From Ignavibacteria bacterium (GTDB taxonomy: Bacteria > Bacteroidota > Ignavibacteria > Kapaibacteriales > Kapaibacteriaceae), in the NCBI GenBank assembly GCA_016191145.1, contig JACPPD010000010.1:62001-126000 (forward strand): a stretch of DNA of 64,000 bases, written 5' to 3'. Every line of letters starts with the position of its first letter. The first letter of the stretch is position 1. Positions 1-64,000 of the stretch are shown one piece after another. The position numbers and the translations under genes were made by a program. The notes beneath the pieces were generated by a model. It was not told the origin of the DNA and searched no databases. It was given only the letters and a program-made list of their open reading frames with translations.

Positions 1-501
1 AAAAGTGCCACTGATCCGTTCACGCAGTGTAAGAGCAATCCCGCCCCATGAATCGCTCTGATACGAAGCGCCAGCGACTATTACATCAACGCTAAATCGG
101 ACGCCCTTTCCGGCAAAAGCACTTGCAGCACGGATTTTTTCTGCTGCATCGAAGGTGCCGCTCGACGTTTGCGTGAGTAAATTCGCCAAGCCTTCCCGAT
201 TGAGTGCATCGGTATGTAACGAAATGCCGCCCTCGAGCGCTGTAAATGACCATGCACGTTTGTTGCGCTCCACTCCGTAATCCACCGGCGATGCGAGGCG
301 CCATAACGTAGATTGAGGGACGAAACCCAGGTTGGCCGGATTGATGCCCACACATTGATAATCCGACGCAACGGATGTTAGGTAACCGGTAAATCCAATT
401 CGGGAATAATCTGAAGCCTCGGTTTGTGCATGTGCCCTCACCAACGCCATGATGATAATTAGAAGAACCGATGTTAAATGCGTTCGAAAGCCAGAATTCA
501 C
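1..501 (-). CDS. DUF5723-like outer-membrane beta-barrel protein (partial, N-terminal 167 residues)
   Basis: The reading frame is open from a GTG at 501-499 to the left edge of the window, so the C-terminal part lies outside. The N-terminus is a signal peptide: a hydrophobic stretch (VLLIIIMALV) ending in AHAQ. The mature start contains VGINPANLGFV, the 'GxNPAxLG' motif of DUF5723 and related T9SS-lineage porin-like barrels, followed by alternating beta-type sequence. The GTG start overlaps the TGA of the upstream oxidoreductase (GTGA), which supports both the frame and translational coupling. An ATG at 450 would give a shorter start but would lose the front of the signal peptide. An outer-membrane location is inferred; the ligand is unknown. 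Confidence 0.72.
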   Translation of the reverse strand, partial: MNSGFRTHLTSVLLIIIMALVRAHAQTEASDYSRIGFTGYLTSVASDYQCVGINPANLGFVPQSTLWRLASPVDYGVERNKRAWSFTALEGGISLHTDALNREGLANLLTQTSSGTFDAAEKIRAASAFAGKGVRFSVDVIVAGASYQSDSWGGIALTLRERISGTF

Positions 502-1466
502 AGATGTTGTTCGATCATTGCTGCAACGCGTACTGCCTCGGCCCCTTCCCGTAAAGTAACTGCGGCGTCGGTACCGCGGCTGATACTTTCAAGAAATGAG
601 CGTTGTTCCTCGGCAATAGCATTCACAGCATCAACCTTGGGTGTATCGTAAACAATTGTACGATCTCCGTGAGATGTCGAAACAGTACTGACCATAATTT
701 GATGACTTGGATCTACCGCGCCATGCTCAATTAAATGATACCAGTCCACCTTGCCATCTGCGAGATCGAGCGACAAATAACTGTCGCGCTGAAAAACCCG
801 CAACTTGCGCATTGGTTTCGCAGATATGCGCGAAGCAGTGAGATTTGCCACACAGCCGTTGTCGAACGTCAGCCTTGCATTGCAGATATCGGGAGTGTCG
901 GTGAGTACTGCAACGCCGGTAGCCTGGATGTCGGTGACATGCGATTTGGTAAGCCAGAGCAGTAAATCAATGTCGTGGATCATCAGATCGTGAATCACGC
1001 TTACGTCTATTGCGCGTGGCTTGAACGTAGACAGTCTGTGACCTTCGATGAAACGCGGTTCCGTAATGAAGGGGGCTACTGCACGCACTGCCTGATTAAA
1101 CCGTTCAACGTGTCCCACCTGTACAACCTTCGATGTAACTGTTGCCTTGGCAATTAGTTCAATGGCCTCATCGTAGGTGCCTGTAACAGGTTTTTCAATG
1201 AACGTGTGAAAGCCCCTTTCCAAACATCGCATTGCAATGGCGTGATGAAGAACTGTGGGTGTTGCTATTACAACAGCATCTGTGTCCTGCAGCGCATCAA
1301 TATCGTGAACCCAGGGTACTCCGTGGTCTGCGGCTACGGCTCTGCCGCGCAGCTCATCGGGGTCTACAATTGCAACAAGCCTTGCGCCCTGTTGCTGGCT
1401 CCAAAGCCTGGCGTGTATCGAACCAAGATGTCCTGCCCCGATAACTGCAATGCTGATGTCTTCCAT
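498..1466 (-). CDS. Gfo/Idh/MocA-family NAD(P)-dependent oxidoreductase
   Basis: A 322-residue cytoplasmic dehydrogenase. The N-terminal Rossmann fold has the dinucleotide motif VIGAGHLGSIHA (about residues 8-19). The family motif EKPVTG is near residue 90, and GHVERFNQAV follows near residue 120. The C-terminal half is the alpha/beta substrate domain typical of the family. The H-x-ERFN segment is common in sugar-nucleotide 3-dehydrogenases such as GnnA, which make diamino-sugar lipid A, so a role in nucleotide-sugar oxidation is possible but not shown. The gene starts 30 nt after xerC and overlaps the next gene by 4 nt, so the three are probably co-transcribed. Family assignment is firm; the substrate is not. 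Confidence 0.9.
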   Translation of the reverse strand: MEDISIAVIGAGHLGSIHARLWSQQQGARLVAIVDPDELRGRAVAADHGVPWVHDIDALQDTDAVVIATPTVLHHAIAMRCLERGFHTFIEKPVTGTYDEAIELIAKATVTSKVVQVGHVERFNQAVRAVAPFITEPRFIEGHRLSTFKPRAIDVSVIHDLMIHDIDLLLWLTKSHVTDIQATGVAVLTDTPDICNARLTFDNGCVANLTASRISAKPMRKLRVFQRDSYLSLDLADGKVDWYHLIEHGAVDPSHQIMVSTVSTSHGDRTIVYDTPKVDAVNAIAEEQRSFLESISRGTDAAVTLREGAEAVRVAAMIEQHL

Positions 1467-1496
1467 ACAAACAAATTACGTGAGGGAAATGATACG

Positions 1497-2423
1497 CTAC
1501 TGACTGTTTTCTCCGGGCTTTGTATCGTCATTCCTGGGGTGAGCCTTTTTATATGCTTCCTTCAAACGCTCAACGCTGATGTGGGTGTAGATCTGGGTTG
1601 TAGACAACGATGCGTGCCCAAGCATTTCGCTTACTGCTTTTAAATCTGCTCCGTTGTCCAGCAGATGTGTTGCAAACGAATGACGTAATACGTGCGGACT
1701 CTTTCTTGCCGCCTCTGTAATGGGACGCAGAGCTTTTTGAACGATACGATAGGCCGATACCGAAGTCAGTCGCTGACCACGCGTACCTAGGAACAGTGCC
1801 GGTTCTGTCGGCAGAGGATTAAAGTCCTTACGCACTGTGAGGTAGACATCGATAGAATCGGCGGCGCTTTGAGTGATTGGGACAATTCGCTCCTTAGAGC
1901 GTTTACCCAACACGCGGACTGTTCTGCGTTTGAAGTCGATCTCTCCCATGTTGAGCTGCAGAGCTTCGCTTATTCGAAGTCCCGAACCATAGAGTAATTC
2001 GCAGAGCGCTTTGTCGCGTTTTCCCTGATTCGTTTCCGGATCAAACGATGTGGCGAGTTCGACTGCTTCTTCTTGCTGCAGAAACGACGGAAGCGTTGAG
2101 CTAATTTTTGGTGAGACAATCATCTGCGTTGGATTGCGCTCGAGTTCGCCAAGGCGAACAAGGTATTTGAACAGCGATCTGACTGCGGCTAACTTTAGCC
2201 GAATGGATTTACGCGAAATACCTTTTTGATGAAGCCATCCCGGAAAGGGGCGTATGTCTGCTTCGGTGAAATCCCTGACGTCCAACGATCTCTGATGCAC
2301 GTCGTTACAAAACTCCACAAACTGTTTTAACGCAACGTTGTAGGCAACAATGGTATGTGCGCTTGCCCCTTTCTCAACATCGAGCGAGCGAATGAAGTTT
2401 GATATTGCATTAGGCAGTGTCAC
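1497..2423 (-). CDS. xerC: Tyrosine recombinase XerC
   Basis: A 308-residue site-specific recombinase that with XerD resolves chromosome dimers at dif during division. The N-terminal SAM-like core-binding domain covers about residues 1-100. The catalytic domain shows the full tyrosine-recombinase set: R150 (GSGLRISEAL), K174, H244-x-x-R247 (HVLRHSFATHLL), H270 (GHASLS) and nucleophile Y279 (QIYTH). The tail VERLKEAYKKAHPR is typical of XerC. The start is a GTG; no in-frame ATG exists near it. A TATTTTTC box lies just upstream on the minus strand, one base from the TAnnTTTG promoter element. It heads an apparent operon with the oxidoreductase and the DUF5723 gene and is divergent from the aldehyde dehydrogenase. 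XerD is the alternative, less likely from the tail. Confidence 0.93.
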   Translation of the reverse strand: MTLPNAISNFIRSLDVEKGASAHTIVAYNVALKQFVEFCNDVHQRSLDVRDFTEADIRPFPGWLHQKGISRKSIRLKLAAVRSLFKYLVRLGELERNPTQMIVSPKISSTLPSFLQQEEAVELATSFDPETNQGKRDKALCELLYGSGLRISEALQLNMGEIDFKRRTVRVLGKRSKERIVPITQSAADSIDVYLTVRKDFNPLPTEPALFLGTRGQRLTSVSAYRIVQKALRPITEAARKSPHVLRHSFATHLLDNGADLKAVSEMLGHASLSTTQIYTHISVERLKEAYKKAHPRNDDTKPGENSQ

Positions 2424-2462
2424 AACTGAAAAATAGGGTCGGAGGCGCAGTGAGCCATAATG

Positions 2463-2470
2463 TAGTTTTG
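2463..2470 (+). promoter_or_regulatory. TAnnTTTG -7 promoter box upstream of the aldehyde dehydrogenase operon
   Basis: TAGTTTTG matches the Bacteroidota -7 consensus exactly and lies 19 nt before the ATG at 2490. No clear TTG -33 element is seen at the right spacing. It would drive the whole 2490-12999 unit. Confidence 0.45.
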
Positions 2471-2489
2471 CAGATCAATCTAATGCAGC

Positions 2490-3932
2490 ATGTTACATAT
2501 TCGGAATTACATTAACGGCACGTTTCACGACCCGCAGACGCATGAGTGGATCGAGAACATTAATCCAGCCACCGGCGAGATTTTTGCGCTTGTGGCACGC
2601 AGTGGCGCCGGCGACGTTGATGCTGCCGTGGCCGCAGCTACCGATGCGTTCCCGCAGTGGAGCGGGCTTACGTCGAAGCAGCGTTCTGATATTCTGCTGA
2701 GAGTTTCGAAAAAAATTGCAGAACATTTCGACGAACTTGCCAGAGCCGAGACCGATGACAATGGGAAGCCGTTGTGGCTTTCGAAAGCGATAGACATTCC
2801 GCGCGCAGAGGCAAACCTGGCATTCTTTGCCACCGAGATTCTGCATACCGAGACAGCAGCGCATGTTACCGACAACCATGTATTTAACTACACCGTTAGG
2901 TCGCCTCTGGGAGTAGTGGGTTGTATTTCGCCGTGGAATCTTCCGCTGTACTTGTTTACCTGGAAAATTGCACCTGCCCTGGCAGCAGGAAATTGCGTTG
3001 TGGCTAAACCAAGTGAGCTAACGCCGTTAACATCGTTTCTGTTTTCACAGTTGTGCATCGATGCAGGCCTTCCGCCCGGCGTATTGAATATTGTTCATGG
3101 GCTTGGGGCAGAATGCGGCGATGCCATTGTTAAACATCGAGATATTAAGGCAATTTCATTTACTGGTGGCACCGTAACCGGACGCACCATAGCGGCTACC
3201 GCCGCTCCCATGTTTAAAAAACTTTCGTTGGAGCTTGGCGGCAAAAATCCGACTATAGTCTTCGATGACGTCGATATTCACCATACTGCCCGTCATGTAG
3301 CTCGTGCTGCATATACAAATCAAGGCGAAATTTGCCTGTGTGGTTCTCGCATTTTTGTTGCTCAAAATATTTATAAAGAATTTCGTACGGCGCTGATCGA
3401 AGAGATTCGACGATTTGTTGTGGGCGATCCGCTGGATGAGCCTACGAAGACAGGAGCCATCGTAAGCAAGGCGCAGATGGATAAAATTCTGTCGTACATC
3501 GACCTGGCTATTCAGGAAGGGGGTACGGTTCTCACTGGCGGGAAACGCGTAATGCTAAAGGGAAGATGCTCGAACGGTTTTTTTGTTGAACCCACGCTTA
3601 TAGAAGGTCTCGACTCCAAGTGCCGCGTCAATCAGGAAGAAATCTTCGGTCCCGTTGCCACGCTGATGCCATTTTCGGATGATGAGGAGGTGATTGAAGC
3701 CGCAAATTCAACTTCCTATGGATTGGCTGCATCGGTGTGGTGCCGCGACATCAGTCGTGCCCACAAAGTGGCACATCGTTTGGAGAGTGGAATCGTGTGG
3801 GTGAATTGCTGGCTCGTTCGTGATCTTCGAACTCCGTTTGGAGGAATGAAGAACAGTGGCGTTGGACGCGAAGGCGGCGTTGAAGCGCTTCGATTTTTTA
3901 CGGAAGCAAAGAATGTCTGTGTTCAATTCTGA
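2490..3932 (+). CDS. Aldehyde dehydrogenase, 2-aminomuconate/2-hydroxymuconate semialdehyde type
   Basis: A 480-residue NAD-dependent aldehyde dehydrogenase. Visible hallmarks are the NAD-binding region WNLPLYLFTWKIAPALAAGN, the general base Glu in LELGGKNP (about residue 248) and the catalytic Cys in NQGEICLCGSR (about residue 282). The C-terminal motif WVNCWLVRDLRTPFGG is characteristic of the ALDH8/hydroxymuconic-semialdehyde group, which oxidises 2-aminomuconate semialdehyde in tryptophan (kynurenine) breakdown or 2-hydroxymuconate semialdehyde in aromatic meta-cleavage. The next gene resembles 2-aminomuconate deaminase and overlaps by 20 nt, which favours the kynurenine role (inference; would correspond to amnC/nbaE). 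Other pathway genes (3-hydroxyanthranilate dioxygenase, decarboxylase) are not in the window. Confidence 0.88.
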   Translation: MLHIRNYINGTFHDPQTHEWIENINPATGEIFALVARSGAGDVDAAVAAATDAFPQWSGLTSKQRSDILLRVSKKIAEHFDELARAETDDNGKPLWLSKAIDIPRAEANLAFFATEILHTETAAHVTDNHVFNYTVRSPLGVVGCISPWNLPLYLFTWKIAPALAAGNCVVAKPSELTPLTSFLFSQLCIDAGLPPGVLNIVHGLGAECGDAIVKHRDIKAISFTGGTVTGRTIAATAAPMFKKLSLELGGKNPTIVFDDVDIHHTARHVARAAYTNQGEICLCGSRIFVAQNIYKEFRTALIEEIRRFVVGDPLDEPTKTGAIVSKAQMDKILSYIDLAIQEGGTVLTGGKRVMLKGRCSNGFFVEPTLIEGLDSKCRVNQEEIFGPVATLMPFSDDEEVIEAANSTSYGLAASVWCRDISRAHKVAHRLESGIVWVNCWLVRDLRTPFGGMKNSGVGREGGVEALRFFTEAKNVCVQF

Positions 3933-4323
3933 CAGGGCTCCAGAACCAGTGGGCGCTTATCCGCATGCTGTGCAGGTGGGCAGCCTGCTGTATCTGAGCG
4001 GAGTGGGTCCGCGGGAGCGAGGCAGCAGGATAATCCCCGGCGTGACGCTCGACAGCGCCGGCAATGTAATTGCGTACGATGTTGCAGTTCAAACTCTTTC
4101 GGTATTCCGAAATGTTCGGTTTATCTTGGAAGATGCTGGATCGGCGTGGGATAATATTGTGGATGTGACTGTATTCCTGACTAATATGAAGAATGACTTC
4201 GCAATTTTTAACCGTCTTTATTCCGAACACTTTGCAAACGTGAATGCGTGCCGCACAACGGTCGAGGTCGGCGCTTTACCAACCCCCATCGCTGTTGAAT
4301 TGAAGGTAATTGCCACGCTATGA
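3913..4323 (+). CDS. RidA/YjgF-family protein, probable 2-aminomuconate deaminase
   Basis: A 136-residue RidA-fold protein (APEPVGAYPHAVQVG at the N-terminus, CRTTVEVGALP with the conserved Arg near residue 110). Unlike general RidA enamine deaminases it carries the insertion GSRIIPGVTLDSAGNVIAYD, which matches my recollection of the AmnD/NbaF-type 2-aminomuconate deaminases that release ammonia after the semialdehyde dehydrogenase step. The ATG at 3913 is chosen because it begins just before the conserved domain and has GGAAG upstream; an ATG at 3856 is in frame but would lie 77 nt inside the previous gene. The stop overlaps the following ATG (ATGA). The specific function is inferred from this insertion and from the neighbour. 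Confidence 0.82.
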   Translation: MSVFNSDRAPEPVGAYPHAVQVGSLLYLSGVGPRERGSRIIPGVTLDSAGNVIAYDVAVQTLSVFRNVRFILEDAGSAWDNIVDVTVFLTNMKNDFAIFNRLYSEHFANVNACRTTVEVGALPTPIAVELKVIATL

Positions 4324-7300
4324 AATTGGTACTCAGCAAGATATTAACTATTGCAACTATTTATCTCCTGGCGTTGCCGGCATCGGATGGCGTCCGCGCC
4401 CAGGTTAATCCTCCCGTCATTGCCTACATCATTCCCGATATCGGCACAACGGGTTTCGGAACGTACGTCGAAATCATCGGACGGTACGACAAGACCAACG
4501 CCTTCGGTACGGACGGATTCTATCTGAACAATCCCCCCGACGCCGTGCTGGTGCGGTGCAATCGGCCAGCCGATACAAACAAGATCAAGATTGGTCCCTG
4601 TGTTGTAAGCTGGAATGGGCGGATGATTAGCACACACATCTTTGTAAGTCCTACAACTGTTCCGAATTCCGACGATTGGACTAAGCTCAATCAGGCATTT
4701 CGCATTCCCATCGAAGTTGTTGTCAATGGTGTAACTGCCAACACCGATACATTCTACATCGTAAAGCCATTTGCATTCGGCGACAAGCGAAGCATTAACG
4801 AAACCGATCTTGGATCGGGATCATTGGGCCGCAGGTCTCGCCGAGGTGCAATGCTTATCGACAGCGCAATTCTTAAAGATGCCGACTATACCATCAGCAT
4901 CGTCGATTCCGATCCGTCTACACCCGGCAATCAGGGGTTCCTACCCTTTGTACTTATGTGTGTGGGTGATTTTACCGGAAACAACACGCGTATTCACGCC
5001 AATGGCAATCAGATCAACGGTGGACCCGGTGGTGGCGGCGGAGGTGGTTCGTATTCCTTTATCAACTTTAGCGGCAATCGTGGGACGGTTGGAGGAGATG
5101 GCTATACAGGGGGCGGTCCGGGCGGGTATAATGCCGGAAGTACTCGTAATAAACCTGGAGCTGGATCGGGACAGGACCTCCCGGCCAATGTTAATAACAT
5201 TGCCGGCAGCCAGGCATTGAGTGGAGTGCCGGGTGGTAGCACCATAGGTCTGTTTGAAAATGCAGGTGGCGGCACGGGTCATCCATTTGGTCTTTCCGGT
5301 ACAGGCTGTAATAATTATTTGAACTGTCGGCCCGAAGGGGGCTTCGGCGGGGGATCCGGTGGTAAAGAAAATGAGAAAGGTGGCGGCGGCGGTTATCGGA
5401 CGCCCGGACAAAGTGAGTTTAATGCTATCAACGGCGGACAGGTTTACGGTAACGATTGGCTTGTTCCACTTGCAGGCGGATCGGGTGGAGCCAGCGGCAA
5501 TGCCTCGCCTGCGCGCCCCATTCCAAGCGCCGGTGGCGGCGGTGGCGGCGCCGTATCACTTCATGCTCGAAGACTTAAACGTTTTGAGCTTTTCGCATAC
5601 GGAGATACTCCCAGCAAGCAGGATGTGCTTGGTGGACAGGGCTCTGGTGGTGGAGTCATCCTGGGGTCCAGACTCGACAACCCACTTCCATCCGATGCAT
5701 ATAACGCCCAGGTGGGAGCGAGGAATTCAAATCAGTTCTCTGAAGGGGGCGAAGGTAGAAGGCGATATGATGCCCGAGTAAACGTTCCGGGATTATCCGT
5801 TGGTCAGATCTCAGATACCGTTACCATCTCTCTCAGGAATTTCAAGCTTTCAGGATACGGTAGCGGATCTGATATCGATATTTACTTTAAGCCGGAAAAT
5901 GGACGGTGGCAGCTAGGACAGACTATAACGAATTATAAAGGCGTCGACTGGAGGGCAAATTTTACACTACCCGGACCAGATACCCTGTTCTACATATCCA
6001 TTACTCAAAAAGTGGATAATCCGAAGACTAGTACCTACGAACAGGATGCTGTGCGAATCATGACGCAGTCTGCCTGGAACATTGTTCGCATCTTTGGTCC
6101 ACCCATCATTGATGCACCCACAACTTCGTTTATGGGAGAACACCGTTGTCCCGGCGACGTGCTAAGGGATACTATCGTTGTTGAGAATGATGGGGATTCG
6201 CCATTGGTAATCTCGAATGCTACATGGCGCGGCAATCCCGGTTTCACTTTAGTGTCGCCAACTGTGTTCCCAGACTCAATAGCTGCATATAGCCGAAATA
6301 ATTACATAGTTGAATTTGCCCCCTTACCGGGTCAAAATGGGATTCAGACAGGATTGCTCGATCTTAGTAATAACGACACGACAACGGGCCGCAATCCGTT
6401 CACCGTTACGTTTACCGCAGATGTTAAACTTATTGATATTAGGTACCGGTGGAGCGGAACTGAAGGCGATACGCTGCGTATTCCCCCGGTTTGTGTAGGC
6501 GACCCATTCCCTAACTTCATAACTGTATTTAATGCCGGAGATACAATCGTACTCGACTCGGCCGTGTCGTCGGATCCGTCTATTGTAATTCAGATACAGC
6601 AGATACTGCCCGACACACTACTGCCTGGGACGAGTGCGCGTCTGGATCCAATTTCGTATCGGCTGGGAAACGCACTCGTCCCGGTGCTGATATACCTGGA
6701 TGGATGTCCTGTTCCAGATACGGTGTGGATGGAATTCGAAGGAGTTGATGCCACCATTACGCTTATTGGTTCGGGTCAGTTTGGAACGGTACCGGTTGGA
6801 CAAACGCGACAATTATCGTTGCAGATTCGAAATGATGGTACCAGCGACCTTGAAATTCCTGCACTGCCTCCAGGTCCGAATCCTCCGTTCCGATTGGTTT
6901 CGGCTATACAAGCGCCTCCCGTGATTTTGAAAACAGGTGAGGTACTCACTCTTGTCTATGAATTTGCTCCAACAGCTCAGGGACCATTTACTGAATCCTT
7001 TTATGTAAAAAGTGTCAGGAATGGAAGAAGCTGCGAAGATTCAGTAGTCATAATCCTCGCAGGAAATGGTGCAGACGTGAGTGTTGTGGCAGACCCCGGG
7101 TCATTGTCGTTCCCACCGATTCGGTCGTGCGATTCGTCACTTGATTCCGTAAGAATAGTTAACAACGGCCAGGTCGACGTCACTCTTCGATACCCGGCTT
7201 ACATCAACGGACCCAATGATGTTGATTTTACAATTATCTCGCAGCCGCGTATTGATACTGTTTTACCTCCCGGGGCGTCGGCCACGTACGTCGTCAAATT

Positions 7301-9068
7301 CCAGCCGAAACAAGGTCTGCCGGGTTTGCGAACAGCTGCGCTCGAAGTAAGAACTGATGCTGCTGCTGTTCCACAAATAGTGGTTAATCTGTCGGGTACG
7401 TCAACATCCATTGCATTGAACGGCCCGCGTGTAATAGACCTTGGGCTTGTGCCGGTTGGCGTTCCCGTTTCAACCACAGTTACTTATACAAACACGACGG
7501 GTGCCGACGTTGAAATCACGCAGATCCGATCGTCACGGCCAACCGTGCTGACGTCAGCTCCAAACGCGTTTACAGTTGCAAACACGCTGCCACAGGATAT
7601 AGTAGTGTCAGTGACTACAGTCATGGAAGAAACCACTCAGGACACGCTGTGGTTTGTGTCGGCAGTGCCATGCGCAGATTCATTCCCTGTGTTGGTTCGT
7701 TGGACGAGTGAAACAGGCTCGTTAGGTGTTCAGAATGTTTTGCAGTTCAACCGGTTGTCGGCCTGCGAGAAAAAAATTGATTCTGTATCGGTTTATAACA
7801 CAGGCCGAACTCCTGTCGATCTTATCGATGTGGCTATTACAGGTCCCGACTTTTCCTTATTCAGAATTCTCAATCCTGGTGTTGTAACAGGTGTGACGTT
7901 GGATTCCGGCGATTTTGTCGTCGTAGTCATTGAATTCGATCCGCAAGGCTCTACCGATGGAGATAAGTTTGCCGAGATGGTTCTGCGCGCTCGAATTAAT
8001 AATCAGCCGACTCCATTTGTAACACAGTTATTGGGTTCACGCTACTCGAGTCTGCCAAGCACTCCCGGCGATGTCGTGTTTGGAGCAATAGATATACAAT
8101 CAACTAGTTCTCAGATAGTAACGATTGTTAATAATGGGCCTTTGCTGGTTCACATCACATCAATTCGGTTGCGAGGAACTGCAGGCGGTGTGTTTACCGT
8201 CAATCCAAGCAACGCACAAATAACACTTCTGCCAAGAGAACGCCTGGACATCACCGTCTACTTTACTCCGCTGGATCAGGTGACGTATTTCGATACCGTA
8301 ATCGTAGCCTTCGACCTTCCTTGTACCGATGAAAAGGCTATCGCTGTAAGCGGGAAAGGTAAGCTGAACGTCGAGGTCAGCATTATTCTTCCGGAAATGG
8401 TAATCGATCCTACCGACGACAATCTGTCTCTTCCGGTAAGGGCACGGATAGCCATGGGTTCGGTAGACACTGTGACTTCAACGCTTAGGCTCACAACAAA
8501 ATATCAGAGCCAGTTCTTTGTAGCGCAGTCGCTATCACGTGGGTCCATCATTCGGAATACCGTTAATGCCGGTAACACGGAACTCGAGATGGAGATTCCT
8601 GATGTTACCATTACAAAGGGAGAAGCAGAACTATTTACTATCAATGGACAGGGTACTCTCGGTTCTGCAGATTCAACCGATTTAGTAGTTATGTCTGCCG
8701 CATTTACCGGAGGCGATGGGTCACCAACCATCAGGGCGGACAACGGATGGTTAAAACTGAATATCTGTACGGCTGGCGGACCCCGACTTATCATGAAATC
8801 CGGAACACCGCTAGCCATTGAAATGAATCCAACTCCTGCAGACGACCATGCAGAGGTGTCGGTAAATGCGTATGAAAGGGGCACGCACAAGCTGGAAATG
8901 ATTGATGTAACCGGTACTAAAGTTTTTGAACATCTATGGGAGCATCAGGTAGGCGGCCTCCAGCATGTTATAGAAATTGATACAAAACGTTTTCCCGCGG
9001 GATTATACAAGTTGCGCTTAATAACACCTTCGCGACAGCGATCCACAACAGCAGTGATTGTCCATTGA
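4320..9068 (+). CDS. Giant T9SS-secreted surface protein: glycine-rich domain plus ASH (choice-of-anchor D) repeats
   Basis: A 1,582-residue protein with a signal peptide (hydrophobic TIATIYLLALPA, end VRAQ). Residues about 230-415 are strongly glycine-rich, with several runs of 4-7 Gly separated by Asn/Ser/Tyr-rich linkers. From about residue 600 to 1360 there are about seven immunoglobulin-like ASH/choice-of-anchor D units, each with a pattern such as 'F-x-V-x-V-G-x-x-x...x-N-x-G' (for example FGTVPVGQ near 820, LGLVPVG near 1041, FGAIDIQS near 1254). The last ~85 residues, from EMNPTPADD near 1500 to the end, form a T9SS type A sorting tail (GTHKLEMIDVTGTKVF, FPAGLYKLRLI). It is expected to be exported through the outer membrane and held at the surface. 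Adhesion is the likely role (inference). Coupled by 4 nt to the deaminase gene. Confidence 0.85.
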   Translation: MKLVLSKILTIATIYLLALPASDGVRAQVNPPVIAYIIPDIGTTGFGTYVEIIGRYDKTNAFGTDGFYLNNPPDAVLVRCNRPADTNKIKIGPCVVSWNGRMISTHIFVSPTTVPNSDDWTKLNQAFRIPIEVVVNGVTANTDTFYIVKPFAFGDKRSINETDLGSGSLGRRSRRGAMLIDSAILKDADYTISIVDSDPSTPGNQGFLPFVLMCVGDFTGNNTRIHANGNQINGGPGGGGGGGSYSFINFSGNRGTVGGDGYTGGGPGGYNAGSTRNKPGAGSGQDLPANVNNIAGSQALSGVPGGSTIGLFENAGGGTGHPFGLSGTGCNNYLNCRPEGGFGGGSGGKENEKGGGGGYRTPGQSEFNAINGGQVYGNDWLVPLAGGSGGASGNASPARPIPSAGGGGGGAVSLHARRLKRFELFAYGDTPSKQDVLGGQGSGGGVILGSRLDNPLPSDAYNAQVGARNSNQFSEGGEGRRRYDARVNVPGLSVGQISDTVTISLRNFKLSGYGSGSDIDIYFKPENGRWQLGQTITNYKGVDWRANFTLPGPDTLFYISITQKVDNPKTSTYEQDAVRIMTQSAWNIVRIFGPPIIDAPTTSFMGEHRCPGDVLRDTIVVENDGDSPLVISNATWRGNPGFTLVSPTVFPDSIAAYSRNNYIVEFAPLPGQNGIQTGLLDLSNNDTTTGRNPFTVTFTADVKLIDIRYRWSGTEGDTLRIPPVCVGDPFPNFITVFNAGDTIVLDSAVSSDPSIVIQIQQILPDTLLPGTSARLDPISYRLGNALVPVLIYLDGCPVPDTVWMEFEGVDATITLIGSGQFGTVPVGQTRQLSLQIRNDGTSDLEIPALPPGPNPPFRLVSAIQAPPVILKTGEVLTLVYEFAPTAQGPFTESFYVKSVRNGRSCEDSVVIILAGNGADVSVVADPGSLSFPPIRSCDSSLDSVRIVNNGQVDVTLRYPAYINGPNDVDFTIISQPRIDTVLPPGASATYVVKFQPKQGLPGLRTAALEVRTDAAAVPQIVVNLSGTSTSIALNGPRVIDLGLVPVGVPVSTTVTYTNTTGADVEITQIRSSRPTVLTSAPNAFTVANTLPQDIVVSVTTVMEETTQDTLWFVSAVPCADSFPVLVRWTSETGSLGVQNVLQFNRLSACEKKIDSVSVYNTGRTPVDLIDVAITGPDFSLFRILNPGVVTGVTLDSGDFVVVVIEFDPQGSTDGDKFAEMVLRARINNQPTPFVTQLLGSRYSSLPSTPGDVVFGAIDIQSTSSQIVTIVNNGPLLVHITSIRLRGTAGGVFTVNPSNAQITLLPRERLDITVYFTPLDQVTYFDTVIVAFDLPCTDEKAIAVSGKGKLNVEVSIILPEMVIDPTDDNLSLPVRARIAMGSVDTVTSTLRLTTKYQSQFFVAQSLSRGSIIRNTVNAGNTELEMEIPDVTITKGEAELFTINGQGTLGSADSTDLVVMSAAFTGGDGSPTIRADNGWLKLNICTAGGPRLIMKSGTPLAIEMNPTPADDHAEVSVNAYERGTHKLEMIDVTGTKVFEHLWEHQVGGLQHVIEIDTKRFPAGLYKLRLITPSRQRSTTAVIVH

Positions 9069-9082
9069 AGCCTGTACCCAAT

Positions 9083-11260
9083 ATGTCGTTTCGGATTCTT
9101 AGTGCAGTTGTATGCTGCGTTGTTGTTTTGTTACTGCATTCCCCGCAAACGTTGGCGCAGGAAACACGCAAGGACCCTGCCACGGGAAGGACGTATCACC
9201 TTCAGTATTTCATCGGTTTGTATACCGGGCTGGGGATCAATCTGCATACTGCAGGCTTTGGCCAACTGCCGGGTTTCCCGTCGTGCTGCATTGAATACAA
9301 GGACAACACTTCGTTAAGTCCTGTGTTTGATGCTTTGATTGAAGTTCCCATCATGCATGACCTTCGAATCCAGGGACGATTAGGATATACCGGGTTAGGG
9401 GGCTTGTTATCAACGCAGCAGGTAATCGGGAACGAACCTGTAATTGATGATGGTCCCGTGCCTACTGCAACTCGCAGAGATGTTATTGTAGAACATACGC
9501 TCGATGCCGCACTCCCCATGGTTGTTTTAGAGCCAACCATTGGATACCGATTTCTGGACTTCTTTTGGCTTAATGCCGGTTTGCGAGGCGGTTATGTGTT
9601 TTCCTCAACGTTTATTCAGGCGGAGCGCTTGTTCTCTCCAGAAGGATATACTTTTACGGACGGATCAACTGTGCGCAACCAAGCAAGCGGAGACATTCCC
9701 GGCGCAGTTCCATTTCAGGTTCATGGCGTGCTGGGACTTGGATACGAACTACTAACAAAATCTAGAATATCTCTTGTTCCCGAAGTGCGGTACTACTTTC
9801 CGTTTACAAAAATCGCGTCGGTAGACTGGCTGGTACAGTCGTTCCAATTGGGTGTTTCGGTTCGCTATGGGATATATTCTCCAAGCGATCCAGTCGTCAT
9901 TCGGGATACGGTGTTTATCCGCGACACAACGGTTGTTGCTAAACCGAATCTAAAAAATGATAATATCTTTCTGAGCCGCTCAGAATCGGCCCAGGAGTCC
10001 CGAGACGAGGGTGACAAACGCTTTACTACCGTCACAATTACTGAGCATTATATCCGTGAAACTCCACGACCGTTTAAACCAGATGTTGGCTTGAAGTTTA
10101 TTGCTCTCGCCGACGATGGCACTGCGATGCCTGCCGATTCTGTACGTGTAGAAGAACTCGATGTGATTGAAAATTATCCACTGCTACCACAGATATTCTT
10201 TGCTCATAATTCTTCTTCTCTCGATTCATCTCGCCAAATCACGCTGGATCGCAGCCAGGCGCAGGATTTCCGGACAATGGATCTTACGCGAGATCAGATT
10301 GATGTATACAGAAATATTCTCAACGTTGTGGGCTACCGACTCCAAAAGAATCCATCGGCCTCAGTAACGATAACAGGATGCATCGACAATCTGGATGAAG
10401 AGAAGAATAACAAGGAACTCGCCAGACAAAGAGCGGAAACAGTGAAGGACTATCTCGTTACTGTTTGGGGAATTGAAGGTGAACGCCTTAAAGTTGTTTC
10501 GCGTGGATTGCCTCAAAATCCGGCAAACCCGGCAATGCCAGACGGGCAGCAGGAGAACCGCAGGGTGGAATTGTCGTCAGATGATAATGCCCTGTTTGAA
10601 CCGGTTGAATTTCGCGACAGAGATTTAACTGTCTCTCCCAGAGTGTTTAACCTTCACCCGACAATTACTAACGGCGAAGACATCAGCGCGTGGGATGCAT
10701 CGATACACCAAGAATCAAATGTCTTGCTCACGTCGTCTGGTTCGGGGCAGCCAACAGATGTCCGATGGAATGCAGATACAAACGGATCCAAGCCTAAAAC
10801 AGCTAAACCTGTTATTGGCACATTGGTTGTAAAAAATGAACTTGGACAGTCATACTCGTCATCAGACACGTTGAACGTCGACTACGTAACTCTGCAATTG
10901 ATGAAATCCCGTGAGGAGGGTGGTAAACTTGTCGAACGTTATTCACTCATTGTTTTTGAATTCAACAGCGCTCACTTAAACCCGGCAAACGAGCGTGTTT
11001 TGGAACGAGTAAAACAAAGAATACGACCAGAGTCAAAAGTTAAAATCGTTGGATTTGCAGACCGCCAGGGCAACCCAGACTATAACAGATCTCTGGCGCA
11101 GCGCAGATGCGAAGAGGCGCAAAGAGTACTTGGCCTTTCTGATGACAGAGTAACCATTGAACCCGTTGGAAGCGATCGGCTCATTTTTGATAACGATTAT
11201 CCGGAAGGTCGTTCCTACTCGCGGACAGTACACATTGAGATTGAAACACCGCTTCGATGA
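9083..11260 (+). CDS. Outer-membrane protein with N-terminal barrel and two OmpA-like domains
   Basis: About 725 residues. The signal peptide is hydrophobic (SAVVCCVVVLLL) and ends LAQ. About 240 residues of beta-barrel-like sequence follow. Two OmpA-type peptidoglycan-binding modules are present: one near residues 370-510 (FFAHNSSSL ... ENRRVELS) and one at the C-terminus (FEFNSAHLNPANERVL ... GFADRQGNPDYNRSLAQRR). OmpA domains normally anchor the outer membrane to peptidoglycan; two in one chain is uncommon. The ATG at 9083 is chosen; an in-frame TTG at 9065 overlaps the previous stop (TTGA) and would add MKPVPN, which fits the 4-nt coupling seen elsewhere in this operon, so the start is uncertain. 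The stop overlaps the next ATG. Confidence 0.85.
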   Translation: MSFRILSAVVCCVVVLLLHSPQTLAQETRKDPATGRTYHLQYFIGLYTGLGINLHTAGFGQLPGFPSCCIEYKDNTSLSPVFDALIEVPIMHDLRIQGRLGYTGLGGLLSTQQVIGNEPVIDDGPVPTATRRDVIVEHTLDAALPMVVLEPTIGYRFLDFFWLNAGLRGGYVFSSTFIQAERLFSPEGYTFTDGSTVRNQASGDIPGAVPFQVHGVLGLGYELLTKSRISLVPEVRYYFPFTKIASVDWLVQSFQLGVSVRYGIYSPSDPVVIRDTVFIRDTTVVAKPNLKNDNIFLSRSESAQESRDEGDKRFTTVTITEHYIRETPRPFKPDVGLKFIALADDGTAMPADSVRVEELDVIENYPLLPQIFFAHNSSSLDSSRQITLDRSQAQDFRTMDLTRDQIDVYRNILNVVGYRLQKNPSASVTITGCIDNLDEEKNNKELARQRAETVKDYLVTVWGIEGERLKVVSRGLPQNPANPAMPDGQQENRRVELSSDDNALFEPVEFRDRDLTVSPRVFNLHPTITNGEDISAWDASIHQESNVLLTSSGSGQPTDVRWNADTNGSKPKTAKPVIGTLVVKNELGQSYSSSDTLNVDYVTLQLMKSREEGGKLVERYSLIVFEFNSAHLNPANERVLERVKQRIRPESKVKIVGFADRQGNPDYNRSLAQRRCEEAQRVLGLSDDRVTIEPVGSDRLIFDNDYPEGRSYSRTVHIEIETPLR

Positions 11261-12999
11261 AAAAGGCGACCGCTCTTCTCATCATCATCGTAACCGTTCT
11301 TTTCGCTTGCACAAAACAGGGTTCAGTCGAAGGATCGCTCAGGCCAGCCCTCGGTGGTAAGTATTACGGTGGGATTTATCGTACCAATGAAGTTGGTGAG
11401 CTCAGCTCGATGGATCCGCCTAGAATTAACGACGTTACTTCGTCGCATATTGCTCTCAATATTTACGATAACCTTTTGGCATTCGATGCCAACCTTGATC
11501 TGCAGCCGGAACTGGCACGAGAATGGGAAATCTCAGCCGATGGAATGAGATACACTTATCACCTGCGTACAGATGTGTTCTTCCACGACAATCCGTGCTT
11601 TCCCAATAGTAAGGGGCGAAGGCTTGTTGCTGCCGACGTGCTGTACTCGCTTACACGCGTTTGCGATGCACGTATAGGCACAAAGAGTTCGGCATACTTT
11701 GTTGGTAAGGTAAAGGGCGCTGCGCAATACTTCGAAGCCACTCGTGTTGCATTCGAAAGTGGCAGCGAGCCCTCCATAAAAGGTGTCGAGGGCTTAGTTG
11801 TTGTAAATGATTCAACGTTTGTAATTGAACTCAGTCAGCCGTTCGCCCCCTTCGAAAATTATGTCGCTCTTTCATCGATGGGAATCTATCCGCGCGAGGC
11901 TGTGACAATGTATGGGAAGGATTTTTCGGAGCATCCCGTTGGGACGGGACCGTTTTCCTTTGTTCAGTGGATACCAGATAGGTTGCTTGTGCTCCGAAGA
12001 AACCCAAAGTATTGGAAATTTGATTCTGCCGGAAATCACCTTCCGTTACTCGATGGAGTACGTTTTTCTTTTATTAAAGACGACAAGCTCCAACTGCTGG
12101 AGTTTACTGCGGGCAAGCTCGAAGAGTCGTATCGGATAGCCAACGAATTCTTTGGCGACATTGTTGATGAGAACAAGAAGCCCAAGGGTAAATACAGGAA
12201 ATTTACATTACTGCATGTCCCGGCATTGTCTACGCAATACTATGGATTTTTAACAATCGATCCTCTATTCAAGGACAAGCGTATTCGGCAGGCTTTCAAT
12301 ATGGCCGTCGACCGACGCCGCATCATTAGGTATGTGCTGCGAGGTCAGGCAGCAGGACCCGCCGAGCATGGCCTCGTGCCATCGTCGATGCCTAATTATC
12401 CGTACGATTCGGTCAGAGGATATCAATACAATCCAGAAAAAGCTCGCCAGCTGCTGGCCGAGGCAGGATATCCCGATGGCCGCGGCTTTCCGTCGATAAC
12501 CCTTCAACTGAATGCTGGCGGTGGACGCAACGTATCAATAGCGGAAGCAATCCAGAGCATGCTAAAGGAAGTCCTGAATATCGATTGCAAACTCCTTCAG
12601 GTTGAATTTGCGCAGCATCTGGAATCAATTGATGGAGGTCATGCTCCGTTTTACAGACTTGGCTGGATTGCAGATTATCCCGACCCCGAATCCTTTCTTA
12701 ACCTTTTTTACGGTAAGCTTGTTCCTAAGCATGGCGGTATCAGTCCGATTAATTCCGTCAGGTATATGAACCCCCGGTTCGACGAAGTATTCGAACGTGC
12801 AATCGTAACAACAGTCCGGACCGAACGGATGAATCTTTACAGAGAGGCCGAACAAATTGCTATTGATGATGCACCGATGTTGCTGATTATTCACGACGAA
12901 GACTACCGTTTCGTACAACCGTACGTTAGAGACTACCCCAATAATGCAATGGATCAGTTGAAACTGCATGCCGTGTGGTTCGACAAAACGCCTGATTGA
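11257..12999 (+). CDS. Oligopeptide-type ABC transporter substrate-binding lipoprotein (SBP family 5)
   Basis: A 580-residue lipoprotein: the signal peptide ends in the lipobox LFAC, giving an acylated Cys near residue 18. The body has the family 5 extracellular solute-binding pattern (SSMDPPRINDVTSSHIALNIYD, LAREWEISADGMRYTYHLR, HPVGTGPFSFVQW, RIRQAFNMAVDRRRIIRYVL, YNPEKARQLLAEAGYPDG). It should bind peptides, or related ligands such as nickel chelates, in the periplasm. It is the last gene of the coupled plus-strand unit and overlaps the OmpA gene by 4 nt. No ABC permease or ATPase of the matching type is nearby, so its transporter partner is elsewhere or it has another role. Confidence 0.9.
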   Translation: MKKATALLIIIVTVLFACTKQGSVEGSLRPALGGKYYGGIYRTNEVGELSSMDPPRINDVTSSHIALNIYDNLLAFDANLDLQPELAREWEISADGMRYTYHLRTDVFFHDNPCFPNSKGRRLVAADVLYSLTRVCDARIGTKSSAYFVGKVKGAAQYFEATRVAFESGSEPSIKGVEGLVVVNDSTFVIELSQPFAPFENYVALSSMGIYPREAVTMYGKDFSEHPVGTGPFSFVQWIPDRLLVLRRNPKYWKFDSAGNHLPLLDGVRFSFIKDDKLQLLEFTAGKLEESYRIANEFFGDIVDENKKPKGKYRKFTLLHVPALSTQYYGFLTIDPLFKDKRIRQAFNMAVDRRRIIRYVLRGQAAGPAEHGLVPSSMPNYPYDSVRGYQYNPEKARQLLAEAGYPDGRGFPSITLQLNAGGGRNVSIAEAIQSMLKEVLNIDCKLLQVEFAQHLESIDGGHAPFYRLGWIADYPDPESFLNLFYGKLVPKHGGISPINSVRYMNPRFDEVFERAIVTTVRTERMNLYREAEQIAIDDAPMLLIIHDEDYRFVQPYVRDYPNNAMDQLKLHAVWFDKTPD

Positions 13000-13024
13000 G
13001 CGTCTGCCAATTAGAGGCAGACGC
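13000..13024 (+). terminator. Stem-loop after the 2490-12999 operon
   Basis: A perfect 9-bp stem (GCGTCTGCC / GGCAGACGC) with a 7-nt loop begins immediately after the stop codon. It lacks a long T-run (CTGTGTCCTT follows). It also lies downstream of dinB on the other strand, so it may act in both directions. Confidence 0.6.
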
Positions 13025-13100
13025 CTGTGTCCTTACTCGGTGTGTTTGTTGTCTGGCCCGACGGAGCAATTAATCCATCTTTGAATAAACCGCTACACGG

Positions 13101-14318
13101 TCAATCATCTTTTTCGATATCAGGGATGTGACTGAACGCAATTCTCAGGGGCGAAGAATTCAACGCATTCCATGCAGTACCAACGTATACAGTGTTTTTA
13201 CCGTATTTGGAATTTAATTTATCTAGATAGTTATTGAGTTTGTCCCTTGCAGGACCAGTGTTTTCAAACATTGGGAGAGTAAGCGATTCTAGCTGGTGAA
13301 GTTTCGTAAGCTCAACTGCTACCTTCAGTGGTGTTGCGTCGAGGTACGGGCGTTCACCCAGCACCTTGCTGAGAACGGCCGTCAGCTGAATCGAATCTTG
13401 AGTCGGTGTTATTTCAACATCGTGTTTCCACTTGAATCCCTCGCGGAACGAGATTTTAATTGCAATATGTCCGGTTACCAATCCATTCGTTCTCATTCGT
13501 GTAGCTGCCTTTTGCAGCAATCGGTGCATCACGCCGTCAGCCCCCTGCCGAGAACGCAAATCAGGAGCGAGCACATGTGAATGGCTAATGCTTGATGTAT
13601 GAGTTTCGAGAAAAGGCACATGTTCTCCACGCAACCGACGCCACATGCGTTCGCCTTCGATGCTGCCCCACACTGCCCGCAATTGTTCAACTGATGCAGC
13701 GCACAAAGCCTTTACTGAATAGATGCCATGCTTAAACAACCTGTTATACATTCGCGGACCAATGCCAACGAGATCGCGTAATTCCAGCGTGAACAGAACG
13801 TCGGGAAGTTGATCAAGTTCAATGACTACCAGGCCGTCAGGTTTTTTCATGTCCGACGCTGTTTTGGCGAGAAAATCGTTTGGCGCGATACCAATGCTGC
13901 AACGCAATTCAGATCCGATACGTTCTGCAATTGCTGCTTTAACCTTCTTTGCAATTGCAACTGCATTCTCCCGATTGCACATGCTGCCGACTAACGAGCA
14001 TGCCATTTCGTCGATGCTCATCACGTGGTCGACGTGTATTACAGATTCAACAACCTCTACTAAGCGATGATGGTATTCGACATATACGCGGTGTTGAGCC
14101 TGCACAAGGACGAGATCCGGGCATAACCTCTTAGCCTCTGCAATGAGAGTTCCCGTCTGAACACCGTATCTCTTTGCCTCATACGAAGCAGCAATTGCAC
14201 TTGTAGTATCGGTCGCAACAGGGACTACAGCAATCGGTTTACCGCGCAGTTCCGGATGTATCTGTTGCTCGACTGACGCGAAGTAAGAATTAAAGTCTAT
14301 GAAAAGGGAGTGCAGCAT
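13101..14318 (-). CDS. dinB: Y-family translesion DNA polymerase (DinB/Pol IV type)
   Basis: A 405-residue error-prone polymerase. The palm domain has the metal-binding Asp in LFIDFNSYFASVEQQ (residue 8) and the second acidic pair in SIDEM (near residue 104), so it should be active, unlike ImuB proteins. A helix-hairpin-helix thumb region follows (LVGIGPRMYNRLFKHGI), then the little-finger domain. The wording FIDFNSYF instead of the usual HVDMDAFF sets it apart from classical DinB; a UmuC-like or distinct Y-family branch is possible. It is divergent from feoA. No lexA or umuD partner is nearby. Confidence 0.85.
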   Translation of the reverse strand: MLHSLFIDFNSYFASVEQQIHPELRGKPIAVVPVATDTTSAIAASYEAKRYGVQTGTLIAEAKRLCPDLVLVQAQHRVYVEYHHRLVEVVESVIHVDHVMSIDEMACSLVGSMCNRENAVAIAKKVKAAIAERIGSELRCSIGIAPNDFLAKTASDMKKPDGLVVIELDQLPDVLFTLELRDLVGIGPRMYNRLFKHGIYSVKALCAASVEQLRAVWGSIEGERMWRRLRGEHVPFLETHTSSISHSHVLAPDLRSRQGADGVMHRLLQKAATRMRTNGLVTGHIAIKISFREGFKWKHDVEITPTQDSIQLTAVLSKVLGERPYLDATPLKVAVELTKLHQLESLTLPMFENTGPARDKLNNYLDKLNSKYGKNTVYVGTAWNALNSSPLRIAFSHIPDIEKDD

Positions 14319-14338
14319 AGTTGGGTGCGAAAATTGCG

Positions 14339-14346
14339 TATCTTTG
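14339..14346 (+). promoter_or_regulatory. TAnnTTTG promoter box upstream of feoAB
   Basis: TATCTTTG fits the Bacteroidota -7 consensus exactly, in the gap between divergent dinB and feoA, 26 nt before the feoA ATG. A TTG at 14321 is a possible -33 element with somewhat short spacing. Confidence 0.5.
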
Positions 14347-14372
14347 TATTTAGATCAAATCCAAACAAGAAC

Positions 14373-14603
14373 ATGCTTCAGCGCCTGGAAAATGTATCGA
14401 TCGGAATACCCTGTAAGGTTGTTTCGATGAGAGGGGAAGATAATACGATTCAACGAGTTAAAGAACTGGGAATGATGGCTGGATCTGTGGTGACGGTGGT
14501 TCGGAAAGCGCCATTCGGTGGCCCCATCGACGTTGAACTATTTAATACGCGAATTGCCATGCGAATGGGAGCAGACGTCGAGATCCTTGTTATGCCTGCA
14601 TGA
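14373..14603 (+). CDS. feoA: Ferrous iron transport protein A (FeoA, SH3-like)
   Basis: A 76-residue SH3-like protein that assists FeoB in Fe(II) uptake. The FeoA pattern is clear: VKELGMMAGSVVTVVRKAPFGGPIDVEL and RIAMRMGADVEILV. The ATG at 14373 gives the usual length of about 75 residues; a longer frame reaching back to 14310 would run into the start of dinB and pass over the promoter box. The TGA overlaps the feoB ATG (ATGA), so translation is coupled. Acts on the cytoplasmic side of the membrane. Confidence 0.92.
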   Translation: MLQRLENVSIGIPCKVVSMRGEDNTIQRVKELGMMAGSVVTVVRKAPFGGPIDVELFNTRIAMRMGADVEILVMPA

Positions 14604-16462
14604 AGCATCCTGTTATTGCAGTTGTTGGTACGCCTAATGTTGGAAAGTCGACGCTATTCAATGCATTGACAGGGCTACAACAGAGGGTCGGAAATTTTCC
14701 AGGCGTTACGATTGAGCCAATGATTGGCAGCGTGAGCTACGACAATCATCAGGTCACACTTATCGATTTGCCGGGAATCTACAGCCTGAATTCAACCAGC
14801 GAAGATGAAAGACTCAGCGTTGAAGTATTATCAGGTAATCATTCTTCGATAGATGTTCCCGATGCGATTCTGCTAGTGATGAATGCAGGCAACCCCCAGA
14901 AATGTCTTGCATTGTTCAGCGCTTTACAGTTTCTCGACATACCGATACTCATCGCAGCAACAATGATCGATGAGGTTAAGGCTAAGGGTGGTACGTTCGA
15001 CGACATTGGATTATCGCACGAATTACATGTTCAGGTTATTCCTGTTGTTGGTGTTAAGGGGCTTGGATTGGGCGACCTAAAGCACGCACTGGTGCAGATT
15101 CAAAAGCATGATGAAGCCCAGCGCTCCGTGAGAACGCCGATACATGTTGAAGAACGCTCCCCCGAAGATCGAATGATGTGGGCAACCGATGTGATGTCGA
15201 GATATGTTGTACATGGGAGTAAGGATAGCACTACAGAGAGAATCGATCGTGTTCTGCTCAATCCTCTTTGGGGATCAGTAGCATTTCTGATTGTGATGGC
15301 GTTGTTTTTTCAATCGATTTTCACGTGGGCACAGCCGGCCATGAGTGCGATTGAACATTTCATTGCATGGCTGCAGCAACTGACGGCAAATAATGTTCCT
15401 CAGTCACTGATGCGTTCGTTTTTAACAAAGGGTATCATTGCCGGCGTTGGTTCAGTAATTGTCTTTCTGCCGCAGATACTGATACTAAATTTTCTTATTA
15501 CCTTACTTGAAGAGTCGGGTTACCTTGCCCGCGCTGCTTTCCTCGTGGACAGATACATGGGGTTGTTCGGACTTCAGGGACGCAGTTTCATCCCTCTTCT
15601 TGGTTCGTTTTCCTGTGCCATACCTGGCATCATGGCAACACGCATTATTCCATCGTACCGCGACAGGCTCGTAACCATTATGGCTACTCCGCTGATGACG
15701 TGTTCAGCCCGTCTGCCTGTATATACTCTTCTCATCAGTGCAGTGGTGCCTGACCTAAGTCTCTATGGATTCATTTCGCTGCAAGGCATGGTTATGGCTC
15801 TGCTGTTTATTGCCGGAGCAGTGAGCGGTTTATTCATTGCTCTTGTGATGAAGCGAACTATGTTAAGGGGCGGAACAGTACCTTTCCTCATCGAATTTCC
15901 GCCATACAGGTTTCCTGCGTGGAAGAGTATCGGAATTACGATGGTAAATCGATCACGAGATTTTCTTACGACTGCAGGCACCATCATTCTTGCATTTTCA
16001 CTTATTCTGTGGGTATTAACGGAGCTTCCAAGGGCAGAGATTGTAAATAATGCAAGTGTTATCGAGACAGAACACAGACAGTTGGAGCAATCCTATGCAG
16101 CCGATATTGGCAGAGCGATACAGCCAATCTTTGCGCCACTTGGTTTCGATTGGAAGGTTACACTCGGAGTTTTGTCGTCCTATGCTGCGCGCGAGACATT
16201 TGTGAGTGCAATGGGGCAGATTTACGCTGCAGATGTTGCACACACAGACACTCCGCTACGTAACGTCCTCCACAACACGCTTCCGCTGGCAACTGGTTTG
16301 AGTATCCTGGCGTTCTATGTTTATGCTCTTCAATGTGTAAGCACCATGGCAATCATGAAACGTGAAACAGGATCGTGGAAATGGCCCGCATTGGCGTTTG
16401 CCATTACCTTCGTCCTGGCATATAGTGCATCATGGATAGTTTATACTGTCTTTTCGGCATAG
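14600..16462 (+). CDS. feoB: Ferrous iron transporter FeoB
   Basis: A 620-residue inner-membrane Fe(II) transporter with an N-terminal G domain. G1 is GTPNVGKS (10-17), the G2 Thr is T37 (GVTIE), and G3 is DLPG (56-59). The expected G4 NxxD guanine-recognition motif reads TMID (121-124), so the usual Asn is Thr. The membrane part has the two Gate repeats (VIVFLPQILILNFLITLLEESGYLARAAFLVDR; CAIPGIMATR) and a C-terminal core (SYAARETFVSAMGQIY). It is shorter than E. coli FeoB (about 770) but in the range of compact family members. No feoC is present. It ends 2 nt from the convergent mgtE stop. Confidence 0.95.
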   Translation: MKHPVIAVVGTPNVGKSTLFNALTGLQQRVGNFPGVTIEPMIGSVSYDNHQVTLIDLPGIYSLNSTSEDERLSVEVLSGNHSSIDVPDAILLVMNAGNPQKCLALFSALQFLDIPILIAATMIDEVKAKGGTFDDIGLSHELHVQVIPVVGVKGLGLGDLKHALVQIQKHDEAQRSVRTPIHVEERSPEDRMMWATDVMSRYVVHGSKDSTTERIDRVLLNPLWGSVAFLIVMALFFQSIFTWAQPAMSAIEHFIAWLQQLTANNVPQSLMRSFLTKGIIAGVGSVIVFLPQILILNFLITLLEESGYLARAAFLVDRYMGLFGLQGRSFIPLLGSFSCAIPGIMATRIIPSYRDRLVTIMATPLMTCSARLPVYTLLISAVVPDLSLYGFISLQGMVMALLFIAGAVSGLFIALVMKRTMLRGGTVPFLIEFPPYRFPAWKSIGITMVNRSRDFLTTAGTIILAFSLILWVLTELPRAEIVNNASVIETEHRQLEQSYAADIGRAIQPIFAPLGFDWKVTLGVLSSYAARETFVSAMGQIYAADVAHTDTPLRNVLHNTLPLATGLSILAFYVYALQCVSTMAIMKRETGSWKWPALAFAITFVLAYSASWIVYTVFSA

Positions 16463-16464
16463 TA

Positions 16465-17841
16465 TCAAAAAATGACGCCTGATAGAAGCAATGTGGCTAT
16501 TGTAAAATAAATTATTGTTCCAGTAACGTCAGAAAAGGTTGCAACGAAGGGAGCGCTGGAAGCAGCAGGGTCGAAGCCCAATTTCTTCATTACCAGAGGA
16601 AGCATGGAGCCGGCAACGGTTCCGGCAATAACGATAAACACGAGAGAGATAAAGACAACGTAGCCAATTAAAAATGTCGACGGACTATAAGAACCATCGA
16701 CCTTAGCCCAAACAATAATTCGGACAAACCCCAAGACACCCAGCATTATTCCCAGAATTGCTCCGATGAAGATTTCACGGCGCACAATGTGCCACCAATC
16801 GTTAAGTGTCACTTCTCCAAGGGCAAGCGCGCGAACAATAAGTGTTGCCGCCTGGGACCCGGAATTACCGCCATTGCTGATAATCATCGGCAGCAAAATC
16901 GCCAGTACAACGGCTCTATCAATGATGTTTTCAAATTTTGTTAGTGCGGCTGCTGTTAGAATTCCTCCAAAGAATAATACTATCAGCCACACTGCACGTT
17001 TTCGGATGATCTCAAGTATTGGTGCTGTCATGTATGGTTCGTCAAGGACTTCCACGGCGCCGAACCGCTGCATTTCTTCTGTTGCCTGCTCTTCGGCAAT
17101 ATCGAGGACGTCGTCGAGCGTAACAATTCCGAGCAGCTTCCCATCGCCGTCGATAACTGGCAGTGCAAACCTGTCGAGCCGCCTGAAAGCCTGGACGGCT
17201 TCTTCCTGATCATCTGTTGCGAGTAAGGCATCGACCTTGAAGTCCATCAAGGACTCAATAAACGACTCGGGTGCCGACAGGAGCAACTCGCGAATGTGAA
17301 TGTCGTCGACAAGCGTACCGTGCTCTGTTACATATAGATAATTCAGTGTTTCGGAATCTTTGCCGTATGTACGAATGTGGTCGAGAGCACGGCTGATGGT
17401 CCAGTGGCGTTTTACCACAACGTAATCAGGCGTCATGAGCCTGCCTACAGACTCAACGGGCCAATTCAACAGCGAGAGTGCTACGCCTCGTTCCTCAACA
17501 CTCAGATTGTTGATGAGCTCCTGTACAACATTTCCAGGCAGATCTTCGAACAGTTGTGTACGATCGTCGGGAGACATATCGTTGAGCAGAGTCGCCACCT
17601 CTTCTCTGGCCATGTCGTGCAACAGATTTTGTTGCGTGTCGAAATCGCAATACGAAAACGTATCGCTTGCAGCATTTTTGGAAAGCAACCTGAACACAAG
17701 AGCGCGGCTGGACTCCTGGAGGTCGGCCATTAGTTCAGCTAGATCGACAGGCGACCAATCCTCGAAGACTTCGCGAATAGTTGCAAAGTCGCGAGATTCA
17801 ATCAGCTCCTCAATTTCTGGTGCAATTAATTTTCCGTACAT
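16465..17841 (-). CDS. mgtE: Magnesium transporter MgtE
   Basis: A 458-residue Mg(II) channel. The order is an acidic N-domain with helical repeats (LAELMADLQESSRALVFRLL ... DDRTQLFEDLPGNVVQELIN), two CBS domains that sense cytosolic Mg (VGRLMTPDYVVVK; FRRLDRFALPVIDGDGKLLGIVTLDDVLD) and five C-terminal membrane helices with MIISNGGNSGSQAATLIVRALALGE, the conserved pore segment. Length and layout match the family. The gene follows the DUF2652 gene by 31 nt and may share its transcript. No separate Mg riboswitch is visible in that short gap. Confidence 0.95.
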   Translation of the reverse strand: MYGKLIAPEIEELIESRDFATIREVFEDWSPVDLAELMADLQESSRALVFRLLSKNAASDTFSYCDFDTQQNLLHDMAREEVATLLNDMSPDDRTQLFEDLPGNVVQELINNLSVEERGVALSLLNWPVESVGRLMTPDYVVVKRHWTISRALDHIRTYGKDSETLNYLYVTEHGTLVDDIHIRELLLSAPESFIESLMDFKVDALLATDDQEEAVQAFRRLDRFALPVIDGDGKLLGIVTLDDVLDIAEEQATEEMQRFGAVEVLDEPYMTAPILEIIRKRAVWLIVLFFGGILTAAALTKFENIIDRAVVLAILLPMIISNGGNSGSQAATLIVRALALGEVTLNDWWHIVRREIFIGAILGIMLGVLGFVRIIVWAKVDGSYSPSTFLIGYVVFISLVFIVIAGTVAGSMLPLVMKKLGFDPAASSAPFVATFSDVTGTIIYFTIATLLLSGVIF

Positions 17842-17872
17842 GGGGCGAATGTACGCAAGGACGCGTTAGAAG

Positions 17873-18934
17873 CTAGCCAACCTCTGCAGTGCTTGCCCCG
17901 ACTGCAACGCGTATAGAATCAAGTGTTTCAGACAGGCCGGCTTTGTATTTCGAGAGAACTTTGTCTGGGTGGTCCGATATAACCCGGAGTAACAAGCTCA
18001 GCCTGCTTCCTTCGCCAACGGGTTCGATCAGATATGTAGTACGGTACCTTGATTCATCATACCCAACACCTTCCGTTGTTAGAAAGTGTCCTGCCTGCCA
18101 ATCAACAAGGGCATCAATTACTGATTTATAAATGGGTGAATTCAAGCTCCAACCGTGAATATGAATGTGATTTACATATTCCTGACGTGGAAAATGAGAT
18201 TCAATATGCAAGAATTCCTTCCGCTGAGAAGGATCCATCAGAAATTTCCACGCCGTCATTGGAGTAACAGGAAGAGTAACTTCTAACGTCAACTGAGCCG
18301 TATCAGAGGTCACTTCAATACGCCGCCGTTCTCGCTGGTTATTGTACTCTTGCATTAAATCATAAACATACATATTAATCTTGCCGATGTGCTCGTATTC
18401 ATCCTGATAGGGAATTAATTTTGACCGGAGATTTTCCAGTCCCAGAGCATCCAATGCGGTATCTGTAAGGAGGGTGTAGGCTCCGACGCCAGTTTGTTCC
18501 TTGACGTTATTCTTCATCATCCTATGCACGACAATCACATCGGGACCCAGCATTTCCTCCCGATCACCCATTTTCTGCAACATAAAATTGCCGTGATGAA
18601 CGAAAAATTTCAAATCAAGAGTTGGAATATTTCGGCAGGCCTGGCACGGACAAGTGCTGTTGCGATACATTGTCTCGCGTTGAATTGTGAAGTTATAATA
18701 AACCTCATCAAGTCTGTGCAAGAATTCTAATCCGTACGTACCACTGTTGTCGAGAACGTAGGCGAGTATACCATCGCCACGAAAACTATTTACAACAAAC
18801 GGATCGTAAAGCAGCTCTATCTGTGCCTTAATAAGAATATCGAGGACAACCTCTGCATGATCGAGCTCAGACTGCGTTAGGAACGCAGTATAACCCGAAA
18901 TATCGGCAACAACGAAATACCCTTTAGAAACCAT
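17873..18934 (-). CDS. DUF2652 protein: class III cyclase-like domain fused to a SRPBCC-like domain
   Basis: A 353-residue protein. Residues 1 to about 180 resemble a class III nucleotidyl cyclase: YFVVADISGYTAFL with metal-type D11, FRGDGILAYV with D54, and LGPDVIVVHRMMKNNV at the place where cyclases have GxxVNxAxR. The Asn of that motif is missing, so catalysis is uncertain. A small Cys cluster, CPCQAC (C95, C97, C100), sits in the middle. Residues about 210-353 look like a START/SRPBCC ligand pocket (EVTLPVTPMTAWKFLMDPSQ). No signal peptide; cytoplasmic. The role is unknown: signalling or ligand sensing is an inference. It is probably co-transcribed with mgtE. Confidence 0.78.
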   Translation of the reverse strand: MVSKGYFVVADISGYTAFLTQSELDHAEVVLDILIKAQIELLYDPFVVNSFRGDGILAYVLDNSGTYGLEFLHRLDEVYYNFTIQRETMYRNSTCPCQACRNIPTLDLKFFVHHGNFMLQKMGDREEMLGPDVIVVHRMMKNNVKEQTGVGAYTLLTDTALDALGLENLRSKLIPYQDEYEHIGKINMYVYDLMQEYNNQRERRRIEVTSDTAQLTLEVTLPVTPMTAWKFLMDPSQRKEFLHIESHFPRQEYVNHIHIHGWSLNSPIYKSVIDALVDWQAGHFLTTEGVGYDESRYRTTYLIEPVGEGSRLSLLLRVISDHPDKVLSKYKAGLSETLDSIRVAVGASTAEVG

Positions 18935-19058
18935 AATGCCGAAAATAGCTGGTTATACATTAAAGAAAAACTATCCAATTTTCTGACGCGATGCTACCAG
19001 GTACAGCCGATTGAGAATATCGAACGCGCCTACACCGACAAATGGGCCTAATGCCGTC

Positions 19059-19574
19059 TTAAATCGAGCTGTCTTCAGTATCCGGCAACCGTGTTGCCTG
19101 AGTAATCACAACTCGCCATCTTCCATCGCGTTTGATATAGACATCGGTATAGAAATATTTTAAATCGAAGGGAACATTTCCCGTTACTCCCTTCAAATGT
19201 TCTATGGAGGTTACAACTGCAGTGGCGCCATACATGTGAACTGTCAAATTATTAAGTCGGTCGTAAACAGTCAGACTTGTGTCGGACTTTACTTCCTGAA
19301 TTTCCTGTTCCTTTGTATGGATTGTCCCCTTTGAATGGATCATCTGGTACTCGTCGGCAAGAACACTGTCGAACCACACCGTATTTTTTTCGTTGGCTGC
19401 TGTTATCCATTCAAAGGAGAGCTTCCTGATTGCTTCTTCGTCTTGCCTCGACGCGTTGACAGTTGTTTCCACCTTCTCGTGTTTAGCACACGATCCAATC
19501 AATACACTAATGATAAGGGCGAACACGAAACAAGTGCGCAAATAGCGAGTCTCTGTTACTAACGATTCCAACAT
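19059..19574 (-). CDS. NTF2-like (DUF4440/SnoaL-type) lipoprotein
   Basis: A 171-residue exported protein. After an N-terminal hydrophobic segment (VFALIISVLI) comes the lipobox IGSC, so it should be a lipoprotein. The mature part has an NTF2-like fold signature: EEAIRKLSFEWITAANEKN, DEYQMIHSKGTIHTKEQEI and KYFYTDVYIKRDGRWRVVITQATRL. Members of this superfamily bind or isomerise small molecules, but no catalytic residue can be assigned. GGAGA lies just upstream of the ATG. It follows sulP by 85 nt on the same strand. Confidence 0.8.
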   Translation of the reverse strand: MLESLVTETRYLRTCFVFALIISVLIGSCAKHEKVETTVNASRQDEEAIRKLSFEWITAANEKNTVWFDSVLADEYQMIHSKGTIHTKEQEIQEVKSDTSLTVYDRLNNLTVHMYGATAVVTSIEHLKGVTGNVPFDLKYFYTDVYIKRDGRWRVVITQATRLPDTEDSSI

Positions 19575-19659
19575 TTCGATCTCCGTTGATGTGGAAGGAG
19601 TGAAACTTTTGGACGAATGCTTTAAGCAATAATAGTAGTATCGGACAAAAGATCGGAAT

Positions 19660-21345
19660 TCATGACTTCACATCGGTACCCGAGCCAACTATTGCACGGG
19701 CTCGTTCTATGGCATCAACAAGGTCGGCGGCAACGTTCTCTTGCCCCAATCTCTTAAGAAAACCCGATCGTTCGAGTATGACTACGGGCTGTGTGTGTAT
19801 TGCAGATAAGATAAGTACTGGCCCCCTACCATGCTCTGCATCGGTTTGCATTTCCTCCAGAACCCGTAATCCAGTAGAATCCAAGGCTAACACATGACGC
19901 ATTCGCAGAATTAAGACTCGTGGTTTGCGCTGGATGTCTGAGAGTGCCGACTTGAACTTTTGCGCAGCCCCGAAAAAGAATGGTCCGTCGACTTCAAATA
20001 TCTCAACGCCCTTGGGAGCGCTGCGGATAGCGTCGTATTCATCTGCGTCGACACTTACCTCGGCTTCGTCTTCTGTAAGATTTGTTAGCGCGCGAACCTG
20101 AGCCACGTCGGCCATGCGCTTCATAAATAAGAACGCAGCGAGAACTACACCGACCTGTATTGCCACGGTGAGGTCTGCCAACACCGTTAGAAAAAAGGTT
20201 GTCAGCAGCACAATTGCATCGCTCTTCGAGCTTCTGGCGATGTTGGCAAACAAATGCATTTCACTCATGTTGTATGCCACAACTAAAAGGATTCCTGCAA
20301 GAGTGGGCATTGGGATTAGTACAGCCCAACGTCCGGCTACTACCAAAATGATTAGGAGAGTTATTGCATGGACAATACCTGCAATGGGAGTTTTGCCTCC
20401 GCTCTTGATATTGGTTGCAGTTCGTGCAATGGCGCCTGTTGCAGGGATACCTCCAAAGAATGGCGTGACGATGTTTGCAACCCCCTGTGCAACGAGCTCC
20501 ATATTCGAGCGGTGCTTTCGTCCAGTCATCCCATCTGCAACTACTGCCGACAGCAAACTTTCTATTCCTGCCAGCAACGCAATGGAGACAGCAGGCGAGA
20601 TGAGCGAGGAAAATGCAGACCAGTCAATTGTAGGTAACGAAAGCGTTGGAATCCCACTCGGCACAGCACCAAATCTGCTGCCAATAGTAGCAACAGGAAT
20701 AGAAAAAACGTGCACCAATGATGTTGTTACCAATAATGCTATCAGGGGGCTTGGAATTTTTGCGAACAGCTTTGGCAGCAGTAACATGATAACGACGGTA
20801 ATCAGCGTAATGAGAACTGCATAGGGATTCACCGTTGAAAATGCTCCTGCATAAGCCGACACCTGGCCGGCAACATGCGCAGGAACGCTGCTCATCGTAA
20901 GCCCAAAAACGTCGCGTACCTGGCTTGAGACGATAACGACTGCAATGCCCGCTGTAAACCCTACGGTAACAGGATAGGGGATAAAGCGAAGAATTGTTCC
21001 GAATCTGGCTATGCCAAGCAGAACCAGAATAATTCCAGCCATCAATGTTGCGAGGGCGAGTCCGGCATAGCCGTGCTGCTGAACGACACTGTAAACAAGT
21101 ATAATAAATGCACCTGTTGGTCCGCCTATCTGTACCCGGCTTCCACTCAGAAGAGAGATAATAAAACCTGCAACAACTGCGGTAATGAGTCCTTGCTCGG
21201 GTTTAACACCGCTGGCAATTGCAAACGCGATGGCGAGGGGTAAGGCAACTACGCCGACAATCAATCCGGCGCCTACATCCTTTAAGAACATTTCGCGAGT
21301 GTAGCCTTCACGAATTACAGTTAACAGTTTGGGCTCAAAACTCAT
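19660..21345 (-). CDS. SulP-family inorganic anion transporter with STAS domain
   Basis: A 561-residue inner-membrane protein with 10-14 predicted membrane segments and a C-terminal STAS domain (residues about 440-550). Family marks: DVGAGLIVGVVALPLAIAFA, LLSGSRVQIGGPTGAFIILV, the repeated FFGGIPATGAIARTATNIKSGG motif, and in the STAS part FFFGAAQKF ... VLILRMRHVLALDSTGLRVL. SulP proteins carry sulfate, bicarbonate or other anions; the substrate cannot be told here. It begins 11 nt after the last gene of the MacAB-like operon, so it may be transcribed with it. Confidence 0.93.
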   Translation of the reverse strand: MSFEPKLLTVIREGYTREMFLKDVGAGLIVGVVALPLAIAFAIASGVKPEQGLITAVVAGFIISLLSGSRVQIGGPTGAFIILVYSVVQQHGYAGLALATLMAGIILVLLGIARFGTILRFIPYPVTVGFTAGIAVVIVSSQVRDVFGLTMSSVPAHVAGQVSAYAGAFSTVNPYAVLITLITVVIMLLLPKLFAKIPSPLIALLVTTSLVHVFSIPVATIGSRFGAVPSGIPTLSLPTIDWSAFSSLISPAVSIALLAGIESLLSAVVADGMTGRKHRSNMELVAQGVANIVTPFFGGIPATGAIARTATNIKSGGKTPIAGIVHAITLLIILVVAGRWAVLIPMPTLAGILLVVAYNMSEMHLFANIARSSKSDAIVLLTTFFLTVLADLTVAIQVGVVLAAFLFMKRMADVAQVRALTNLTEDEAEVSVDADEYDAIRSAPKGVEIFEVDGPFFFGAAQKFKSALSDIQRKPRVLILRMRHVLALDSTGLRVLEEMQTDAEHGRGPVLILSAIHTQPVVILERSGFLKRLGQENVAADLVDAIERARAIVGSGTDVKS

Positions 21346-21356
21346 AAATGCCGTGC

Positions 21357-22604
21357 CTACTCATATCGTAAGGCTTCGATGGGATCCAACTGTGCAGCAC
21401 GCCACGCTGGATAAAGACCAAAACCAATGCCAATAGCAGTGCACGCCACGACGCTAAATACAACGGCCTCCCAGGGCCAGGTAAACGTCATCGCAGGCAT
21501 CGACTCGGAACGAACAATCATTGCGGCGAAATATGATACAGCTAATCCGCCGATGACGCCTGTTAAGCCCCCTAACTGACAAATAGTAATACTTTCTATT
21601 AGAAATTGTCTTACAATCCATCTCTTTCGAGCTCCGAGTGCTTTTCGCACACCAATTTCGCGTGTTCGTTCCTTTACAGTTACAAGCATCATGTTCATAA
21701 TACCTATACCTGCAGCCAGAAGTGCTCCCAAACCTGAAATCCATGCTACAGCAGCGATGGCATATCCGAGATTACTAAACTGGCTCGTGAGAGCATCGTT
21801 TGTGTCGAGTTCAAAATCGTTTTCTTCCCATGGTTTGAGGCCGCGAAGTGTGCGCATATAACCAATTGCCTCGTCTACGCTACTCTCCAATGCATCTCTA
21901 CTGATTGCTTTAACACTAATGTCGACCGATGTGTCCCATCGCCACGTGTAATAGGTTACAAACACTGAAAGCGGAATCAACACCCTGTTATCCTGACTTT
22001 GTCCGAGAATGCCGCCTTTTTTTTCAAGAATTCCAACAACGGTGAATTCCTGATTCTTGATTGTGATGCGTCTGCCAAGGGGCTGTCCGCCGGGGAACAG
22101 TGCATTCACAATATCGACTCCAACAATTGCAATTCGAGAGCCGAGAACCACATCTTGTTCGTTAAATATTCTGCCGGCGGAAATTGCAGCGGCATTAACG
22201 TCAAAGTACAGTTCATCTATGCCGATAAGCGAAACGTCTGGGTTCGTTGATTCCAGACCCGCCTTAATGATGTAGCCGGGAGCAGTGTTACTCACCGTTA
22301 TCAGATTTGTTGTCGTCATGCGATTACGCAGTTCGTTTGCGATGTCGGGTGTGATATTCTTTCTGCGCATGTACTTGCGCCAGCTTCCCCCGAACTGCAT
22401 CGAAGGTGTCCGCTGAATGAGAAACGAATGTTCACCGAGGTCGGCGAGCTGCGTACTTAACGTTTTTGATAATGTACCTGTAATCCCAGACGATGCAATG
22501 ATTGCGAATACACCAATTCCAACACTCAGCAGAGTCAGACCCGAACGCAGCTTATGCGCGCGTACGGCATCCACTGAAATCAATATTGATTCAAGTATGT
22601 TCAT
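21357..22604 (-). CDS. MacB/FtsX-type ABC transporter permease (second copy)
   Basis: A 415-residue permease with one N-terminal membrane helix (LTLLSVGIGVFAIIASSGI), a large MacB-type periplasmic domain (about residues 45-280) and three C-terminal helices with the FtsX signature (VTVKERTREIGVRKALGARK). It overlaps the preceding permease gene by 4 nt. It differs enough from that neighbour to suggest that the two form a heterodimer energised by the shared ATPase. Canonical MacB has the ATPase in the same chain; here it is separate. The substrate is unknown. Confidence 0.92.
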   Translation of the reverse strand: MNILESILISVDAVRAHKLRSGLTLLSVGIGVFAIIASSGITGTLSKTLSTQLADLGEHSFLIQRTPSMQFGGSWRKYMRRKNITPDIANELRNRMTTTNLITVSNTAPGYIIKAGLESTNPDVSLIGIDELYFDVNAAAISAGRIFNEQDVVLGSRIAIVGVDIVNALFPGGQPLGRRITIKNQEFTVVGILEKKGGILGQSQDNRVLIPLSVFVTYYTWRWDTSVDISVKAISRDALESSVDEAIGYMRTLRGLKPWEENDFELDTNDALTSQFSNLGYAIAAVAWISGLGALLAAGIGIMNMMLVTVKERTREIGVRKALGARKRWIVRQFLIESITICQLGGLTGVIGGLAVSYFAAMIVRSESMPAMTFTWPWEAVVFSVVACTAIGIGFGLYPAWRAAQLDPIEALRYE

Positions 22605-23857
22605 TCAAATCTTAGAGCATCAACGGGATCGAGTGCTGATGCTCTGCGGGCTGGGATCAGGCCGGCGAGCAAACCTACTACGATGGACACACCAACTGCA
22701 ATCAGAAGTAAATCAATCTGAATGAACGGGCTTACCACACTCACCCAATCCTGTTCTAGGGGTCCAATCAATATCGATCGGGCCGCGGCAACAATTACCT
22801 GAGAAATCGGCATGGCAATGAGCGCTCCGATAACACACAACGTCGACGACTCCACAAGGAATTGTAAAAGTATCGACCTTTTCCGCGCGCCAATAGCTTT
22901 TCGGATTCCAATCTCCCTGGTGCGCTCTGTGACTGAAACGAACATGATATTCATGATGCCAATCGAACCAACAATGAATGCAAGAACGGTTAAACCGATG
23001 CCTACAATCCATATCACAGTGCGTATCGTAGATACCTGCTGGTCGAATGCTTCCATTTCGTTAACTGAGAAGTCGTCCTCCCTGCCGGGTGGCACATTCC
23101 GTATTTCCCTCATGTGGCCGACAGCTTCGTCTCGAACTATATTAAGTAGCTGTTCGCTGCCTGCCTTGATTGCAACAGAGAAAGAGCGGTCGAAAAAACC
23201 ATAAGCCTTCTGAAAAGATGATAGCGGAATGAAGACTTGATTGTCTATGAAATCCATAAAAAGAAATCCGCGTTTCTCAACAACTCCAATAATCCGGAAT
23301 GGAAAACCATGTACTTTTAAGATTTTTCCGATTGAGCCTCCATCAGGAAAGAGGGTGCGGGCAATTCCGTAACCAATCACAACCACATCGGCTGCTCTGG
23401 CATCTTCGATGGAATTAAACCAGCGTCCCTCGGACGCAGCACCTGCAGGTGTTGTCCCATACTCGTGCGTAGTTCCCTGTACGCCGCATAATACCTGCTT
23501 GCTTCCGTAGTTGACGGTCCCTCCCCATTTGCGGGCAAGGGGAACAGTGAGGTCGGCACTTTCCATTCGCTCGGCAAGTAACAATGCCTGCTTCAGCGTG
23601 ATGTCCTTGCGAGATTCGAGTTTTTTCCAGTTGTGTCCGCCAGACCAATTCCATTTATCGATGTATAACATATCCCTGCCAATGATGCCGATTGTACGCT
23701 CCCACACACTGTCGAGCCCCTTTATTGTCCATCCCATTACAACAACAAGCACAACGCCAACAACAACGCCCGAAGTTGTGAGTACCGATCGCAGGAGGTT
23801 AATGCGAAGCGCCGACAGCGCAATCCGCACTGATTCACCGATCTCAGTGATTTTCAT
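22601..23857 (-). CDS. MacB/FtsX-type ABC transporter permease (first copy)
   Basis: A 418-residue permease of the same layout as its downstream neighbour: N-terminal helix ([19 protein letters not shown]), a periplasmic domain with [19 protein letters not shown], then [20 protein letters not shown] and further membrane helices. The paired motifs VxERTREIGxRKAxGARK show that the two permeases are paralogues. The start overlaps the ATPase stop by 4 nt and its own stop overlaps the next ATG, so the three genes are translationally coupled. The periplasmic domain should contact the adaptor encoded upstream. Confidence 0.92.
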
Positions 23858-24573
23858 GGCACGGAGTTAGTAAATTCGTTTACCGTATCCGACTCTATTC
23901 TTCCGTCGCGTAGCCGAACGATTCTATTGGCATGTTGGGCAACCTCTTCTTCGTGAGTAACAAGGATCACGGTATTGCCTGCATGCCACAAGTCCATAAA
24001 CAATGCCATTATGTCTTGCCCGGTTTTCGTATCAAGATTACCCGTCGGTTCGTCGGCAAGAATGATGGAGGGATGAGTAACAAGCGCGCGAGCAATGGCA
24101 ACACGCTGACGTTGTCCACCGGATAATTCATTGGGTTTGTGATCCATCCTGTCGCTCAATCCAACCTGGCGCAGTGCTTCTTCGGCACGGGCAATTCTCT
24201 CCTTGCTCCTTATGCCGCTGTACACAAGAGGGAGTTCGACATTATGCAGCGATGTAGCTCTCGGCAGAAGGTTGAACGTTTGGAACACAAATCCGATTTC
24301 TCGATTTCTGATCTCGGCAAGATCATCGTCGCTCATCTCACTAACATTTTCACCCTTGAAAAGGTATGTGCCGGAAGTTGGCGTGTCGAGGCAGCCTAAC
24401 ATATTCATGAGCGTCGATTTACCCGAACCCGACGGACCCATGACGGCTATATACTCATTTTGTTTAATAGTAAGCGTTACATCTTCCAGGGCGTGAACAT
24501 CTTCGTCGCCCATTTCGTAAATCTTTGCAATATGTCGGATGTCGATTATTTCTGCCATACTTGATTTCTGCAT
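23854..24573 (-). CDS. ABC transporter ATP-binding protein (MacB/LolD type)
   Basis: A 239-residue ATPase with Walker A GPSGSGKS (46-53), Q-loop [21 protein letters not shown], signature [16 protein letters not shown] and Walker [17 protein letters not shown]. The PLVY and NLD features are typical of the LolD/MacB/FtsE branch that drives FtsX-fold permeases. The start could also be the in-frame ATG at 24558 (MAEIID), which is closer to the usual family N-terminus. It lies between the adaptor gene (21 nt upstream) and the two permeases, and should power the tripartite pump. Confidence 0.94.
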
Positions 24574-24594
24574 CCCATTAGCGGATTGCCAGCT

Positions 24595-25908
24595 TTATTC
24601 TTGCCTCATCCGATCAAACCGCACTTTACGGTCCTTCGAATTTTCAACGCGAATCTTTGCTCCGGGTGTGAGTAGCTTGCTCACAGCCTGGTAGGGGGCC
24701 GTCACAACCTTTTCACCAACAGTAAGACCTTTAATAATTTCAATAAAGCCTTGGTCGCTGATACCAGTTTCAATCACACGGCTCTCGACGGTGCTTCCTT
24801 TAACGACCCACACCATGCTTTTAGGCTGCGCTTTCTTCCTGGCATCGGCATTGCGTTCTGTAACACGCCATGCATTGTCGTCGGATTGTTGGCCGTTGGA
24901 TTGTTGCACGTTGTCTTGTCGGTTGACGGTTACAGACTGTATTGGAACGGCAACAACATCAGCTTTAGTTTCCGTTTCAATATCTGCACTGACGCTCATG
25001 CCTGGCCGCATGCGGGGATCGGGATTCAATAGGCGGATGCGAACCTGGAAATTCACTACCTCTTCCTGAGTCCCTGCAGCCGTTGTCTTAGGGCTGTGGC
25101 TAATCTCGTACACTACTCCCGCATAGGTTGTATCGGCAAGTGCATCAACCTTGATACGGGCAGTATCTCCAAGGGTAATTACCGCGACGTCGTTTTCATC
25201 AACATCAACCCAAACGTTCATAATATTTAGGTTTGAGATGCGCATAATTTCAGTGCCCTGCATTTGGGCAGTACCAACAACTTTCTCACCCTGTTCGACG
25301 GCCAGGTAGGTTACAACACCCTCCATGGGCGACATGATTGTTGTTCGCGAAGCAGTTGCCTGAGTCTGCTTCAGTGCTCCTAAAGCCCGCGAATGATCTG
25401 CCAAGGCCTGTGTGTAGCGGGCAGCAGCGCTCTGATATGCTGCCTTAGATTTATCTAATTCTTCTCGAGAAGCATATTCTTTTTTATACAATTCCGAAAT
25501 TCTTTTAAGATCAGCATCCGTGCGGTCCATTTCAGCCTTAGCGACTACGATTGCAGATTTTGCAGCATCGGCAGACGCACGATACTGCTCAAGTTGCGTT
25601 TCCATGATGTCGGGCTGGATGCGTACAAGCAGATCGCCGCGTCGCACCGTATCGCCATCTCTGGCTCCGAGGAAAATGATCTCGCCGCTCGCCTCGGAGG
25701 AAATCTTAACCATGTACTCGGGCTGAATTTTTCCGATAGCGTTAACGGTTTGAATAATCGTTCGTTTTGCCACAGGCTCAACGCTCACAAACACAACGGC
25801 GTCTCGTTTAGCGGACATGTACCATCCTGCTATTACCACTATCATGAGCAGCAGGACTCCAAGAGTGATAAACAGTGCCTTGCGTGATTTCTTTCTAGCC
25901 ATAATCAC
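24595..25908 (-). CDS. Periplasmic adaptor (MacA/HlyD-type membrane fusion protein)
   Basis: A 437-residue membrane-fusion protein. One N-terminal membrane anchor (ALFITLGVLLLMIVVIAGWY) is followed by a split lipoyl domain (KISSEASGEIIFLGARDGDTVRRGDLL ... TTIMSPMEGVVTYLAVEQGE) around a coiled-coil hairpin (about residues 100-190), then a beta-barrel and a membrane-proximal domain. It should link the ABC permeases to the TolC channel. There is a polar, Gln/Asn-rich insertion (QDNVQQSNGQQSDDN) near residue 335. The start overlaps the TolC stop by 4 nt; MARKK at the third codon is an alternative start. Confidence 0.92.
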   Translation of the reverse strand: MIMARKKSRKALFITLGVLLLMIVVIAGWYMSAKRDAVVFVSVEPVAKRTIIQTVNAIGKIQPEYMVKISSEASGEIIFLGARDGDTVRRGDLLVRIQPDIMETQLEQYRASADAAKSAIVVAKAEMDRTDADLKRISELYKKEYASREELDKSKAAYQSAAARYTQALADHSRALGALKQTQATASRTTIMSPMEGVVTYLAVEQGEKVVGTAQMQGTEIMRISNLNIMNVWVDVDENDVAVITLGDTARIKVDALADTTYAGVVYEISHSPKTTAAGTQEEVVNFQVRIRLLNPDPRMRPGMSVSADIETETKADVVAVPIQSVTVNRQDNVQQSNGQQSDDNAWRVTERNADARKKAQPKSMVWVVKGSTVESRVIETGISDQGFIEIIKGLTVGEKVVTAPYQAVSKLLTPGAKIRVENSKDRKVRFDRMRQE

Positions 25909-27251
25909 GGTTCTCCATACAATCCGGTGGCAAATTCAACCAAGGTCCGTGCATCAAGATAGGCATACACGGCAGCGACGCGGTTGATACGTGCTGTTAT
26001 CAATTGATTGTTAGCAGTCTGGACGTCAAGTAGTGTTGCTCCCCCAACGTTAAATCGTTCCTGCATTGCATCCATGCTTGTTGTTGCTGATTTCACAGCT
26101 CGTTCAGTTATCGTTAAACCCTTTTCAGCCGAGGCCAGTGAGAGATAAGCATTACGAACACTTTGCCTTATTTGTTGCTGCAAACGTTCCACGTCGAGGT
26201 CGCGTTGCGTTTTAACTAACTTGGCATCTTCAATAGATTTATTTGTTCTGAATTGATCAAACAGGGGCAGTCTGAAGTTGAGACCCATGAACCATCGGCC
26301 TTGTGTATCAAAATTGGATATTTCAATGTAATTCCATGAATAACCGCCTACTGCAGAAAGCGTTGGGTAATACGTTGCCGAAGCGGCAGTAACACCAGCT
26401 TGCGCAGCGTTGGCGCGCACTTTAGAGGAAGCCACATCGGGACGTCTCTCCATAGCACGATCGACAGACATTTCTTCGGAGCCTATAAGCATGCGAAATG
26501 ACTCGACGTCGGCAACTGATACTTCCGACTCCACTGATCCTTCGTCAAATTCAGCAGACTGATTTGGATTCACGCTCATTGTAGTAAGTAGCGTGACCTT
26601 TGCCTTGTCGTGATCTATTTCTGCGCTCAACACAGATGTTTCCTGGTTAGCAACTTCTGTTTCCTGCGATAGAAGTTGTGTAATGGGCGCTTTGCCATTT
26701 TCATACAGAGCTTTAATTCTATCGTAAGTCGATCTGCTCAATGCAAGATTCTCCCTACGTGCAATAAGTACCTGAGCTGTTCGCAAAACTTCAAAGAACT
26801 GTCGTGTTATGTTATATGAAACGCTCAAGCGCTGATACCGAATGTCGTTCTCTGAGGCGTCGAGGTTCCCTTTGGCAACGTCATAATTGGACTCGCGAAG
26901 AAAGCCGTTAAAGATCGTCCAATTCAAAGTGCCGCTTAATGTATAATTATTTGGTATCGGGTCGCCCAAGACTGGTACACCATTGACATACGAAAATTGC
27001 CTTCTAAGATTTGTCAGTTGTCGGTTATATCCGGCGTTCAAATCTGCGCTCGGCAAAAAGGATCCGAATGCACTTGTCAAGCCCGCTGCGGCTGCCAGAG
27101 AACGTGCATTCACATCGCGTATATCAAAATTGCGTTCCATTGCAATAGAGATACAGTCTTTTAACGTGTATCGCTGAACAGCACCGCGTGTTTGAGTGAA
27201 TAGGGGAAGAGTATTTAACAAGCCCAGAGCAACCGCGACGAATAATCTCAT
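25905..27251 (-). CDS. TolC-family outer-membrane efflux channel
   Basis: A 448-residue outer-membrane factor with a short signal peptide (LFVAVALGLLNTLPLFTQ) and two outer-membrane efflux repeats: an N-terminal copy starting YTLKDCISIAMERNFDIRD and a C-terminal copy with RPDVASSKVRANAAQAGVTAA ... YYPTLSAVGGYSW and VGGATLLDVQTANNQLI. It is the first gene of the pump operon, with an exact TAnnTTTG box about 50 nt upstream. It is one of two TolC modules in the window; the other is fused to an RND permease. Confidence 0.93.
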   Translation of the reverse strand: MRLFVAVALGLLNTLPLFTQTRGAVQRYTLKDCISIAMERNFDIRDVNARSLAAAAGLTSAFGSFLPSADLNAGYNRQLTNLRRQFSYVNGVPVLGDPIPNNYTLSGTLNWTIFNGFLRESNYDVAKGNLDASENDIRYQRLSVSYNITRQFFEVLRTAQVLIARRENLALSRSTYDRIKALYENGKAPITQLLSQETEVANQETSVLSAEIDHDKAKVTLLTTMSVNPNQSAEFDEGSVESEVSVADVESFRMLIGSEEMSVDRAMERRPDVASSKVRANAAQAGVTAASATYYPTLSAVGGYSWNYIEISNFDTQGRWFMGLNFRLPLFDQFRTNKSIEDAKLVKTQRDLDVERLQQQIRQSVRNAYLSLASAEKGLTITERAVKSATTSMDAMQERFNVGGATLLDVQTANNQLITARINRVAAVYAYLDARTLVEFATGLYGEP

Positions 27252-27301
27252 AGATAAGGAAATTTGCGTTTTAAGGGTTGAGGTGGCGTGCGTACGGCAA
27301 T

Positions 27302-27309
27302 CAAATTTA
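27302..27309 (-). promoter_or_regulatory. TAnnTTTG promoter box upstream of the tripartite pump operon
   Basis: Read on the minus strand, TAAATTTG matches the Bacteroidota -7 consensus exactly. It lies about 50 nt before the TolC start, in the short gap behind the 27321-28223 gene, implying a separate transcript for the pump. Confidence 0.45.
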
Positions 27310-27320
27310 GAAAGTTACGA

Positions 27321-28223
27321 CTAGCGTCGGTTGAGAGAAAATTTTCGCTCGGGCGACGATGATCTTGATTCCAACAAACTAACGTGAACGGAAACGAGCT
27401 GCTTGCCCTTGCGCTCTGTTCCCTGTGGTGTTGTCATTGTGATTTTGTTTTCTGATGTCGCGAAAAGATGGAATGGAACCTGTAGCGAACTGTCCATTGT
27501 GAGCTTTCCGAACGCAGCAACCTGTGCCTTGACGTTTATCCCAGCCTGGTCCATTCTGAATGATAAACCACCAATCCCCGTTTGAGTGTATTGAATCTGA
27601 AAGAACTTCCTGTTGAGTGTGTCCGCCCGATCGAGTACACGCCACAATGTTGCATGCTCGTACGCTGCAGGGGGAACACTATTTTCAACAAGTGCAACGG
27701 TATCGCGAATTAGCCAGCTTTGGTTCTGACGTCCACATAATTCACCAAACGTTGGGAATATTAACGGCTGGAATGCTCCACCTGGCGACATTGCCGTATT
27801 TGTAGCATCGTCTGCCGACATTTCAAGCCTGTTTCCTGCCGAATCAATTACCAGTGTTGCCCTACGGCCTATCCATGGGCTTAACGTGCGCTGCACAGTA
27901 TCGGTTGAAGTTCTCTGCACTTCTCGCGCATCGATAACCGCCAGGTGAATTCGATATACGTTGGTGTTAATAAGTGAATCGCACCAAACTAATACGAACT
28001 CCGTTCTGGATTTAATTAAAGTGGGCTCACCAGCAAATAAAATACTGTCTTCAGATTGCACATGATACAATAAGGAATCTCCAGCATGGAATGTGTAGCG
28101 GAAACACAACATATCGGGACCGAGAGGAAGCGGCTTGTATCCTGGTTCAAGTTGAATCTGTGCGAGACTCGTGGCGCAACCGAGGATTAGGAGCAATAGT
28201 GAAGCGCGAAAAAATCGCGTCAT
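27321..28223 (-). CDS. Secreted protein of unknown function (DUF6263-like)
   Basis: A 300-residue protein with a signal peptide (ASLLLLILGCATSLAQ). I do not recognise a catalytic motif. The mature part is beta-rich, beginning with YTFHAGDSLLYHVQSED and containing ATLVIDSAGNRLEMS, LIFPTFGE and FGKLTMDSSLQVPFHLF. The order of these elements parallels the neighbouring upstream protein, suggesting that the two are distant paralogues of the DUF6263 type. The N-terminal Cys in GCAT could be read as a lipobox, but the AQ site fits better. It overlaps its neighbour by 4 nt and is the last gene of the typA group. Confidence 0.6.
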   Translation of the reverse strand: MTRFFRASLLLLILGCATSLAQIQLEPGYKPLPLGPDMLCFRYTFHAGDSLLYHVQSEDSILFAGEPTLIKSRTEFVLVWCDSLINTNVYRIHLAVIDAREVQRTSTDTVQRTLSPWIGRRATLVIDSAGNRLEMSADDATNTAMSPGGAFQPLIFPTFGELCGRQNQSWLIRDTVALVENSVPPAAYEHATLWRVLDRADTLNRKFFQIQYTQTGIGGLSFRMDQAGINVKAQVAAFGKLTMDSSLQVPFHLFATSENKITMTTPQGTERKGKQLVSVHVSLLESRSSSPERKFSLNRR

Positions 28224-29137
28224 CGTATCCCCTCGTGCAACTGCCTAATGGACAGATTCTCAGTGCTTTCAAGAGGAATAGTTGTATTCACCGGGCTGGC
28301 GAAATTCATGGTTGTTCGTGTGCTCATTGATGATTCCGATATCAACAGGATTCCAGTATGGGCATTGTGAAGCGATATACCATTCAAGTCTCCTGTACCA
28401 GTCAACGTCACACTAATTGTCCCTGTCTCATAAGATCCCTGTTGGACTAAGTTGTCGGCGCTTGCATCGATAATCCAACATCGAGTTCCGAGTGTATCAA
28501 ACGTTCCGCGGAACGATAAAGTGACTGTTCCCGTGGTTACAATAAATCCAAGACCATTTGTTGCCGGTGTAGTGTCCTGAAGGTTCTGTGTCCAGGTTGA
28601 CCCGGGAACAACATCTGATGTCGGGAATAGAGGGAAGAGCTTACGAAGAATTCCAGTGGTTTTAAGTAAGGAAGTGACTTCGGGAAAACTGGAGTCTGAT
28701 GCGTCGTATGTACCCGACACAATAGTTCCATTTGGTGATATTGTAATTGTTGATGATTTTCCGCTAACGTTTAGAAGTTCAGTCTCAGTTGGGTGAGCTG
28801 TCTTTGAGTCCATGCCATTTATAGTAACCAGGATTGAAGCTTTGTTATAATCGATATCAATTTTCGAACTATTGAGTACAGATTCCTGAACCTTCACTAT
28901 AAGGTCGAGTTTCGTCTTTGTATCGGTTGTAATTTCTCTGTTAGCCATTTTCATAATCTGCTGCACAACATCAACAGCTTCGTAGCGAAAAGCTTCCTGC
29001 TGAGGCAATCTGTACGTCAGCCGAATTGCATCCGATAACACCGCGCGATGCGGCATCGGATTTCCGGCATACACAACACTACCGGCTATTAAGATCAGGC
29101 CGCCTGCAGTGAGTGAAACAACAAGTCGATATATCAT
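28220..29137 (-). CDS. Secreted protein of unknown function (DUF6263-like)
   Basis: A 305-residue protein with a signal peptide (VVSLTAGGLILIAGSVVYAG). The mature part reads RLTYRLPQQEAFRYEAVDVVQQ, SSTITISPNGTIVSG, FPLFPTSDVVPGSTW and HTGILLISESSMSTRTTM; the last piece resembles the C-terminal strand of DUF6263 proteins. No enzyme motif is visible. Its ATG shares one base with the typA TAA stop, and its own stop overlaps the next gene, so the three are tightly coupled. A periplasmic or surface role is inferred; the function is unknown. Confidence 0.65.
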   Translation of the reverse strand: MIYRLVVSLTAGGLILIAGSVVYAGNPMPHRAVLSDAIRLTYRLPQQEAFRYEAVDVVQQIMKMANREITTDTKTKLDLIVKVQESVLNSSKIDIDYNKASILVTINGMDSKTAHPTETELLNVSGKSSTITISPNGTIVSGTYDASDSSFPEVTSLLKTTGILRKLFPLFPTSDVVPGSTWTQNLQDTTPATNGLGFIVTTGTVTLSFRGTFDTLGTRCWIIDASADNLVQQGSYETGTISVTLTGTGDLNGISLHNAHTGILLISESSMSTRTTMNFASPVNTTIPLESTENLSIRQLHEGIR

Positions 29138-30993
29138 TAGATCGTTGCAGCTTCGCGCTTTTTTGCTCGTTGACGCATCGAAGTATCAAGAATTTTTTTT
29201 CTTAAGCGAATATTCTCGGGAGTGACTTCGAGAATTTCATCGTCTTCCAGGAATTCGATGCACTGCTCGAGCGACAATCTCTTTGGCGATTCAAGTCGAA
29301 CAAGACCGTCGGAACCGCTCGCACGCATGTTTGTGAGGTGCTTCAACCGGGAAGCATTCACACTCAAGTCGTCCTCACGTGAATTCTCACCAATTATCAT
29401 TCCTTCATAGATCAATAGTCCGGGTTCGATAAACAGCGTTCCGCGTGCCTGAATCCCCTCAAGTGCGTAGGCCGTTGCCGGTCCGGATTCCATTGATACG
29501 AGAGCACCTCTCTGACGGCCGCTAATCGGCCCCTTATAAGGTTGATAGGAATCAAATATGTGATGTATTACGCCCTCTCCCCGCGTTGATGTCAGGAACT
29601 CAGTTCGGAAGCCGATGAGACCGCGTGCCGGAACAAGAAACTCACATCGAACGCTATCTGAACTCGGATTCATCGCAGTCATTTCTCCTCTACGCCGCCC
29701 AAGAAGCTCAATCACCGTACCAGTATAAACATCTTTAATATCAATTGTAACGTGTTCAATTGGCTCCAACAATTCTCCACTACCGGACCGACGGAAGAGT
29801 ACTTCGGGGCGCGACACAGCAAATTCAAAGCCTTCACGCCTCATGGTTTCGATGAGAATTGCAAGCTGAAGTTCTCCGCGCGCCGACACTTTGAAAACAT
29901 CCGGTGAATCTGTTGCCTCTACTTTCAGCGATACGTTGTTACGCAACTCCTGAAATAATCTGTCGCGGAGTTTTGGTGTGGTAACATATCTGCCTTCGCG
30001 TCCGGCTAATGGCGACGTGTTTACCATGAAGTACATGGCAATTGTAGGCTCGTCGATATTTACATACGAGAGGGGCTCCAGGCGGCTGCCTTCAGCTATC
30101 GTTTGGCCGATGTTAACGTTCTCAAAGCCCGACAGAGCGATAATGTCGCCCGCATCAGCCTTCGTGGTTTCGATACGGCTGATGCCTTCGAAAACATACA
30201 TCTTTGTAATTCGCGATATATCACGACTGCCATCAGGCATAATCAAGGCAACACTATCGCCGACTTTTACTGTTCCTGAATAAATTCTGCCAATGGCAAT
30301 TCGTCCAACATAATCGCTCCAATCCAACGCACTGATAACCATCGCAAACTGGGCTTCGGTATCAATATGCGGAGGGGGAATGTTTCGCAGGATCGACTCG
30401 AATAATGGTTCCAGATTATCATTAGCATCATCAAGCGTCGGCTTCGCAATACCCAGTTTCCCAACTGCATAAATCACTGGGAAGTCGAGCTGTTCGTATG
30501 ATGCGCCTAAGGCTATGAACAACTCCATGATCTCATCGAGAACTTCGGCAGGCCGGGCATCCTGCCTGTCAATTTTGTTAATAACGACAATTGGGGCAAG
30601 CCCCATTTCGAGCGCCTTCCTCAAAACAAATCGTGTTTGAGGAAGGGGGCCTTCTGCAGCGTCAACCAATAGCAACACACCATCAACCATTGAGAGAACG
30701 CGTTCCACTTCTCCACCGAAGTCTGAGTGTCCTGGCGTGTCTACGATGTTGATCTTCACATCATGCCAATGAACAGCCGCATTCTTAGCCATAATGGTGA
30801 TTCCACGCTCTTTTTCCAGATCGTTGGAATCCATCACGCGTTCAACAACAATTTGATTGGTGCGGAACGTGCCCGCCTGCCGCAGCATGTGGTCGACAAG
30901 TGTAGTCTTGCCATGGTCGACATGTGCGATGATGGCTACGTTCCTGATATCAGTTCGAGCAATACTGGTCGTTTGGAGTTTTATATCTGGCAT
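29137..30993 (-). CDS. typA: Ribosome-associated GTPase TypA/BipA
   Basis: A 618-residue translational GTPase related to EF-G and LepA that acts on the ribosome and in 50S assembly, mainly under stress or cold. The G domain has [32 protein letters not shown] and [10 protein letters not shown]. The beta-barrel domain, an EF-G-like domain ([39 protein letters not shown]) and the BipA-specific C-terminal region ([22 protein letters not shown]) follow in order. Length fits the family. It leads a group with two secreted proteins of unknown function, an unusual pairing. Confidence 0.96.
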
Positions 30994-30999
30994 GAACTA

Positions 31000-31007
31000 C
31001 AAAATTA
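31000..31007 (-). promoter_or_regulatory. TAnnTTTG promoter box immediately upstream of typA
   Basis: Read on the minus strand, TAATTTTG matches the -7 consensus exactly and ends 6 nt before the typA ATG, so the transcript would have a very short leader or none. Confidence 0.45.
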
Positions 31008-31112
31008 CGACTTTGTCCAGGTTGTTGTGTTGAACCAAATCGCCAGCCGACGCTGCATTTTCGAGCTGAATCAGCGTTAACAAAGACTTTACCAGAGATT
31101 TTGGGAGAATTA

Positions 31113-31664
31113 ATGCGATTGTTTATACATCTGTCTTTTGGATTTGCCGTGCTAATTCTTTCGGCATGTTCATCGTTCGATGTTAATACCGATTATGATC
31201 CATCAACGGACTTTGCGAGCTTCAAGAGTTATTACCTGAAACCCGACGTGAAAATTCCCGGCGACGTGCTGCAGAACATGGAATTCGACAGGAAACGGAT
31301 TTTCGACGCAATTGAGCGCGAGTTGCAGTCGAAAGGCCTCGAACAAGCAAATGAATCATCTGCCGATTTGATTGTTGTTTCTTATGCAGGTGTTAAGGAA
31401 AAAGTGAATCTTAATACTTACGGTTACAGTGCCGGACCATATTGGGGTCCGTACTATGGCGGATCTTACAGTACACAAACTGTAGTAACGCATTACAACG
31501 AAGGAACCCTTCACATCGATATCATGGATGCAAAAGCAAAGTCGTTGATATGGAAGGGGCAGGGTACTGCAGTGATGGAACAGACGCGTTCACCCCAGGA
31601 ACGGCAGCAGATAATTGATGAAGCGGTGCAGGAGATTCTGTACTACTTTCCACCACGACGCTAG
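31113..31664 (+). CDS. DUF4136 lipoprotein
   Basis: A 183-residue lipoprotein with lipobox LSAC (FAVLILSACSS). DUF4136 features are plain: FDVNTDYDPSTDFASFKSYYL at the N-terminus, AIERELQSKGLEQANESSADLIVVSYAG, and at the end LHIDIMDAKAKSLIWKGQGTAVM with PQERQQIIDEAVQEILYYFPP. A Gly/Tyr-rich patch (YGYSAGPYWGPYYGGSY) lies in the middle. The ATG at 31113 is preferred because GGGAGA precedes it; an in-frame TTG lies four codons upstream. The function of the family is not known. Its stop shares the sequence CTAG with the convergent gene. Confidence 0.88.
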   Translation: MRLFIHLSFGFAVLILSACSSFDVNTDYDPSTDFASFKSYYLKPDVKIPGDVLQNMEFDRKRIFDAIERELQSKGLEQANESSADLIVVSYAGVKEKVNLNTYGYSAGPYWGPYYGGSYSTQTVVTHYNEGTLHIDIMDAKAKSLIWKGQGTAVMEQTRSPQERQQIIDEAVQEILYYFPPRR

Positions 31665-32161
31665 AATCCGTTCGATTCATCGCGCCATCTGACGATTTTC
31701 CAAATACTTTCGGTATTTGGACGCTCGATACGCAAATTGACTCTTCCTTGTGCGCGTTGAACATCAGTGGGCGATAGCGTAATGGTTAGGTTGAATCCGC
31801 GCGATATGTTCTGAGTTAAATTATCACCTTCTACCGCGATGACGTCGTTCCACACCAAGTCGAGTTGCTGTGCTGCCGAGAATAAGTTGTAGGTAGCCCT
31901 CATGTCTTCGTCGCGGCCCCACGTCAGGTCGACCCCTTTATCGTAATTCCGATATACAAACGTGAACGCATTATCAAGCAAGTATCCGTACGTGAGTGTG
32001 TCTTTGAAAACGTATGAGAAACGAAAGTTTTGAAACACACCTTCAACAGTATGCTGGTCACCAAGGACGGGAGAATCGACATTGCCGTCTGCAAGTGATG
32101 GAGCAAACGGATTAGTGCACGAAACGAGAACCAGTGCTACTATTGGTACTGCATATCGCAC
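31661..32161 (-). CDS. Lipoprotein of unknown function (related to the 32574-33167 product)
   Basis: A 166-residue lipoprotein (lipobox LVSC after VPIVALVLV). The mature part has TVEGVFQNFRFSYVFKDTLTYGYLLDN, DMRATYNLFSAA and ends with SIWKIVRWRDES. The closing W-x-I-x-R-W-x-D pattern and the Leu/Tyr-rich helical part match the lipoprotein two genes upstream, so they appear to be diverged copies, possibly of an NTF2-like fold (inference). It lies 3 nt after the small membrane protein gene and belongs to the recR group. Confidence 0.65.
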   Translation of the reverse strand: MRYAVPIVALVLVSCTNPFAPSLADGNVDSPVLGDQHTVEGVFQNFRFSYVFKDTLTYGYLLDNAFTFVYRNYDKGVDLTWGRDEDMRATYNLFSAAQQLDLVWNDVIAVEGDNLTQNISRGFNLTITLSPTDVQRAQGRVNLRIERPNTESIWKIVRWRDESNGF

Positions 32162-32164
32162 GTG

Positions 32165-32494
32165 TTATCCAAGGCTTTTTGCCATCAAGGTAAAAAAGAG
32201 GATTAACCCCAAAACGAAATTCGTCGCTCCTGCCCATCCAAGAATCGCACCCGCGTTTGGGCGCTCAACACACGATCCCAAGGCGCCTATGATAGCGCCC
32301 GACAGACCAACCAACACACCTCCGACAGAAGGGTGCCAGCCCATTGTGGAAGACCACGATGTTAAAGCCCAAGCTATACCGAGTGCAATTGCCACACCAA
32401 GAAATCCTGTTACAAAGTTGTTGTTAACGTGCATGTCTGGTTCGTGAGTATCCGACGTATGCACAGCATGTACTTGTTCTGTTGACGACTGCAT
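32165..32494 (-). CDS. Small integral membrane protein
   Basis: A 109-residue protein with a hydrophilic, His/Asp-rich N-terminus (EQVHAVHTSDTHEPDMHVNN) and about three hydrophobic segments (FVTGFLGVAIALGIAWALTSW, VGGVLVGLSGAIIGALGSCV, ATNFVLGLILFFTLMAKSL). The small-residue pattern G-x-x-x-G in the middle helix suggests tight helix packing or self-assembly. No family recognised. It sits between two related lipoprotein genes on the same strand. Confidence 0.65.
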   Translation of the reverse strand: MQSSTEQVHAVHTSDTHEPDMHVNNNFVTGFLGVAIALGIAWALTSWSSTMGWHPSVGGVLVGLSGAIIGALGSCVERPNAGAILGWAGATNFVLGLILFFTLMAKSLG

Positions 32495-32573
32495 AGAGAG
32501 TGTTTCGGGAATGATGTTAATGAAGAAAAACCGCTAAGGCAAAAATGCAAAAACAATGGGGGAAAACATTCGG

Positions 32574-33167
32574 TTAGTTAGACGCGGCAGCCTTGAGCAG
32601 CGACCATGTTGACTCAACCGTGTCGCTAGTACGTTTGGCATCGGCCCATCGGGAGATGCTCCACAATCCGCTTACCTCAGGCGTTACCGTCAGGACCATT
32701 GTTCCATGCAAGACAGTTGGGATGGATGCGATGCCGTGCTCAACGACAAGCTGGTAATCGGTGACGTAGATAGTTGAATCGGGAGAAGAATAATTGATGT
32801 TAAGATTCTGATACGAAAGGTCGGGAAACTGATCCAAGGTGAGCCTTGAGGTCAATGATACAAATGCCTGCCGTTCACTCTGACGGTTCCACGCGATGAA
32901 TAGCGATTGGTATCGTGCTTTGGCCTCTGCAGAAGGTTCAAAGACGAACGGATATCTGCTGCGCGTTGCATCGTCGGCTAAACAGAGCATATAATTCTCT
33001 GTGTTTTTGTCGCGCAATGCAGCCTGAAGGTTTTCTAACACTACACCTGGCGTTGTTGCAGGAATAAAATTTCCACGTCCACCCGATGGATCTTCTGGAG
33101 TTCTTGTTGCACAGCTTGTAACCAAGATTGAGAACAAGACTGCCACAATATTTACCATTCGATTCAA
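32574..33167 (-). CDS. Lipoprotein of unknown function (NTF2-like pattern)
   Basis: A 197-residue lipoprotein with lipobox VTSC ([15 protein letters not shown]). The mature protein begins with a helix typical of NTF2-like proteins ([24 protein letters not shown]), continues with beta-type sequence and ends [16 protein letters not shown], like the paralogue at 31661-32161. The start overlaps the recR stop by 4 nt (ATGA), so it is probably translated with recR. No catalytic residues can be named. Confidence 0.7.
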
Positions 33168-33745
33168 ACCGGTACCCTGCCTTCGATGGCGCGAGCCAAT
33201 GTTGCATCGTCGGCAAACTCCAAATCTGCCCCGATTGGAATGCCCCTTGCAATTCGAGTAACCTTTATGCCGAGAGTAGATACCATTTTGTTGATGTACT
33301 GAGTTGTTACTTCTCCTTCGACATTTGGATTTAACGCGAGAATTATTTCTGAAATGCCCGAAAGTCTCGACATCAGCTCCATAAGTCGAATGTCGTCGGG
33401 GCCAATGCCGTCTAGCGGACTTAATGTGCCATGTAGAACGTGATATAATCCGCGATAGTCTCCAGCCCGCTCTATTGCCATCACATCTGTGGGTTGCTCT
33501 ACAACACAGATAGCAGATCTGTCTCGACGTTCAGAGGAGCAGATCCCGCATAACTCCCGGTCTGTAAACGTCTGGCAAACAGTGCACTCACGCACACTTT
33601 CCCGCATGTGAACAATTGCTTCTGCGAAAGTTTCTACGGATTCCTGCGTCTGACGCAGAAGATGGAATGCGAGTCTGCGGGCTGTTTTGCGTCCAATTGT
33701 GGGTAACGTGGCAAAGAGTTCAACAACTTTATCGATAGGATCCAT
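33164..33745 (-). CDS. recR: Recombination mediator protein RecR
   Basis: A 193-residue protein that with RecO, RecF or both loads RecA at gaps. It has the N-terminal helix-hairpin-helix ([19 protein letters not shown]), the C4 zinc finger (C54, C57, C66, C69 in [16 protein letters not shown]), a TOPRIM domain ([36 protein letters not shown]) and a C-terminal Walker-like segment ([18 protein letters not shown]). The ATG at 33745 is chosen because [11 protein letters not shown] is the normal family start; a frame reaching back to 33793 would add 16 unrelated residues. It is the first gene of a four-gene minus-strand group. Confidence 0.95.
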
Positions 33746-33810
33746 AATCGAAAATAAGAGAGCAGACGTACCATTCACTATTTTCGAGTTCAATGTAAAG
33801 GAGTGATTCG

Positions 33811-34509
33811 ATGGGCATCTTTTCCCGTATCTCCGATATCTTCAAGTCGAACGTAAACGATTCGTTAGACAAAGCAGAAGATCCGGAGAAAATGCTAAAA
33901 CAAATGGTGCTGGAGATGGAGGAGTCCGTCAATAAAGCCACATTGGCTGTTGCCAACGCAATTGCAAATGAAAAGGGGCTTGCACGCAAAATCGAAAAGG
34001 AAAAAAGCCTGTCGGCAGAATGGCATCAAAAGGCTATGCAGGCATTGCAGTCGTCCCGAGAGGACCTTGCAAAGGCAGCTCTGGAAAGAAAAACTGTTGC
34101 AGAAAAAAATGTTGCAGATTTACAGCCTGTGTTCTTGCAGGCAACTCAGACGTCGCAGAAGATTCGCGAACAGCTCGATGCCCTTAAGAAAAAACTGGAT
34201 GAAGCTCGGAGCAGGCAAAGCACGCTCATTGCGCGCTCTCAGGCGGCGAAGGCTCAGAAACAGATAGCACAATCGTTTAGCGGTGTGGGCAGTGACGCTT
34301 TTTCTAAGTTTGACAAGTATGAAGGTAAGATTGAAAAGCTAGAATCTGAAGCAGAGGCATTTGAGCAAATTGCAGGTGAGAACACCAGTCTTGACACAGA
34401 GTTTAAGCAACTATCTTCGGGCGCGCAGGTCGAAGCAGAGCTGCTCGCAATGAAAAAACAGATGGGCTTGCTAACGGAAGGCGAAGCTGATAAACAGGGA
34501 GATACATGA
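33811..34509 (+). CDS. pspA: PspA/IM30-family membrane-stress protein
   Basis: A 232-residue, almost wholly helical protein of the PspA/Vipp1/ESCRT-III superfamily, which coats damaged inner membrane. The N-terminus [31 protein letters not shown] is diagnostic: an amphipathic helix followed by helix 1, with the conserved AEDPEKML segment. Long Lys/Glu/Gln-rich coiled-coil helices follow. A good AAGGAG ribosome site lies upstream, and a TATTTTCG box, one base from the TAnnTTTG consensus, is at 33779-33786. pspF/pspBC partners are not seen. The stop overlaps the next gene by 4 nt. Confidence 0.93.
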
Positions 34510-34934
34510 CTTCTGAATTATTGATCAACTCTACGCGTGAACGTGTTGCAGCAGTACTGAAAGCGAAATTCCCTAACTATATCGACTTTGGCGACGGTTC
34601 GTATGCCGTGCCCCACGGCTCGTCGAGCGTGGCAGTTCTCGTTAGGTCTTATACGGAAACCGACACGATGGTTGAACTAATTGCTCAGATCGTCAGCGGT
34701 GCCGATGTAACACCAGATGTAATGCACTGGATGCTGCGCAAGAATGCCGAGCTGCATTTTGGCGCTTTTGGATTACTGTTTGACAATACAATTGTGTACA
34801 CGTATTCTATCCCGGGTGTGCATTTGGATTCCGAAGAGTTAGAATCCGCCATAACATCGGTTGCTGTAATCGCCGATCACTACGACGATGAAATCGTGAA
34901 TATGGCAGGGGGCAAGCGAGCGTCGGATTTATGA
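34506..34934 (+). CDS. YbjN / type III secretion chaperone-like domain protein
   Basis: A 142-residue cytoplasmic protein with the fold pattern of YbjN and type III secretion chaperones: INSTRERVAAVLKAKFPNYIDFGDGSYAV at the start, then VMHWMLRKNAELHFGAFGLLFDNTIVYTYSIPG and SAITSVAVIADHYDDEIV. Such proteins bind client proteins or peptides without ATP. It is translationally coupled to pspA (ATGA), which suggests that it works in the same envelope-stress response (inference). No type III secretion genes are present. Confidence 0.75.
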   Translation: MTSELLINSTRERVAAVLKAKFPNYIDFGDGSYAVPHGSSSVAVLVRSYTETDTMVELIAQIVSGADVTPDVMHWMLRKNAELHFGAFGLLFDNTIVYTYSIPGVHLDSEELESAITSVAVIADHYDDEIVNMAGGKRASDL

Positions 34935-34959
34935 TATTTTCTGGTAGTAAATATCGCAA

Positions 34960-36231
34960 CTAATTAGACGCGTAAACCCGGACACGTATACTTCGATTCA
35001 GGAAGCGGCCCTGCGGAGTACTATCGTTGAATAGTGAGACACCTTTGGTTGCGCTGTTGCGCAACTGCGATGTGTTGACGGTAAAACGCGAGCCAGAGAT
35101 CGACCTGATATATTCCACCGTATTGGAGGCACGCATCTCGGACAGGATGCGATTTCGTGCTTCGCTGCCTAAGATGTCTGTGCTTCCCAAAATATTAATT
35201 GTCGATCCTTGCGGTAATCTGCCAACGAGTTGTTCTAGCAAGACTTTAACGTCGGCTGTAAGCTCAGAACTGTTGTAATCAAACCGAAGGATAGCTTCGA
35301 ACCCATCTGTGATTAGGTCTATCTGACGTTGTGTTAGCGAACCCACGTTGATAACCGTATCAAACGTGGAATACGCTCCACTTGAACTGAGTGCAGCTTG
35401 CAAATGAACAGTATCGCTACCACCTGAAACTGAAGTGCGAACTGGAACTACGAGGCTGACTACAGAACCTCGAATCGTTGTGTCGATAAACCGTGAAGCA
35501 ATATTGATCGACGCCGAACTTCGCATTTTCGGATCACCACCAACACGCGCAGCGCCAATCGTCATTCGTCCGCGCAGTTCTACAAATCGTTGCGTGCTTA
35601 TAAATTCCTGCAACGGTGCGTTGTGTACAACGATATCGACACGACGATTTTCTTCTCTTCCTTTTTCAAAGGAATTGTTAGAAACAACACGTGGAAAAAC
35701 ACGCTGGCTCGATTGGATTCGGCGCTCTTCGACTCCAAGATTTACAAGCACAGAATGTATTGTTTGCGCTCTCTTTTGAGCCAGAGTAATTCCTTCTGGC
35801 TCTGAAGCGGGGCCACTGGTAGCCCCTTCCAAAACAATCGTTGCCGACGGGTGTAACGCCATAATTTCGGCGATGCGCAACAGAACCCACGAATGAGCTT
35901 CTACCGGATCGGAACCTGGTGGGGAAGAATCTCTTGAGCGTCTGTATGAAAGAGGTATTTCAGCAGAAGCACTATCGAAAAATACTGCGTTTACGATTGG
36001 ACTGGTGGCGTATAACAGATCGCCAGTGACAATTTCGCCGGCAAACGCCGATGATGTGGTGGCAACAGACACTGGTGTGAATGCAATCACTGGTAGTGGT
36101 GGAGCTGCGTGTGGCTTGCCCTGCTGTATGGTTCGTTCCTGCATTCCCAGACTGCGGGAAATAAATACAGCGTTATCGGTCGAAGCTAATTCCGATGTAA
36201 ATAACAGGAGCAGAGATAACGTGAATAGCAT
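34960..36231 (-). CDS. Tandem OmpA-domain outer-envelope protein
   Basis: A 423-residue exported protein with a short hydrophobic signal sequence (LFTLSLLLLFTSELAS). An OmpA-like module occupies about residues 80-195 (VNAVFFDSASAEIPLSY ... GREENRRVDIVVH), and a second one the C-terminus (ILRFDYNSSELTADVKVLLEQL ... LNRSIRVRV). Between them is a beta-rich stretch. The same two-module plan occurs in the 9083-11260 protein, but here there is no long N-terminal barrel. It should bind peptidoglycan, perhaps at two sites. It follows the DUF5683 gene by 30 nt. Confidence 0.83.
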   Translation of the reverse strand: MLFTLSLLLLFTSELASTDNAVFISRSLGMQERTIQQGKPHAAPPLPVIAFTPVSVATTSSAFAGEIVTGDLLYATSPIVNAVFFDSASAEIPLSYRRSRDSSPPGSDPVEAHSWVLLRIAEIMALHPSATIVLEGATSGPASEPEGITLAQKRAQTIHSVLVNLGVEERRIQSSQRVFPRVVSNNSFEKGREENRRVDIVVHNAPLQEFISTQRFVELRGRMTIGAARVGGDPKMRSSASINIASRFIDTTIRGSVVSLVVPVRTSVSGGSDTVHLQAALSSSGAYSTFDTVINVGSLTQRQIDLITDGFEAILRFDYNSSELTADVKVLLEQLVGRLPQGSTINILGSTDILGSEARNRILSEMRASNTVEYIRSISGSRFTVNTSQLRNSATKGVSLFNDSTPQGRFLNRSIRVRVYASN

Positions 36232-36261
36232 GGAATATTATTATTCGCAGAATGACGCAAC

Positions 36262-36783
36262 TTACAACTGCAGTCGAAAGTTCATTGCTAAGATTTGGGA
36301 TCGTGTTGGGCCAAGATTTACTGACAAGTCGTCGCCAACATCAAATGAATAAAGGTGAGCGCCAACGTATGCATCAACGGCAGCAAGTATGTAGGTAGTT
36401 ATGAACACAAATGCCGATAAGTCGCGGTTATCTCTATATGCTTCTTTCTGGCGGAACAATCTGTCGATGACTGCCGGATTAGCTTCTTCGGCAACAGCTT
36501 TTTCGTAAAGTATTGTAGTGTTGTTGAAGTCAGTGTTGTTCTTAAAAAATAACACTGCGGTTACGGTGCAGGCTCCTGTAAAGATTGGGACTTTCCAATA
36601 CTGTTCGTTGTATAACTGACCAAGTCCGGGCAAGGGCAGCGACAATAGCACTGCAGTTGTTGGATTCTTGGTTCCATGCAAAGCCTGTTCCAGCGAGTCT
36701 ACAGGCTTAGGTGCAGGAATTGTATCCTGGGCATAAAGACCGACGCCAGTTAAAAAAAATGCAGCAAGAATCAGTTGATACAT
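36262..36783 (-). CDS. DUF5683 membrane protein
   Basis: A 173-residue protein typical of Bacteroidota. A signal-like N-terminus (YQLILAAFFLTGVGLYAQ) is followed by the DUF5683 core AVLLSLPLPGLGQLYNEQYWKVPIF, which contains the Gly-Gln 'PGLGQ' motif, a second hydrophobic segment (GACTVTAVLFF), a charged helix with RQKEAYRDNRD and a third hydrophobic segment (SAFVFITTYILAAVDAYVGAHLY). The function of the family is unknown. In many genomes of this group it accompanies chromosome-partition or envelope genes. It overlaps the ridA end by 13 nt. Confidence 0.85.
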   Translation of the reverse strand: MYQLILAAFFLTGVGLYAQDTIPAPKPVDSLEQALHGTKNPTTAVLLSLPLPGLGQLYNEQYWKVPIFTGACTVTAVLFFKNNTDFNNTTILYEKAVAEEANPAVIDRLFRQKEAYRDNRDLSAFVFITTYILAAVDAYVGAHLYSFDVGDDLSVNLGPTRSQILAMNFRLQL

Positions 36784-37151
36784 GCAACAACTTCGATCTC
36801 TACACGAGCACCCTTGGGCAAACCGGAAACTTCGATCGTTGTGCGCACCGGCTTGTGTGAACCAAGCGCCTGCGAATACGCGATGTTCATTGTACCGAAG
36901 TCGTCCATCGACGTAAGATATACTGTCGTTTTCGCTATATCGGACAACTGTAGTCCGCGCGCTGCGAGGATAATGCTAATATTAGCAAATATCTGTCTGG
37001 TTTGCACTGCAGCGTCTCCACCAATAAATGTGCCCTGAGCATCCAGGGCAATCTGACCGCTAAGGTACAATACATTCCCCTGGCACAGTGCTGCATGCGA
37101 ATACGGACCGATAGCCGGTGGCGCTCCATCCACATCAAACAAATCCACCAT
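36771..37151 (-). CDS. ridA: RidA family enamine/imine deaminase
   Basis: A 126-residue canonical RidA, which hydrolyses reactive 2-aminoacrylate and related enamines formed by PLP enzymes. Features: APPAIGPYSHAALCQGNVLYLSGQIALD, the catalytic Arg in VRTTIEVSGLPKGARVEIEVVA, and Glu in the same strand. It has no insertion, unlike the amnD-like homologue at 3913-4323, so the two have different roles. It lies between the FtsB-like gene (26 nt upstream) and DUF5683 (overlapping). Confidence 0.93.
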   Translation of the reverse strand: MVDLFDVDGAPPAIGPYSHAALCQGNVLYLSGQIALDAQGTFIGGDAAVQTRQIFANISIILAARGLQLSDIAKTTVYLTSMDDFGTMNIAYSQALGSHKPVRTTIEVSGLPKGARVEIEVVACIN

Positions 37152-37177
37152 CTATGAACTCCCCAACGATCGTTAGT

Positions 37178-37495
37178 CTATTTGTGTTCACGTTTAATAA
37201 CAAATACCTTCTCTCCGAGACGAACATATCCGTATCGTTCGCGTGCGAGACGCTCAATTTCGAGCGTGTCGTTTAGAAGCTTGTTAATCTCGACTCTTAA
37301 CGAATCTTCTTCGCGCTTCATGTTCGAGAGTGTTGATCCAAGCTGCGAAGCATCAGCTGCAATTGCTATGCGCGAAAGGATGCCATGGCTTGAAAACATT
37401 ACAAAAGCCAGAATTGCTGCTGTCAGGATTGCAATCACAATCACGCGCTTGCGCGTCATGAGCTTCTTCTGCGAAGCAGGTAATTCCTTAGCCAT
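37178..37495 (-). CDS. FtsB/DivIC-like septum formation initiator
   Basis: A 105-residue bitopic membrane protein. A basic cytoplasmic N-terminus (SQKKLMTRKRVIV) is followed by one membrane helix (IAILTAAILAFVMFS), then a coiled coil (LGSTLSNMKREEDSLRVEINKLLND) and the conserved end ERLARERYGYVRLGEKVFVIK. This is the layout of FtsB/DivIC proteins, which link early and late divisome parts through FtsL and FtsQ. No other division gene is next to it; it sits after an Asp-box secreted-protein gene with a 12-nt gap. Confidence 0.88.
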   Translation of the reverse strand: MAKELPASQKKLMTRKRVIVIAILTAAILAFVMFSSHGILSRIAIAADASQLGSTLSNMKREEDSLRVEINKLLNDTLEIERLARERYGYVRLGEKVFVIKREHK

Positions 37496-37507
37496 ACAGT
37501 CGACAGC

Positions 37508-38743
37508 TTAACGGATAATCATTCGACGAACCATTCGCCCATCGACTAAAGTAAGCGTTACTCCCAACAAACCGTTTATGTTCGGCGCCAGACCAATGTT
37601 ACTTGCCCCTTGAGAAATATCTCTAACCTCCAACGTCGATGCCAGGAGATTGCAGATGTTAATGTGAGCAGGAAGTGATGGAGCGTTTTCTATCCGCAAG
37701 CCATATGGTGTTGCGAGAATCCGAATCTGCGCTAATTCAGGGTCGAGGTCAACAGAAGTGAAGTCGTTGAGATCATATCGATAGATTCCGGAACTGTCAT
37801 GTTCAGCAAATGCGTCGTGATCCTGATTCGTAACAGCCCATCCGGCGTCTACGATCAGCGATTTCGGAATGAAACCAGCAGGTCCTCCAGGAAAAGGGAA
37901 GGCGGTTTCAACCCAAAGAGTATCCGATGTAGAGAGCCTGAACAATTGACTCTGTTCGCCAACTTGGGCGAAGGCAATAAGAACCGTCAAATCTCCTGCA
38001 ACGGCGGTTGTCGCGGGAACTCCCATGCTTACATCCCATTTCCCAACTAGCTTCCAGGATGCGTTTGCGAAGTCCAATTTTAGGACACCAGATGAACCTG
38101 TGTTATAGACGGATCCACCGACATCAACAAGCTCATTAAGTGCAAATCCCGTCCCAACATTTGTATCGCGCGTTATAGCTCGCCACGATTGGCCTTGGTC
38201 GGTACTGACAAATCCACCTTCCCATGTTTGGACCACAATGCCTTCTGCAACCGACACCATGTCAGAAATCACGTTCTGTCCACTTCCAGGGCCAATAATT
38301 TCGGTTGTACCTGCAAATCCGACCTTTATAATAACATTCGATTGTGTAGCTATCAGGATATTAGATCCTTCGGCGCCAGCGCTCACAAACGAACGATTAC
38401 CAATATCAATTGAATCGAACACAGTCCAATTGGTACCATCCTGTGTGAAGTAACCATAAACTGTATCGCCTTTATTTTGCTGAGTGAATGCAAGCGCTGC
38501 AGACATGAAGGGGAAATCTGTAACACCTCTAACGGTTCCTTTCACTTCGCTTTCGATCTGCCAGGTTTCACCATGGTTATACGAAGAAGCCAAGGCAGAA
38601 TCATAGGCTACCAGGGTTGAAGTAGCTAAAGCAAGTTTTGGAACATTACCAACATTGGGCCATGCGCTCTTAATCCATGGACGCTGAGAGAATGCACTGT
38701 TTGTGATAACGAAGAGAGCGAGGAGCAGTGTAATTTTTTGCAT
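37508..38743 (-). CDS. Asp-box (BNR-like) secreted protein, probable T9SS cargo
   Basis: A 411-residue protein with signal peptide LLLALFVITNSAFSQ. The body has beta-propeller Asp-box-like motifs: SYNHGETWQIE, TQDGTNWTVFD and STDQGQSWRAI. The C-terminus (LGVTLTLVDGRMVRRMIIR) looks like a T9SS type A sorting tail, though short and without the usual NP start, so T9SS export is probable rather than certain. It is a diverged copy of the next protein upstream (38850-40100). Asp-box propellers occur in sialidases and sortilins, but no sialidase residues can be named. Confidence 0.72.
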   Translation of the reverse strand: MQKITLLLALFVITNSAFSQRPWIKSAWPNVGNVPKLALATSTLVAYDSALASSYNHGETWQIESEVKGTVRGVTDFPFMSAALAFTQQNKGDTVYGYFTQDGTNWTVFDSIDIGNRSFVSAGAEGSNILIATQSNVIIKVGFAGTTEIIGPGSGQNVISDMVSVAEGIVVQTWEGGFVSTDQGQSWRAITRDTNVGTGFALNELVDVGGSVYNTGSSGVLKLDFANASWKLVGKWDVSMGVPATTAVAGDLTVLIAFAQVGEQSQLFRLSTSDTLWVETAFPFPGGPAGFIPKSLIVDAGWAVTNQDHDAFAEHDSSGIYRYDLNDFTSVDLDPELAQIRILATPYGLRIENAPSLPAHINICNLLASTLEVRDISQGASNIGLAPNINGLLGVTLTLVDGRMVRRMIIR

Positions 38744-38849
38744 ATGTCTTCACTTAAAACGATTGTACAATCTACAACCCTTCTAAGAACCAGACGATAC
38801 AATGGTTTCGGTGGGGCGCGAGATCGACGGCTGAGGTCGGCCGCCGATC

Positions 38850-40100
38850 TTAGCGCTGAACCACTACCAGGCGGTTGATGAACGTATCTTCTCCGGTAAG
38901 ACGGAGAACATACGTACCTGGAGCCACGTCATCAACATTGATGTTAGCTTCACCGGAAACGATTTCCGAATGTACCATTCGACCCTGAGTATCGGTGAGA
39001 GAAAGGGTCACCGATTTATACGATCCGGTTCGTACTAACATGAAGTTTGATGCAGGCTGAGGCATCACGTCGATGCTGTTCTGTTGTTCAACATCACTTT
39101 CGTCGACGTCAGTCGGCGCATTGTGTCGTGCGTTGTACACACCCACAAAGTTGATGTCGTCGTTCAGAACATACATAAACAGTCTGTCTTCGTATACTGC
39201 AAGCTGATGACTCCCTGCCTGATTATAGCGGGGTAGACCATCTGAGTTGACAACAACCCATTTTGCCCCCGACGGAGACCATCGGAGAACCGATGAGTAG
39301 CCGTCGAATGTTTGAAATACAGCGAAGAGAACGTTGTCGCGAGAAAGAAACGACACTGGTTTTGCAAGTAAGCTAGCCCACATTGGAACGCCGTTATTAC
39401 GGACGGTCCACGAGCGGGTTAGCGGGTCGAATTCGGCTGCCCCAAACAGGCCTCCTCCTAAGATCTTTCCCTGCACATTTTCCAGTTGGCGAAAGCCGCT
39501 GCCGACCTCAACTGGAGCCACGCTGGGAAACCAAGTGATGCCATCGTTTGCCGACCATGCCGTACCCTCTGTTCCGCATGCCACCCACAAGCTCCCAACT
39601 ACGGCAAGATCGAACATACCCCCAATACTGCCTCCCACTCTACGACTCTGCCAGGTATATCCCCCATCCTGACTAATATGCACCCATCCTTCATCTGTGA
39701 AAGTGAAGTAGGTACCGTTGTAGAGTTCAATATCTACTATGCGTTCCTGATCTGATAGCTGCAGCGTTGATATGTCGTCCCAGCTTATTCCACCATTAAA
39801 CGTAACAGACACTTGCGTGGCGCCATGTTCAATGGGGTTGGAGATAGCCAGAATTGCGCCGCCGTTTACACACGCTACAGCCAAACCATTCGGGAATCTA
39901 CCGCGCATATCGGTCCACGTTCGACCGTAATCAGTGCTGTGAAAGACAGCCGATTTATCGTATAAAATCAAGCCTCCACCCCGAGCCACAAGCCGCGCGT
40001 CCTTAGTTGTGGTTAGGGTCGATGCACGCTGCCACGTCTGTCCAGCCAATGAAAGGGTGGCTGAGACAAGAAGGCCGACTATATAGATTGTACGTAGCAT
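38850..40100 (-). CDS. Asp-box (BNR-like) secreted protein with T9SS type A sorting domain
   Basis: A 416-residue protein with a signal peptide (YIVGLLVSATLSLAGQ). Asp-box motifs: STDYGRTWTDM, TFNGGISWDDI, SQDGGYTWQSR and SANDGITWFPS. The last ~75 residues form a clear T9SS type A tail (DVMPQPASNFMLV, VTLSLTDTQGRMVHSEIVSG, VAPGTYVLRLTG). It is therefore expected at the cell surface or released. It has the best promoter in the window, with both -33 and -7 elements. Ligand or enzyme activity is unknown. Confidence 0.85.
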   Translation of the reverse strand: MLRTIYIVGLLVSATLSLAGQTWQRASTLTTTKDARLVARGGGLILYDKSAVFHSTDYGRTWTDMRGRFPNGLAVACVNGGAILAISNPIEHGATQVSVTFNGGISWDDISTLQLSDQERIVDIELYNGTYFTFTDEGWVHISQDGGYTWQSRRVGGSIGGMFDLAVVGSLWVACGTEGTAWSANDGITWFPSVAPVEVGSGFRQLENVQGKILGGGLFGAAEFDPLTRSWTVRNNGVPMWASLLAKPVSFLSRDNVLFAVFQTFDGYSSVLRWSPSGAKWVVVNSDGLPRYNQAGSHQLAVYEDRLFMYVLNDDINFVGVYNARHNAPTDVDESDVEQQNSIDVMPQPASNFMLVRTGSYKSVTLSLTDTQGRMVHSEIVSGEANINVDDVAPGTYVLRLTGEDTFINRLVVVQR

Positions 40101-40125
40101 TTTGCGTGATCATAGACCTGTACCG

Positions 40126-40156
40126 CAAATTTACTTACGTACAATCACGTAGTCAA
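40126..40156 (-). promoter_or_regulatory. Complete Bacteroidota-type promoter (TTG -33, TAnnTTTG -7) of the Asp-box gene
   Basis: On the minus strand, TTG (40156-40154) is followed after 20 nt by TAAATTTG (40133-40126). Both elements and the spacing fit the Bacteroidota primary sigma consensus. The -7 box lies about 25 nt upstream of the gene start at 40100. Confidence 0.6.
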
Positions 40157-40283
40157 GTATTATTTTCAGTAATTTGCTTAAGACATTGAAAATTAAAGGA
40201 GATAGATATTGATAAGTCTATAAATATGAATTTACAAATTGCCTAATTTGTGTAAAAATACGTACGTATAACAATCAATGTTG

Positions 40284-40313
40284 CCGGGACAATGACCGGG
40301 ACAATGACCGGGA
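40284..40313. repeat. 12-bp tandem repeat, 2.5 copies
   Basis: CCGGGACAATGA is present twice in full and then half (CCGGGA), directly after the gcvP stop codon. The rest of the 216-nt gap between gcvP and the Asp-box gene is AT-rich; apart from the promoter it has only a small hairpin (ACAAATT/AATTTGT at 40234-40251). Confidence 0.8.
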
Positions 40314-40316
40314 GAA

Positions 40317-43214
40317 TTAAACATATTCTTCAATAGGCGGACAGGTACATACTAGCACTCTGTCTCCAAAGGCATTATCGACGCGTCCAACACTTGGCCA
40401 GAATTTTCGATCGCGTACCCAGTCGATAGGAAAAACTGCCTGACTTCTCGAGTAAGGATGATTCCAGGTGTCGGACGTTGCCTCGAGTTGCGTGTGGGGA
40501 GAATTCTTGAGAACGTTGTCTTTCGGATCGGCGCTTCCTGTACACACGGCTTCTAGTTCTTGTCTGATTGAGAGTAACGCCTGACAAAACCGATCAAGTT
40601 CGTCCTTGCTCTCACTCTCCGTTGGTTCAATCATTATTGTTCCTGGCACAGGGAACGATAGCGTTGGCGCATGGAATCCATAATCCATCAGCCTCTTTGC
40701 AACATCTTCGGCCTCGATGCCGCCGCGCTGCTTGAACTCACGCAGATCCACGATCATTTCGTGGGCAACGCGGCCATTCTTGCCAACAAACAAGATGTCG
40801 AAGTGTTCTTCCAATCGCGCTTTAATGTAATTGGCGTTTAGGATTGCAACCTTCGATGCCTGGGTAAGCCCTTCACTTCCCATCATCCTGATGTAGGCAT
40901 GCGAGATGAGTAGAATCGATGCAGAACCCCACGGAGCAGCAGATACTGCTCCCGAATGTGTATTTGCCCGACTCCCTTCAGTAAATATATTTATTTCATT
41001 GGTTACAAGATGGCCGGGTAAAAAGGGTTTCAGCTCCAACGTAACGCATATAGGTCCCATTCCCGGTCCGCCGCCGCCGTGCGGTATGCAGAATGTTTTA
41101 TGAAGGTTGAGATGGCAAACATCGGCGCCGATAGTTTGAGGTGATGTAAGTCCAACTTGTGCATTCATGTTAGCGCCATCCATATACACCCTGCCGCCAT
41201 GCTTATGCACGATGTCGCAGATTTCCTGGATGGATTCTTCGTACACTCCGTGTGTGCTCGGATAGGTTACCATCAGACATGCAAGATTGTTTGCATGTTG
41301 CTCTGCCTTTGTGCGCAGGTCGCCGACGTCGATGTGTCCGTCTGGAGTTGCCTTGACAACAACTACCTTCATTCCTGCCATAACTGCCGATGCGGGATTG
41401 GTGCCATGGGCACTCGACGGGATAAGGGCAACGTTGCGATATCCCTCGCCCCTTGATGCGTGAAACCCGCGGATTACCAGCAGACCTGCATATTCCCCCT
41501 GTGCACCCGCGTTAGGCTGCAGCGATACTGCATCGAAACCCGTGATTTCACATAGCCACGATTCAAGTTCACGGAAAATTGTGCTGTACCCTTGTGCCTG
41601 CAGAGCTGGAGCAAAAGGGTGAATTCTGTTGAATTCAGGCCAGGAAATTGGGATCATCTCCGTGGTTGCGTTCAGCTTCATCGTGCACGATCCCAAGGGA
41701 ATCATTGAATGGACGAGCGAAAGATCCTTGTTTTCGAGTCGTTTTATATACCTCAGCATTTCGTGTTCACTGTGATGCGAGTTGAAGACAGGATGTGTTA
41801 GAAAGGGGCTTGTACGGCGCAGTGTTTCAGCAATTGAAGATCGTGCATTGCCGATCAAGTCATCGATTGATGATGGAACAGGATTGCCAAGAGCGGTAGC
41901 GAAAACGTTAAGAATATTTATAACATCAATCGGTGTCGAAGTTTCATCGAGCGAAATTCCAACATGTGCTCCATCAATGATGCGGAAATTCATCTGCGCC
42001 TGTTCGGCGAGCGGAACTATGGTTGCCGCATCGGCATGCACGGAAAGTGTATCGAACCATGAAGCATTTTCTATTTCAACACCAATATGCGATAAACCAT
42101 CGGCCAAGGCGCACGTCAGGGTGTGCACGCGCTCGGCAATTCCTTTCAAACCCACAGGACCATGATAAACAGCGTACATGGCTGCAACGTTTGCAAGCAG
42201 TGCCTGGGCTGTGCAGATATTACTTGTTGCCTTATCTCGGCGGATATGCTGCTCTCTTGTTTGCAGAGCCATTCTATAGGCAGTGTTGCCCTGTGCATCT
42301 ACACTAACGCCAATGATGCGCCCAGGCATTAGGCGCTTGTATTGCTCCTTTGTTGAAATGAAAGCTGCATGCGGTCCACCATATCCAAGTGGAACACCAA
42401 AGCGCTGCGAATTACCAACTGCCACATCGGCGCCCCATTCCCCGGGAGGAGTAAGAAGTGTAAGTGCCAGCAGATCTGTTGCTGCGCATACTAAAGCGTC
42501 AGATTGATGAGCACGATCACACAATGCTTCGAAGTGATGTATTTCGCCATTACCCGCCGGATACTGAATAAAGACACCAAACACTTGTTGATCAAATACA
42601 AATTCCAACACGTTTCCGGTGACGATTGTAATTCCAAGTGGCTGAGCGCGAGTGTACAGAACATCAAGAGTCTGAGGGAATACATTGTCGTCGACAAAGA
42701 AAATATCCGAGTCCTTGGCCCTACCGGATCGGGCCGCATACATTAAATGCATTGCTTCTGCAGCCGCTGTTGCTTCGTCGAGCAGCGATGCATTGGTAAT
42801 CTCAAGCTTTGTGAGATCTACAATCATTGTCTGATAATTCAGCAATGATTCAAGCCGACCCTGCGAAATTTCTGCCTGGTAGGGAGTGTACTGCGTATAC
42901 CAACCTGGATTTTCGAGAACATTCCGGAGAACAACCGATGGAGTAAATGTATCGGAATACCCAAGTCCGATAAACGACTTCATCACTTTGTTTCCGGATG
43001 AGATTGAACGCAACTCCGACAACATTTCAGCCTCAGTCAGAGCTGGAGGCAGTTGCAAATTGCTCTTGAGGCGTATTTGGGCAGGAATCGTCTGCTCTAT
43101 TAATTGATCGAGCGATGCTGCACCTACAGCATGCAGCATTGAGTCGATTTCGTGTTGGTCTGGACTGTTATGTCGGTATTGAAATTCGTCTTTATAGAGG
43201 CCGTGCTGCGGCAT
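40317..43214 (-). CDS. gcvP: Glycine dehydrogenase (decarboxylating), P-protein of the glycine cleavage system
   Basis: A 965-residue PLP enzyme that decarboxylates glycine and passes the aminomethyl group to the lipoyl H-protein. It is the single-chain (alpha plus beta) form. Family marks include [60 protein letters not shown] and the PLP lysine in [19 protein letters not shown] (near residue 704). Length equals that of E. coli GcvP. gcvT and gcvH are not adjacent. No glycine riboswitch is apparent upstream; an exact TAnnTTTG box is. Confidence 0.97.
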
Positions 43215-43245
43215 AGGAACTGGATGTTAGTGTGGTACAGAACAA

Positions 43246-43253
43246 CAAAAATA
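43246..43253 (-). promoter_or_regulatory. TAnnTTTG promoter box upstream of gcvP
   Basis: On the minus strand, TATTTTTG matches the -7 consensus exactly, about 30 nt before the gcvP start. A -33 TTG is not evident. The remainder of the ~296-nt gap to 43511 holds no recognised RNA or protein gene; a 27-codon frame near 43376 is unsupported. Confidence 0.45.
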
Positions 43254-43510
43254 GCACGGCGAACGGAGCATTCCCGATAACGAAGCCCATCTTACAGAAG
43301 TTCGTTTTTTACAATTGCCTTTCAACTGCATCGTAACCGTGTGATCGACTAAACAAGACCTTGCCCGGATTGAGCATGAAAGCCACTGCCAATGTGGGAA
43401 AACTCTTGAAGTTCCTTCTAGATTTCATTGACATGGAATTTGACCTGCGATGTTGTTAGAAGTCAGATGTAAGCAATTTTGCTGCATGATCACATTAGAC
43501 ACTTGATTGA

Positions 43511-44587
43511 ATGATGTCGAAACATGTTTTGAGAATCGTTATTGGAATTGCAGTTGTTGCAATAGGAATCGTTGCATGGGTAACGCTGCGCTCTCCAACT
43601 CCTGCTAACAAAGCGATGAATGCCGGAAAGAGGGCCACTCCAACAGTCAATGCTGTTGTGCTTGTCCCTCGCCCCTTTAAGGAATCGTTGACACTTACCG
43701 GAAGCATTCTTGCGGCTGAGCAAGTGGATGTCCGAAGTGAGGTTAATGGGAGGGTTACAGATATTAATTTTTCTGAAGGATCCTACGTCAAGAAGGGTCA
43801 GGTACTTGTTACACTCGACGATGCCGAGCTGAGGGCACGGTTGTCGCGCACAAAGGCACAACTGATTCTCGACAAGAACCGATTTGGCAGACAAGAGCAG
43901 CTAAAGAAAATCGATGGAGTGAGTGCCGAAGATTTCGAAGCGGCACAGGCACAGGTTTCGATTCGCGAAGCAGAGATTACTGAGCTCGAGACTCAAATAA
44001 GCAGAACTCGAATACGCGCTCCCTTTTCCGGAATGGTTGGGCTGAGAAATATTAGCGTGGGTGCAGTAATCTCGTCGCAAACACTGATAACAACGCTGGC
44101 TGACGTGAGCACGCTGAAACTTGAATTCAGCGCTCCAGAGAGGTTTGTAAGGGGCTTTGGCGTGGGCACCATTACAACATTTCGTGTTAAGGACAGGATG
44201 GGAAGCGATTCATTCCTGGCAAAGGTATATGCACTTGATCCTGTACTCGAAAAAGAAACCAGGTCGCTTAGGGTTAGAGCAAACGTGCTGAAAGGGATTC
44301 AATTCAATTCATTTTTGCGACCAGGCATGTTTGCAGAAGTAACAATGCAGCTCACGTCTGTGGATGACGCACTACTTGTGCCTAGTGAAGCTATTCAACC
44401 TGGGATGAGTGGAACGTCGGTGTTTGTGTTGAACGGAAATCGTGCCTCTGTTACTGAAGTTGAAATGGGGGGAAGAGATGAATCGTTTGTAAGATTATTA
44501 AAAGGTGTGAAAGCAGGCGATACTGTAGCCACTTCTGGACTGTTGATTCTCAAGGACGGTTTGCCAGTACACGTGAGACTGCAATGA
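43511..44587 (+). CDS. RND efflux periplasmic adaptor (membrane fusion protein)
   Basis: A 358-residue HlyD-type adaptor. The N-terminal anchor is a single hydrophobic helix (LRIVIGIAVVAIGIVAWVTL). The lipoyl halves are VDVRSEVNGRVTDINFSEGSYVKKGQVL and RIRAPFSGMVGLRNISVGAV, joined by a short alpha-hairpin (about residues 100-150). Beta-barrel and membrane-proximal domains follow (LRPGMFAEVTMQL, ALLVPSEAIQPG). The gene begins ATGATG, so either ATG may be used. It overlaps the permease gene by 4 nt and should dock to it and to the fused TolC module. Confidence 0.93.
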   Translation: MMSKHVLRIVIGIAVVAIGIVAWVTLRSPTPANKAMNAGKRATPTVNAVVLVPRPFKESLTLTGSILAAEQVDVRSEVNGRVTDINFSEGSYVKKGQVLVTLDDAELRARLSRTKAQLILDKNRFGRQEQLKKIDGVSAEDFEAAQAQVSIREAEITELETQISRTRIRAPFSGMVGLRNISVGAVISSQTLITTLADVSTLKLEFSAPERFVRGFGVGTITTFRVKDRMGSDSFLAKVYALDPVLEKETRSLRVRANVLKGIQFNSFLRPGMFAEVTMQLTSVDDALLVPSEAIQPGMSGTSVFVLNGNRASVTEVEMGGRDESFVRLLKGVKAGDTVATSGLLILKDGLPVHVRLQ

Positions 44588-47500
44588 ATCTAAGTATATT
44601 GACAATCCGTCGGCCCGTTCTCAGCATTGTTATCAGCATTCTCATTGTCCTGCTGGGCGTTGTCGGATTTCTGTTCCTCGGAGTCAGGCAGTTCCCCGAT
44701 GTAGACCCGCCCAACATTACCGTCACCACCACCTATACCGGCGCCAATGCAGACGTTGTTGAATCGCAGATAACTGAGCCACTCGAAGAAAGCATCAATG
44801 GCATTGCCGGCATACGGTCACTGACGTCGCAGTCCAGCGACGGACGCTCTCAAATAACAGTTGAGTTCGAACTTGGCGAAGATTTAGAAACTGCGGCAAA
44901 TGATGTGCGCGACCGCGTGGAACGTGCTAAGCGTCTGCTGCCGCCCGATGTCGATCCACCCGTGGTTGCGAAAGCAGACGCTAACAGTCAGGCAATTCTT
45001 GTAATGACTGTACAAAGCACCAAGCGAAGGCTAAACGACCTGAGTGCATTTGGTTCCAATGTCTTAAAAGAACGTTTGCAAACAATTCCCGGCGTTGGTG
45101 CAATTACCATTTGGGGCGAGCGCAAATATTCAATGCGTATAGTATTGGACCCGGATAGACTTTCGGCATACGGGCTAACAACATCAGATATTCGAACGAT
45201 ACTTTCAAGGGAAAACATCGAGCTGCCTGCCGGCAGACTCGAAGGAGTTTCGACAGAGCTTACGTTGAGAACGCTGGGAAGGCTCACTACGGTCGAAGAA
45301 TTTGCAAACGTGATCCTCCGTTCGTCAGCAGGCGTTACGGTAAGAATCAAGGATGTTGCGCGCGTATATCTAGGCGCTGAAAATGAGCGAACTATTCTGA
45401 AGCGCAATGGCATTCAAATGATCGGCTTGGCAATTTCTCCTCAGCCTGGCGCAAACCAAGTTGAAATTGCCGATGAGTTTTATAGACGATATGATATATT
45501 AAAAAAGTTTACACCAAAGGATGTTGTACTTGATATCGCCTTCGATAACACGACATTTATACGCAGGGCCATTCGGGAAGTCGAGGAGACACTTGCTATC
45601 GCCTTTAGTCTTGTGGTTCTCATCATTTTTATCTTTCTCAGGTCATGGCGTGCAACTCTCATTCCCGTCATAGCCATCCCCGTCTCACTCGTCAGCGGTT
45701 TTTTCTTCATGTGGATCAGTGGTTTTTCCATCAACATCCTTACTCTTCTGGGTATTGTTCTTGCAACGGGCTTAGTGGTAGACGACGCAATTGTAGTGAT
45801 GGAAAACATCTTTCGAAGGATTGAACTGGGTGAGACGCCACGAGAGGCTGGAGAGAAAGGTTCCACTGAAATTTACTTTGCAATTGTTTCAACCACTCTT
45901 ACGCTGGCAATTGTTTTTATTCCCATCATTTTTCTTCCGGGTCTTACAGGCAGGCTGTTCAGGGAATTCGGACTTGTTGTTGCGTGCACAGTTCTTGTGA
46001 GCGCATTTGTCTCACTTACGCTTACGCCAATGATGAGTTCGCGTCTCTTGCACCGTGTTCACGGTCATGAGAACTGGCTCATGCGATCTACTGAACCGTT
46101 TTTTCAATGGTTGAACAAAAAGTACGAGAGCATGTTAAACAGCATGCTATCACGAACCTGGCTTGCCCCCTCAATAATGATTGCATCAGTAATTGTTATC
46201 GTGCTGGTTGGCGCCAGACTAAAAACAGAACTTGCACCGCTCGAAGACAGAAGTGTGCTTACGTTCAGTGTTACATCACCCGAGGGCACAACGTTCGACC
46301 GCATGGATGTGTACATGGACTCGCTTCAGGCACGTGTATCGAGGGCAGCTCCGGAAGCTCGATTTATTCTCACGGTTACGTCGCCGTCCTTTTTCGGAGG
46401 GGGCAACAACACGGGCTTTTCCAGAACAATTCTTGTCGACCCCGAAGAGCGTAGTCGTTCGCAGATGCAGATCGCCGATGTTCTTGGAGCTATGTTTCGC
46501 GATGCAACAGAAGCCCGCACAGTTGTGATCCAGGAGCAGACAATATCGACGGGACAACGTTCCGGCTTGCCAGTTCAATACGTAATTCTTGCATCAACAC
46601 TCGACGAATTGAGAGAGATATTACCAAAATTTATTGATCGGGCTGAGCAGGACCCGACATTCACGGTTATTGATGTAAATCTGAAATTCACTAAACCAGA
46701 GGTTACGATTTCAATTGATAGAACACGAGCAAGGGAACTAGGTGTTAGCGTGGCTGATATTGCCGACGTATTGCAGGCAGGTTTCGCTGGACAACGGTAT
46801 GGGTACTTCACACGCGAAGGCAAGCAGTACCAGGTAATTGGAGACATAGAGCGGGCTGATCGCAGTACGCCAGATCGGTTGTTAGATCTTGGTGTGCGCA
46901 CGTCGGAAGGCACCATTGTCCCGCTTGTGAATTTCGTTACACTAACTGAGCGCAGCACACCGCCCGCGCTGTTCAGGTACAACAGAAATGTTGCAGCTAC
47001 TGTTTCAGCAGGGCTTGCTCCCGGAGCAACTATTGGCGACGGAATCAAATCAATGGATGCTATTGCATCAAATGTTTTGGACGAGCGATACTCCACAACG
47101 CTTTCTGGCGCTTCGCGCGATTTTGCCGAAAGTTCTTCGAGTCTGCTCTATGCATTCCTCCTTGCACTTGCCTTTGTATATCTCGTCCTGGCTGCGCAGT
47201 TCGAAAGCTTTGTGGATCCACTGACCATCATGCTTACTGTGCCGCTGGCATTGTCCGGTGGAGTTATATCGCTTTGGATCGCAGGACAGACACTGAACAT
47301 ATTTTCTGAAATCGGCGCAATTGTATTAATTGGATTAGTTACAAAAAACGGAATTCTGATTGTTGAGTTTGCCAACAAACTAGGTGAACAGGGCCATACA
47401 ACTGTTGAAGCTGCATCGAAAGCAGCCGTTACCAGATTCAGACCGATTTTGATGACGTCGCTTTCGGCAATGTTGGGTGCACTCCCGATTGCGTTGTCTC

Positions 47501-48963
47501 TCGGGGCCTCGTCGGGCAGCAGAACGGGACTTGGAGTTGTTGTTGTAGGTGGTGTATTGCTGGCAACATTTCTGACTCTCTTTGTAATTCCGAGTGTTTA
47601 TATTCTTCTATCGAAACTGAAGCGACGTAGCATCGTTGCAAAAGCAATAATCGTTTTAGTGATAATGATACCTGCTCTCCAAATATCGGCGCAACAGCCA
47701 ACTCAACAGAATGCACCGAGCCGCATAACATTACGGGAGGCAATTAGCATCGCTCTTCAGCGGAATTTTCAAATTCAGCAGTCAGTTCAGGACTCTTTGC
47801 TTGCTGAGAATGCCGGGAAAACGGCCGTTGTTGGCTTTCTGCCCACTTTCGACGTAACGGCAGGCGCTTCCGTGTCGAGTACAGACATCGTTCAAAACTT
47901 CGCAGATGGAAGAACAATCACGCGTCCGTCTGCAAGCGGCACAAACGTCAATGCCAATGCAACAATGGAGTGGACGGTATTTGACGGCATGAAAATGTTC
48001 GCAAGTGCCGACAAAGCGGGTGCATTGAGGGCAGCAGGGCTTCAGCGTGTCCGCGCTGAAATGAATACGGTTGTCGCAGATGTTATAACAGCATTTAATG
48101 CATTGGTAGCTATTCAGACATTCCGCGTAACCGTAGACAGCGCACTGGCTTTGGCAGAGGAGCGATACCGGCTTGAAAAGCAGCGTCACGAAGTAGGAAT
48201 TGCGTCCGGTGTCGAAAGTGCACAGGCTATGATAGATTTTAACAGTCAGAAGGCACTGGCAATTCGTATACAGTCGGATGAGAAAAATGCCTCAAGTGCA
48301 TTGCAAACAATTCTTGGATATTATCCATCGGGATTAACGGTTGCTGATACTGTGAATTCCGTTATGGACGTTCCCACGCGTGCCACTCTGCTTGAAAGCG
48401 TAGATAAAAATAATCCCGACCTGCTTGCCGCAATGCGAGGACTCGATGGCGCATCGGCGCATGTGAGGGAACTGGCGTCGACAATATTTCCAATTATCGA
48501 TATCAGAGCAGGGTACACATTCAATAGGTCAACCTCGGAGGCGGGATTTTTTCTCGTAAATCAGGCGAACACATGGTTGGTTGGATCTGCATTGCAATGG
48601 AATATTTTTAACGGTACATCAGACAAGCTTGCCAGAGAGGCGGCTCTTATCCAAGAACAAAAAAATAAAATTAGTATAGACGCGCTTCGCAGCGAAATTG
48701 CAGGCCGCGTCGACAGAACATATCGGCAGTTTGAACTGGCTGCACAGTTGGTTGAAATAGAGCGTTCATCGTATGATGCCGCACAAAGCAATGCCAATGT
48801 TGCATTGGAAAAACTGCGCGTTGGAAGCGTTACGCCACTGGAAGTTAGACAGACATTCCTTACCCTACTCGAAGTTGGAGAGCGCGTAGCTCAGCTCGAA
48901 TATGAGCGACGTCTTGCAGCAACAGAATTGTTACGGTTGTCCGGTAACCTGATTCAACAATGA
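44584..48963 (+). CDS. RND (HAE1/AcrB-type) efflux permease fused to a TolC-type outer-membrane channel
   Basis: A single 1,459-residue chain. Residues 1 to about 1012 are a complete RND permease: FLGVRQFPDVDPPNITVTT at the N-terminus, two porter domains, and the proton-relay motif VVDDAIVVMENIFRR near residue 400. The end of TM12 (TLFVIPSVYILLSKLKRR) is normal for the family. Then comes a segment that looks like a TolC signal peptide (basic start, IIVLVIMIPA core, ISAQQ end, about 1015-1037) and a full TolC-type channel of about 420 residues (SRITLREAISIALQRNFQIQ ... VGSVTPLEVRQTFLTLLEVG). No stop separates the modules. The internal segment would act as a thirteenth helix placing the channel in the periplasm, or be cut by signal peptidase (inference). 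Confidence 0.9.
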   Translation: MNLSILTIRRPVLSIVISILIVLLGVVGFLFLGVRQFPDVDPPNITVTTTYTGANADVVESQITEPLEESINGIAGIRSLTSQSSDGRSQITVEFELGEDLETAANDVRDRVERAKRLLPPDVDPPVVAKADANSQAILVMTVQSTKRRLNDLSAFGSNVLKERLQTIPGVGAITIWGERKYSMRIVLDPDRLSAYGLTTSDIRTILSRENIELPAGRLEGVSTELTLRTLGRLTTVEEFANVILRSSAGVTVRIKDVARVYLGAENERTILKRNGIQMIGLAISPQPGANQVEIADEFYRRYDILKKFTPKDVVLDIAFDNTTFIRRAIREVEETLAIAFSLVVLIIFIFLRSWRATLIPVIAIPVSLVSGFFFMWISGFSINILTLLGIVLATGLVVDDAIVVMENIFRRIELGETPREAGEKGSTEIYFAIVSTTLTLAIVFIPIIFLPGLTGRLFREFGLVVACTVLVSAFVSLTLTPMMSSRLLHRVHGHENWLMRSTEPFFQWLNKKYESMLNSMLSRTWLAPSIMIASVIVIVLVGARLKTELAPLEDRSVLTFSVTSPEGTTFDRMDVYMDSLQARVSRAAPEARFILTVTSPSFFGGGNNTGFSRTILVDPEERSRSQMQIADVLGAMFRDATEARTVVIQEQTISTGQRSGLPVQYVILASTLDELREILPKFIDRAEQDPTFTVIDVNLKFTKPEVTISIDRTRARELGVSVADIADVLQAGFAGQRYGYFTREGKQYQVIGDIERADRSTPDRLLDLGVRTSEGTIVPLVNFVTLTERSTPPALFRYNRNVAATVSAGLAPGATIGDGIKSMDAIASNVLDERYSTTLSGASRDFAESSSSLLYAFLLALAFVYLVLAAQFESFVDPLTIMLTVPLALSGGVISLWIAGQTLNIFSEIGAIVLIGLVTKNGILIVEFANKLGEQGHTTVEAASKAAVTRFRPILMTSLSAMLGALPIALSLGASSGSRTGLGVVVVGGVLLATFLTLFVIPSVYILLSKLKRRSIVAKAIIVLVIMIPALQISAQQPTQQNAPSRITLREAISIALQRNFQIQQSVQDSLLAENAGKTAVVGFLPTFDVTAGASVSSTDIVQNFADGRTITRPSASGTNVNANATMEWTVFDGMKMFASADKAGALRAAGLQRVRAEMNTVVADVITAFNALVAIQTFRVTVDSALALAEERYRLEKQRHEVGIASGVESAQAMIDFNSQKALAIRIQSDEKNASSALQTILGYYPSGLTVADTVNSVMDVPTRATLLESVDKNNPDLLAAMRGLDGASAHVRELASTIFPIIDIRAGYTFNRSTSEAGFFLVNQANTWLVGSALQWNIFNGTSDKLAREAALIQEQKNKISIDALRSEIAGRVDRTYRQFELAAQLVEIERSSYDAAQSNANVALEKLRVGSVTPLEVRQTFLTLLEVGERVAQLEYERRLAATELLRLSGNLIQQ

Positions 48964-48985
48964 TTGAGTAGTATCCGGGACTTGA
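48773..48985 (+). repeat. Original copy of a 213-bp duplication (3' end of the RND-TolC gene)
   Basis: This stretch, covering the last 63 codons, the stop and 22 nt beyond, aligns without gaps to 50449-50661. I count about 21 mismatches, i.e. about 90% identity by eye. Weaker similarity continues about 20 nt further. Confidence 0.85.
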
Positions 48986-49045
48986 TTTCGTCGGTTCGTG
49001 TATGTGCGGAGAGCAATACTTTGCCTCTGAGAATGGGGCTTGGCG

Positions 49046-50293
49046 TCACACAACATCTGTACCATGCTCAGTTTCCTCACCTTCGTCAATTAAAGCAGAC
49101 GGAAGTTGCTTTGAGGCTTTAACACCCAGTTTCTTAAGTTGTTCGACTTTTCCTACGAGGTTCCCCGAACCGGTTGAGAGCTTCTTCGTTGCATCGATAT
49201 GTGACTTGCGTGCCTTTTCAAGGTATTCCCCAACGGCAGAAAGATCTTGGGTGAATCCGACGAATTTGTCATAGAGATTGCCTGCTTGTCGGGCAATCTC
49301 TATTGCGTTTTTATTCTGCATTTCGATCTTCCACATGCTGGCAATAGTCTTTAGAGTTGCAAGCAGCGTTGATGGACTCACAATTATTATCTTTTTGCTC
49401 CAGGCATTGTTAAAGAGATTGGGATCTTCACGTAAAGTGATCGAGAAGACGGGTTCAACTGCGATAAATAGTAAGACAAAGTCGGGAGCAATCATGCCTT
49501 GAGCAGTTTCGTACTTCTTCTCACTTAGCGACTTTATGTGGTTGTTGACAGATGCGATATGACGCTTCATTGCTTCAACGCGCTCTGCACTCCCATCTTC
49601 GGAGGATGAATACTGTTCGTATGCAGTTAGTGATACCTTTGAATCGATAATGATGTTCTTGTTGTCTGGAAGGTGGACGATCACATCGGGTCGAATTTCG
49701 ACGCCATCCTCATTCTTTGAAGTGTATTGAGTTTCATAGTTCTCGGGCTCTGTTAGCCCGCTGGCTTCGAGAACCCGTTCGAGAATAATTTCACCCCAGT
49801 CTCCCTGCTGCTTGGAGTCGCCCTTGAGCGCTTTGGTAAGGTTGTTTGCTTCCATCGATACCTGACTATTCAGGTCTGTGAGCTGGCGGATTTTCTCCAT
49901 AAGTAATGTATGCTGAGACAGGGCATCACCTTGGCTCCGTTCAACTCTGTCTTGAAATTCCTTCACCCGTTCCTTGAAGGGCTTGAGAACCTCGTCCAAT
50001 ACTGTTTTCTGCTGTTCGCCTAAAACTTTACTTTGTTCAACCCAGCCACGGTTTGATATATCCGTGAAAGCCTTCTCCATTTCGTCGCGCATGGACGACC
50101 GTTCTGACTCAAGCTTGGCAATCGACTCGCGAACGATATCTACCTCCTTTAATGATGCAGCCAGATTCGCGGATAACGTCATGATTTGTGCGTCCTTTTC
50201 GTCGACAGATTTGGCTGCACGTCTATGCCCAACAAAGAGACCGATAGCGAAAGCTGCAAAAGCCGCTAGAAAGATGATGATGATGATGTCCAT
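49046..50293 (-). CDS. rmuC: DNA recombination protein RmuC
   Basis: A 415-residue protein with an N-terminal membrane helix (MDIIIIIFLAAFAAFAIGLFVG), a coiled coil (about residues 30-130, Lys/Glu-rich) and the RmuC nuclease-like domain: TKALKGDSKQQGDWGEIILERVLEASGL, KNIIIDSKVSLTAYEQY and IIVSPSTLLATLKTIASMWK. RmuC limits inversions and other rearrangements at short inverted repeats. The gene is convergent with the RND-TolC gene and bracketed by the two copies of the 213-bp duplication. Confidence 0.95.
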   Translation of the reverse strand: MDIIIIIFLAAFAAFAIGLFVGHRRAAKSVDEKDAQIMTLSANLAASLKEVDIVRESIAKLESERSSMRDEMEKAFTDISNRGWVEQSKVLGEQQKTVLDEVLKPFKERVKEFQDRVERSQGDALSQHTLLMEKIRQLTDLNSQVSMEANNLTKALKGDSKQQGDWGEIILERVLEASGLTEPENYETQYTSKNEDGVEIRPDVIVHLPDNKNIIIDSKVSLTAYEQYSSSEDGSAERVEAMKRHIASVNNHIKSLSEKKYETAQGMIAPDFVLLFIAVEPVFSITLREDPNLFNNAWSKKIIIVSPSTLLATLKTIASMWKIEMQNKNAIEIARQAGNLYDKFVGFTQDLSAVGEYLEKARKSHIDATKKLSTGSGNLVGKVEQLKKLGVKASKQLPSALIDEGEETEHGTDVV

Positions 50294-50448
50294 GGTGTTT
50301 GCCTTGCAGAAGGATTGATTTCGGATTTTAGCAGAGTTTAAATATTAGAGGTCATACGACACGACTTGTCGTCAATATCTCAAATCTCCTGAATTTTTTT
50401 TTCTTTCTGCATAAAGAATATTGGCATGGCAGGGTGCACATGCCTTCG

Positions 50449-50661
50449 ATGATGCCGCACAAAGCAATGCCAATGTTGCATTGGAAAATCTGCGCGTTGG
50501 AAGTGTTACTCCAATGGAGGTTCGACAGACATTGCTCACCCTACTCGAAGTTGGAGAGCGAGCAGTTCAGCTCAAATATGAGCGACGTTTTGCAGCAACA
50601 GAATTGTTGCGTTTATCAGGTAGCCTAATTCAACAATGATTGAGTAGTATCTGGAACTTGA
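50449..50661 (+). pseudogene. Truncated relic of a TolC gene end
   Basis: A decayed copy of the 3' end of the RND-TolC gene, including its stop codon (50637-50639). It encodes DAAQSNANVALENLRVGSVT ... LLRLSGSLIQQ, compared with DAAQSNANVALEKLRVGSVT ... LLRLSGNLIQQ in the intact gene. The frame is still open, and changes are largely synonymous or conservative, but no start, signal peptide or barrel remains. It lies between the rmuC start and a lipoprotein gene. The rest of the 50294-50716 gap shows no other gene; there is a short palindrome (ACGACTTGTCGT) near 50363. Confidence 0.8.
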
Positions 50662-50716
50662 ATATTGCAGTTCCTGTATATGCATTGTGTTTGTTTCATT
50701 TTCTGAGTGATCTATT

Positions 50717-51424
50717 ATGAAAACACTCAAGTTGATATTGGCTGCAGCGACAGTCATAATGACAATAAGTTCATGTATGATTGAAGGCACAGCTCCCTCA
50801 TATAGCAATGTGTCGGTCTACTCAAGAACATACAATCAATACAACACGAGTCAGACATTTCGAAGTGCCACAAATCTGGCAGGATCTGATCTAGCAATTC
50901 AATCAATCCGCGTTACCAGTACACGCGTTTTAATATCGCGTTTGATGCTGCACGTAGAAGGGCAACCAGACGCAGAAGACAACAGGCTAGTCATCGCAGG
51001 TCCGATTGTGCTGAGAGGCTATGATTCATCACCATCATTATTGGCTCGGGCGCAACTGACGACGAACCAATACGACGCGGTAAAGTTTGAACTACATCGG
51101 TTTCAGCCCAACGAGTTGTCAGTATATGCAGGTGATACGGCATTTAGCGTATTTGCAACACCCGAACGGTATAGCGTTGTAATTCAGGGGTTGCTGAACG
51201 ATTCGATACCATTTGCTTATTACACCGACATCACAGCAAACCTTACGCTGCCTTTTGATAATGCTATCGTTGTCAATGATGCTGGCATGGCAAATATTGA
51301 ATTGCAGTTCAATTCCCTCACTGCGTTTTCTGCTGAAGGATACCTCCTTGACCCGCGGCTACCGGCAAATAAAATCTTGATCGACAATCAATTGCGCACA
51401 GCATTTAGAGCTTCCAAGCTCTAA
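50717..51424 (+). CDS. Lipoprotein of unknown function
   Basis: A 235-residue lipoprotein: hydrophobic [12 protein letters not shown], then lipobox ISSC. The mature part is beta-rich, with [44 protein letters not shown] and [13 protein letters not shown]. It is similar in flavour to DUF4382-type proteins that carry an Ig-like fold, but I do not recognise it firmly. It stands alone between the TolC relic and fumC and is followed by a strong hairpin. Confidence 0.65.
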
Positions 51425-51467
51425 TGGCTGGCATCCGTAAACGGGCGTCCGAGAGTATAATTTGGAT

Positions 51468-51510
51468 CTCCGCACTAAGTGATAGCCATCACATAGTGCG
51501 GAGTATTTAT
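51468..51510 (+). terminator. Strong hairpin followed by T-rich stretch, between the lipoprotein gene and fumC
   Basis: A 10-bp stem (CTCCGCACTA / TAGTGCGGAG), one A-A mismatch, then a 5-bp stem (GTGAT / ATCAC) and a 4-nt loop, followed by TATTTATTTTAAT. It looks like an intrinsic terminator for the upstream lipoprotein gene, but it ends only 17 nt from the fumC ATG, so it could also be a leader element of fumC. Confidence 0.65.
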
Positions 51511-51519
51511 TTTAATCGT

Positions 51520-52911
51520 ATGAAAACTCGTGTTGAACGCGATACGATGGGAGAAATAAGTGTTCCATCAACGTCCTATTACGGAGCACAAACCGCTCGC
51601 TCTCTAATTCATTTTAATATCGGCGACGACCGTATTCCTGTCGAAGTGATTTCAGCCATGGCTGTTCTCAAAAAAGCTGCAGCTATTGTCAATGCAGATT
51701 TGGGAATACTTGCAAAAGATAAGATGAATCTTATCGTTCAGGCATGCGATGAGGTGATAGGGGGCAAGCTGAGCGACCACTTTCCGTTGTCGGTTTGGCA
51801 AACGGGATCGGGTACTCAGACCAACATGAACGTCAATGAGGTAATTTCCAACAGAGCCATAGAGATCAGCGGCGGCGTGTTGGGAAGCAAATCGCCGATT
51901 CATCCTAATGATGACGTCAACAAATCACAATCATCGAACGATACATTTCCCACTGCAATGCACATTGCTGCCGCAGCGAGTGTTAGCGAAAAGTTAATGC
52001 CGGCAGTTAGAAAGTTACGCGATACGCTTTCGGGAAAGGCTGAAGAATTTGCATCCATCATAAAAAGCGGCAGAACTCATCTTATGGACGCAACGCCTGT
52101 TACTCTTGGACAGGAGTTCTCCGGCTACAGCCAACAACTGTCCAACTGTCTGCGCAGAATTGATTCAGCTATGCAAGGCGTTTATGAACTTGCATTGGGC
52201 GGCACGGCTGTTGGCACAGGATTGAATACTCATCCAGAGTTTGCAATGCGTTCGGCGCAACAGATCGCATCGCTAACGGGTTTGCCTTTCATTACAGCGC
52301 CGAACAAATTCGAGGCGCTCGCTTCTCACGATGCTCTTGTCTTTCTTCACGGTGCACTTAAAACTCTGGCAGCATCGCTGATGAAGATTGCCAACGATAT
52401 TCGGTGGATGGCATCCGGACCCAGGTGTGGCCTCGGTGAAATTTTCATTCCCGAGAATGAGCCTGGATCGTCGATAATGCCTGGGAAGGTTAATCCCACA
52501 CAGAGTGAGGCCATGACGATGGTGGCCGCACAGGTGATGGGTAATGATGTGGCAGTAAATATTGGTGGTGCATCGGGAAACTTTGAGCTCAACGTGTTCA
52601 AGCCCCTTATCATAAAAAATGTCCTTCATAGCATTCGATTACTTTCCGATACGTGCACAATGTTCAATGAACATTGCGCCAAGGGCATAGAACCAAACAG
52701 AGAACGGCTTGAATATTACAACCGCAACTCATTGATGCTGGTAACCGCATTGAATACGCACATTGGCTACGATAAGTCTGCCTCGATTGCAAAGAATGCG
52801 CACAAGAAAGGCATTACTCTCCGCGAAAGCGCTGTTGAACTTGGGTATCTGACAACGGAAGAATTTGACAAGTGGGTAAGACCAGAAGACATGCTTGGTC
52901 CCAAAGATTGA
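51520..52911 (+). CDS. fumC: Fumarate hydratase class II
   Basis: A 463-residue iron-independent fumarase (fumarate to L-malate, TCA cycle). The family start [22 protein letters not shown] is right after the ATG at 51520; a frame reaching back to 51424 would run through the hairpin and is rejected. Other marks: [52 protein letters not shown] and the signature [13 protein letters not shown] near residue 315, with the catalytic Ser. Full length. No Shine-Dalgarno site is evident; TATAAT lies at 51456. Confidence 0.96.
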
Positions 52912-52932
52912 ATCACTCCAACAACGCTAAAT

Positions 52933-53958
52933 GTGAAAACCGAGCGTGAAGTTGATCTGGCACCATACACCACATTTCGAGTGCATGGTTTTACACCGCT
53001 GCTGATTACTGTTGAATCTGAGGAGGAGTTGATTCACACACTGCGCGAGTATCCGAACGCCAGAATACTTGGCGGAGGTTCAAACATTTTGATGACGGAT
53101 CATGTTGAATTCCCCGTTATTCGAATTGCAATGAAAGGCCGAGAGGTTGAGACCTCTGATAATCACGTCGACGTTACGCTCAAAGCTGGAGAGAACTGGC
53201 ATGAAACTGTATCTTGGTTTATTGATAATGATTGGGGAGGTTTGGAGAACCTTGCATACATTCCCGGCACGGTTGGGGCAGCACCGATACAGAACATCGG
53301 TGCATACGGTGTAGAACAGAAGAGCTGCTTTGTTAGGCTGCGCGCTATCGAAAGAGATTCTTTGCAGCCTATTACTATTACAAATGAACAATGCGGGTTT
53401 GAATACAGAAACAGCATTTTTAAACATGAATTATCAAATACTTTAGTAATTACTTCGGTAACATATCGCCTATCGAAACCACCTCATTCAGTTCACACCT
53501 CGTACAAGGATCTGGCGGAGGAAATGTCAGCTACGTCTCACTTGGATGATACAACAAAGTCATCGGTACCAACGATTAGAGATGTATTTGACGCCGTGAT
53601 TAGAATACGAAGGCGTAAACTTCCTGACCCCAGGGAAATAGGAAATGCAGGATCTTTTTTTAAAAATCCGGTTATTTCTATGGAGCAGTTCCGGCAGCTG
53701 CAATCGGATTATGCCGACGTTCCTTCGTATCCGCAAAACAATGAGACTGTTAAAGTACCAGCGGCATGGTTGATTGACAGAAGCGGATGGAAAGGGTTTA
53801 AGGATGCGCATGCAGGTGTGCATGAGAAGCAAGCATTAGTACTTGTCAACCTCGGAGATGCCCATGGATCCGATATCGTAAACCTGAGTAATAAGATTAG
53901 GAAATCTGTCTCGGATAAATTTGGAATTACTTTGGAACCGGAAGTGAATATTTGGTAG
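52933..53958 (+). CDS. murB: UDP-N-acetylenolpyruvoylglucosamine reductase MurB
   Basis: A 341-residue FAD enzyme that makes UDP-MurNAc for peptidoglycan. It has the FAD-binding segments RILGGGSNILM and GLENLAYIPGTVGAAPIQNIGAYG, the catalytic Arg region FEYRNSIFK, the Ser donor in GNAGSFFKNP and catalytic Glu (E337) in the C-terminal LEPEVNIW. With the YRNS-type loop it is of the type I (E. coli-like) group. The start is GTG at 52933, 21 nt after fumC; an ATG two bases earlier is out of frame. Probably co-transcribed with fumC. Confidence 0.95.
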   Translation: MKTEREVDLAPYTTFRVHGFTPLLITVESEEELIHTLREYPNARILGGGSNILMTDHVEFPVIRIAMKGREVETSDNHVDVTLKAGENWHETVSWFIDNDWGGLENLAYIPGTVGAAPIQNIGAYGVEQKSCFVRLRAIERDSLQPITITNEQCGFEYRNSIFKHELSNTLVITSVTYRLSKPPHSVHTSYKDLAEEMSATSHLDDTTKSSVPTIRDVFDAVIRIRRRKLPDPREIGNAGSFFKNPVISMEQFRQLQSDYADVPSYPQNNETVKVPAAWLIDRSGWKGFKDAHAGVHEKQALVLVNLGDAHGSDIVNLSNKIRKSVSDKFGITLEPEVNIW

Positions 53959-54063
53959 CCAAAGAAATTGGCCGCTCCGTTAATTATTTTTTTTTAGGAT
54001 TTTATTGGATTTATGATTACGTTGTTTAGACAACGTCGGTTGATCCTGGAAAGGCATCGATTT

Positions 54064-55113
54064 ATGTTCAGTCGTACGCTCGCTCTTTTTTTCTGTTTGT
54101 TGCTATTCGCAGCGAAAACCGGGTACGGACAGTGCGATTCCCTTTTACAAGCGATTTCTTCCGATTCCGGATATGCATGGGCTGCATTCAGGACAGACGG
54201 TGATACTACGTTTATGCCTCCGGAAATCTTTGCACCATACTTTACATTTTCGTACGAAGCAGATTCGTCCTACAGCACATGGTTCTTTTCCGAATTCATG
54301 TTAAACTGGAAGCACCTGTACTTATCGAATTGGTGCTTCAAACGAGTAATCAACTACGACACAGCGACAGACAGTCCTTCAGAGGACTGGACTGCTTCGG
54401 AAATGCGCAACAGGTCTACAACGAGAACGTTTCCGGTAATTGGGAACGATACTTTGCAGTTCTTTCGCGGACTTTCGTGGATTGACCGATATTCATCGGC
54501 TCTTTCATTTAGCAGGTATGTAAACAACAATGAGATTGGCTACTCGGTTGAGCTTGTTGATAGTGGCAGCGGGACACGTTTGCTGTTGCTGGATAGCTTT
54601 GCAATTGAAACAACAACTGATGACAAGAAACCCTGCATTAATTCCTGGTATCCCATGGGTGCGCGTGTTCGCAGTGTTGTTCCAAGCACTGTAGAGGATA
54701 CAACATCTGCATACATCAGAATTAACGCCTGGGCGTTTGGTGCGGCTCCGTATCCTTTCATCCGGGAGGACGGAATTCGAAAGATGTTATCAGGGTATAA
54801 ACTGAACAGCTCACAGTTTACAGCATATAGTGACAGCGTCGAAGCGAATAATCATTGTGGAGGTGGAGGCGCGGGAAGTTGCGACCTTGAGGAAATACCA
54901 ACATCGAGTCCAAGTGGAATCCTCATAAGTAATGTTGTTCCGTCGAGCATAAGTAACATAGAAGTCCGCAACATCGATGGCAGTTTGATATGGTGGTCGA
55001 GTGTTCCAATGGCTTCTAATCCTATTTCCGTGACTTTGTCGCCTGGTCTGAAGATCGTCCTGGGCATGTCAAACTCAAATGTTATTTGCACGACGAAGCT
55101 ATTGATACAGTAG
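54064..55113 (+). CDS. Secreted protein of unknown function, possible T9SS cargo
   Basis: A 349-residue protein with a clear signal peptide (TLALFFCLLLFAAKTGYGQ). The start at 54064 is chosen because it gives a normal signal peptide; a frame from 54013 adds a basic 17-residue stretch and crosses a small hairpin (ACGTTGT/ACAACGT, 54019-54036). The body is Trp/Ser/Tyr-rich with no known motif. A Gly cluster (CGGGGAG) precedes a C-terminal ~70 residues resembling a T9SS tail (ISNIEVRNIDGSLIWWS, LSPGLKIVLG, end TKLLIQ). Function unknown. It follows murB after a T-run (53986-53996). Confidence 0.65.
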   Translation: MFSRTLALFFCLLLFAAKTGYGQCDSLLQAISSDSGYAWAAFRTDGDTTFMPPEIFAPYFTFSYEADSSYSTWFFSEFMLNWKHLYLSNWCFKRVINYDTATDSPSEDWTASEMRNRSTTRTFPVIGNDTLQFFRGLSWIDRYSSALSFSRYVNNNEIGYSVELVDSGSGTRLLLLDSFAIETTTDDKKPCINSWYPMGARVRSVVPSTVEDTTSAYIRINAWAFGAAPYPFIREDGIRKMLSGYKLNSSQFTAYSDSVEANNHCGGGGAGSCDLEEIPTSSPSGILISNVVPSSISNIEVRNIDGSLIWWSSVPMASNPISVTLSPGLKIVLGMSNSNVICTTKLLIQ

Positions 55114-55154
55114 TTGCACTCCATCCATACAACTAACAAGGCAATCAAATAAGT

Positions 55155-58100
55155 TTACGGTGTTGTTGCAACAATTCTGCCATCGCGTAGTTCAACAATC
55201 ATATCAGCATCCATAACAGTATCGAGTCGGTGAGCAATTATGAGCACAGTTACATCGGAGAATTCTTCTCGTATTGTGTTTTGAATAAGCGCATCCGTTT
55301 CAACATCGACAGATGCTGTTGCCTCGTCCAGAACGATTACGCGTGCATCAGATAATATCGCACGTGCCATACACAACAACTGTCGCTGACCTTGAGAAAA
55401 GTTCAAGCCCCCTTCCATCACATGTTCTGTGAGACGCATGGGAAGCCGGTCTATCACATCAAACAACTGAACTCTTCTGAGTGCCGTCCAAATCTCTTCG
55501 TCGCTGCAGCGATTGAACCTGTCGAGATTGGTTCGCACGGTTCCAATGAACAGAGTTGGATCCTGAGGTATAATTGCCAGACTGCTTCGCAGTCGCTGCA
55601 GGGGAATCGTGCAGATGTCTACACCATCAATGAGGATCGAACCGGAAGCAGGTTCGATGAATCTAAAAAAAGTTTGAAACAGTGTGCTCTTACCCGAACC
55701 AGTTCTTCCAATGATGCCAACTTTTGAACGGGCAGGCACACGAAATGAAACGTTATTCAGCACAAGGGGCAGGTGATCTGCGTACCGTACACATAAATTT
55801 TTAACTTCGATTTTACCCTCTGATGGCCATACTTGAGTTGTACCAAGTTGTGGTTGTTTTGAAATGCGAGGTTCGGGTTGAATCGAACCATATCGTCTCA
55901 AACGTTCCACCGAAGTCATTCTGCTTTCAACTTCACTGAATGCTCTGATCGTCCAGTTTAAGTTCCACCAAAAACTTAAAGCATAGGTTAGCACAACACC
56001 TGCCATTCCAGATGTGATGCTGCCCTGAAACGCCAGTATGATGATTCCTATGCTGGTGACAACTGCAATAAATCCGCTGACAATTGGCACGCGCACCGAA
56101 AACCAGCGATTCAGGAGAATGCTGCACCAGAATGCACGCTGATAGTTTGAGAGGATAGTATGAAATGTGTCGATGAAGAATTGTTCGCGAGCAAAACCGT
56201 GGATAACGTCAAGACCAGTTACCATTTCTTTGAAATGGGCATAACGAGGCGATCGTGCAATCGATTCCAATCGTTTTGCTTCTCGTGCGGCAGTTCGATA
56301 ATCCCGTTGAAGTTTATTATAAATAAAGAGAACAGGTACAAGAACTAGCAGGATGATGGGGAGGACCATGACGATGAGAAGGAGCGAGCCAATGGTCTGC
56401 GATAACGATTTAAACGATTGTTCAAAGTTCCACGACAGATGATCGTCGATGCCTTCCATATCGCGGGCAAACCGATTGAGAATACGTCCCATTGGAGTGC
56501 TGTCAAAAAAGCGTAAAGGGGCGCCCAGTACGCCGGCAAGAGCGCTATCGTGAATTGTTTGAGCTGCTGCCGCGCTTCGATACAACCATAAAAGTCGTTC
56601 GAATAACCAACCCGTCAGCACTAGAGTTCCCAGCACACCATAGATAGCAATTGCAGTTATCGGATTCGTCACATCAATACTAAACCATTGAACTACCGTC
56701 TGCCAAAATCCCTTGATCCCGCTCATGACGATTGGAGCAGTGGCGCCGACGGTGTCGGTCCAATACCCCATCCATGATGTCTGCAGAATCGGCAGGAGAG
56801 TGATGAGTGCTGCGGTACTAATCAGCCCAAAAAATATCAGCGGAGCCAACACCGGATGCGTGGTTACCATTGCCCTTACGTAATGCCAGTACACTTCCAT
56901 GCGGACGGCACCGATATCCCTGTCTTCGTCCTCGGTGATTCTCGAAACTTCATCAGACAAGCCGGGCTCGGATGTTGGGAGGATAATATGCGACCCATCC
57001 AACATTGCCTCGCCCCGTAGAGCTGACTCGTGCAAAGAGTCTGTAAAATGTGTTTTAGCGCCGGCTATGAGATGCGAAACTTCTTTATAATTCCCGACGG
57101 CCTGAATGTGTCCGTTATCCATCACGATAATGCGATCGAACTGGTTAAGATGAGCCAGCCTGTGCGTAACGACAACGCGTGTGATGTTTTTCCAACGTCC
57201 GAACAATAAGCGTTCGACAAGTAAATCTTCCGTATGAATATCGACTGCTGAGAGTGGATCGTCTAAAAAAACAATGCCTGGTTTATGGTATGCTGCACGG
57301 GCAAGTGAAAGACGCTGCTTCTGACCGCCGCTAAGATTCACTCCTCTTTCGCCGATCTCTGTTTCAATGCCGGCAGGCATCTGATGAATATCGGTAACCA
57401 AAGCGCAGTCGGAGATGATGTCAACGATGTCGCCGGTTTCCTCTTCCGATCCAAACGTGATGTTATCACGCAATGATGCATTGAGAATAAACGCTTCCTG
57501 CGGAGCGTAAGCGGTTCTTGGTCTGTTGTCTGGTTCAATGCCTAAATAGTCGATTGTACCGTTTGTTATCTGGTGCAGACCTGCAAGAGATCTCAGCAGC
57601 GAACTTTTACCCGACCCTACCGGACCGATAATGGCAACCGACATACCAGGGTCGATCATCAGGGAAATGTTGTGCAAGGAAGGCGCAGGTGCATGCGGAT
57701 ACTGCAGCAACACCTCATGAGCGTAAACGCCGATTGATTGTGCAGCAGGGCTAAGCGGACGGGTGTCGATTGGCCGAATTCCCACGTTGAAGAACGTATG
57801 CAGACGTCTTGTTGCAACTCGTGCATGCTGAAGGTTTGCCAGGAGATGCGATACCATACCAAACGGTTCTTCGAGCATTGCAAAGAGAGCAATGCATGCA
57901 AACACAATGGGCGCTGTGAGCGTTCCGCCTAACAGAACATATGCTAAAAACCCTGCAAAGGCTACAATCGTGGTTGTGCTGATGAACAAAATTGTACTCA
58001 AGGCATCGGTGAGCACGATGCGGACGCGCGTCGAAATTTCCCGACGCCGAACATCGGACACTTCTGCGTGAGAGCTTGATTCCCATGCTTGAAACTTCAC

Positions 58101-58880
58101 AACACGGATGCCCTGGAGGATCTGCGACATCAACGTCACTCTCTCATCGCGCAATTCCATAATGTGATGATCCAATTTCCGGTACCGATTTGCCACGAAT
58201 ACGGTGAGCGGAGAGAGCAGCATCAATGTTGCAATTGCGGCTACGGCAGCCCATCCGAGATAGATAAACAGAACCGATATCACCAGCATTGTTTCCAGCG
58301 CACCGGAAAAAAACTCGGGCAAAAAAAATGCGCCCTCGGCAATCGCATCGCTGTCACTCGATAGGTGATTAACGAGATCTCCCGTATGCATTGCTGAGCG
58401 CGATGAATGGCGAAGCCGTAGGGCATGCGTGACTACGCGTCTGTTCATGCCGTTGACGATTACTGCAAAGCCCGACAGTGCATAGGAGAAAAAATGCTGC
58501 ATGATTACTGCGCCGGACATTCCGAGAAAACCGAGTGCAATGGCAAGCAGCAGAATCCCAATTGGAATCACGCTATGCTGATGAAGGTTTGGGATTTGCT
58601 CAAGAATGTTCTTTAAAAGAATCGGCGTCGATACTGCCACGGCAATGCGAAGCGCCGATAGAATAAGCATGCGATGAGAAAGTTTTCCCGTGGCAAAGAA
58701 TGCCCCGATAATAAATCTTGTGAAATTCTCAGTCTTTATCTCGTCAAATCTACTGGAAGCATTTGCGGGACGAAGGTCTTCCGGCAACGCAGGGGCGTCG
58801 TCGAACTCAAGTGGACGCTCCCTTCCCACCCGAACAATCGGTGTAACGAAGCTGAAGAGGATTTTTGTAAATCGTGCCAA
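55155..58880 (-). CDS. Single-chain ABCC/MRP-type ABC exporter
   Basis: A 1,241-residue full transporter with two membrane domains and two nucleotide-binding domains (NBDs). The N-terminus FSFVTPIVRVGRERPLEFDD resembles the ABCC pre-TM1 segment. NBD1 (about 390-620): Walker A GPVGSGKSS, signature LSGGQKQR, Walker B FLDDPLSAVD, where Asp replaces the catalytic Glu as in ABCC NBD1. NBD2 (about 1030-1240): Walker A GRTGSGKST, IIPQDPTLFIGTVRTNLD, the unusual signature FSQGQRQLLCMARA, and Walker B VLDEATASVD with normal Glu. This asymmetry is the mark of MRP/ABCC proteins, common in eukaryotes and rare in bacteria. Start is TTG, lying in a repeat block, with an in-frame stop six codons upstream and no near ATG. 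Substrate unknown. Confidence 0.88.
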   Translation of the reverse strand: MARFTKILFSFVTPIVRVGRERPLEFDDAPALPEDLRPANASSRFDEIKTENFTRFIIGAFFATGKLSHRMLILSALRIAVAVSTPILLKNILEQIPNLHQHSVIPIGILLLAIALGFLGMSGAVIMQHFFSYALSGFAVIVNGMNRRVVTHALRLRHSSRSAMHTGDLVNHLSSDSDAIAEGAFFLPEFFSGALETMLVISVLFIYLGWAAVAAIATLMLLSPLTVFVANRYRKLDHHIMELRDERVTLMSQILQGIRVVKFQAWESSSHAEVSDVRRREISTRVRIVLTDALSTILFISTTTIVAFAGFLAYVLLGGTLTAPIVFACIALFAMLEEPFGMVSHLLANLQHARVATRRLHTFFNVGIRPIDTRPLSPAAQSIGVYAHEVLLQYPHAPAPSLHNISLMIDPGMSVAIIGPVGSGKSSLLRSLAGLHQITNGTIDYLGIEPDNRPRTAYAPQEAFILNASLRDNITFGSEEETGDIVDIISDCALVTDIHQMPAGIETEIGERGVNLSGGQKQRLSLARAAYHKPGIVFLDDPLSAVDIHTEDLLVERLLFGRWKNITRVVVTHRLAHLNQFDRIIVMDNGHIQAVGNYKEVSHLIAGAKTHFTDSLHESALRGEAMLDGSHIILPTSEPGLSDEVSRITEDEDRDIGAVRMEVYWHYVRAMVTTHPVLAPLIFFGLISTAALITLLPILQTSWMGYWTDTVGATAPIVMSGIKGFWQTVVQWFSIDVTNPITAIAIYGVLGTLVLTGWLFERLLWLYRSAAAAQTIHDSALAGVLGAPLRFFDSTPMGRILNRFARDMEGIDDHLSWNFEQSFKSLSQTIGSLLLIVMVLPIILLVLVPVLFIYNKLQRDYRTAAREAKRLESIARSPRYAHFKEMVTGLDVIHGFAREQFFIDTFHTILSNYQRAFWCSILLNRWFSVRVPIVSGFIAVVTSIGIIILAFQGSITSGMAGVVLTYALSFWWNLNWTIRAFSEVESRMTSVERLRRYGSIQPEPRISKQPQLGTTQVWPSEGKIEVKNLCVRYADHLPLVLNNVSFRVPARSKVGIIGRTGSGKSTLFQTFFRFIEPASGSILIDGVDICTIPLQRLRSSLAIIPQDPTLFIGTVRTNLDRFNRCSDEEIWTALRRVQLFDVIDRLPMRLTEHVMEGGLNFSQGQRQLLCMARAILSDARVIVLDEATASVDVETDALIQNTIREEFSDVTVLIIAHRLDTVMDADMIVELRDGRIVATTP

Positions 58881-59082
58881 GTGCCAGGTGCCAAGTTAGA
58901 CTTTTACATGTTCCAGGTGCCAAGTAAGAAGTGCCAAGTTCCTTGTGCCAGGTGCCAAGTAAGAAGTACCGAGTACCTATTGCCGAGTTTTTCCAATCGA
59001 TATCTACTTAGCACTTGGCACAACGAAGGCACTTGGCACAACGAAGGCACTTGGCACTACGATGGCACTTGCCACTATCGAA
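58874..59082. repeat. Inverted repeat block built from GTGCCAAGT units and its reverse complement
   Basis: The left arm (about 58874-58960) holds several copies of GTGCCA(A/G)GT in varied spacing. The right arm is four 18-bp tandem units: GCACTTGGCACAACGAAG at 59011 and 59029 (identical), then two diverged copies at 59047 and 59065. The right arm contains the reverse complement of the left-arm core (ACTTGGCAC), so the two arms can pair around a centre near 58990. The block fills the whole gap between the ABCC gene start and the LOG gene stop. Confidence 0.85.
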
Positions 59083-59805
59083 TCACTCCTCGTCCGGTAT
59101 AAACAGGTGACGTTTAAGGCCGAAGCGTTTTACGACGTGTTTACGCATATAATCGGCGGCTTCGGTAATGCTGTCGGTTACCAGAAACCGATCGAGATCG
59201 TATTCAGAAATCGTTCCGTGCTCGAGCATTTTTAAAGTAAACTCTCTGATTTGGCTGTAGTATTCGCGACCCATTACAACGACGGGGAAGTTTCTGATTT
59301 TGGCCGTTTGCATTAGTGTAATGGCTTCGAATAATTCATCGAGTGTTCCAAAGCCCCCTGGCATCACTACAAATCCAAGCGAATATTTGATAAGCATGAA
59401 TTTGCGAACAAAGAAATAATCGAACTCGATCATCACGTCGAGATAGGGATTAGGTTCTTGTTCGTGTGGCAGAATAATATTGCATCCAACACTTGTTGCA
59501 CCCGCTTCTTTAGCGCCGCGGTTTGTGGCTTCCATAATTCCCGGTCCGCCACCTGTCATAATTGTGAAGCCCATCTCTCCAAGCGCATAACCAATTTCTC
59601 GCGCCATCTGGTAATAGCGGTGGTCTGCTTTAAACCGTGCCGATCCAAAAACAGTGATGCATGGACCTATAAAATGCAGTTTGCGAAATCCGTGAATGAA
59701 TTCACGTGCAACTCGCAAGACAAAATAAAATTCGCGCAGACGCGAATGCGGACCGGATAAAAATTCCCGCTCCGTACCATTCGGCGTATTTAAAGGGGCA
59801 TTCAA
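59083..59805 (-). CDS. LOG-family (TIGR00730) nucleotide phosphoribohydrolase-like protein
   Basis: A 240-residue Rossmann-like protein of the 'lysine decarboxylase-like' LOG family, whose members cleave cytokinin-type or other nucleoside monophosphates. Key motifs: CITVFGSARFK, MTGGGPGIMEATNRGAKEAG with the conserved Glu, and FVVMPGGFGTLDELFEAITL, the PGGxGTxxE active-site motif. The N-terminal extension of about 45 residues places it in the longer subgroup. It overlaps the large Asp-box gene by 4 nt. The physiological substrate in this organism is not known. Confidence 0.92.
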   Translation of the reverse strand: MNAPLNTPNGTEREFLSGPHSRLREFYFVLRVAREFIHGFRKLHFIGPCITVFGSARFKADHRYYQMAREIGYALGEMGFTIMTGGGPGIMEATNRGAKEAGATSVGCNIILPHEQEPNPYLDVMIEFDYFFVRKFMLIKYSLGFVVMPGGFGTLDELFEAITLMQTAKIRNFPVVVMGREYYSQIREFTLKMLEHGTISEYDLDRFLVTDSITEAADYMRKHVVKRFGLKRHLFIPDEE

Positions 59806-62800
59806 TGCGCAATTGCAAGCCGCGATGAAGATATCACCGTTCCACTCAGAGATGCAATGACGGTATACGTTCCTGTTGCAAGTGTATTGACGGGGATTCG
59901 AACTGCAAGCTCATTGCCAGCCCCCTGACTCTGCACTACTGATGGGAGAACAACATTGCCGAAGAGATCGATGATAGAGATTTCCATACGGCGCTCAACA
60001 GTGGTTGCACCAAGCGTAACGAGGACTGAAGTAGATGCGGGGTTGGGTCTAATTGATAGCTCGCCGTGGAATATCGGACCTTCTTCTACTGATGTGATGG
60101 CTGGCGGAACGAAATTAAATCCCGTTATCTTGTAGATGTTGCCTCCAAAATCGCCAATCCATAAATTTCCGTCACTTCGGTCGTACTCTATTGCTCGCGC
60201 GTTTATCACTCCGTTGCCCGTCGTCAAAGAAATTCTGTCTGCTTCCGTAGAAAGCGATGTTGATGGGATGGAAATAACAAATGCTTCTGAAAGTGGTCCT
60301 CCACTGGATGGAAAATTAGTACTCGTTTGATACAACAATCCATTGTCGTTGTAAGCAAGACATCTGGGACCATAGTTCACCTGGTACGGATTTGCATAGT
60401 CGCTGAGTAACGTGCCATTCTTGTCCATCACGTACACACGGCGAGCCCCATCACGTTCAACAGCGATGAGTTGATCGTCGACGAACTCCAATCCAGTTGC
60501 ATAATTCTTGGCAGCAGATGCAAAGACTTTTATAATAGCTCCGTTGGTATCAATCACAAATACGTTGGCTCCGTTACCGGTGCTGTTGTATAGCCTGTGC
60601 ATGTAAATTAATCCTGTCGACTTGTCAATTGTCATATCGGTGAACAGCGAATCGCCGGCATCGGCTGGCAGCGGGACTTTCTTTTCCACTTTTAACGTCT
60701 TCGCATTGAGCTTATAAATTGCTCGCTCGTAAAAACTTGTAGTCCAGAGTCCGTCCCTACCATCCCATGCAATACCATACGGCACCCACGGCACAGAGGT
60801 TTGCTGCATGGTGCTGCCCCGTGTGAGAGCATTAATTGTGAAGTTATTCGAAACCTCCTGCTGAGAATTATCTGTTTCCGAGGTTACTCTTATGCGTCCA
60901 ACAGGCGTCGGCCAATTGGGTACTGCCCAGCTCAAAGCATTTCCGATTACGCCCGTGGCAATAATCTTCCACGATAATCCATCGTCGACAGAATACTCAA
61001 CGGTAACAGGCTGTGTAAAACCGGACCACGAGAGTGTGGCTTGCAGCGTTCCTGTGTAGATGTCGCCACCGGTGGGAGAAGTTATTTCGGGGTCGTCTGG
61101 GCTTACGGACAACAATGTTGTTTCCCACGCCGACCTGCCATGTGTAACAACTTTTAGTAATCCGAATTCACTGCTGATTTTCAAATCCGTGGCCGGAGAT
61201 CGTGGAAGCCCCTTACCATAGGGAATCCAAGACGCTCCGCCATTGAATGTTGCAAACACACCCACGTCTGTTGCAATAAACAATATTGATTCATCATCGG
61301 GATGAGTCTTAATGGCATTCACCGGAATATCGGGCATTCCGTTCCAAAGTGATGTCCACGAGACGCCGAGATCCGTTGTTTTCCAGACGTTAGGACCGCC
61401 ATAAGAACCATACGATATCCATGCAGTTTTTCTGTTCGTGCGGGAACATTCGATATCTGAAACAAAACGGTTTGAAAGTTCCGTTCGCTCAAGCGATCGC
61501 CACTCAGTGCCATCGTCTTCGGAGACCATAATTTCTCCATTGCTACTGGCGGCCCAAATTTCTTGGGGATCAGCAGCTGACATTTCAATAGTGGAGATGC
61601 TGCTTTTGAAATATGGGGAAGTTTCGTACCAGTAATCACCCTCTTCGAGCGTTCTCCAAACACGCGTCCTACCGTGCAGTAATTGATAGCTGTCGTTAGT
61701 AGCCATAGTCAAGGGAGCAGCCCAGAGGGCGGCCTCGGAGTTATCGATACCGCTGGTTACTATCTGACCGTATCCCGTTGAGAGGTCTAACCTCCAAATT
61801 TGACCATTGGGATAATTGCCATATATAATATTTGGATTATTATAATTAACAACAGTTACCATACCGTCGCCGCCAGCTATTGCATCCCATTCAATACCGC
61901 GCAGTCTTCCAAGTGTGCCGTTGTCCTGAGTACCTCCGAAGGCACGATCTCGGTCGGTTGGGTCTACATCAAATGAATAGAATTGAGAGATAGCCAGTTG
62001 GTTGTTGATCAATTCCCACGTAGCGCCAAGATTTGTGCTCTTCATCATTCCGCCATCGTTTCCGGCATAAACCGTTTGCCGATCCGAAGTGTGGAATGCA
62101 AGGCTGTGCTGGTCTACATGCGGCAGATTCGATCCGTTGCCATCGGAATACCCCCACGTTGTGTTTTCCCAGCTTACTCCGCCATTAGTTGTTCGCCAGA
62201 TGTCTATGCCGGCGGCGAATGCCACAAGCGGATCGTAAGGTGAAACAGCAACATAGTTGTCGTAAAAACCTTGCGATGTACCTGCGGAACACGATCCAGA
62301 AAAGAAACATCCCTGAGGATCGCGATAACCATTTGTCCATGACACGCCACGGTCTGTAGTGTAATAGATCGCAGCTAATCCGTCGAGCTCTACGAGTGCA
62401 TATAAACGGTTGGGATCGGTGGGGCTTTGCTGAACTGACGTCCTGCCAACACTTCCAACGATACCGTTCATGCGTTTCGACCAAGATTGACCGCCATCCT
62501 GTGTATAAAGAATTCCCTCGGTTGGAACTGCAATAAACCACTCGTTTTCATCGGCGGGATTAATCGTCATGTCGTAAACAGTTCCGCTGTACATCTTTGT
62601 CCACGTCTCTCCCCGATCGAGGCTCTTATACACACCTGAGTTAGTATTCATGCAGGCTGCCATCAGATATTCAGTATTTTTAGGATGTGCATAAATTCTC
62701 GAGAATGAACCCACGCTGGTGAGGCCAACAACCTTCCATGTTGCCCCGGCATCTGTAGACCTCATTAGACCGCTTCCCAGATAACTATTGCCGCCTGTTA

Positions 62801-63281
62801 CCTGTTCACCCGTGCCGGCATAAATAATGTCGGGATCAGTAGGATCGAACGAAAGCGAGCCCAATGAGATGGCATTGGCATCGTCCATCAGAGGCGTCCA
62901 CGAGCCCCCTCCATTATCTGTCCGCCATACACCGCCGGCAGCCGCGCCGATGAATACTGTGTTTGGATTTGTTGGATGAACGATGATGGATTTAACACGT
63001 CCGCCGGTCGAAAGCGGACCAATCAGCTTCCACTCAGGCTGTACTTCGAGGACACCTTCAGCAAGCTTCGATTGCTCCATGATGCGGACATGGTCGATGG
63101 CCTTGGATCGAATATCATCAGGCAGGGCAATGCCAACAGGCGTTCTTTGATTCTTAAAGTACTCGAATCTTTTGAGTATTGCACTGCCTTCCTGCTCCGG
63201 TAAAAGCTGCGCCTGCACCGGTGATTTCATCGATGCAAGAAACAGCGTGCCAATAGCCAGGAGTGACAATTTGTTTAACAT
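59802..63281 (-). CDS. Large Asp-box/sortilin-repeat protein with T9SS type A sorting domain
   Basis: About 1,159 residues with a signal peptide (SLLAIGTLFLASMKSPVQAQ). The first ~720 residues are two beta-propeller-like sets of Asp-box repeats (S/T-x-D-x-G-x-x-W), about ten visible, for example STDAGATWKVV, SLDRGETWTKM, TQDGGQSWSKR and TTDLGVSWTSL. An Ig-like domain (TVEYSVDDGLSWKII) and a six-bladed, SMP-30/NHL-like region (ITGFNFV, LWIGDFGGNIYKI) follow. The final ~85 residues are a T9SS type A tail (LSIRPNPASTSVLV, ISIIDLFGNVV, LATGTYTVIA). The start at 63281 gives a good signal peptide; 22 further codons upstream are in frame but unlikely. Surface role inferred. Confidence 0.88.
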   Translation of the reverse strand: MLNKLSLLAIGTLFLASMKSPVQAQLLPEQEGSAILKRFEYFKNQRTPVGIALPDDIRSKAIDHVRIMEQSKLAEGVLEVQPEWKLIGPLSTGGRVKSIIVHPTNPNTVFIGAAAGGVWRTDNGGGSWTPLMDDANAISLGSLSFDPTDPDIIYAGTGEQVTGGNSYLGSGLMRSTDAGATWKVVGLTSVGSFSRIYAHPKNTEYLMAACMNTNSGVYKSLDRGETWTKMYSGTVYDMTINPADENEWFIAVPTEGILYTQDGGQSWSKRMNGIVGSVGRTSVQQSPTDPNRLYALVELDGLAAIYYTTDRGVSWTNGYRDPQGCFFSGSCSAGTSQGFYDNYVAVSPYDPLVAFAAGIDIWRTTNGGVSWENTTWGYSDGNGSNLPHVDQHSLAFHTSDRQTVYAGNDGGMMKSTNLGATWELINNQLAISQFYSFDVDPTDRDRAFGGTQDNGTLGRLRGIEWDAIAGGDGMVTVVNYNNPNIIYGNYPNGQIWRLDLSTGYGQIVTSGIDNSEAALWAAPLTMATNDSYQLLHGRTRVWRTLEEGDYWYETSPYFKSSISTIEMSAADPQEIWAASSNGEIMVSEDDGTEWRSLERTELSNRFVSDIECSRTNRKTAWISYGSYGGPNVWKTTDLGVSWTSLWNGMPDIPVNAIKTHPDDESILFIATDVGVFATFNGGASWIPYGKGLPRSPATDLKISSEFGLLKVVTHGRSAWETTLLSVSPDDPEITSPTGGDIYTGTLQATLSWSGFTQPVTVEYSVDDGLSWKIIATGVIGNALSWAVPNWPTPVGRIRVTSETDNSQQEVSNNFTINALTRGSTMQQTSVPWVPYGIAWDGRDGLWTTSFYERAIYKLNAKTLKVEKKVPLPADAGDSLFTDMTIDKSTGLIYMHRLYNSTGNGANVFVIDTNGAIIKVFASAAKNYATGLEFVDDQLIAVERDGARRVYVMDKNGTLLSDYANPYQVNYGPRCLAYNDNGLLYQTSTNFPSSGGPLSEAFVISIPSTSLSTEADRISLTTGNGVINARAIEYDRSDGNLWIGDFGGNIYKITGFNFVPPAITSVEEGPIFHGELSIRPNPASTSVLVTLGATTVERRMEISIIDLFGNVVLPSVVQSQGAGNELAVRIPVNTLATGTYTVIASLSGTVISSSRLAIAH

Positions 63282-63349
63282 GAGAGTCTCAATTAGTGTA
63301 GGCTGCAAAATAAGGCGCGGGGAGTGCAGTTCTGCCTGCGCCAACATCC

Positions 63350-63357
63350 TATTTTTG
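63350..63357 (+). promoter_or_regulatory. TAnnTTTG box directly before the ubiE/menG start codon
   Basis: TATTTTTG matches the -7 consensus exactly and ends 4 nt before the ATG. If it is the promoter, the transcript would be leaderless or nearly so. No -33 TTG is clear. The ~80-nt gap is shared with the divergent Asp-box gene. Confidence 0.4.
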
Positions 63358-63361
63358 GACG

Positions 63362-64000
63362 ATGAGCGACGAAGTAAACGCTATGTTTTCCTCCATAGCA
63401 GCACAATACGACAGAGCAAACAACATTCTTTCTCTCGGAATTCATCATCTGTGGCGTTCTATTACAGTAAAGGAGAGTGGTGCACACGAGGGGATGAAAG
63501 TTCTCGATTGTGCAACCGGAACAGGCGATCTTGCAATCGCATTCAAAAAAAGTGTTGGTGTTAAGGGGCAGGTAGTCGGTGTTGATTTTAACCGGGATAT
63601 GATTGCCTTGGCTAAAAACAAGACGCATGTAAAAGGTCTTGAAATAAACTATCATGCAGCAGATGTTTTGAAGTTGCCTTTTGCCGACAATGTATTTGAT
63701 ATCACGAGTATTGCGTTTGGCATTCGCAACGTCGACGACATGATTCAAGGACTCACAGAGATGGCCAGAGTTACTAAATCTGGTGGTATGGTGGCGATTT
63801 TGGAATTCGGTCAGCCTGGCGGAATTATAGGCGTGGGATACAGGCTGTATAGCAGATGGATTCTTCCCGGATTGGGTACGGTGATTACCGGAAATAAAAA
63901 AGCCTATCAATACCTGCCAGAAACCGCTGCGCGATTTCCTGCTGGTAAAGAATTTGTGCAACGCATGGAAGCTGCTTCAGTTTTTTCTTCCATCAGACTG
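63362..64000 (+). CDS. ubiE: UbiE/MenG menaquinone (ubiquinone) C-methyltransferase, partial
   Basis: An SAM-dependent methyltransferase, 213 residues visible; the last ~25-30 residues lie beyond the window edge. It C-methylates demethylmenaquinone (or the ubiquinone precursor). The reading frame from ATG 63362 gives VNAMFSSIAAQYDRANNILSLG, the motif I segment LDCATGTGDLAI, LPFADNVFDI and the UbiE hallmark AFGIRNVDD, then MVAILEFGQPG and YQYLPETAARFPAG. In this lineage menaquinone is the expected quinone, so menG is the more likely role (inference). Confidence 0.93.
   Translation, partial: MSDEVNAMFSSIAAQYDRANNILSLGIHHLWRSITVKESGAHEGMKVLDCATGTGDLAIAFKKSVGVKGQVVGVDFNRDMIALAKNKTHVKGLEINYHAADVLKLPFADNVFDITSIAFGIRNVDDMIQGLTEMARVTKSGGMVAILEFGQPGGIIGVGYRLYSRWILPGLGTVITGNKKAYQYLPETAARFPAGKEFVQRMEAASVFSSIRL

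Follow-up and report, generated by a model that had tools for sequence, protein, structure and literature searches.

An RND permease and a TolC-like channel encoded as one chain in Kapaibacteriaceae, most likely a polyprotein cut into two pump parts

Introduction

Can the inner- and outer-membrane ends of an efflux pump be translated as one chain, and would such a chain then stay whole? The question is raised by a locus in the window, that is, the whole stretch of 64,000 nucleotides of Ignavibacteria bacterium DNA that was analysed. A preliminary description had read a permease of the RND type and a TolC channel as one continuous chain at 44584-48963, and had offered two outcomes for it, a polyprotein cut by signal peptidase or a permanent tether between the two membranes. 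In a limited open-access search of the literature, no discussion of natural fusions of this kind between RND permeases and outer membrane factors (OMF) was found.

Domain content of the fused gene

The locus comprises an adaptor gene and the fused gene, the latter divided into three parts:

43511-44587, plus strand: MFP/HlyD periplasmic adaptor gene (TIGR01730 RND_mfp, 231.6 bits, cut-off 94.9)
44584-47625, plus strand: RND permease part, residues 1-1014 (Pfam ACR_tran over residues 6-1009), ending at the basic patch SKLKR after TM12
47626-47691, plus strand: joint, an internal signal-peptide-like segment, residues 1015-1036 (by hydropathy and site rule; equivalent in all 13 fused genomes)
47692-48963, plus strand: TolC-like outer membrane channel, residues 1037-1459 and stop (Pfam OEP, AF2 model, match to 1ek9)

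The fused gene is a single ATG-initiated frame of 1459 codons on the plus strand (44584-48963), closed by TGA and free of internal stops, whose ATG overlaps the 3' end of the adaptor gene by 4 bp (ATGA). It encodes, in this order, a full AcrB-like RND permease, the signal-peptide-like joint and a full TolC-fold channel. The permease is a member of the RND superfamily by its full-length match to ACR_tran (PF00873; 965 bits, profile positions 4-1020 of 1021), while its best NCBIfam match, RND_permease_2 (NF033617), stays below the family cut-off (1044.9 bits against 1250), as do its scores with the HAE1 family TIGR00915 (753.4 against 940.35) and the CusA/CzcA heavy-metal family TIGR00914 (396.6 against 701.45). 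The closest solved chains are MdtB, MexB, CmeB and AcrB. The permease is nearest to the HAE1 branch and, since its scores lie under the cut-offs of TIGR00915 and NF033617, "HAE1-branch" is used here for a resemblance, not as a filing. As the permease also lies under the CusA/CzcA cut-off, the fusion stands in a multidrug-type branch and is parallel to the metal-type RND-TolC fusions; the pump is presumably of the drug type.

The channel part is identified as an outer membrane factor by two stretches of OEP (PF02321; the best at residues 1268-1454, 131.6 bits) and by the TolC protomer layout of an AF2 model; with 112.1 bits against a cut-off of 225.15, it falls outside TIGR01844 (type I secretion TolC). 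The model (residues 1008-1459, pLDDT 78.8 overall) was built on an alignment of the window channel with 32 other channels, partly drawn from standalone TolC loci, and shows H1, H2, two strands, a 67-residue H3, H4, H5, H6, two strands, H7 and H8. The four long beta-strands and the helices H1-H8 make up a complete TolC protomer layout, and the best PDB match is E. coli TolC (1ek9, TM 0.75/0.79). Helix H1 starts at residue 1048, 11 residues past the predicted cut site. The continuous chain of the preliminary description is thus borne out by the open frame, the ACR_tran and OEP matches and the TolC-fold model, and its account of the anatomy, its coordinates, its argument on topology and the cut that it proposed between ISA and QQ were all judged right.

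Further tolC-related sequence is present in the window. A second gene of the TolC family, at about 26010-27191 on the minus strand, shares 25% identity with the channel part of the fused gene, and a fragment lies downstream of the fused gene:

50449-50683, plus strand: second, truncated tolC 3' end with its 3' flank, not a working gene (235 bp, 88% identical to 48773-49007; 63-residue match at 86%)

These 235-bp direct repeats of the tolC 3' end flank an rmuC gene on the reverse strand (49046-50293). The genome G001 is colinear with both flanks of the rmuC insert and lacks the insert itself, and rmuC was not found in that genome, which is 80% complete. The insert has the appearance of having integrated through a single crossover at the end of tolC.

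The joint between permease and channel

Signal-peptide calls were made from hydropathy and a site rule, with 79 standalone TolC loci serving as controls. The joint in the window reads ...YILLSKLKR-RSIVAKAIIVLVIMIPALQISA up to the predicted signal peptidase I (SPase I) site and QQPTQQNAPSR-ITLREA after it. Its hydrophobic core is IIVLVIMIPA (residues 1022-1031; maximal 10-residue Kyte-Doolittle mean 3.23), and the predicted site, after residue 1036, is of the AXA type followed by Gln. By rule, the window and its relatives display the features of an SPase I substrate, namely a basic n-region, a hydrophobic core and small residues at -3 and -1. In all fused chains the permease ends with the TM12 motif P[SA][LV]Y and then a basic patch, S[KR]xKR, from which 25-47 variable residues lead to TolC H1 in the 13 fused copies, containing the core (best 10-residue mean 2.6-3.4) and the small -3/-1 site. 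The core and an SPase I-type site stand immediately before H1 in 13/13 fused orthologues; one of them, G013, has Met at -3 (MRS, then Q).

In Bacteroidetes, most substrates of signal peptidase I expose a Gln at +1, which is then cyclised (the Q-rule, PMC5837995). A Gln at +1 is found in 12 of the 13 fused joints, the exception being G003 (AEA, then RD), and the rough chance of finding it in 9/10 joint lineages is 1.5e-4 when six candidate sites are allowed in each. By a crude estimate, the share of Q-rule sites in the window genome is 14/63 when best sites are counted and 22/63 when any site counts, and the same genome encodes two SPase I-like proteins and a glutaminyl cyclase (298 bits). A basic patch and a hydrophobic stretch, taken alone, would fit an uncut TM13 equally well. 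Because all 79 of the standalone Bacteroidota TolCs examined show [AGS]Q just before H1, the joint appears to be a complete TolC signal peptide that has been retained inside a longer chain.

In pairs of close species, identity is 88-98% at the permease end and 76-93% in the TolC part but only 39-64% in the joint; the joint sequence is thus nearly free to evolve while its frame and signal properties persist. This pattern also bears on the possibility that TolC is translated on its own, through internal initiation or reinitiation, the continuous frame being incidental. GTG codons just upstream of the basic patch in many relatives, and an ATG there in G010, would suit such a mechanism. However, in the window, G013 and G019 the stretch that leads from TM12 to the hydrophobic core contains no in-frame ATG, GTG or TTG, so that separate initiation is unlikely in these three, and the joint, fast-evolving as it is, has changed its length across 13 species in-frame only; overall, this explanation is quite improbable.

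Conservation among relatives and evolutionary history

Of 23 genomes of the same GTDB family, 13 are fused, as confirmed by direct translation (G000, the genome of the window, G002, G003, G008, G009, G010, G013, G015, G016, G017, G018, G019 and G021). The other twelve carry the same uninterrupted in-frame fusion with the same joint, and full-length matches are 58-64% identical. The copy in G018 lacks the 5' end of the permease, that in G017 lacks the last TolC residues at a contig end, and those in G010 and G021 were each joined from two overlapping contigs (overlaps of 5 residues and of 124/124 identical, respectively). The nearest relative, G001 (TolC 91%), has no sequence over the joint: a contig scan returned a single close record, L046 (MAG SW_29, the same genome), whose contig begins past the joint, the other 79 loci being standalone TolCs. 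Split pumps of the same clade are present in G004, G005, G012, G014 and G022, where the two genes overlap or adjoin each other and differ in frame; G020, partly masked in sequence, appears split as well, and G006 is split with a permease from outside the clade.

A missed stop or frameshift in sequencing or assembly might have joined two genes, and the five split pumps, which lie one indel short of a fusion, are in keeping with this. Against it, twelve other genomes are fused in frame at this very joint, so that the fusion is genuine and an error extremely improbable. Conservation of the joint across genomes, which the preliminary description had proposed as a check, was thus found, and close relatives are not all of the two-gene type, which it had named as refuting: some are split (G004, G005), most of the family is not. 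By sequence, 13 genomes share an RND-OMF polyprotein architecture, in the sense of a single frame that holds permease, OMF and an internal export signal and is conserved among species. Outside the family, no fusion of the window pump was detected among 123 genomes of the order, 294 of the class and 395 of the phylum (overlapping samples). Long frames in other families (1486-1563 aa), considered as independent fusions, were rejected, as direct translation resolved each into two genes, permease and OMF, that share a frame but are separated by a stop.

The permease tree and the TolC tree each require exactly three changes between fused and split labels, all forced by well-supported branches. Since the outgroup permeases are all split, the shortest account on these trees is that the genes fused once, at the root of the clade, and came apart again twice (G004 with G005; G012 with G014 and G022), the alternative being many independent fusions. 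A single gain without loss, with all fused rows in one clade, was rejected (p-AU 9.4e-05), and so was a single fission, with all split rows in one clade (p-AU 1.1e-04). After both fissions, the free-standing TolCs begin with a start codon and a signal peptide of their own. The locus is syntenic: whether fused or split, most genomes in which the contig extends far enough have a fumarase gene downstream. In G004 and G005 (L140, L141), extra genes are found between adaptor and permease: both genomes have an ORF that by eye resembles PIG-L/ThuA, and G004 has a further one resembling sodium-solute symporters, so the operon has opened in the lineage that also lost the fusion.

Probable processing of the chain and geometry of the pump

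The chain is most likely a polyprotein that is cut into two normal parts of an ordinary tripartite pump, a reading to which we give a probability of about 85%. The 12-TM permease would insert into the inner membrane so that its C-terminus faces the cytoplasm, and the basic patch after TM12 (SKLKRR) would double as the n-region of the internal signal peptide, whose hydrophobic stretch would re-enter the translocon as TM13 and export the TolC part. Signal peptidase I would then cut behind ISA, following residue 1036, the Gln thus exposed at the N-terminus would probably be cyclised, and the freed TolC part would trimerise and enter the outer membrane, a short extra C-terminal TM helix being left on the permease. 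The mature pump would be an ordinary tripartite assembly with the adaptor encoded at 43511-44587, its permease and channel supplied 1:1 from one chain.

The other outcome is that the chain stays uncut as a permanent inner-to-outer membrane tether, with the permease trimer covalently joined to the TolC trimer. The single continuous frame, the 1:1 match of RND and TolC trimers and a topology that allows a TM13 would all agree with this arrangement. The geometry, however, does not. The periplasmic part of AcrB is about 70 Å tall. From the predicted end of TM13 to H1 there are only 2-11 residues: the predicted cut site is 11 aa from H1 in the window and 2 aa in 7/13 fused copies, corresponding, at 3.6 Å per residue, to maximal reaches of about 40 Å and 7 Å. 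In outer membrane factors, the helices at the equator are H1 and H5 (PMC8277102), and H1 thus sits about 54 Å above the channel's own periplasmic tip in the model (36 residues of H4 from tip to equator, at 1.5 Å per residue). The TolC tip, in turn, meets AcrA tip to tip, above AcrB (PMC5404916). On the model, an uncut chain could not span this distance without unfolding of the channel start or a different pump architecture, and the tether is unlikely because the linker between cut site and H1 is too short for the assembled tripartite pump. The SPase I/Q-rule site kept in 12/13 joints and the two reversions to separate genes also speak against it. The tether is very improbable, and the same holds for a pump that escapes cutting at least partly and works across the envelope as a covalently tethered machine, with a geometry unlike that of AcrAB-TolC. 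Thus, of the two outcomes originally offered, the evidence favours the cut polyprotein by a wide margin over the permanent tether.

Parallel fusions and related systems

A similar architecture is already known in the CusA/CzcA-type (HME) RND-TolC fusions of Bacteroidota, which, like the window gene, join a 12-TM permease, an internal signal-like segment and an OMF in one chain, but whose permease belongs to the metal-type branch. The window gene is the multidrug-branch counterpart of that architecture. In 18 joints of CusA/CzcA-type fusions from the same and related genomes, the ends are mostly of the AXA type, with Q next in 13/18; the earlier expectation that fusions are commoner on this side than on the HAE1 side also holds in the present sample. 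The two-gene HAE1-branch pumps of other families in the order and class have a related permease (50-60% identity), and the OMF gene lies directly downstream in most pairs read, but, unlike in the window, the genes are separate, all those directly translated being split, including apparent frames of about 1500 aa.

A separate HAE1-NodT fusion (P0002) is present in G015 and G018 (L138, 1709-6223, minus strand; L139, 1686-6233, plus strand), and its two parts exceed their family cut-offs, with 1160.7 bits for the AcrB-type permease (TIGR00915) and 344.3 bits for the NodT channel (TIGR01845). Like the window gene, it encodes a single chain of RND permease and OMF whose joint carries an export signal; in contrast to the window gene, the signal is one for signal peptidase II and the channel a lipoprotein. 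The joint, GLQSC-KVGPDYVRP, contains a lipobox-like Cys that makes sense only with cutting by signal peptidase II, so processing by this enzyme is predicted. A relative of this fusion in G002 (permease 67% identity) appears split. Taken together, the window, CusA/CzcA-type and HAE1-NodT joints indicate that three kinds of RND-OMF fusion each retain a signal for export and cutting. A comparable order, from polytopic membrane protein through internal signal peptide to exported protein, with maturation by cleavage, is found in the cytochrome b/c1 polyprotein FbcH of Bradyrhizobium japonicum, although FbcH belongs to a respiratory complex and its product is not an outer membrane protein.

Conclusions

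Collectively, these data provide a naturally occurring and conserved example of a multidrug-type pump whose inner-membrane and outer-membrane ends arise together, by translation of a single chain. Database entries of about 1450 aa named "efflux RND transporter" probably represent two mature proteins each, and the 13 fused genomes, with the two re-split lineages, provide a comparative set for the processing of a bacterial membrane polyprotein by signal peptidase.
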